Shown here: positions 1 to 22,685 of the stretch, piece by piece
How the letters are laid out: each line of letters begins with the position of its first letter
Numbering within the stretch: the first letter of the stretch is position 1
Virus record (IMG/VR): IMGVR_UViG_3300030098_001954
Coordinates: 1-22,685 of that record
DNA from: a virus
Length of the DNA: 22,685 nucleotides
Reading direction: 5' to 3' (one strand)
The notes under the pieces: model-generated
What the model was told of the DNA's origin: nothing
What the model saw: only the letters and a program-made list of their open reading frames with translations
The model's database searches: none
Translations under genes and position numbers: made by a program

Positions 1-96
1 AGATACGCTAGTATTAAAATAGAAAATACCGGATCGGGTGAATCGTGGAGATTTGGTACCTTTCAAGTAGACATACAACCAGATGGTAGAAGATAA
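1..96 (+). CDS. C-terminal end of an unidentified, probably virion-associated protein (5' truncated)
   Basis: An open frame runs from base 1 to a TAA at 94-96 and gives 31 residues ending in GTFQVDIQPDGRR. The start lies outside the window. The TAA shares its last base with the ATG of the next gene. The neighbours on the right are small and structural-type phage genes, so this is probably a virion protein, but the fragment is too short to assign. The alternating hydrophobic and polar pattern would suit a beta-rich C-terminus. Confidence 0.7.
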   Translation, partial: RYASIKIENTGSGESWRFGTFQVDIQPDGRR

Positions 97-263
97 TGAC
101 AAAGATAGTAGTAAGATTACCAGAACCTAAAAAAGAATATACCGAGGATAACCAAAGACAAATTAACAGAGCTATCTCTACGGTGGTAGAACAATTGAAT
201 GCCACTTATTTAACACAATTAAAAGAAGACTCTGAAAGATACACATTTTTTGGATTAGGATAA
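96..263 (+). CDS. small conserved phage protein, 55 aa
   Basis: ATG at 96 overlaps the preceding TAA by one base (TAATG) and the frame closes with TAA at 261-263, giving 55 residues. The N-terminus is MTKIVVRLPEPKKEYTEDNQ; the middle is helical (roughly residues 19-45) and the end is YTFFGLG. This arrangement, an acidic/Pro head, a 'NQRQINRAI' helix and an aromatic 'FFGLG' tail, is one I associate with small proteins in the structural region of marine podovirus-like phages. No function is known to me. The one-base overlaps with both sides of the cluster suggest translational coupling in the late operon. Confidence 0.75.
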   Translation: MTKIVVRLPEPKKEYTEDNQRQINRAISTVVEQLNATYLTQLKEDSERYTFFGLG

Positions 264-264
264 A

Positions 265-597
265 ATGGCAAATATATATAAAAATGATAAAGTAAGTTTA
301 ACAAATACAGATCTTACAACTTTATACACTGTGCCTTCTAACTCTAGAGCTATTGTTAAATCTATAAACGTAGCAGAGGATGCAGCAGGTTCAGCAGTTG
401 TAAAAGTAACTTTAACTAACGCAGCAGGCACAGCTTTCATAATTGATAATGATGTCAGTTTAACTTCTGGTCAAAAAGAACAAGTATTGACAGAGCCTTT
501 AATTATGGAAGAAAGTGAAATATTAAAAGTGCAAGCAACAAGTGGTGCAGTTGATGTTGTTGCATCTATACTAGAAATAAATAGGGAGGATAGATAA
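265..597 (+). CDS. small beta-rich probable virion protein, 110 aa
   Basis: 110 residues starting MANIYKNDKVSLTNTDLTTL. The chain is rich in Thr, Val, Ala and Ser with alternating hydrophobic residues, as in a small beta-sandwich, and has no Cys or membrane segment. Related small proteins recur near the structural genes of marine phages; a decoration, tail-accessory or head-accessory role is plausible but is inference. The start is one base after the previous stop (TAA at 261-263) and the stop overlaps the next ATG. The Shine-Dalgarno-like GGGAGGA at 584-590, inside this gene's 3' end, serves the next gene. Confidence 0.85.
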   Translation: MANIYKNDKVSLTNTDLTTLYTVPSNSRAIVKSINVAEDAAGSAVVKVTLTNAAGTAFIIDNDVSLTSGQKEQVLTEPLIMEESEILKVQATSGAVDVVASILEINREDR

Positions 598-848
598 TGC
601 CATTTATAGAAACAGAGTCTTCTGTAAGATATGAAACAATAGACGGTAAAAGAGTTCCGGTTATTACACCTAAAACAGAAGTAACATTAACAAACACAGA
701 AACAGGTCAAGAGTATATGTCAGATGCTGAAGCCATGCAGGATGTACAAAATCCTAATACCTCTACTAAATCTGAGCATATTAGAAGAGATGTTCATGTA
801 ACTGTAGAGTCAATACCTTTGGGCACAGCCACTAACATCAGCGATTGA
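597..848 (+). CDS. hypothetical phage protein, 83 aa
   Basis: 83 residues beginning MPFIETESSVRYETIDGKRV. The start is well supported: GGGAGGA at 584-590 is six bases upstream and the ATG overlaps the previous TAA by one base. The protein is polar, with many Thr, Glu and Asp residues and no membrane segment or Cys. The N-terminal half repeats short beta-prone stretches (ETIDGKRVPVI, TEVTLTNTETGQEY). I do not recognise a domain. Its position between a beta-rich small protein and Ala-rich virion proteins suggests a virion or assembly role. The frame ends with TGA at 846-848, followed by a 33-base gap. Confidence 0.8.
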   Translation: MPFIETESSVRYETIDGKRVPVITPKTEVTLTNTETGQEYMSDAEAMQDVQNPNTSTKSEHIRRDVHVTVESIPLGTATNISD

Positions 849-881
849 CGGAAGTAGTAAAAACAAGTAAATTAGTAGATT

Positions 882-2144
882 ATGGGACTTAAAAGATTTT
901 TTAAAAAAATTACCAAACCAATAGCAAAAGTATTAGACAAAGTCGTACCTAATGAAATTAAACCTTTCTTGCCTTATGCGGCAGCAGCGGTGCCTTTTTT
1001 AGCACCAATGGGAATAGCTTCATCTATGGCTGGTAGAGCATTTTTATCAGGCGGTGCTAATTTATTATCCCAACTATCTCAAGAAGGTAGCGAAGGAGAT
1101 TTTTCCGGACTGTCTGCATTATTAGCAGCAGGTACAGGTGCATTGTCATCACCACAAGCAGCGGGTAAATTAAGAGACTTTCAAACTATAGGAGGGACAC
1201 CTATAAGTGATGTAGCAGTTGAATCAGTTAATATTGGACAAGCAACTGGTTTAGAAGGTTTAAAAAATGTAGGACTTGAAGGTTTAGCTAAAACTTCAGA
1301 AGGAATTGTAGGTGCAAGTAAAATTTTAAAAAATCCTTTTGCAGAAGGTGTTGGATTAAAAGATGTAGGTAAAGCAGCATTCGCACCAATTGCACAAGGA
1401 TCGACAGACCTTGCTATGGCTACAGCTAGAAAAGCTTTAAAAGATTATGAAGATGAATTAGCAGAATATGAAAGATTAACAGGAGAAGCACAGACAGCCT
1501 CTGATGATGCTAGAAGAACAGCTATTAGAGCTGCCATGATTGCAGGTGGTCACTCTGAAGATGTAATTAGTGAAACATTTGATTTATTAGGATTAAAAGA
1601 TGGTGGTAGAGTTGGTCTTAGAGAAGGTGGTGTGTTAGCACAAATACTTCCACAATTTATGGGACGGCCTGCTTTAGAGCCTTTACAACCTGCGCTTGGA
1701 AGTTTTCAACCTTTACAACAAGCTCAAGCTGTTTTTCCTAGACTTAATCAATTAGAACAAGGAGTAAACAGAGCAGAAGAAGATTTAGGAAATATAAGAG
1801 AAAGATTAGGAAATGAATTAAGACAAGTCGTCGGCCTTCAAGGTCAAGTAGGTTTACAACAAACACCATCTGTAAATATGAATTCACTTTTACGAGGTGG
1901 AGGTGACTTGCAAGGTATGAAAGATGGTGGTATAATGGATCTTGGCGGTAAAGAAATGGATCTACGAGGTGGTGGATTCGTGCCAATAGGTAAAAAAGAG
2001 AGAGCGGACGACGTCCCTGCAAGATTAAGCAAAAACGAATTTGTAATGACAGCCGATGCTGTAAGAGCAGCAGGTGGTGGAGATGTTAATAAAGGTGCAA
2101 AGAGAATGTATGAAACAATGAACAGATTAGAGGCAAGAGCATAA
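882..2144 (+). CDS. probable internal virion / DNA-ejection protein with tape-measure-like C-terminal motif, 420 aa
   Basis: The N-terminus is basic (MGLKRFFKKITKPIAKVLDK), followed by a hydrophobic Ala/Pro/Met stretch (about residues 30-60) that could insert into or lie on a membrane. A helical charged part (about 185-215) follows. Residues 240-246 are DGGRVGL, and further Gly-rich pieces (KDGGIMDL, LRGGG) follow. The last 60 residues carry DDVPARLSKNEFVM, which resembles the VPAxLxxxEFVM motif seen near the C-terminus of many tail tape-measure proteins; this protein is much shorter than those. No enzyme motif is visible. There is no clear ribosome site before the ATG. The stop overlaps the next start (TAATG), and the next two genes have similar composition, so an ejection or internal-core set is likely. 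Function is inference. Confidence 0.85.
   Translation: MGLKRFFKKITKPIAKVLDKVVPNEIKPFLPYAAAAVPFLAPMGIASSMAGRAFLSGGANLLSQLSQEGSEGDFSGLSALLAAGTGALSSPQAAGKLRDFQTIGGTPISDVAVESVNIGQATGLEGLKNVGLEGLAKTSEGIVGASKILKNPFAEGVGLKDVGKAAFAPIAQGSTDLAMATARKALKDYEDELAEYERLTGEAQTASDDARRTAIRAAMIAGGHSEDVISETFDLLGLKDGGRVGLREGGVLAQILPQFMGRPALEPLQPALGSFQPLQQAQAVFPRLNQLEQGVNRAEEDLGNIRERLGNELRQVVGLQGQVGLQQTPSVNMNSLLRGGGDLQGMKDGGIMDLGGKEMDLRGGGFVPIGKKERADDVPARLSKNEFVMTADAVRAAGGGDVNKGAKRMYETMNRLEARA
1600..1615 (+). repeat. 16-bp exact repeat, copy 1 (encodes GGRVG)
   Basis: ATGGTGGTAGAGTTGG occurs here and again at 2975-2990, in the same reading phase of two neighbouring genes, encoding the shared (D/N)GGRVG motif. The identity of the bases as well as the residues suggests copying between the two genes or strong codon preference. 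Confidence 0.8.
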
Positions 2145-2887
2145 TGGCTGAAACAACTACGATAACACGACCGGCACCGGTACTAGAAGCATCACTAACT
2201 AATTTTTTAAAAGCAGTAGACCCGTTAGTTGGTCAAAAGATAGATACATCTGCTTACGCACCAACAATTGCTGATGAATCACAACTACAACAAGATGCAA
2301 GAACTGCAGCAGCAGGATTAGATTCATTAGTAGGGCCAGATGCATACAAATCATTTATGTCACCTTATCAACAAGAGGTGATTGATACAACTTTAGCAGA
2401 ATTTGATAGACAACAAGCAATTGCAGATACAGCTCGAAGAGATAGAGCTATACAAGCTGGAGCTTTTGGGGGTGGTAGAGAAGGTGTGCTTGCAGCAGAA
2501 GCAGCAAGAGGTGCAGCACAAAGTAGAGCAGGATTACAAGCACAACTATTAGCACAAGGATTTCAACAAGCACAAGCAGCGGCAGCACAAGATTTAGCTG
2601 CAAGACAAGGTTTAGGTACTTACCAAACACAATTAGGTCAAGCTGGTCAAGCACAACAACAAGCACTTCTAGATGCAGCAGCAGCGGCAGCAAGAGAAGC
2701 ACAATTCGAACCATTCACTAGATTAGGTTTAGTTGGTCAACAACTTGCACAGGTACAACCAGGTGCATTTCCGACTCAAACAGTCGGATATCAACCACCA
2801 GCACCACCAGTCAGTCCATTACAAACTGCATTAGGTGTTGGAACTGGTCTTGCAAGTATTGGTTCTAAACTAGGAATATTTGGCTAA
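2144..2887 (+). CDS. probable internal virion / DNA-ejection protein, Ala/Gln-rich, 247 aa
   Basis: 247 residues. After a Thr/Pro-rich head the chain is almost all helix: SPYQQEVIDTTLAEFDRQ at about 73-90, then GAFGGGREG at about 107-115, then a long Ala/Gln/Leu stretch (about 116-195) that could form coiled coils. The tail is Pro-rich followed by a Gly/Leu/Ile end that may touch membrane. Similar Ala/Gln-rich helical proteins with an 'SPYQQ...V' segment and a 'GAFGG.R' segment recur beside other internal virion proteins in marine podovirus-like phages; an ejected core protein comparable in role to T7 gp14 is a reasonable guess, not demonstrated. ATG overlaps the previous TAA; AGAGG lies at 2129-2133. 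Confidence 0.85.
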   Translation: MAETTTITRPAPVLEASLTNFLKAVDPLVGQKIDTSAYAPTIADESQLQQDARTAAAGLDSLVGPDAYKSFMSPYQQEVIDTTLAEFDRQQAIADTARRDRAIQAGAFGGGREGVLAAEAARGAAQSRAGLQAQLLAQGFQQAQAAAAQDLAARQGLGTYQTQLGQAGQAQQQALLDAAAAAAREAQFEPFTRLGLVGQQLAQVQPGAFPTQTVGYQPPAPPVSPLQTALGVGTGLASIGSKLGIFG

Positions 2888-3996
2888 TGAGTAGAATTTT
2901 AAGAAGACCGATGTTTAGAGGTGGGCCGGTAGATAGCCGCGGCACGGGGATTACATCAAATTTAGGTTATGAAAATGGTGGTAGAGTTGGATACCAAAGT
3001 GCTGGATTTGTAACTGGTCAACAAATTATAGATGCAAATAGAAATAATCCTTTTTTTCAAACTAATACTTTAAATCCTAGATCTAGATTTACATTAGGAC
3101 AAAGCAGAGGTGGTTTAGATAATTTAATTAGAGCTACCATGTTTGATACAGAGCAATTTCCTCTTGTTGGTAAAGAAGCTGGTTTATCTGAGACAGCGTC
3201 TTTAACAGATCTTTACAAAGCTCAAACAGACGATGATGCAGGAGATTTATTAGCAAGCTTAGACACTACATTTACACCAAAAATAAATACAAAAGCAGAA
3301 GCTAGTGAGGGTTCAGTTCCAACTGGAGAAAAAGATGATGATCCTGATCCTGATCCAGATAAAATAGACACTTCACCAAAGCCAGTTCCAACACCTAAAC
3401 CTGGTGATGACGAACCAGAAGTAACTATGACTGATCTTGAAAAAGCTTTAGGATTAGATAGAGCTAGACAAGAGTATGCAGCAGATGCACTGGCTGCAGC
3501 ATCAAAAGCATTCTTTGAAGGCAAAGGTTTTGGTGCGATAGCAGACGCAGCAGCTGTTAAGAGTAAAGCACCAGATATCAAGAGACTTGCAGCACTAGAA
3601 GAATTTAAAGCTGATAGAAGAGAAAAACTTTTTGATAAAAAACAAGATTCTCTTTTAAAACAAAGACAAGGAACTAAAGGAGCTTTTCAAAAAAAATTAG
3701 ACACCATTACAAAACAACCAGAAGGCACTCAAGGACATAAAATTGCATTAATTGAAAACAAACTTCAACCAACCATACAAGGTCAAATTGCATCGGAGAC
3801 TGTGGATAATAATTATACAAGACCAGCTCCTGCTGTGATTATTGGATATATGGATTTATATTATCCTCAATCATATGCGGGAACAGTTGCTGCAGACGCA
3901 GAAATGGCAGGAAAAAAAGCAGGGACTTATATTACAGAAGACGCAACAACTATAATTTTTTGGGACGGAGAAAACGCTAGAACTCAATCAATTTAA
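2887..3996 (+). CDS. probable virion protein with MFRGGPVDSRGTGI head and NGGRVGY motif, 369 aa
   Basis: The N-terminus MSRILRRPMFRGGPVDSRG is basic and Gly-rich, with NGGRVGY at residues 30-36. I associate this head with several virion-region proteins of marine phages. Residues about 130-180 are an acidic, Pro-rich linker containing a run of Asp-Pro dipeptides coded by tandem GATCC(T/A) units near 3338-3361. After it comes a helical Ala/Lys-rich part (about 185-275), then a smaller mixed region ending in DATTIIFWDGENARTQSI. No catalytic motif is visible. The layout of a Gly-rich head, flexible acidic linker and helical body suits a structural or ejection protein. The start overlaps the previous stop by one base. 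Confidence 0.85.
   Translation: MSRILRRPMFRGGPVDSRGTGITSNLGYENGGRVGYQSAGFVTGQQIIDANRNNPFFQTNTLNPRSRFTLGQSRGGLDNLIRATMFDTEQFPLVGKEAGLSETASLTDLYKAQTDDDAGDLLASLDTTFTPKINTKAEASEGSVPTGEKDDDPDPDPDKIDTSPKPVPTPKPGDDEPEVTMTDLEKALGLDRARQEYAADALAAASKAFFEGKGFGAIADAAAVKSKAPDIKRLAALEEFKADRREKLFDKKQDSLLKQRQGTKGAFQKKLDTITKQPEGTQGHKIALIENKLQPTIQGQIASETVDNNYTRPAPAVIIGYMDLYYPQSYAGTVAADAEMAGKKAGTYITEDATTIIFWDGENARTQSI
2975..2990 (+). repeat. 16-bp exact repeat, copy 2 (encodes GGRVG)
   Basis: Second copy of ATGGTGGTAGAGTTGG; see the copy at 1600-1615. It encodes the NGGRVG motif near the N-terminus of the 369-residue protein. Confidence 0.8.
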
Positions 3997-4011
3997 AGTT
4001 AGGAGACCTTA

Positions 4012-7000
4012 ATGCCAACGGTAGCAGAACTTTTACAATCTAAACAAGAATCTCAAACAATCGCACCCGAAGATAACAACGAAGTAAGCACACTTGCTTC
4101 TATCTTTGCAGGTATTGGATCTGGTTTTATTGACATACCAAAAGGTTTATTTTCATTAGGCGCAAGTATCTATGATCTTACAAACGATACTAATAAAGCA
4201 GCGGAAATAGAAAAATATTTTGATGATCTTACAGATTTAGATGAAATGGCAGAAGCCACAGCTGCAGGTAAGATTACAAGATTATTAACAAACGTTGGTT
4301 TACCTGGAGGTCTTGCATTTAAAGCAGGAACAAGTTTAGCAGGTAAAGCAGTGCAAGCTAAGAAAGCTGGTAATTATTTTAAAGTAACGGGTGCAGATGG
4401 TAAAGCTTTACGTAATGCTGCAAACACAGCAGATCAACTAAACAGAAAAGGTAAGACTGCAAAATTTATTGCTGGAGCGACATCTGGAGGTTTGGCTGAA
4501 GGTGTATTTGTTGGTGATGTAGAAGAAGCGGGTACATTCGGTGATTTGTTAGGTGGACCCACAGAATTAGAAAGAGATGACGAATACGATCCAGAAAGAG
4601 AATTAATTAACAGAGTTAAGTTTGGTACAGAGGGTGCACTATTTACAGGATTAATTGGTGGTGTAGGTTCTACATTAAAAGCACTATCTAAAAGAGGTAA
4701 AGATATGCGGTTTTCTAATTCTAAACTAGATAGGTTTTATGATAAACTTGCATCTAAATTTAGAGCAAGAGGTGGTAAGACACAAGAATTTTTTGACATA
4801 GAAAGACAACAAGTTGGTGCAAGATCAGCTGACGTAAATTTTGCACAACAAGTTTCAAGAGAATTAGATAAAAATATAGATGCTATTTTTCCTGCATACA
4901 AAACAGTTACAAACAAATTAGTTGCAAAAGATAGAAATAATTTATTAAGAGCTTTGAATGAGGCGATGTTATCAGGCACGCCTAAAGTTAGTGACAGGAC
5001 AGGTAAAGTTGTATTTGGTGAGATAGATGCAGCAAAGAAAAAAATTGTTGATGAATTATTAGACAAAGCACAAGCTAAACCACAAATAAGAACAGCTATC
5101 TATGGTAATTTAGATTCTATTAGAACAGGCTGGGGTGATATGTTTAGTGCACTTGGTGGTAAGATTGCAAGAGATAAAACAGCATTCAAAGAATTTAAAC
5201 AATTGTTTGGTAAAAAATTTCAAGACTATTTAGGTTCTACATACGATATATTTTCTAATAGATCTATATTACCTTTTTTAAGTTATAAACCCACAGATGA
5301 AGCCATGCAAAAAGCGATAACTTTATTTAGAAATATTGCAAGACAAAATGGTAAACCAATTACAGAGCAACAAGCAGAGTATTATGTAAACAGATTAATT
5401 AAAACAGCAGAATTACCAAAAGGATTTAAGATGGATAAGCCATCTAATGTTGTGTTTCAAATACCAGATTTTTTTGCAGGTAAAACTGTTTTAGATGATG
5501 CAATTACATCAAAAGGTTATGCTAACTTAGTGAACCTACCAGAAAATGCACAGAAAGTTATTAAAGAATTATTAGGAGAACAAAAGAATCCTATGCAGAC
5601 TATACTTGCAGGTACAAGCAGATTATCTTTGATAACAAGACGTAATGAATTTTTTGATGATTTAGTTAAACAATCAGATGCAGATAAAGCTGCAGGCAAG
5701 CGTGGTATGTTTTATGATGATGAAGCAGAGGCATTTGCTGCATTAGGTCCAAATATTAGAAAAATAAACGTAGATCCAAATAAAGCATTAGAGGCTGGTA
5801 TTACAAACCCTATTAATGGTAAGTTTGCAATCGATGAGGTGGCTGATGCATTAGAAGAAACAAACAAAGCATATGTTGACAAAGGCACAGGAGCACAGAT
5901 CTATGAAGGATTATTATTATATCCAAAAGCAACATCACAGATTGCTAAAACAATTTTATCACCAGTAACACACGCAAGAAACTTTGTATCTGCAGGAGCT
6001 TTTGCAACAGCAAATGGTATCATACCATCACCAACTGCAATCAAAGATGCATATCAAGCATTACAAACAGGATTAATTGGCACAAGAAAACAAAATGATT
6101 TTTATAGAAAACTTTTACGATTAGGAGTTGTAAATTCTAACGTAAGACTAGGAGATCTACGGGGACTATTAGAAGATATTGATTTTGGTAAAACAGTAAC
6201 AACTTATGGTAGCTTAAAACCACTTACAAAAACTTTAACTAAAATAAAATCTATATCACAAGATCTGTATACAGCTGAAGATGACTTCTGGAAAATAGTA
6301 TCCTGGGCAGGTGAGAAAGCTAGATTAGGCAAAGCGTATGCCGCTAAAGGTATTACGAGGACCGCGGATCAATTAGATGAAGAAGCAGCTAGTATTGTAA
6401 GAAATAATATACCTAACTATGATTATGTGGGTTCTTTTATCAAGGGACTTAGAAGATTTCCTGTTGGTAACTTTGTATCGTTTCCTGCAGAGATAATCAG
6501 AACAAGCACAAACATTGTAAAACGTGGTCTTGATGAGATATTTACAACCATGAAAAATGACAAAGGCGAAACAGTTAGACCTTTGTTTAAAATAGGTATG
6601 CAAAGATTATTAGGTATGGGTGTAACTACAGCAGCTGTACCATACGCAACTGTTGAGATGGCAAAAGCTTTACACAATGTAAGTCAAGATGAATTAAATG
6701 CGATGAGAAGATATGTTGCTGACTGGTCTAAAAACTCAACACTCGTGCCATTAAGAGACAAAGATAATAAATTAAAATATGTAGATTTCTCACACGCAAA
6801 TGCATACGACACAATATCTAGACCCATACAAACAGTTATTAATCAAGTTCAAGCAGGTGAAAAAGATAAAGATGGTATCATGGACGACTTTATAAAAGGT
6901 GTAGTAATTGGTACAAAAGAATTAGGAGAACCATTTATATCAGAGTCTATCTGGACGGAAGCTGTATTAGATCTTTTAGCAAGAGGTGGTAGAAAAAGAG

Positions 7001-7860
7001 GAGGAGGAAGAGTATTTAATGAAGATGATACAGATGGCACAAAAATATCAAAAAGTATAAAACATTTGATTGAAGCACAAATGCCTTTCTCTGCAAAACA
7101 ATTTGAAAGATTAGGTCTTGCATTTAAAAATAACGCAGAACCCGTAGGTGTTGTAACAAAAGGTAAGTTTGATGAGTATGGTGAGACTTACGAGTTAGGT
7201 AATGAAGCATTAGGATTTATTGGTGCAAGAGCTATACCTGTAAAACCAGAAAGAAGTTTTAAATTTAAAATAGCTGAGTATCAAAAAGGTGTTAGAAACT
7301 CTAGACAACTATTTACAACGGAAGTATTAAAAGGTGGACCCGTATCACCAGAAGCAATCGTTGATGCATACATAAATGCAAACAGAGCTTTATTTCAAAA
7401 CACAAGAGATTTTTATAGAGATATGGAAGCGGCTAAAGTTTTAGATATGCCAGAGAATGAATTAGCTAAACAAGCAATTGAAAGAGTTGGTAGAAGAACT
7501 TATGGATCTGTTATGAATGGTGTATTTAGACCTTTAAATATTTCTGATAAAGTGATGAAAGCCTTTCAAGAAAATGCAGATAGACTTGGAATAGAAAATC
7601 CTTTTAAAGCTGCGGCTCCTGTTTTAGGTAATATTAAAGCACAATTATTTCAGATACCATTAACAGAAGAAGGCATACCAGAAATAATAAATCCATTTGC
7701 AAACTTACCAGAACCTGATTTAGGTCCGGTAGGTCAATTACCACCAGTTGTAACTGGTGCAAACCCTTCGGTTATGGCTACAAATAAAGGACTAGTACCA
7801 GGGGACTTTAACAGCTTGACACAAGCGCAGAAATACGAAATACTTTTTGGCAACAATTAA
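4012..7860 (+). CDS. giant probable internal virion protein, 1282 aa
   Basis: This is the largest gene in the window, with a good ribosome site (AGGAG at 4001-4005) before the ATG. The N-terminal part has Gly/Ala-rich amphipathic stretches (about residues 25-55 and 95-150) and a hydrophobic patch near 205-225. Recognisable pieces are SPVTHARNF at 650-658 and RRFPVGNFVSFPAEI at 814-828, followed by GMGVTTAAVPYATVEMA; these recur in very large proteins of marine podovirus-like phages. The C-terminus is Pro-rich and ends QKYEILFGNN. Size, composition and position after smaller ejection-type proteins and before the lysis genes match the large inner-core proteins ejected at infection (compare T7 gp16), but no transglycosylase catalytic motif is evident. 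Function is inferred from context. Confidence 0.85.
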   Translation: MPTVAELLQSKQESQTIAPEDNNEVSTLASIFAGIGSGFIDIPKGLFSLGASIYDLTNDTNKAAEIEKYFDDLTDLDEMAEATAAGKITRLLTNVGLPGGLAFKAGTSLAGKAVQAKKAGNYFKVTGADGKALRNAANTADQLNRKGKTAKFIAGATSGGLAEGVFVGDVEEAGTFGDLLGGPTELERDDEYDPERELINRVKFGTEGALFTGLIGGVGSTLKALSKRGKDMRFSNSKLDRFYDKLASKFRARGGKTQEFFDIERQQVGARSADVNFAQQVSRELDKNIDAIFPAYKTVTNKLVAKDRNNLLRALNEAMLSGTPKVSDRTGKVVFGEIDAAKKKIVDELLDKAQAKPQIRTAIYGNLDSIRTGWGDMFSALGGKIARDKTAFKEFKQLFGKKFQDYLGSTYDIFSNRSILPFLSYKPTDEAMQKAITLFRNIARQNGKPITEQQAEYYVNRLIKTAELPKGFKMDKPSNVVFQIPDFFAGKTVLDDAITSKGYANLVNLPENAQKVIKELLGEQKNPMQTILAGTSRLSLITRRNEFFDDLVKQSDADKAAGKRGMFYDDEAEAFAALGPNIRKINVDPNKALEAGITNPINGKFAIDEVADALEETNKAYVDKGTGAQIYEGLLLYPKATSQIAKTILSPVTHARNFVSAGAFATANGIIPSPTAIKDAYQALQTGLIGTRKQNDFYRKLLRLGVVNSNVRLGDLRGLLEDIDFGKTVTTYGSLKPLTKTLTKIKSISQDLYTAEDDFWKIVSWAGEKARLGKAYAAKGITRTADQLDEEAASIVRNNIPNYDYVGSFIKGLRRFPVGNFVSFPAEIIRTSTNIVKRGLDEIFTTMKNDKGETVRPLFKIGMQRLLGMGVTTAAVPYATVEMAKALHNVSQDELNAMRRYVADWSKNSTLVPLRDKDNKLKYVDFSHANAYDTISRPIQTVINQVQAGEKDKDGIMDDFIKGVVIGTKELGEPFISESIWTEAVLDLLARGGRKRGGGRVFNEDDTDGTKISKSIKHLIEAQMPFSAKQFERLGLAFKNNAEPVGVVTKGKFDEYGETYELGNEALGFIGARAIPVKPERSFKFKIAEYQKGVRNSRQLFTTEVLKGGPVSPEAIVDAYINANRALFQNTRDFYRDMEAAKVLDMPENELAKQAIERVGRRTYGSVMNGVFRPLNISDKVMKAFQENADRLGIENPFKAAAPVLGNIKAQLFQIPLTEEGIPEIINPFANLPEPDLGPVGQLPPVVTGANPSVMATNKGLVPGDFNSLTQAQKYEILFGNN

Positions 7861-7861
7861 T

Positions 7862-8056
7862 ATGGCAATAGAACCTAAAAATACTAGAGAACACATTTTA
7901 TCTTTGTACGGACACATTTCAGGTGTCAAGAAAAACTTAAAACATGTACACGAGGACGTCGAGAAATTGGGCGGTAAGATAGATAAAGTCTATTGGGTTC
8001 TCTTAGCGGCTGCGGGAACTGCTGCGCTCTTCGCATTAGAAAGATTAATAGGATGA
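7862..8056 (+). CDS. small C-terminal-anchored membrane protein, holin-like (XhlA-type architecture), 64 aa
   Basis: The first ATG is at 7862, two bases after the TAA of the giant gene. A TTG at 7847 would add five residues but has no ribosome site, so the ATG is preferred. Residues 1-42 are charged and helical (NTREHILSLYGHISGVKKNL, then HEDVEKLGGKIDKV). Residues about 44-63 are one hydrophobic span, VYWVLLAAAGTAALFALERL. An amphipathic N-terminal helix with one C-terminal membrane helix is the plan of XhlA-type proteins, which assist holins. The gene overlaps the peptidase gene by four bases (ATGA), the usual setting of a lysis cassette. Holin function is inference. Confidence 0.75.
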   Translation: MAIEPKNTREHILSLYGHISGVKKNLKHVHEDVEKLGGKIDKVYWVLLAAAGTAALFALERLIG

Positions 8057-8529
8057 ATCTTACACGTAATTTTAGCTTGTTAGAGCTTACTAAATCAGAC
8101 ACAGCAATACGTAAGGGTATTGATAATGAACCTAACGCTGATCAAATAGATAAATTAAAATTACTTTGTGAAAATATTCTTCAACCAGTACGTGACCACT
8201 TTGGCAGGGTTAAGGTCACTAGCGGTTTTCGTAGTTCAGAATTGTGTGTTGCAATTGGCAGCTCTATAAATTCACAGCATGCCCGTGCAGAAGCGGCCGA
8301 CTTCGAAGTTGTGGGTGTTGACAACACTGAACTTTTTGACTGGATTAAAAATAATCTTGAACCGGACCAGCTAATTCTTGAGTTCTACACTCCGGGTGAG
8401 CCTAATTCTGGCTGGATACATTGTAGCTGGATACCTGAAGGTAGACGTGCATCATTCTTACATGCATATAGATCAGAAGGTAAAACAAAATATAAACCTG
8501 TATTGGGTTCTGCAAAAGAATTATTTTAA
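8053..8529 (+). CDS. M15-family (D-Ala-D-Ala carboxypeptidase-like) zinc peptidase, probable endolysin, 158 aa
   Basis: The start is taken at ATG 8053, which overlaps the holin-like gene's stop (ATGA); an in-frame start at 7993 would lie deep inside that gene. The protein has SGFRS at 57-61, then SQHARAEAADFEV with the zinc ligands His76 and Asp83, LILEF with the candidate catalytic Glu110, and GWIHCSW with the third ligand His123. This is the peptidase M15_3 layout, and the length of 158 residues is normal for a single-domain phage peptidase. In many relatives a Gly stands between the His and Asp (HxxGxAxD); here that place holds Glu79/Glu80 context (HARAEAAD). It should cut peptidoglycan stem peptides at lysis. 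There is no signal peptide, so export probably depends on the holin-like neighbour. Confidence 0.9.
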   Translation: MNLTRNFSLLELTKSDTAIRKGIDNEPNADQIDKLKLLCENILQPVRDHFGRVKVTSGFRSSELCVAIGSSINSQHARAEAADFEVVGVDNTELFDWIKNNLEPDQLILEFYTPGEPNSGWIHCSWIPEGRRASFLHAYRSEGKTKYKPVLGSAKELF

Positions 8530-8732
8530 CGGCACATACATCCTATAAGAGAACCTGTTCCATCTTTCATTATGTGAAGATTTAAAGCATCAACATATCC
8601 TGTTAATTTTAATCTTAAAATTTCACACACATCAAAACAATCAACATGACTTGTCAAAACTACACCATCTAACAATTTTTTTGTTACTGGTATCAGATGA
8701 TATATTCCATCATTTAATATTATTAAATCCAT
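8526..8732 (-). CDS. hypothetical protein, 68 aa, last gene of leftward unit
   Basis: 68 residues starting MDLIILNDGIYHLIPVTKKL. The gene follows the oxygenase with a one-base overlap (TAATG on the minus strand), so it is probably translated by re-initiation; no separate ribosome site is visible. The sequence is mixed alpha/beta, with Cys32, Cys36, Cys65 and Cys67 and no membrane span. I do not recognise a family. Its stop codon overlaps that of the converging peptidase gene across the palindromic TTAA at 8526-8529. Confidence 0.7.
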   Translation of the reverse strand: MDLIILNDGIYHLIPVTKKLLDGVVLTSHVDCFDVCEILRLKLTGYVDALNLHIMKDGTGSLIGCMCR

Positions 8733-9265
8733 TAAAATAATACCGGTTCTAAAAGAAAATCAAAAGACAAGATTCTTTTTTTAAAATTTATTTTATTTGG
8801 TTCTGTGTAGTGTGTAAGAAATTGTGGAACTATCATCATGTCGCCCTCTTTAACTTGTGGTGTATATAACACACTTCTGTCTTCTTCACTATTCCATGGC
8901 TGTATGTATGTGGTTTTGGGTGAGTCTGGTTTCATATCAAGATATAATATACCAGCGTACCCTTGGGAGCTGTGATTGTGTGGAACATGATAGTGTCCCT
9001 TGTGATATACAACCGACCAGACTCTTTGCAATAATATCTTAGAATTAAACTTTGCTCTTATCAGACTAAACTCATCCTTAAATATATCTCTAAATTCTGT
9101 AGTAATACTACATTTATCTCTATTACTATAAAAATTAAGACGAGGCATCTCTGGATATCTAGCCAAAGTTTTTTCTAATTTTTTCTTTTTGTTTTTAAAA
9201 TCAATACACTTAATTTTAAAAAATTCTATTTTAAATACAGGTTCTATTTCGTATTTTATATCCAT
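8732..9265 (-). CDS. putative 2OG-Fe(II) oxygenase (PF13759/TIGR02466-like), 177 aa
   Basis: The second half shows a double-stranded beta-helix oxygenase pattern: YHKGHYHVPHNHSS with His96 and His98 as iron-ligand candidates, GYAGILYLD at 102-110, TYIQPW at 119-124, EGDMMIVPQFLTHYTEPN with the distal ligand His152, and KKRILSFDF with Arg164 placed to hold 2-oxoglutarate. This matches the 'putative 2OG-Fe(II) oxygenase' family common in marine phages, whose substrate is generally unknown. The N-terminal 70 residues are basic and charged. Length is normal for the family. It overlaps the upstream helicase gene by ten bases, so the two are co-expressed. A protein, nucleotide or DNA substrate are all possible; this sequence does not decide. 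Confidence 0.85.
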   Translation of the reverse strand: MDIKYEIEPVFKIEFFKIKCIDFKNKKKKLEKTLARYPEMPRLNFYSNRDKCSITTEFRDIFKDEFSLIRAKFNSKILLQRVWSVVYHKGHYHVPHNHSSQGYAGILYLDMKPDSPKTTYIQPWNSEEDRSVLYTPQVKEGDMMIVPQFLTHYTEPNKINFKKRILSFDFLLEPVLF

Positions 9266-10689
9266 TCTCTTAACTCTTCACCCATGATTTCTGTTGCAAT
9301 ATTCATTTTTTTACGTAGTGCTTTTACTATTTTTTCATCTACCGTTTTTGGTGTTATAAAATCCACATACGTCACTGATTTTTTTTGACCTATTCTATGT
9401 GCACGATCCTCTGATTGTAATCTTTTCTCTAGATCATAGCCATTAGAATAGTAGATAACATTATTGGCAGCTGTCAGTGTTATACCATAACCACCTGTCT
9501 GTGGATTACCTACAAAAAATCTTGCATCGGAGTTTGGATCTTGAAATCTTTCAATATTTTTTTGCCTAACATCTGCCTGAATTGCGCCATAATATTGTAC
9601 TATAGAGTCTTCTCCAAATTTTTTAGATATGGCTTTGACTATCTGTTGAATGTCATACACATAATTAGCCCAAATAATTACTTTACCCTCTACTTCCTCT
9701 AAAACATCAAGTAATTCAACCATTCTGTTATTTTTTATTTCTGTAATTGTATCGTCATCATTCTTTAAATGACCACAAGTAATCTGATGTAGACGCATAA
9801 GTTGTGTTAATACGTGGGGTGCGGTAGCCATCTTGCCTTTTAGTTGAGCGAGGGCCGCGGATTTCATTGTGGCATAAATGTGTCTTTGTTCGTCTGACAA
9901 TTCTACTTCTCTTTGTATGTATACTTTTTCTGGTAGATCCAAACAATCTTCTTTTAATACTCTGTAAGAAAATTTTTTAAGAGAGTCAGATAATTCATCT
10001 AATCTTTTATAACCACCTACGATCTGAACTCTACGACCACCAAAATTTCTATCTATCATTGTGGCATATCTATTTCTAAATGTGTAATAAGAATTAAATC
10101 CAAGTAATTCTTCGTGTAAAAAATTACATTGTGTATACAAATCTAGCGGTGATTTAGTAACCGGTGAACCTGTAAGTATCCTTCTATACTTTGCAAGTTT
10201 ACCTAAACTTAAAATAGCTTTTGTTCTTTTTGCTGTTGGTGTTTTAATTGATGTAGATTCATCAACAGCCATGATTGCTTTGTGGCAATTAAGAAACTTT
10301 GTGGCAAATTCTAGGCCTTTTTTAGTCGAAAATGCTTCTACATTCATGACAAGGATGTGAAGGTCGTAGTCTATCTTAAACAATTGTTGATACTCTTTAT
10401 CCTTTGCTTTGGATGTAGTAGCAGTCCATAATATCGTTTTGTGATCTATATGGCTAGGTAAATGATTTGGTATTTCTTGAGAAAACCAGTTTCTATATAC
10501 ACCCTTTGGTGCTATAATTAATGCCGAATTTATTTTGCCTTTATCATAAAGCATAGCGATATTATCAACTAACACTTTAGATTTACCTGTACCCATCTCC
10601 ATAAAATATCCATACTCTTCTTTGTTCCAAGATTTTTCTAGAGCAGTAACTTGATGCTCATATGGCTTTGTTTTAAATTTATAATTCAT
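9256..10689 (-). CDS. SNF2-family SF2 DNA helicase / translocase, 477 aa
   Basis: This has a full SF2 helicase core: PYEHQ Q-motif-like region at 9-13, Walker A EMGTGKS at 31-37, motif Ia IIAPKGVYRNW near 58-68, Walker B variant DEST at 143-146, motif III TGSP at 173-176, motifs IV and V in the second lobe (IIWANY; GITLTAANNVIYY), and motif VI QSEDRAHRIGQ at 425-435. The DEST box and 'RAHRIGQ' are diagnostic of the SNF2 group. About 477 residues is the compact phage form with no extra reader or DNA-binding domain. It probably moves on duplex DNA, remodelling protein-DNA complexes or aiding replication or recombination. It is the first gene of the leftward unit and faces the divergent promoter region. 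Confidence 0.95.
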   Translation of the reverse strand: MNYKFKTKPYEHQVTALEKSWNKEEYGYFMEMGTGKSKVLVDNIAMLYDKGKINSALIIAPKGVYRNWFSQEIPNHLPSHIDHKTILWTATTSKAKDKEYQQLFKIDYDLHILVMNVEAFSTKKGLEFATKFLNCHKAIMAVDESTSIKTPTAKRTKAILSLGKLAKYRRILTGSPVTKSPLDLYTQCNFLHEELLGFNSYYTFRNRYATMIDRNFGGRRVQIVGGYKRLDELSDSLKKFSYRVLKEDCLDLPEKVYIQREVELSDEQRHIYATMKSAALAQLKGKMATAPHVLTQLMRLHQITCGHLKNDDDTITEIKNNRMVELLDVLEEVEGKVIIWANYVYDIQQIVKAISKKFGEDSIVQYYGAIQADVRQKNIERFQDPNSDARFFVGNPQTGGYGITLTAANNVIYYSNGYDLEKRLQSEDRAHRIGQKKSVTYVDFITPKTVDEKIVKALRKKMNIATEIMGEELREWI

Positions 10690-10704
10690 TTTCTACTTTC
10701 TATG

Positions 10705-10734
10705 TTGACAATTATATAAACACTATTATATAGT
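10705..10734 (+). promoter_or_regulatory. sigma70-type promoter for the rightward replication operon
   Basis: The perfect -35 TTGACA at 10705-10710 is followed after 16 bases by TATATA (10727-10732), or after 18 by TATAGT (10729-10734). It reads toward the gene starting at 10752. The -10 lies inside the palindrome at 10720-10736, so a protein bound there would block it. Confidence 0.75.
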
Positions 10735-10741
10735 GTGTCAA
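10711..10741 (-). promoter_or_regulatory. sigma70-type promoter for the leftward SNF2/oxygenase unit
   Basis: On the minus strand a perfect TTGACA (plus-strand TGTCAA, 10736-10741) is followed after 17 bases by TATATA (10713-10718), or after 19 by TATAAT (10711-10716). It reads toward the helicase start at 10689. It overlaps the rightward promoter face to face, so the two probably compete. Confidence 0.7.
10720..10736. promoter_or_regulatory. palindromic candidate operator
   Basis: ACACTAT-TAT-ATAGTGT is a perfect inverted repeat with 7-bp arms and a 3-bp centre. It covers the rightward -10 and touches the leftward -35, an ideal place for a repressor or switch protein. The binding protein is unknown. 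Confidence 0.65.
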
Positions 10742-10751
10742 GAACTAAGAA

Positions 10752-11150
10752 ATGAAAAACAAAATATTTGAATTGTATAAACCAAATTCTTTAACAGAGT
10801 TTTTAGATTTTAATAAAAACAACCCTGAAGAGAGATTTGTTTATGTAGTTCAACAACCAGCTCCTAATATAAATATATTAAGTGCATCTGATTTTGGTTA
10901 CCTTGTAATATGTTTGCCTAATAGAGATCAGGCTATATTATCTACTGCACCTTATGTGCAAAAGATGAAAAAAAATTTACAAGATTTTAGAAAGCAAGAT
11001 TACTTGCTTGCTGTGGGAGATCCTGTTATTATAGGTATATCTACTGCAGCTGTGAGTGAGGTAACTTCAGGTCAGTTTAATATTTTAAAGTGGGACAAAC
11101 GAGAATATAGATACTATCCACTTGAAGTAGATATGTATCAGAAAGGATAA
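10752..11150 (+). CDS. hypothetical phage protein, first gene of replication operon, 132 aa
   Basis: 132 residues beginning MKNKIFELYKPNSLTEFLDF. It is mixed alpha/beta with several short hydrophobic strands (FGYLVICLP, DPVIIGIS) and no Cys or membrane span. The name-giving features of known DNA-binding or enzyme families are absent, and I do not recognise it. As the first gene behind the strong divergent promoter it is probably among the earliest proteins made. The ATG is about 18-20 bases after the -10 region, so the leader is very short; the ribosome site is weak (purines AAGAA). The stop TAA at 11148-11150 directly abuts the next ATG. Confidence 0.85.
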   Translation: MKNKIFELYKPNSLTEFLDFNKNNPEERFVYVVQQPAPNINILSASDFGYLVICLPNRDQAILSTAPYVQKMKKNLQDFRKQDYLLAVGDPVIIGISTAAVSEVTSGQFNILKWDKREYRYYPLEVDMYQKG

Positions 11151-11759
11151 ATGAGTATAAAACAAAAAGTAAAAATTAAAACTTTTACAGGTAGTGGATC
11201 TTTCGACATTAGAGATGAAATGATTAATGATTCAAAAGATTTTTTAGATACGGTTGAAGTTACAACAATTGCACAAGAGTGTGTAAATTTAAAAAAAGTA
11301 GAAGATGATATAGCTGCAATAGAGGAGCAGTTGAAAAAGAAAAAAGAAGAAGCTGATCATATCAGTTCAAAAATAATTCCAGAACTATTAGCAGAACAAG
11401 GATTGTCAGAAATTAAATTAGCTGATGGTTCTAAAGTTTCTGTTAAAAAAGAATTTAGGGCAACTCTTCCAAAAGATGAAGTAAAAAGAGATGCTGCCTA
11501 CCAATGGCTTCGAGATCAAGGGTTAGGAGATATTATTAAAAACAATGTCTCGGTAACATTTGGTAAAGGAGAAGATGACAAGGCCAAATCTTTGATTGAC
11601 CTTGCGGTTGCTAATGGTTACGAGCCAAGTCAGAAATCTGATGTAGCTTGGAATACATTAACAGCCCTGTATGAGGAGCGTGTCAAGGCCGGCCTTGACA
11701 TGCCTTCTGATGTTTTTAGTCTATGGATTAAAGACAAAACTAAAATAAGTCGGAAATAA
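11151..11759 (+). CDS. coiled-coil hypothetical phage protein, 202 aa
   Basis: The protein has an N-terminal leader rich in Asp and Thr, then a charged heptad-like helix at about residues 45-76 (VNLKKVEDDIAAIEEQLKKK and on), predicted as a coiled coil. A small globular part follows, containing ADGSKVSVKKEFRATLPKD and YQWLRDQGLGDIIKNNV. The pairing of coiled coil and 'G-x-x-D-I-I-K' domain occurs in phage proteins encoded near recombination or replication genes, but I know no proven function. There are no Cys pairs and no membrane span. The start directly follows the preceding stop with AAAGGA just upstream. The neighbour downstream is a possible ssDNA-binding-like protein. Confidence 0.85.
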   Translation: MSIKQKVKIKTFTGSGSFDIRDEMINDSKDFLDTVEVTTIAQECVNLKKVEDDIAAIEEQLKKKKEEADHISSKIIPELLAEQGLSEIKLADGSKVSVKKEFRATLPKDEVKRDAAYQWLRDQGLGDIIKNNVSVTFGKGEDDKAKSLIDLAVANGYEPSQKSDVAWNTLTALYEERVKAGLDMPSDVFSLWIKDKTKISRK

Positions 11760-11778
11760 CAACAAAGGATAAAGAAAA

Positions 11779-12546
11779 ATGAGTAAAGAAGTAATGAAAA
11801 AAGGATCGGGATCAGTAGCCTTGTTTGCAGAAGACGTGGCAACAGGTTTTGATAACATGACGCAAGATGATCTTGCGTTGCCTTATGTCAGAATCTTGGG
11901 TCAGTTATCGGCACAAGTGAATGAGGGGGATGGTAAATACATCGAAGGCGCTAAGCCTGGGATGATTTATAATAATGTTACCCATGAAATTTTTGATGGG
12001 AAGAAAGGTATTAAGGTGGTGCCTTGTTATTATAAAAAAGACTATCCAGAAAAAAGCGACAAAGGAGATGGGAATCCACTAACGGTGGCTACTCACCTAC
12101 CTAATAGTCCAATAATTAAAACAGGTAAGAGAGAGGGTGCTAAGATAAGATTGCCAAATGGTAATTATCTTGAGGAGACTGCTTATTACTATGTTTTAAT
12201 GGAAACAAAAGCAGGTGGTATGACACCAGCGTTGATTACTATGAAATCATCGCAGCTTTCTGTCAGCAAAAATTGGAATTCTATGATGAAGACCATACAA
12301 ATTGAGGACGGAAAAGGTGGCTTTGTTACACCACCAATGCATGCAGTTGTGTATAACTTGTCGTCAGCAATACAAAAGAACGATAAAGGTTCTTGGTATG
12401 GCTGGTCAATTACACAAGACCGAATTATGGGACAAGAGGACAAAGGATTGTACAAAAGTGCAAAAGAATTTGCTTCTAGTGTCTCGGACGGAACCGTGCA
12501 AGCAAAAGCTGATGTGGAAGAGAAGTCGGATAGTACACCATACTAA
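11779..12546 (+). CDS. conserved phage protein, possible ssDNA-binding-like replication accessory, 255 aa
   Basis: 255 residues. The N-terminal motif FDNMTQDDLALPYVRILGQL is followed by a beta-rich core (IKVVPCYYKKDY, AYYYVLMET, PALITMKSSQLSVSKNWNSM) and a disordered, acidic C-terminal tail (about 225-255) ending DSTPY. A beta-rich core with an acidic tail, encoded just before the primase, resembles phage ssDNA-binding proteins, but no OB-fold signature can be confirmed by eye. The start has AAAGGA about ten bases upstream. Base composition is richer in G+C than the flanking genes. A strong hairpin follows the stop. The role is inference from composition and neighbours. Confidence 0.85.
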   Translation: MSKEVMKKGSGSVALFAEDVATGFDNMTQDDLALPYVRILGQLSAQVNEGDGKYIEGAKPGMIYNNVTHEIFDGKKGIKVVPCYYKKDYPEKSDKGDGNPLTVATHLPNSPIIKTGKREGAKIRLPNGNYLEETAYYYVLMETKAGGMTPALITMKSSQLSVSKNWNSMMKTIQIEDGKGGFVTPPMHAVVYNLSSAIQKNDKGSWYGWSITQDRIMGQEDKGLYKSAKEFASSVSDGTVQAKADVEEKSDSTPY

Positions 12547-12553
12547 CCAAAAT

Positions 12554-12575
12554 GGGAGGATCGTAAGATCCTCCC
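12554..12575. terminator. perfect 9-bp hairpin with GTAA (GNRA) loop: weak terminator, attenuator or mRNA stabiliser
   Basis: GGGAGGATC at 12554-12562 pairs exactly with GATCCTCCC at 12567-12575 around the loop GTAA, a GNRA-type tetraloop. Only three T residues follow, so full intrinsic termination is doubtful. It lies between the 255-residue gene and the primase ATG at 12594, and could make the first genes more abundant than the primase. Confidence 0.7.
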
Positions 12576-12593
12576 TTTACAAAGAAAAAAGAA

Positions 12594-14126
12594 ATGATAA
12601 TAAAAAAAGATAAATTCAAAAATATATTTAGCGGATTAACAATAGCTTATGGACAATATCAACCAGGTGAACGTGGCGAAAACGGAAAGCAACAAGGAAA
12701 AGCTTTTATTGTACGTGGTGCCGTCACAGAAGAACTCTGGGAAAATCACCTCACAGGAAAAGGACCAGCACTGGGAATCATCCCTATTACGGAGAGCAAT
12801 GATTGTAGGTGGGGGTGCATTGATATCGATGAATATAATTTTGATCATCTTAGCCTCATTAAAAACATTCGGTCTAATAAACTCCCTTTAATAGTCTGCC
12901 GTAGTAAATCAGGCGGAGCACACGTTTTTTTATTTACCAAAGAAAATATACCTGCATCTTTGATGCAATCAAAATTAAAATCTATGGCCACCATATTAGG
13001 TTATGAAGGGTCAGAAATATTTCCAAAACAAACAGAAATACTAGTGGATCGTGGGGACACTGGTAATTTTTTAAACTTACCCTACTACAATGAGATGAAA
13101 GGACTACGTTATGCTATCAACGATAATGGCACCAGTTGTACACTTCAGGAATTTTTTGAGCTCCATGATGTTCATGCGCTCACAAAAGAACAAGTCGAAG
13201 CGATTAAAACGGAAGAAAAAAAAATAGAGGAAGCGTTTCCTGGAGGACCACCTTGTCTAAACAAACTTGCAACAACAGGATTTGGACAAGGTTCTAGAAA
13301 TAATGCTTTGTTTAATATTGCAGTATATTACAAACAATCTGCACCGGATACATGGGAAGATAAAATTGTAGAGGCTAATCTAAAATATATGGATCCAACA
13401 CTTAGTAATAGTGAAGTTCAACAATTAATTAAATCTGTAAATAGAAAAGGCTATGATAGATATAGATGTAAAGATTCACCTATTAACGCTGTTTGTCAAT
13501 CTGGTTTATGTAGAACAAAAAGATTTGGTGTGGGATTTGGTGAAGAAGAGATGCCCATGTTAGGTAGTCTTACAAAGTATTCATCAAAACCACCAGAGTG
13601 GTTTTTAGATGTGGATAAAAAAAGAATACAATTAAAATCAGAGCAACTTTATAGTCCGCAACTATTTGCATTGGCATGTCTTGATCAGGCTAATCTTGTT
13701 GTGCCTGTACCAAAACCAAAAGATTGGAAACAACATTTTTTAAAACCTATGATGCAAGGTTTGCAAGAAGTAGAACCTTTAGAATCTTTAGATCCAGTAA
13801 ATGAGTTAACAGGATTACTCCAAGATTGGACAACAAACAGACAATCAGCAAGAACTTTTGATGATATATTAAATAAACTACCATACACAGATGAGAAAAG
13901 AGAATTTACATATTTTAGAATGGAAGATTTTTATAATTTTTGTAAACGAAATCATTGGGAGAAAGATAAAAATCAAACAGGTAATTTAATAAAACAATTA
14001 AGTGTGTTTGTAGATGAGGAGAGAATGAGAATTAAAAAACAACAACCTAGATTAATTAAAATAAAAACTATGAAACAAGTGGAGGCTAGTGTTACAAAAG
14101 AACCTTACCAAGAGGAGCATTTTTAG
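12594..14126 (+). CDS. AEP-superfamily DNA primase (TOTE-type), 510 aa
   Basis: The archaeo-eukaryotic primase pattern is clear: IDIDE at 76-80 gives the metal ligands Asp77 and Asp79, CRSKSGGAHVFLF at 102-114 holds the nucleotide-binding SGGAH with His110, and GNFLNLPYYN at 157-166 closes the catalytic core. After it comes GQGSRNNALFNIAVYYKQ (231-248), typical of the C-terminal (PriCT-like) helical part, and a Cys cluster (Cys292, Cys301, Cys306) in RCKDSPINAVCQSGLC that may bind zinc. Residues 320-510 are helical with no recognised helicase motif. It should make primers for the PolA replisome. The ATG lacks a clear ribosome site and lies 19 bases after a strong hairpin. The stop overlaps the next GTG. 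Confidence 0.9.
   Translation: MIIKKDKFKNIFSGLTIAYGQYQPGERGENGKQQGKAFIVRGAVTEELWENHLTGKGPALGIIPITESNDCRWGCIDIDEYNFDHLSLIKNIRSNKLPLIVCRSKSGGAHVFLFTKENIPASLMQSKLKSMATILGYEGSEIFPKQTEILVDRGDTGNFLNLPYYNEMKGLRYAINDNGTSCTLQEFFELHDVHALTKEQVEAIKTEEKKIEEAFPGGPPCLNKLATTGFGQGSRNNALFNIAVYYKQSAPDTWEDKIVEANLKYMDPTLSNSEVQQLIKSVNRKGYDRYRCKDSPINAVCQSGLCRTKRFGVGFGEEEMPMLGSLTKYSSKPPEWFLDVDKKRIQLKSEQLYSPQLFALACLDQANLVVPVPKPKDWKQHFLKPMMQGLQEVEPLESLDPVNELTGLLQDWTTNRQSARTFDDILNKLPYTDEKREFTYFRMEDFYNFCKRNHWEKDKNQTGNLIKQLSVFVDEERMRIKKQQPRLIKIKTMKQVEASVTKEPYQEEHF
14112..14117 (+). promoter_or_regulatory. Shine-Dalgarno site fixing a GTG start
   Basis: GAGGAG lies eight bases before GTG 14126, which overlaps the primase TAG. 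This favours the GTG over the later in-frame ATG at 14141. Confidence 0.7.
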
Positions 14127-14512
14127 TGAGAGACGATTTGATGGTACAGCAACAGGTCAAAAGCATATGGCAGCACATGGTTGGTGTCATCTGTTTAAAC
14201 AAGACCAGACGTGAGAAAGTCAAGAAGATGTTGCCAGCCTTCTTCGAAGAGTTTCCAACAGCGATACATTTATTACAATCGGATAGAGACAAGATAGCAG
14301 AGATGCTGAAAGACTTAGGCATGAAACACGTCAGGGCCAACAGGCTGTGGAGGATGTCGGAAGATTATCTCGGTTGGGACGGCAAGGACGCAACAGAATT
14401 ATTTGGTATCGGCAAGTATGGCAGCGATAGCTATAGGATATTTTATAAGAATGAGATACCGGACAACATACAAGATAGCGAACTAAAAAGATATGTAAAG
14501 GAGGAGATGTGA
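14126..14512 (+). CDS. MBD4-like HhH-GPD DNA glycosylase (probable G:T / G:U mismatch repair), 128 aa
   Basis: The chain follows the catalytic domain of vertebrate MBD4, as I remember that sequence, almost end to end. [20 protein letters not shown] matches its [41 protein letters not shown] matches [36 protein letters not shown] (93-106) matches HGIGKYGNDSYRIF, the helix-hairpin-helix; IQDSELKRY (115-123) matches PEDHKLNKY and keeps the catalytic Asp (Asp117). No iron-sulphur Cys cluster and no methyl-CpG domain are present. It should remove thymine or uracil opposite guanine. It is coupled to primase (GTG overlapping TAG) and helicase (overlap of four bases). G+C is about 43% by hand count, against about 22-27% in samples of the flanking genes. 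Confidence 0.85.
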   Translation: [128 protein letters not shown]

Positions 14513-16017
14513 AAACAATAATACTTGGTCCACCTGGTACAGGTAAGACCACAACTTTATTAAATTTAGTAGATGAATTTATACAAGATGGAATTAGACC
14601 AAAACAAATAGGTTATTTCTCATTTACGAAGAAAGCTGCCACAGAAGCAGCTACAAGAGCGTCTGAAAAATTTGGATTAGACATAGAAAATGATTTACCC
14701 TTTTTTAGAACTTTACATTCTTATGCTTTTAATCAATTAGGTATGACTAAAGAAAAAATGATGAAGACAGAAGACTACAAAGAGTTTGGTGAAAAGTGTG
14801 GCATACCAATTAAATCTACAAAATTTTCTGACAACGATGGCACATTCAACTCTGATAATGAATATCTTACAATTATAAATACAGCTATTGTAAAACGAAT
14901 GGATTTATTAGAATACTATGATTCTCGTCAAAACATATTAGACATAGAAAGAAATACGTTATTTTTATTATCAGAAGAATTAAAAAGATTTAAAAAAGAA
15001 AAAGGATTAAAAGATTTTAACGATCTCATAGAGGATTTTTTAAAAAAAGAAACTATAAATAAGTTTAAGGTATTGTTTATTGACGAGGCACAAGATTTAT
15101 CTTTGCTGCAGTGGGAGATGGTGAGAAAAATTTGGAGTCGTGCAGAAAAAACTTATATTGCAGGAGACGATGATCAAGCAATATTTAAGTGGGCAGGTGC
15201 AGACGTAGATCACTTTATTGCGTTGAAAGAAGAAGTAGATGACATACAAACATTAGATCAATCGTATAGGATTCCTGGTGGACCTATACATGAATTATCA
15301 CAAAAAATAATTAATCAAGTTCAAAATAGATTTGATAAAGATTATCAACCTAGAGAGGAGCATGGTGTATTAAAAAGATACTCTGACATTACACAAGTAG
15401 ATATGTCGGCAGGTAATTGGTTAGTGTTATCTTCTGCAAATCATTTTTTAGATTCTGTAAAAGAAGTGTGTGAACTTCGGGGCTGGTATTATCAATACAA
15501 AGGTAGAAATTCTATCCCATTAAAATTATTATTAGCACTAAATAATTGGGAAGCATGGCGTAAAGGTGGACTATTAAATCATTTAGAGATAAAAAATATT
15601 TATGAATATTTAGGATCAAATGTATTAGAAGGTTTTAGAAAAGGTAAAACATTACATTCTGATGATAAGTATACTTTACAAGAGTGTAAAGATAATCATG
15701 GTTTGATAGTTGATTTAGTCTGGTACGAAGCATTTGAAGGATTAGATCCTATCACAGAAAACTACATTCGTAATATGCGGGCGAATGGAGAACAGATAAA
15801 TAAAAATCCGCGTATTATTATGTCAACAATACATGGAGCGAAAGGAGGAGAAGCTGACAAAGTTTTACTAATGCAAGACATCACAAACGCAGCACTTGAA
15901 ACAATGAGTTATGATCCAGATGAGTTACATAGATTATTTTATACTGGAGCGACGAGAGCGAAACGCGAATTGCATGTTTTGGACCCAAGAGATTTTGATC
16001 GAGCTTATATACTATGA
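14509..16017 (+). CDS. SF1 UvrD/Rep-type DNA helicase, 502 aa
   Basis: The SF1A motifs run in order: Walker A GPPGTGKTT at 7-15, FSFTKKAA at 38-45 (Ia), RTLHSYAF at 67-74, Walker B VLFIDEAQD at 188-196, GDDDQAIFKWAGA at 219-231 (III), QSYR at 251-254 (IV), STIHGAKGGEAD at 439-450 (V) and YTGATRA at 478-484 (VI). At about 500 residues it is smaller than UvrD and closer in size to Dda-like phage helicases. It probably unwinds 3'-5' during replication, recombination or repair. The start is GTG 14509 overlapping the glycosylase stop, with AGGAGG at 14499-14504. It is the only canonical unwinding helicase in the operon. The stop overlaps the next ATG (ATGA). Confidence 0.95.
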   Translation: MKTIILGPPGTGKTTTLLNLVDEFIQDGIRPKQIGYFSFTKKAATEAATRASEKFGLDIENDLPFFRTLHSYAFNQLGMTKEKMMKTEDYKEFGEKCGIPIKSTKFSDNDGTFNSDNEYLTIINTAIVKRMDLLEYYDSRQNILDIERNTLFLLSEELKRFKKEKGLKDFNDLIEDFLKKETINKFKVLFIDEAQDLSLLQWEMVRKIWSRAEKTYIAGDDDQAIFKWAGADVDHFIALKEEVDDIQTLDQSYRIPGGPIHELSQKIINQVQNRFDKDYQPREEHGVLKRYSDITQVDMSAGNWLVLSSANHFLDSVKEVCELRGWYYQYKGRNSIPLKLLLALNNWEAWRKGGLLNHLEIKNIYEYLGSNVLEGFRKGKTLHSDDKYTLQECKDNHGLIVDLVWYEAFEGLDPITENYIRNMRANGEQINKNPRIIMSTIHGAKGGEADKVLLMQDITNAALETMSYDPDELHRLFYTGATRAKRELHVLDPRDFDRAYIL

Positions 16018-16253
16018 CACACAAAGATATATTTAAAGGATCTACATATGATTCATTAGAAAAGCAGGTAGGTGGGAAGCACTATCGAAACATGAAGATT
16101 CAGCCAGCACACTTTATAAACGAAAACAAGTTGCTTTTTGCAGAAGGCAACGCTATAAAGTATATTTGTAGACACCAGTCAAAAGGAAAAGAGGAAGATG
16201 TGAAGAAGGCAATTCATTATTTAGAAATGATATTAGAGAGAGATTATTCGTGA
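16014..16253 (+). CDS. DUF3310 family protein (T7 gp1.7 nucleotide-kinase related), 79 aa
   Basis: The whole DUF3310 (PF11753) signature is present: KQVGGKHYRNMKIQPAHFI at 17-35, FAEGNAIKYICRHQSKGKEE at 42-61 and DVKKAIHYLEMIL at 62-74. The family includes the small nucleotide kinase gp1.7 of phage T7, whose product phosphorylates dGMP and dTMP, but T7 gp1.7 is much longer and only part of it is shared, so an enzymatic role here is uncertain. Such genes often sit next to phage DNA polymerases, as here. The ATG overlaps the helicase TGA by four bases and the stop overlaps the polymerase GTG (GTGA). Confidence 0.9.
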   Translation: MTHKDIFKGSTYDSLEKQVGGKHYRNMKIQPAHFINENKLLFAEGNAIKYICRHQSKGKEEDVKKAIHYLEMILERDYS

Positions 16254-18112
16254 GAAGCACTCAAATACCTTTGTTCACTCCTGAAACAGAATGGGTGATG
16301 CCAGAAGAATTAAAAGATCTTCATGGCTACAAAGAAATAGCAATAGATTTAGAGACTAATGACCCACATCTTTTAGAACTTGGATCAGGTAATGTTACCG
16401 GTAGAGGGCACATTGCTGGCATTGCGGTGGCCGTAGAGGGCTGGTCAGGCTATTTTCCGATACATCATGAGTCTGGTGGAAATATGGATAAAAAATTGGT
16501 CCTATCCTGGCTACAAGATATTTGTAATCAAGAAGAAACTAAATTTATATTTCATAACGCCATGTATGACATCTGTTGGTTGAGATCTGCTGGTGTGATT
16601 GTAAAAGGTAAAATAATTGACACGATGATTGCAGCATCTTTAATAGATGAAAATAGATTGTCTTACCAATTAAATTTTTTATCTAAACATTATGTGGGTT
16701 TTGGTAAAGATGAAAGTATTTTAAACGCAGCTGCAAAAGAATATGGATTAGATCCTAAAAAAGATTTGTGGAGACTACCTGCATTGTTTGTAGGCCAGTA
16801 TGCTGAGCGTGATGCAGAATCTACATTAAAGCTTTGGAAAAAACTGGAAACAGAATTATACCAGCAAGAGCTCTGGGACATATTTAATTTAGAGACTAGA
16901 TTATTTCCTTGTCTAGTTGACATGAGATTCAAAGGTGTCAGAGTCGATCTTGATAAAGCTGACAAAATTAAAAAATATTTAATAGATAAAGAGAATAAAA
17001 TTCTTAAAGATATCAAAGACTTAACAGGAATTGACGTAGAGATACATGCAGCTAGGAGTATTGCAAAGGCATTTGATAAATTAAAGTTGCCTTATGACAG
17101 AACAGAAAAAAGTAAAGAACCATCTTTTACAAAAAATTTTTTACAAAACCATCCACACCAACTACCCAAAGCAATAGCAGAGGCACGAGAACTCAACAAA
17201 GCTCATGGCACATTTATAGATTCAATAACTAAACATTCAGTCAATAGTAGAATACATGCAGATATAAATCAGATAAGATCAGATGCGGGAGGGACGGTAA
17301 CCGGTAGATTCAGTATGTCTAATCCAAATCTACAGCAGATACCAGCAAGACATCCAGAACTTGGACCTTTAATTAGATCTATATTTATTCCAGAAGAGAA
17401 TCATACGTGGGGATCATTTGATTACTCACAACAGGAACCTAGAATATTAGTGCACTATGCAAAACTACAAAATTTAAATGGTGTTGATGAAATTGTAGAT
17501 GCATACAAAGCAGGTGATGCAGATTTCCACCAGGTTGTTGCAGACATGGCAGGGATCGAACGTAAACAAGCCAAAACAATTAATCTTGGATTGATGTATG
17601 GTATGGGTAAAAATAAATTAATGGCAGAACTAGGACTGATGAAAGATTCTGCAGAAAAATTGATAAAACAATATCACATTAAAGCCCCTTTTGTAAAACA
17701 ATTAATGGATAATGTATCTCGCAAAGCAAATGATCGTGGTAAAATTAGAACTTTACTTGGTCGAGCCTGTCATTTTGATTTGTGGCAGCCGGTGCAGTTT
17801 GGTGTTTTTAAGCCATTACCATTAGAACAAGCTAGAAAAGAATATGATGAGCCACTTAAACGTGCATTTACCTATAAAGCACTCAATAAATTAATACAAG
17901 GAAGTGCAGCAGATATGACAAAAAAATCTATGGTAGCTCTTTATGAAAGTGGTATAATACCACACATACAGATTCATGATGAAGTAGATATTTCTGTTGA
18001 GTCTGATGAAAAAGCAGAGGAAATAATTGAGATTATGGAATCTGCAGTTAAGTTAAAAGTACCAAACAAGGTTGATTATGAAAAAGGAAAAAATTGGGGA
18101 GATATTAAGTAG
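16250..18112 (+). CDS. polA: family A DNA polymerase with 3'-5' exonuclease, 620 aa
   Basis: The proofreading exonuclease is complete: AIDLET with Asp33/Glu35, FHNAMYD with Asn103/Asp107, and YAERD with Tyr184/Asp188. The polymerase has TGRFSMSNPNLQQIP (351-365), motif A DYSQQEPRIL with Asp391, motif B with Arg438, Lys442, Leu446 and Tyr450, and motif C HDEVD at 577-581. Leu446 stands where E. coli Pol I has Phe762; phages carry Phe, Tyr or Leu there, and Leu has been linked to slower or temperate replication styles. Gln395 and Pro397 flank the motif A Glu where Pol I has Ile and Leu. There is no 5'-3' exonuclease domain. The start is GTG 16250 (GTGA overlap), with an AGAGAGAG purine tract before it. 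It is the replicative polymerase of this phage. Confidence 0.96.
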   Translation: MRSTQIPLFTPETEWVMPEELKDLHGYKEIAIDLETNDPHLLELGSGNVTGRGHIAGIAVAVEGWSGYFPIHHESGGNMDKKLVLSWLQDICNQEETKFIFHNAMYDICWLRSAGVIVKGKIIDTMIAASLIDENRLSYQLNFLSKHYVGFGKDESILNAAAKEYGLDPKKDLWRLPALFVGQYAERDAESTLKLWKKLETELYQQELWDIFNLETRLFPCLVDMRFKGVRVDLDKADKIKKYLIDKENKILKDIKDLTGIDVEIHAARSIAKAFDKLKLPYDRTEKSKEPSFTKNFLQNHPHQLPKAIAEARELNKAHGTFIDSITKHSVNSRIHADINQIRSDAGGTVTGRFSMSNPNLQQIPARHPELGPLIRSIFIPEENHTWGSFDYSQQEPRILVHYAKLQNLNGVDEIVDAYKAGDADFHQVVADMAGIERKQAKTINLGLMYGMGKNKLMAELGLMKDSAEKLIKQYHIKAPFVKQLMDNVSRKANDRGKIRTLLGRACHFDLWQPVQFGVFKPLPLEQARKEYDEPLKRAFTYKALNKLIQGSAADMTKKSMVALYESGIIPHIQIHDEVDISVESDEKAEEIIEIMESAVKLKVPNKVDYEKGKNWGDIK

Positions 18113-18206
18113 AATAAATACTTGGTCTCTTTTGTATAGACAAGAAATAGTTTTAGGTGGTACCACATTTTTAATAGGATTTGTTGTAGGTGCATGGCTT
18201 ATTTAA
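18078..18206 (+). CDS. out-of-frame membrane microprotein overlapping the polA 3' end, 42 aa
   Basis: ATG 18078 lies inside polA in another frame and the reading frame runs on to TAA 18204-18206, covering the whole gap between polA and the next gene. The N-terminal half is basic and amphipathic (MKKEKIGEILSRINTWSLLY); residues 25-42 are one hydrophobic span ending at the stop, VLGGTTFLIGFVVGAWLI. A C-terminal membrane anchor on a soluble helix is a plausible real design, and the frame fills otherwise empty DNA and overlaps the next start by 13 bases. No ribosome site stands out except AAGG-like purines, so expression is uncertain. Confidence 0.55.
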   Translation: MKKEKIGEILSRINTWSLLYRQEIVLGGTTFLIGFVVGAWLI

Positions 18207-18844
18207 ATGCAAACATACCAGCAACTTATGCTCAGATAAGAAGAGAGTACCTTTATGATTGCAAAAAACATCATGGTGAAGTTGAAGATTGCATTATCTT
18301 CGGCATATCGAGTTTGGGTGGAAGGGCTATATTATTTCACGCTCTTATGGGTAACGGTGCAATATTTTATCGCTTACCTATTAGCGCTTTTATTCAAAGA
18401 GGATACGACCCGGCCAGAGTTCCCAAGCGAAGGTTGGATGAACTTGAGCTTTGGAATTCTTTTTCTTACTATCCTACTGTTACTCACTGGTCTATTTTAA
18501 GTGCAGCTTCTGGTTATTACTTTGGTAAAGATAAAAAGAAACATCATGGGTCTTATTTATTTACTATTGACTGGGCACATCCAGATGCTAATATTATAGA
18601 CACTGACCACTCAGAGATACCGCACGAACACAAGTGCGCTCACATAATTGCGTTAGACGACGGCAATTTTGCAGCACAACCTAACAATAGATGTATTTGG
18701 GATTTACCTTCATTTACTGTCAAAGATAATATCCCTGATTGGAAAGTACAAAGTAATGAATGGAACGTAGAAGATTCAGGTAAATGGAAAACTTCTGACA
18801 CTGATGACTTCTTTTACGAGATCGAGGAGCAAAAGAATGATTAA
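18194..18844 (+). CDS. conserved marine-phage hypothetical protein, 216 aa
   Basis: 216 residues beginning MAYLNANIPATYAQIRREYL. It is rich in Tyr, Trp and His, with segments such as EVEDCIIFGISSLGGRAILF, FYRLPISAF, LDELELWNSFSYYP and GSYLFTIDWAHPDAN. I associate this N-terminus and the 'G.Y.FT.DW' piece with a hypothetical protein widespread in marine phages, without known function. The C-terminal 60 residues are acidic and Trp-rich (WDLPSFTVKDNIPDW; WNVEDSGKWKTSDTDDFFYE). There is no membrane span and no catalytic motif I can name. The start overlaps the microprotein before it. The ribosome site GAGGAG in its 3' end serves the next small frame. Confidence 0.88.
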   Translation: MAYLNANIPATYAQIRREYLYDCKKHHGEVEDCIIFGISSLGGRAILFHALMGNGAIFYRLPISAFIQRGYDPARVPKRRLDELELWNSFSYYPTVTHWSILSAASGYYFGKDKKKHHGSYLFTIDWAHPDANIIDTDHSEIPHEHKCAHIIALDDGNFAAQPNNRCIWDLPSFTVKDNIPDWKVQSNEWNVEDSGKWKTSDTDDFFYEIEEQKND

Positions 18845-18923
18845 AAAATGTAAGAATATTTGTTGTAGAGCTTTGGAAGCAATACAAGAATTTATAAAAA
18901 AATTAATGTTTTGGAAAAAATAA
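18837..18923 (+). CDS. candidate basic Cys-containing microprotein, 28 aa
   Basis: GAGGAG at 18824-18829 precedes ATG 18837 by seven bases, and the frame ends in TAA 18921-18923. The peptide is basic and amphipathic with Cys5, Cys9 and Cys10 and a Lys/Trp end (LMFWKK). The overlap with the preceding stop and the good ribosome site favour translation, but 28 residues is near the limit of what can be supported. Confidence 0.45.
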   Translation: MIKKCKNICCRALEAIQEFIKKLMFWKK

Positions 18924-18929
18924 AATGAT

Positions 18930-18935
18930 GGAGGG
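18930..18935 (+). promoter_or_regulatory. Shine-Dalgarno site for the 45-aa membrane protein
   Basis: GGAGGG five bases before ATG 18941 supports this start over the ATG at 18925, whose frame closes after 25 codons. Confidence 0.65.
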
Positions 18936-18940
18936 TTGTT

Positions 18941-19078
18941 ATGAATTACAAGTTCACCGCAATTCTTATTGTTTTACTCTGTTTATTGGCGATTTTTGTT
19001 AGGCCTTCTAATCCCTCATTGAAAATTGATGCTAAAGATTATATATTGCCTCTACCAAAACCAAAATTAAATGAGTAA
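18941..19078 (+). CDS. single-span membrane protein with Pro-rich tail, 45 aa
   Basis: The ribosome site GGAGGG is ideally spaced. Residues 5-20 are strongly hydrophobic (FTAILIVLLCLLAIFV) after a short basic start, then a polar, Pro-rich tail ends PLPKPKLNE. Cys14 sits in the hydrophobic part, but the residues before it (VLL) do not make a normal lipobox. The gene overlaps the following membrane coiled-coil gene by eight bases. Size and Pro-rich tail recall outer-membrane spanin subunits, a speculative match. Confidence 0.65.
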   Translation: MNYKFTAILIVLLCLLAIFVRPSNPSLKIDAKDYILPLPKPKLNE

Positions 19079-19496
19079 AAAACCTTTAACAATATCTGAG
19101 TCTGCCGCTGTGCAGATGCCTATGAAGACGGTTGCCAGTCTGATAATTATCGTGGCACTCGGCACCATGGGATATTTCCAGATGGTTGAACGGCTAAATA
19201 TTGCTGACACCAAGATCAAGATAATGGAGCAGGACGTAGAACAGAACACAGAATTTAGAATAAAATGGCCACGTGGACAGATGGGATCGTTGCCCGCGGA
19301 TAGCGAGCAGTACATGATGTTGGAGGATCTATACAAGACCACTGATCGTATCAATAAACATATCGAGGACATGGCTTTAAATAAAGTAAATATTGAGTTT
19401 TTAACAAAGCAGATGGATAAGGTTCTGTCTGATATAGAAAAATTAAAAGATGCAAACAGGGAATATAAATATAATGGCAACGGGACGAGTAACTAA
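19071..19496 (+). CDS. membrane-anchored coiled-coil protein, 141 aa
   Basis: The N-terminus is basic (MSKKPLTISESAAVQMPMKT), followed by one membrane span at about 20-37 (VASLIIIVALGTMGYFQM), then a long polar helical region. Residues 41-60 and 80-130 have heptad-like spacing (IKIMEQDVEQ; LYKTTDRINKHIEDMALNKV; FLTKQMDKVLSDIEKL) and are split by a conserved-looking WPRGQMGSLPADSEQY loop. Topology by the positive-inside rule puts the coiled coil in the periplasm, like an inner-membrane spanin. It also recurs, to my knowledge, as an unnamed protein in marine phages. G+C is about 46% over the first 240 bases by hand count, well above the neighbours. Function unknown. Confidence 0.85.
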   Translation: MSKKPLTISESAAVQMPMKTVASLIIIVALGTMGYFQMVERLNIADTKIKIMEQDVEQNTEFRIKWPRGQMGSLPADSEQYMMLEDLYKTTDRINKHIEDMALNKVNIEFLTKQMDKVLSDIEKLKDANREYKYNGNGTSN

Positions 19497-19644
19497 AAAA
19501 GTTTTAGATTATATACGAAAGATTAACAAAGATAATCAAGAAATGAATCTTGCAAGAGATTTAAAAAAATCTGTCGAACATGGTAAGAATGGCACACAGA
19601 GATATGTTATCAAAGAGGGTGAAAACAAAGGTAAAATAGTATGA
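19474..19644 (+). CDS. small basic hypothetical protein, 56 aa
   Basis: The frame is open from ATG 19450, but ATG 19474 is preferred because it removes an atypical MQTGNINI leader; neither start has a strong ribosome site (an AGGG lies at 19457-19460). The product is basic and helical (KVLDYIRKINKDNQEMNLAR) with a polar C-terminus (YVIKEGENKGKIV). It is not recognised. It overlaps the coiled-coil gene and shares ATGA with the next start. Confidence 0.65.
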   Translation: MATGRVTKKVLDYIRKINKDNQEMNLARDLKKSVEHGKNGTQRYVIKEGENKGKIV

Positions 19645-19853
19645 TTGAAGCTGTAGTGGCCCTGCTTATGTTTGTAAACGGAGAGATAAAAGAGGCACGT
19701 ATTCAAGATTCTATGGGAATGTGCCTTAATGGTAAGCGCAAGGCTGAAAGACAATATTCAGAATCTGTGTCCTATAAATGCTGGAAGGGTAGCGCAGAGT
19801 TAGAGGACAATATTGATGGTAGCAAGAGCATCAAGAAATTGATAATAGAATAG
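19641..19853 (+). CDS. small conserved phage protein with Cys pair, 70 aa
   Basis: ATG 19641 overlaps the previous TGA. The N-terminus MIEAVVALLMFVNGEIKEAR has a short hydrophobic stretch, then Cys28 and Cys47 in a helical-then-strand context (SVSYKCWKG) and a C-terminus rich in Ser/Lys/Ile. Related small proteins recur in marine phages. The two Cys residues with a weak leader could mean an exported disulphide protein, but the leader is too short to call a signal peptide. It may be structurally akin to the 80-residue protein at 20200. Confidence 0.8.
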   Translation: MIEAVVALLMFVNGEIKEARIQDSMGMCLNGKRKAERQYSESVSYKCWKGSAELEDNIDGSKSIKKLIIE

Positions 19854-19854
19854 A

Positions 19855-20076
19855 ATGAAACCTCTTAAATTTAAAGCTGAAGTTGTCCCTGGTAAATGTC
19901 CTACTTGTGAAGAAAATACTTTATTAGTTGGGCTTACAAACCAATTTTTTAGATGTATGACCTGTGGTGCTGATTTAGAACAGCACGTGAACGGTAAGAT
20001 AAGTTACATACCAGCAATGCATCCTAATACTTTAAAATCAGATTTATCAAAGTATTTCGATGGCGAAGAAATTTAA
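19855..20076 (+). CDS. zinc-ribbon protein, 73 aa
   Basis: GKCPTCEEN (Cys15, Cys18) and FRCMTCGADL (Cys34, Cys37) make a CxxC-x15-CxxC zinc ribbon between short strands, followed by QHVNGKISYIPAMHP. The family recurs in marine phages. A zinc ribbon of this size usually binds nucleic acid or a protein partner such as RNA polymerase; which one applies here is unknown. The start is two bases after the previous stop. Confidence 0.85.
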   Translation: MKPLKFKAEVVPGKCPTCEENTLLVGLTNQFFRCMTCGADLEQHVNGKISYIPAMHPNTLKSDLSKYFDGEEI

Positions 20077-20200
20077 AGATTTCGTAGCGCACGAGCCCGT
20101 GCATCACAAAACATCGATTGGGCGCAATCCTAGTCTTTGCAAAATGAATAAACATAAGCGTAGAAGTTTTAAAAAATATAGGGGCCAAGGAAAAAGATAA
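20060..20200 (+). CDS. small basic phage protein with KYRGQGKR end, 46 aa
   Basis: ATG 20060 lies within the end of the zinc-ribbon gene in another frame, and TAA 20198-20200 overlaps the next ATG (TAATG). The protein has KFKDFVAHEPVHHKTSIGRN then CKMNKHKRRSFKKYRGQGKR, so the last 20 residues are very basic. I recognise the 'KTSIG...NKHKRR..KKYRGQG' pattern from marine phage small proteins. The charge suggests RNA or DNA binding. The overlap on both sides supports translation. Confidence 0.8.
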   Translation: MAKKFKDFVAHEPVHHKTSIGRNPSLCKMNKHKRRSFKKYRGQGKR

Positions 20201-20442
20201 TGGAAGTAGTTTTAATATTATACATGTGCTCTGCAATAGAGAAAACTTGTTTAGACCCATACATATGGCCAGATAGATTTTATGATCAATATGGTTGTAT
20301 GATTAAAGGCTATGAAGAAAGTGGGAAAAAGATAGCAGAAATAGGGCGAAAAGAAGTCAACAAACATGATATCTACATCAAGTTTGAATGTTACCCCTAT
20401 AAAATACAATTACCTAGAGTTCAACCTAAACTAGAATCTTAA
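20200..20442 (+). CDS. small Cys-rich conserved phage protein, 80 aa
   Basis: The N-terminus MEVVLILYMCSAIEKTCLDP is hydrophobic, with Cys10 and Cys17; Cys33 and Cys64 follow (YGCMIKGYEES; IKFECYPYKI). Four Cys in an 80-residue protein with a hydrophobic start fit a small disulphide or metal-binding protein. Recurrent in marine phages, function unknown to me. The ATG overlaps the preceding stop. A hairpin-rich 152-base gap follows. Confidence 0.8.
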   Translation: MEVVLILYMCSAIEKTCLDPYIWPDRFYDQYGCMIKGYEESGKKIAEIGRKEVNKHDIYIKFECYPYKIQLPRVQPKLES

Positions 20443-20446
20443 TGTC

Positions 20447-20472
20447 TGTGCATTCCAAGAAAGGAACGCACA
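20447..20472 (+). terminator. imperfect hairpin just after the 80-aa gene
   Basis: TGTGCATTCC at 20447-20456 pairs with GGAACGCACA at 20463-20472 around AAGAAA, with one A-C mismatch. No T-run follows directly. It may block transcripts or protect the mRNA end. A 14-codon frame (20442-20486) starts in TAATG overlap and contains this hairpin; I do not call it a gene. Confidence 0.5.
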
Positions 20473-20485
20473 AACAAAAGGTGTG

Positions 20486-20503
20486 AGAAGAGATCTTCTT
20501 TTT
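20486..20503 (+). terminator. short stem followed by T-run, possible intrinsic terminator
   Basis: AGAAGA and TCTTCT at 20486-20499 form a short A/T-rich stem, followed by TTTTT to 20503 and ATTATA. The stem is weak, but together with the preceding hairpin it would separate the upstream genes from the regulator gene. Confidence 0.4.
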
Positions 20504-20516
20504 ATTATAAAAATAC

Positions 20517-20562
20517 TTGACTTGCAAGACTTGATTTACTAGTATAGATTCCCATATATTAT
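20517..20562 (+). promoter_or_regulatory. candidate sigma70 promoter and short palindromes before the RHH gene
   Basis: TTGACT (20517-20522) has TAGTAT 17 bases downstream (20540-20545); a second pair, TTGATT (20531-20536) and TATATT (20555-20560), is spaced 18. The palindromes CTTGCAAG (20521-20528) and ATGATCAT (20561-20568) could be operator half-sites for the ribbon-helix-helix product. Which pair is used cannot be told. Confidence 0.5.
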
Positions 20563-20594
20563 GATCATAAAGATAATGAGAAAGGACAAATAAA

Positions 20595-20774
20595 ATGGCA
20601 GATCCAAGTAAATTTAAGTCGGTATCTGTGCCGATAGAAACTTATAAGAAGTTAAATTTTTTAGCTAACAATAAGTTTTTAGATGCACAATTAACGATTA
20701 GTAAAACGATCGAAGCTCTTGCAAGCAGAGCAGCAAAGAAGTTAGGATATAAAAATGGCAAATCGAACACATAA
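20595..20774 (+). CDS. ribbon-helix-helix (Arc/MetJ-type) regulator candidate, 59 aa
   Basis: AAAGGA at 20581-20586 precedes ATG 20595. The strand SKFKSVSVPIETYKKLNFLA (5-24), with alternating residues, is followed by two helices (LTISKTIEALASRAAKKL, 33-50), the normal order of a ribbon-helix-helix DNA-binding domain; the length also fits. It is expected to act as a dimer on short inverted repeats. It has its own leader with promoter-like sequence and palindromes, so auto-repression is plausible. The last codons overlap the next gene by 20 bases. Confidence 0.8.
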   Translation: MADPSKFKSVSVPIETYKKLNFLANNKFLDAQLTISKTIEALASRAAKKLGYKNGKSNT

Positions 20775-20940
20775 AGCTATTTGTCATCATTGTAATGGTA
20801 ATGGTTATTTGAAGGTGAGCACATCTTCTTATAGTGAAGTACACCAATGTCCGACTTGTAAGTCAGAAGGTGAGATAGAGATAAAGGAGCCCTCGTCTGA
20901 AGATCTAGAAAGACTAGTTAGTAAAGCGAGGCTGCAGTGA
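20755..20940 (+). CDS. DnaJ-type zinc-finger small protein, 61 aa
   Basis: Two CxxC units, CHHCNGNGY (Cys10, Cys13) and CPTCKSEGE (Cys32, Cys35), match the CxxCxGxG zinc-binding repeats of the DnaJ central domain, in minimal form. A charged tail follows (EPSSEDLERLVSKARLQ). No J-domain is present. TTAGGA at 20741-20746 gives a ribosome site and the gene overlaps the regulator gene. It could bind unfolded protein or nucleic acid; unknown. Confidence 0.8.
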   Translation: MANRTHKAICHHCNGNGYLKVSTSSYSEVHQCPTCKSEGEIEIKEPSSEDLERLVSKARLQ

Positions 20941-21092
20941 AAAACCCTGTGGCCAAGCAATTGAGAACACCAAAATTTAGAAGTAAGAAAATAGAATCTA
21001 AAAAGAAATATAACAGAAAAAAAAGAGAGATCGTTGGTTATTATTATGACTACGATGGTAAAGAGCAGATTTTATATGAGGATAAAAGATAA
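20937..21092 (+). CDS. small basic phage protein, 51 aa
   Basis: The start is GTG 20937, overlapping the previous TGA (GTGA), with GAGG at 20928-20931. MKNPVAKQLRTPKFRSKKIE and KKKYNRKKR make a very basic N-terminal half; the rest is VGYYYDYDGKEQILYEDKR. The 'KNPVAK..RTP..R' and 'YNRK' pieces recur in marine phage small proteins. Charge suggests nucleic-acid binding. TAA overlaps the next ATG. Confidence 0.78.
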   Translation: MKNPVAKQLRTPKFRSKKIESKKKYNRKKREIVGYYYDYDGKEQILYEDKR

Positions 21093-21532
21093 TGATTCCA
21101 GAAACAGATAGAGCATATATCGCAGGACTTTTTGATGGTGAGGGTTGTGTCACTTACAAACAATACATGCGTAAAAGAAAAGGACAGAAGAAAGCATATC
21201 CCACCTGGTCCATCAGAATGGAGATAAACATGACAGATAAATCGTTATTGACATGGGTGCACGAGGTGTTGGGTGTTGGCACCGTTGGTGAGAAAAGACA
21301 CTATAGTAAATATGCTCTGGGTTGGAAAAGACAATGGCGTTGGCGTTGTCAATTTAGGGATGCATACTTTGTATCTTGTCTGATATGGCCCTGGTCTCAC
21401 ACAAAACTAGAGAAGATCCAACAGATAATAAAACATTATGATCCTGGGACATGCGGAACCTACGATGGATTTAAAATGAATGGCAAAGTAATAGATCTAC
21501 AAACCTATAAAAAAATGATGAGTTTAGAATGA
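21092..21532 (+). CDS. LAGLIDADG-family homing endonuclease, single motif, 146 aa
   Basis: AYIAGLFDGEGCVTY at 8-22 is a LAGLIDADG helix with the acidic Asp15/Glu17 near its end. One motif and 146 residues imply a homodimer. The rest shows alternating strands and basic residues (IRMEINMTDKSL; YALGWKRQWRWRCQF) as in the DNA-binding saddle. No intron or intein boundary is visible, so it is free-standing. G+C is about 41% in sampled stretches, above the local level, which suits a mobile gene. ATG overlaps the previous TAA; stop overlaps the next ATG. Confidence 0.88.
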   Translation: MIPETDRAYIAGLFDGEGCVTYKQYMRKRKGQKKAYPTWSIRMEINMTDKSLLTWVHEVLGVGTVGEKRHYSKYALGWKRQWRWRCQFRDAYFVSCLIWPWSHTKLEKIQQIIKHYDPGTCGTYDGFKMNGKVIDLQTYKKMMSLE

Positions 21533-21627
21533 CGTTTGAGTATGGTTTAGGAATGTTTGGTTATAATATGGTCTGTCTGTTGATAGGTCTAATTATAATA
21601 TATTACGTCATAAGGAATATTAAATGA
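21529..21627 (+). CDS. membrane microprotein between two endonuclease genes, 32 aa
   Basis: ATG 21529 overlaps the LAGLIDADG stop (ATGA), and its own TGA overlaps the next ATG (ATGA). Residues 14-29 form one hydrophobic span (MVCLLIGLIIIYYVI). The double four-base overlap is strong support for real translation. Function unknown. Confidence 0.65.
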   Translation: MTFEYGLGMFGYNMVCLLIGLIIIYYVIRNIK

Positions 21628-22517
21628 AAAAATATAACATAAAGTACATACAAAAACCTGGAAATAAAACTAAAACTCCTTTGTATGAAATAGCACCAGG
21701 AACATGGGTGACAAGAGGTAATATTCCTGAACGTAAAAATTGGAAAAAAAAATGGCATGATAATCCTGTTAACGTTGTCAAAAATAATGCAAGGTGGGCT
21801 AGATATTATAATGAGAATAAAGAAACTATAAATGCAAAAGCTAGACAAAGAAGAAATAATAACAAAGAACATACAAAAAAAATAAACGATGCATGGAACA
21901 GCACTGAATATGGGTTTATCATGAATTTATATTCAACAACCAAGAAAGATTCTGAAAAAGGCAGACGTGGTAAAGATCCTCTCCCTTTTGAATTTACTAA
22001 AAAAACTTGGTGGGAACATTGGTTAAAACAAAAACTTATGTATGGTATGAAGTGTCCTTATTCTGTTATTATGGGTGAACCTGTGGAGATGACTCACATT
22101 AGAGGCACAGATACAGGAAAAAAGAGAAGAATTATTTTAACTAATATTTCTAGAGACCAAATCTGGCCTGGAGGTGGTTATACTAAATGGAATTTAATAT
22201 TTTGTTCTGCAGGATTTAACATTAATAAGAACGCTATCAGTCCTGTTGGTTGTTGGGCAGTCACAGAGATAGCTAATCAAAGAATGGCTGAATACCATGT
22301 AGAAGTAAAAACAGGTAAAGATAATTTTTATGGAAGTAAACACCATACTAAAGCGATTAGAGAACATTACCTAAATGCACTGCCTCAAAAATATAAAACT
22401 AAAATTATGGAAATGGCTTATCTACAATCAAGATTAGAAAGAGCCAAAGAGAAAAAAGATGTAGAAAAAATTGCCGAAGTACAATTCGAAATAAAAAATT
22501 TTTATGAAAAGAAATAA
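21624..22517 (+). CDS. HNH-like (His-Me finger) endonuclease, 297 aa
   Basis: The N-terminal 95 residues are basic, with NENKETINAKARQRRNNNKE, probably DNA-binding. The nuclease part has CPYS (144-147), MTHIRG (156-161, His158), TNISRDQIWPGGGYTKWN (173-190), and LIFCSAGFNINK (191-202). 'NISRDxI...GYT..N..FCS..FN..K' is the pattern of HNH-type phage endonucleases, with Asp178, Asn190, Asn199 and Lys202 in the usual places; the expected His of a classical HNH is replaced or displaced. A coiled, charged tail follows (ERAKEKKDVEKIAEVQFEIK). It may be free-standing homing or a recombination nuclease. It overlaps the next gene by 14 bases. Confidence 0.8.
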   Translation: MKKYNIKYIQKPGNKTKTPLYEIAPGTWVTRGNIPERKNWKKKWHDNPVNVVKNNARWARYYNENKETINAKARQRRNNNKEHTKKINDAWNSTEYGFIMNLYSTTKKDSEKGRRGKDPLPFEFTKKTWWEHWLKQKLMYGMKCPYSVIMGEPVEMTHIRGTDTGKKRRIILTNISRDQIWPGGGYTKWNLIFCSAGFNINKNAISPVGCWAVTEIANQRMAEYHVEVKTGKDNFYGSKHHTKAIREHYLNALPQKYKTKIMEMAYLQSRLERAKEKKDVEKIAEVQFEIKNFYEKK

Positions 22518-22685
22518 TTGTTTTGTATATCCAAAAACGGTGCGTGAATCTGTGGAAGGTATACGACATTACGATGTTGGTAAAGAAAAGTTACCAAGTG
22601 TTACGACCATACTCAAAGCTACAGAATCCGAGGAGAAAAGACAGAGCTTAGCGAACTGGGCAGCACGGATCGGGGAGAGTGCTGC
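22504..22685 (+). CDS. RecB/MGME1-like PD-(D/E)XK exonuclease, N-terminal part (3' truncated)
   Basis: ATG 22504 opens a frame that runs to the window end (60 codons plus two bases). RHYDVGKEKLPSVTTILKAT followed by LANWAARIGES matches the start of phage RecB-family exonucleases related to mitochondrial MGME1 ('hYd....PSVTtIL...... L..W....GE'). The catalytic PD-(D/E)XK residues lie beyond the window, so activity cannot be checked. It would process DNA ends for replication or recombination with the PolA and SF1 helicase. Confidence 0.7.
   Translation, partial: MKRNNCFVYPKTVRESVEGIRHYDVGKEKLPSVTTILKATESEEKRQSLANWAARIGESA

Follow-up and report, generated by a model that had tools for sequence, protein, structure and literature searches.

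Genes and features of the locus

The DNA analysed here, called the window throughout, is the 22,685-nucleotide stretch spanning positions 1 to 22,685 of the IMG/VR virus record IMGVR_UViG_3300030098_001954. By helicase identity, its nearest annotated records are 023Pt_psg01 (84%) and the two Pelagibacter phages HTVC027P (59%) and HTVC023P (46%). On this basis, the window is assigned to the HTVC023P type of pelagiphage (PMC9599517), with the host inferred from these relatives only. Two gene blocks point away from each other in the region of interest (Table 1). The leftward unit begins with an SNF2-type helicase, which starts at 10689 on the minus strand, continues with a 2OG-Fe(II) oxygenase, and also includes a 68-aa protein. 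The rightward replication operon begins with a 132-aa protein that starts at 10752 on the plus strand. The 62 bases between these two starts are the entire intergenic gap.

Table 1. Coordinates of the genes and intergenic features in the window
Feature	Position	Strand	Evidence
SNF2-type helicase, first gene of leftward unit	9256..10689	-	Pfam SNF2-rel_dom 4e-25, Helicase_C
2OG-Fe(II) oxygenase, second gene of leftward unit	8732..9265	-	Pfam PF13759 1.1e-07
Pam3_gp32-like 132-aa protein, first gene of rightward operon	10752..11150	+	PF23992 1e-30; AlphaFold2 model
Replication operon: Pam3 gp33-like, gp34-like, primase, HhH-GPD-like, UvrD-type helicase, DUF3310, DNA polymerase A	11151..18112	+	
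Putative reciprocally nested bidirectional promoter element, 37 bases, TTGAC...GTCAA	10705..10741	.	Ends kept in 151/151 and 78/78 locus records
-35 TTGACA, predicted rightward (replication operon) promoter	10705..10710	+	Sequence; rank 1 sigma70-type site in window
-10 region, predicted rightward promoter	10727..10734	+	TATAGT 10729-10734 (spacer 18) or TATATA 10727-10732 (spacer 16); column conservation
-35 TTGACA, predicted leftward (helicase unit) promoter	10736..10741	-	Sequence; rank 2 site in window
-10 region, predicted leftward promoter	10711..10718	-	TATAAT 10716-10711 (spacer 19) or TATATA 10718-10713 (spacer 17)
Inverted repeat ACACTAT-TAT-ATAGTGT	10720..10736	.	Exact in window
Purine-rich short leader GAACTAAGAA, 132-aa gene	10742..10751	+	Most window-clade relatives: GAA.TAAGAA or close to it, 10 bases
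Purine-rich short leader CATAGAAAGTAGAAA, helicase gene	10690..10704	-	Relatives: CTAGAAAG.AGAA forms, 15-21 bases

Read directly on the plus strand, the gap is TTTCTACTTTCTATG-TTGACA-ATTATATAAACACTATTATATAGTG-TGTCAA-GAACTAAGAA. The two TTGACA boxes on opposite strands that the initial annotation described, each with a TATA-type -10, are present, and each strand carries a sigma70-type hexamer pair at a distance of 15-19 bases. The two -10 regions do not overlap; each adjoins the -35 of the opposite promoter, and the preferred -10/spacer pairs depart slightly from the optimum of 17. The inverted repeat was also correctly described: it covers the rightward -10 and extends into one base of the leftward -35. 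The label "face-to-face" given to the pair is wrong, because the predicted starts, near 10741 for the rightward transcript (~ 10 bases before the 132-aa gene) and near 10703 for the leftward transcript (~ 14 bases before the helicase), would send the two transcripts apart without overlap. The promoters are better described as overlapping and divergent.

Elsewhere in the window, a LAGLIDADG-type endonuclease gene (21092-21532, plus strand, Pfam 9.1e-06) was observed downstream of the replication genes. A nine-pair hairpin, GGGAGGATC-TTAC-GATCCTCCC, lies at 12554-12575 (minus strand) between the gp34-like and primase genes. It has a terminator-like score on the minus strand only, and might signal processing or attenuation of the plus-strand transcript.

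Conservation and placement of the element

The gap was extracted from every locus holding both the helicase and the 132-aa gene. In the clade that includes the window, TTGAC...GTCAA was found in 151 of 151 locus records, a count in which some contigs were fetched by both queries and which leaves out L053, where the helicase match is broken. In another clade, with L242 as its seed and helicases ~ 65% identical to those of the window clade, it was found in 78 of 78 loci. Together, both ends are kept in all 229 locus records, and these records hold 106 distinct cores, of which 92 are 37 or 38 bases long. The window clade contributes 57 distinct cores (52 of 37 bases, three of 38, and two of 36), and the L242 clade contributes 49, mostly of 37 or 38 bases with a range of 33-38. 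Among the 37-base cores of the window clade, columns 1-5 and 33-37 are invariant and both TATA blocks are strongly conserved, while columns 17 and 29-31 vary almost freely. Boxes that are invariant in 229 of 229 records, in an element that otherwise varies, support the earlier proposal of two overlapping divergent promoters serving the helicase unit and the replication operon.

In the window clade, the rightward -10 reads TATAAG, TATATC, TATAGT, or TAAAC with TG at the extended -10 position; some relatives carry an extended TGnTAAA -10 in place of the one in the window. TG at this position was observed in 14 of 18 window-clade cores without TATAT, versus 1 of 34 with it. The helicase tree requires a minimum of six or seven changes between the two states, but only about five independent pairs fall on supported branches (p 0.125). 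That TG compensates for a lost TATAT is, from these alignments, suggestive only.

The element is intact in five loci (L032, L111, L092, L099, and L147) that have extra DNA between it and one of its neighbours, and these extra stretches look like small genes as judged from their sequence. We also searched all IMG/VR contigs for the pattern TTGACANNTATATA-N17-TGTCAA. Among the matches listed (81 sites at 80 loci), 80 of the 81 sites lie at the helicase/132-aa gene pair: 65 between the two genes, and 15 either next to one of the two or at that boundary on the other strand. The single site elsewhere among these matches is in L434. Judged by these matches, the element is tied to a single place and is not scattered as an operator would be. 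As a separate observation, the rightward gene in many of the L242-clade loci L335-L413 has a first ATG that overlaps the final base of the leftward -35 (TGTCAATG). Unless translation begins at a later codon, the rightward transcript of such loci would have almost no leader.

Strength of the boxes against chance

Both strands of the whole 22.7-kb window were scanned with an E. coli promoter weight matrix. The two sites of the element ranked first and second, at 11.49 and 11.45 bits, and the next site scored 9.96. The same scan of the complete genome of 023Pt_psg01 (MW574966) ranked the leftward site first. In a separate promoter scan, the plus-strand site was the sole 11/12 match in the window; the minus-strand site was missed because only spacers of 16-18 were allowed. 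The remaining TTGACA boxes of the window had no comparable -10s by box search and weight-matrix scan. The arrangement TTGACA-N21..28-TGTCAA was found in 3.5% of shuffled windows.

We then held the ends of the cores fixed, shuffled the middle, and compared -10 scores in the two clades. The mean score of the weaker side was 1.06 in the window clade, versus -0.14 in shuffles (sd 0.23), and 1.24 in the L242 clade, versus -0.19 (sd 0.21). Taken by direction, the leftward -10 of the window clade scored 3.17 versus 1.10 (sd 0.27). The rightward -10 alone did not exceed shuffles in the window clade (1.16 versus 1.04, sd 0.28), but it did in the L242 clade (2.65 versus 1.08, sd 0.28).

Other layouts at the same gene pair

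Among the HTVC027P-group loci (L170-L249; 75 loci with 36 distinct versions), the gap reads TTTACT-N16-TATATA-N17-AGTCAA. It shares with the window the gene pair, its divergent orientation, and the right-hand GTCAA end. It differs in having a single, central, near-symmetric -10 common to both directions, which is the arrangement of the published bidirectional class discussed below. In the HTVC023P group, TTTGCA..AATCAA, with TTTGCA and TTGATT boxes, suggests by eye a back-to-back pair of -35s with the -10s outside. This reading of the boxes is the weakest part of the comparison, and the layout scores poorly with the E. coli matrix. These two layouts are the ones found in the cultured phages HTVC027P and HTVC023P. 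The three layouts need two changes on the helicase tree, which is the least possible.

More distant phages carry the same genes differently arranged. In YuA and Pam3, the helicase lies upstream of the 132-aa homologue in the same direction, without such an intergenic promoter. The YuA gp02-gp03 region resembles the window in having a homologous helicase and a 132-aa-type gene behind a -35/-10 promoter; however, its genes run in one direction from a single promoter upstream of the helicase, which the YuA record annotates with medium measured activity. DSL-LC04 has the helicase and 132-aa genes in divergent arrangement. Given the same-direction order in YuA and Pam3, the divergent arrangement is a feature of the pelagiphage side, together with DSL-LC04.

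In HTVC027P itself (L161/L333), we also noticed three equally scoring copies of TTGACA-N17-TAGGAT close to small genes, at ~ 17718 (minus strand), 19224 (plus), and 19774 (plus). This is possibly a repeated phage promoter. In its main text, the paper on the HTVC027P transcriptome (PMC12753301) gives no timing for either the helicase or the gene that opens the operon.

Candidate regulators

Two gene products had been put forward as possible repressors of the region, the 132-aa protein and a ribbon-helix-helix protein at 20595, and neither gained support. The 132-aa protein belongs to a Pfam family of unknown function (PF23992, Pam3_gp32-like, 1e-30) that is also present in YuA and Pam3. It is an unlikely repressor of the element, because the family exists in phages that do not have this promoter. 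Its AlphaFold2 model is confident (pLDDT 88, pTM 0.84), and almost all of the top PDB matches to the model are CARF/SAVED cyclic-nucleotide-binding domains and ring nucleases. These matches have Z of 5-7.2, Foldseek probability up to 0.98, and E above 0.009; such Z values fall below the safe level for fold kinship, so the model may be said to resemble CARF/SAVED domains. This likeness, too, may point away from a repressor. As a lead from the model, the protein may be a small counter-defence protein, a ring nuclease or nucleotide sponge, placed at the head of the operon.

The protein at 20595 has 59 residues and no Pfam ribbon-helix-helix match. A model predicted from this single sequence consists of one long helix (pTM 0.41), and the assignment as a ribbon-helix-helix protein is unproven. 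Relatives of it were found in 023Pt_psg01 and in HTVC027P, the latter being without the nested element.

Alternative readings of the locus

The initial annotation saw in the inverted repeat a palindromic switch site, and named loss of the repeat in close relatives as the result that would count against it. A repressor would bind ACACTAT-TAT-ATAGTGT, block the rightward promoter, and so choose between the helicase unit and the replication operon. The repeat does have an apt position, being exact, covering one -10, and touching the other -35. We ran the proposed search through related phages, and the repeat was not conserved: at least six of the seven pairs are formed in only 2 of the 52 distinct 37-base cores, those of the nearest relatives L001 and L032, and its gain or loss is one change on the helicase tree. 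Two of the outer pairs (core positions 17-31 and 19-29) are each complementary in 9 of the 52 cores, and shuffling the window core yields a 7-base arm in 13% of cases. Its paired positions are only slightly above column shuffles (3.5 versus 3.0 of 7), mainly at the A-T positions of the TATA boxes, and its centre is at 10728, versus 10723 for the dyad of the conserved element. Pfam annotation of the window identified no DNA-binding repressor gene. On conservation we reject the palindrome as an operator; it is probably chance plus the self-complementary TATATA, and we regard a repressor-driven switch at this site as very improbable.

The symmetric ends themselves could be taken for half-sites of a dimeric regulator, with the 37 bases as its operator and the -35 boxes as a secondary matter. 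Ends that are perfectly inverted, invariant in two clades, and confined to one locus among the matches listed would fit such an operator. They are also, however, exact sigma70 -35 consensus with matching -10s at the right distance on both strands, and the element varies between 33 and 38 bases in overall length, an unusual amount of drift for a fixed dimer. In addition, one end is TTTACT in the HTVC027P group and the gap is wider, yet the -35/-10 distances there are 16-17. We consider a dimeric regulator quite unlikely. Another reading would keep only the leftward promoter as real, treat the rightward one as a by-product of symmetry, and have the replication operon read from elsewhere; the shuffle result for the window clade, in which the leftward -10 is clearly above chance and the rightward one alone is not, speaks for it. 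Against it stand a plus-strand -35 that is equally invariant, a rightward -10 that rises above shuffles in the L242 clade, the TATAT-to-TG exchange at that -10, and the lack, in the window, of any plus-strand site of comparable strength between the helicase and the operon. This reading we judge unlikely. That the element is instead an AT-rich replication origin or a packaging-related site is suggested by its base composition and by the adjoining replication genes, but its conserved letters are promoter boxes at promoter spacing, without iterons. The GC skew gives an origin no support, as its sole turn follows the short leftward gene block, and we find an origin or packaging site extremely improbable.

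A probable nested two-way promoter

The reading that we prefer, and hold to be probable, is that the 37 bases form a compact bidirectional promoter for host RNA polymerase with its sigma70-type housekeeping factor, shared by the two units without a dedicated repressor. Two TTGAC-N16..19-TATA promoters would occupy the same DNA in opposite directions, each -10 abutting the -35 of the other. The footprint of one RNA polymerase is longer than the 37-base element, so two polymerases should be unable to bind at once. This geometry supports the earlier proposal that only one polymerase binds at a time. Host polymerase would bind in one direction or the other but not in both at once, and the strengths of the two promoters would set how much the helicase unit is expressed relative to the replication operon, with no dedicated repressor required.

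The element is real, deeply conserved, and functional-looking, and in kind it would be a variant of overlapping or bidirectional promoters. Bacterial bidirectional promoters have been described recently by Warman, Middlemiss, Grainger and colleagues, mostly from start-site maps (PMC12825309, PMC10268837). These share a -10, and their divergent starts lie 7-25 bases apart, most often 18, and also 10 and 23. The window element has in common with them a pseudo-symmetric DNA that would fire both ways, with room for polymerase in only one orientation at once, and the expectation of competition when the promoters are strong. In contrast to them, it has two separate -10s, each abutting the -35 of the other promoter, in place of a shared one; both of its -35s are consensus, and its predicted starts are ~ 37 bases apart. 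In five E. coli bidirectional promoters, basal activity was too low for competition, but competition was strong once one -35 was improved (PMC12825309). Since both -35s are consensus in the window, polymerase competition is plausible here. The conjugation switch of the Bacillus plasmid pLS20, as outlined in PMC4207663, also has two overlapping promoters pointing apart. That switch uses DNA looping, whereas the window element has no conserved operator or identified repressor.

More tentatively, and with the balance of our judgement against it, this may be a distinct, long-conserved geometry in abundant marine phages, with two near-consensus promoters of which each has its start region within the -35 of its partner, in which polymerase competition alone fixes the ratio, and for which sister clades exchanged layouts while the gene pair stayed divergent. 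One gene pair served by apparently three two-way layouts offers a deeply sampled natural series. Polymerase competition should be strongest in the nested layout, with its consensus -35s on both strands, and the layouts are ready-made templates for testing whether such competition sets expression ratios in phage infection.

Follow-up and report, generated by a model that had tools for sequence, protein, structure and literature searches.

The question posed by this locus is what a small open reading frame (ORF), overlapping both the primase gene before it and the helicase gene behind it, encodes, and what use a phage could make of its product. The window (the whole stretch of DNA analysed, 22,685 bases) is an entire virus record, which is itself probably a fragment of a genome. 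The original prediction placed a compact MBD4-like mismatch DNA glycosylase gene between those of primase and helicase, and an ORF of 128 amino acids with a GTG start was found there (14126..14512, plus strand), encoding an MBD4-type HhH-GPD DNA glycosylase and overlapping both neighbours. The primase gene (12594..14126, plus strand; AEP-TOTE primase domain and PriCT-1 by Pfam; phrog_21866) ends in a TAG that overlaps the GTG by one base (14126..14126). The gene that follows encodes an SF1 DNA helicase of the UvrD/Rep type (14509..16017, plus strand; Pfam; phrog_1967), and here its start GTG at 14509 and the glycosylase stop TGA (14510-14512) overlap in the four bases GTGA (14509..14512, plus strand, read by eye). 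The sequence AAGGAGGAG just 5' of this overlap, also read by eye, could be a ribosome-binding site for the helicase. Genes for a DUF3310 protein (16014..16253) and a family A DNA polymerase with a 3'-5' exonuclease domain (16250..18112) lie downstream and one for a Pam3 gp34-like protein (11779..12546) upstream of the primase, all on the plus strand and identified by Pfam. The gene order is Pam3-type genes (10752-12546), AEP-type primase, glycosylase, UvrD-type helicase, DUF3310 and family A polymerase. On the opposite strand, genes for a SNF2-type helicase (9256-10689, minus strand) and a 2OG-Fe(II) oxygenase (8732-9265, minus strand) were observed.

In the phage collection the closest relative by DNA was a seawater phage, 023Pt_psg01 (81.5% across 28% of the window, 83% in the primase), which has primase and helicase genes with no annotated gene between them. 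Two Pelagibacter phages in the same collection matched the window DNA weakly. The setting is called marine on the basis of 023Pt_psg01, these Pelagibacter phage matches and the Red Sea cyanophage S-TIM54, discussed below.

The protein was matched by the Pfam family PF00730 (HhH-GPD) at an E-value of 7.5e-7 with 29.9 bits, passing the gathering score of 26.2. When PDB chains were searched with phmmer, MBD4 accounted for all of the best 15 sequences (9e-17 to 6.6e-16), followed by endonuclease III (EndoIII; 3.9e-5) and Mig (2.4e-3). A 33-row family profile searched against the PDB gave MBD4 at 1.8e-22, EndoIII at 1.2e-7 and Mig at 1.9e-7. The HMM search proposed for this family thus returned HhH-GPD in Pfam and MBD4 as the best PDB match, and the best stretch (residues 12-123) bears out the claim that the likeness to the MBD4 catalytic domain runs along nearly the full length. 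Identification of the ORF as EndoIII, MutY or Mig was rejected, as these score lower and the protein has neither the Lys nor the FeS cluster. At 23.4 bits the NCBIfam model nth stayed far under its cut-off (211.7), as mutY did under its own. No match to the glycosylase was found among PHROG families at E-values up to 1, and none of its Pfam matches up to the same value belonged to the uracil-DNA glycosylase (UDG) superfamily. Weak PADLOC matches were seen to REase_II ("type II nicking endonuclease", 221 positions; 2.6e-4, 18.7 bits) and Cas2_II (0.028); the nicking-endonuclease profile is perhaps that of a mismatch glycosylase of restriction systems under a different name.

The predicted structure agrees with these assignments. 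The AlphaFold model, for which the family alignment served as input, has a pLDDT of 95.9 and a pTM of 0.90, and MBD4 entries occupied ranks 1 to 16 in Foldseek. By VIA-align the MBD4 structures scored Z 18.2-19.1, the top match (19.1) having an rmsd of 1.6 Å over 125 aligned residues, while other folds reached up to 15.0 (EndoIII), 14.8 (Mig) and up to 13.1 (MutY). The comparison with the MBD4 catalytic domain suggested at the outset therefore gave an HhH-Asp fold, with MBD4 as the closest solved structure. The ORF is confirmed to encode a protein of the HhH-GPD class, with the catalytic domain of MBD4 as its best match among solved structures, and the original family call proved right by Pfam, PDB and fold matches. 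The fitting name is "MBD4-type catalytic domain" and not MBD4 itself. As had been stated, there is no methyl-CpG domain, since the glycosylase fold fills the whole 128-residue protein.

The residues expected of such an enzyme could be placed by alignment. Human MBD4 maps onto the protein as Q8=Gln449, K26=Arg468, M66=Leu508, Y98=Tyr540 and D117=Asp560, and one offset fits all. Gln449 and Tyr540 (here Q8 and Y98) have roles in MBD4 as well. The 14-residue stretch on which the prediction had drawn aligns with HGIGKYGNDSYRIF of MBD4, and in the PDB alignment D117 falls on the Asp of HPEDHKL. The proposal of D117 as the catalytic Asp held up: it corresponds to Asp560 of MBD4 and is found in every one of the 114 aligned rows (113 distinct proteins). 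Y98 is likewise present in all 114 rows and Q8 in 113, the remaining row having a gap. The HhH motif (L92, G94-I95-G96, followed by D117) is also complete in 114/114 rows, and could be aligned to that of EndoIII-like rows and of MBD4. The rows comprise loci found by patterns in conserved stretches together with the best 80 of each scan, and the near-invariance of LMVQQQ (Q8), WQHMV and ELFGIGKY (Y98) is therefore partly built in by the search patterns; D117 lies outside every pattern used. The intercalating Arg468 and Leu508 of MBD4 are not kept, being replaced by K26 and M66 (numbering and roles of Arg468, Leu508 and Asp560 according to PMC5406665). Position 26 is Gln in 104/114 rows, with Lys in the window protein, and position 66 is Met in 105/114, the window protein included.

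Two further class features can be read from the protein. Eight cellular rows that appeared EndoIII-like by eye have Lys in the Y98 column, and as Tyr98 replaces the Lys of EndoIII a monofunctional enzyme is predicted. The only cysteine in the whole glycosylase is C23, which makes a 4Fe-4S cluster impossible and agrees with the earlier statement that no FeS cluster is present.

The gene belongs to a sizeable viral family. When viral contigs (IMG/VR) were scanned with the single protein, 149 pattern stretches were obtained, each of them coding for a relative, and a scan with the alignment gave at least 535 relatives from at least 600 pattern stretches. Among 50,697 phage records there were five matches, namely S-TIM54 (55% identity) and four records of two Xanthomonas/Stenotrophomonas phages (27-28% identity, E 4e-3); 023Pt_psg01 is not one of the five. 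The median dN/dS was 0.111 and the 95th percentile 0.193 (1510 pairs with pS 0.1-0.6 from 138 loci, near-copies retained), and the family is under purifying selection.

A common cellular gene taken from hosts is not supported as a source, since a pattern scan of 84,980 cellular genomes (genome_contigs) gave 66 pattern matches and only four close relatives. Two of these four loci, L085 and L086, lie on contigs that look viral by eye; L087, from Candidatus Actinomarina, has the gene amid seemingly ordinary chromosomal genes (by eye), and L088 is the fourth. Profile searches covered the family of L087's Actinomarina, with a close relative in 1 of 42 genomes, and the phylum Neomarinimicrobiota, with one in 1 of 245, in each case the one already known. 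The latter search gave four further matches, ORFs of 217-229 amino acids (E 1.1e-12 to 6.7e-11). In a tree of 28 rows (14 of them family rows) three of these cluster with EndoIII-like rows and the other, L228, with two others; the branches of human MBD4 and of phage AXL_1 are long and their placement is not settled. Some family rows, L017 and L085 among them, are missing from the tree, identical proteins being stored under other locus names. L085 itself is a 335-kb contig binned as Neomarinimicrobiota with the look of a large phage, in which the glycosylase starts 346 bases past an ATP-dependent DNA ligase gene. In L086, binned as Euryarchaeota, the glycosylase adjoins genes resembling the 7-deazaguanine (queuosine/archaeosine-type) pathway and phage replication genes (by eye; 1834-3312 and 12373-13951), no Pfam match being found for 1834-3312; this contig is probably a mis-binned virus.

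The position of the gene varies considerably. For 132 loci (longest-ORF gene calling; duplicates L081, L089, L090 and L092 dropped, other near-identical contigs kept) the slot was defined by the nearest recognised gene within four ORFs on each side. The slots were primase/helicase (30), helicase/DUF3310 (23), exonuclease/terminase small subunit (21), GP88/phrog_47 primase (13), exonuclease/unrecognised (12), gp34/primase, with the glycosylase between a gp34-like gene and the primase (5), SNF2/unrecognised (3) and other/unrecognised (25). In 112 of the 132, at least one of the two flanking genes so defined was a primase, helicase or exonuclease. The glycosylase gene was thus seen in six or more slots, belonging to no fewer than three kinds of gene block, which are an AEP primase with a UvrD helicase, a phrog_47 primase with a DnaB-like helicase, and a phrog_298 exonuclease by a terminase small subunit.

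At the primase-helicase junction itself, both gene ends could be placed in 78 contigs with a relative of the window's helicase, the window itself counted. The glycosylase is present in four of them, which are the window, L137 (the contig of L001), L002 and L021, and absent from the other 74 junctions, where 7 direct overlaps and 67 intervals of 93-282 bases holding something else were found. This junction is a hot spot for small genes. The most informative relative is L138, with a helicase 98.6% and a primase 96.3% identical to those of the window and no glycosylase, the primase stop and helicase start overlapping in TAATG. When the two were aligned the difference was the ORF itself, with both couplings kept, and in the other gene-less relatives listed with directly adjoining genes the primase stop overlaps the helicase start as in L138. 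No family member was found in the whole L138 record (10,346 bases). The profile, which does find its targets in the Actinomarina and Neomarinimicrobiota genomes, gave no match in any of 20 complete records of helicase relatives, chosen from the longer ones among the 76 helicase-scan records without the gene. The clean stop/start junction of gene-less L138 indicates that the glycosylase is a one-gene cassette, gained or lost. The clade of the window is not very young, given its large dS values (0.6 to 1.2, window against L002-L005) and its occurrence in three slots (primase/helicase in the window and L002, helicase/DUF3310 in L004, and after SNF2 in L003 and L005).

The base composition of the gene is also distinct. 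Its G+C content is 43.2%, matching the predicted 43%, compared with 33.9% for the primase gene and 31.7% for the helicase gene. The values of 22-27% originally given for the neighbours were too low, and every 500-base stretch of the window has a G+C content of at least 28.0%. The contrast is nevertheless real and is strongest at third codon positions, where G+C (GC3) is 0.55 in the glycosylase, 0.21 in the primase and 0.20 in the helicase. Over 124 loci (only the duplicate L081 dropped) the glycosylase exceeded core genes in GC3 in 109, with a mean difference of 0.073. Small neighbouring ORFs also exceeded core genes (68/104, mean 0.036), so part of the excess is a small-gene effect. The window's own clade is the extreme of this excess, which suggests that its glycosylase came from a less AT-rich genome. 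The separate origin that had been proposed is thus supported by the GC3 contrast and by a close relative without the gene at a clean junction. No rise in helicase GC3 accompanies the gene in the closest pair (0.203 in the window, 0.211 in L138), and the suggested guarding against C-to-T drift has left no visible compositional mark in this comparison. Averaged over the 59 loci that carry the gene, helicase GC3 was 0.242, compared with 0.227 over the 77 that lack it, two sets which differ greatly in relatedness.

With regard to function, we consider it probable that the gene encodes a minimal monofunctional MBD4-type mismatch glycosylase which repairs deaminated C or 5-methylcytosine (5mC) in phage DNA, with predicted activity, substrate and purpose. 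This reading is supported by the family assignment, the predicted fold, the conserved residues and the purifying selection, as well as by the varied slots and the linkage to genes of replication and recombination. The lack of UDG-superfamily and dUTPase genes in the records with the family (see below) would leave a gap which such an enzyme could fill. The scant methyltransferases (see below), the lack of a rise in helicase GC3 and the 74 of 78 junctions without the gene were counted against it. On its residues and model the product is most likely a monofunctional T/U:G glycosylase. It would flip T, U or a 5-substituted uracil opposite G out of the duplex, with K26 and M66 filling the gap left by the base, and D117 would assist in breaking the glycosidic bond to leave an abasic site. 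With Tyr and not Lys at position 98 the enzyme would not be expected to cut the strand itself, and the rest of the repair would fall to the AP endonuclease, polymerase and ligase of the host (or to the phage polymerase). Being produced alongside primase, helicase and polymerase A, the glycosylase would most likely repair deaminated cytosine or 5mC while phage DNA is replicated. Substrate preference may differ from that of MBD4, given that Arg468 is K26 here and Gln in 104/114 rows.

The role could instead be mainly that of a uracil-DNA glycosylase acting on U:G (perhaps U:A), which replaces a missing Ung and keeps out uracil, 5mC being irrelevant. No UDG-superfamily gene was found in 42 of 42 records with the family and no dUTPase in 40 of 40, and a cytosine-C5 methyltransferase was present in just 4 of the 42 (two of the four having been included for possessing one), all of which speak for this reading. 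These records are mostly fragments, however, and the absences are accordingly weak. Furthermore, hosts usually possess Ung, and MBD4, the closest relative of known activity, excises T as well as U; a role confined to uracil is therefore judged unlikely. The same methyltransferase count does not support a 5mC methyltransferase as the general partner of the glycosylase.

Attack rather than repair, in which modified or deaminated bases of host or competing-phage DNA (e.g., uracil or hydroxymethyluracil genomes) are excised, would suit the accessory distribution of the gene (4/78 primase-helicase junctions) and its different slots in different phages. Bacteria turning DNA glycosylases on phages have been described in PMC13160076 and PMC11078745. 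Linkage of the gene to replication and recombination genes and the weakness of the PADLOC matches argue against attack. MBD4-type enzymes act on G mismatches and are not known to act on normally paired modified bases, and we regard attack as quite unlikely. On a broader view, a large family of phage MBD4-type glycosylases would move as one-gene cassettes from one stop/start junction to another across different replication blocks, and would serve as weapon or shield, not in ordinary repair, where modified or deaminated DNA is contested and the host or a rival phage is the target. This seems improbable; we infer the ocean as the place where the cassette moves. Loss of catalysis, leaving a DNA-binding or replication-associated structural protein, might be read from the departure of K26 and M66 from the wedge residues of MBD4, but this is very improbable in view of the Asp and Tyr98 kept in 114/114 rows, Gln8 in 113 with one gap, and a dN/dS of 0.11.

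Among known proteins the catalytic domain of human and mouse MBD4 (MED1) is closest in both sequence (9e-17; 1.8e-22 by profile) and fold (Z 19.1), with the Gln, Tyr and Asp positions common to both. The phage protein differs in lacking the methyl-CpG-binding domain, in being 32-34% identical, in having Lys (Gln in most relatives) for Arg468 and Met for Leu508, and in its gene lying in a replication operon. MBD4-type mismatch glycosylases occur in vertebrates, insects and plants, where they are guardians against 5mC deamination. The Mig thymine-DNA glycosylase of Methanothermobacter (1kea) and EndoIII share the HhH-GPD fold (Z 14.8 and up to 15.0, respectively), but are larger and contain an FeS cluster, and EndoIII has its catalytic Lys at the position of Tyr98. 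Predicted viral structures gave a single match with an E-value no higher than 0.001, to U5KBB0 from Clostera anastomosis granulovirus A (an HhH-GPD protein; 38% identity, E 6.5e-7, rmsd 1.6 Å), which differs in coming from an insect virus and in having 245 amino acids. The S-TIM54 protein UYE97365.1 is annotated as hypothetical and belongs to the same close family (55% identical), its gene lying among small ORFs downstream of a helicase gene, although the 180-kb cyanophage has a higher G+C content. The ENDO3c protein of Stenotrophomonas phage AXL_1 is of the HhH-GPD type and has both GKYASDS and the catalytic Asp, while genes for DNA polymerase I and a helicase lie nearby; it differs in its low identity (27-28%, E 4e-3), long branch, 70% G+C gene and neighbouring thymidylate synthase and dCMP deaminase genes. 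The match in Xanthomonas phage DoCa6 is also HhH-GPD-type (27-28% identical, E 4e-3).

In the open-licence literature, no phage MBD4-type enzyme appeared in titles or the starts of abstracts among the matches listed. PMC11288001 concerns a T4 endonuclease V type enzyme, and a passage of PMC10160649 gives a "DNA glycosylase", its family not named, in almost all magrovirus genomes. The kind of enzyme is thus known, and it is the stand-alone, widespread and mobile phage branch that is absent from those titles and abstract starts among the matches listed. An MBD4-type catalytic module standing alone in 128 residues is common in viral contigs and had no PHROG match. As a minimal MBD4-type enzyme it should express easily and would allow a direct test of phage investment in cytosine-deamination repair, and closely related phages with and without the gene are a natural pair for asking its function.

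Several minor observations concern the surroundings of the family. C5-cytosine methyltransferase genes share a contig with the glycosylase in L007, L020, L112 and L115, which makes these the phages in which to seek a role linked to methylation. Contigs from the IMG sets 3300030xxx made up 65 of the 80 with the closest glycosylases and 16 of the 80 with relatives of the window helicase (by eye), and all four helicase-scan contigs with the glycosylase fall among those 16. In L003, L005 and L056 the glycosylase lies directly 3' of a gene of cluster c30, the start of which resembles that of the SNF2 gene of the window (by eye). Finally, a LAGLIDADG endonuclease gene was detected in the window (21092-21532, plus strand; PF00961, 26.9 bits against 23.1), and in 12 exonuclease/terminase-type loci LAGLIDADG-like ORFs (by eye, cluster c17) were seen three to four ORFs 5' of the glycosylase.
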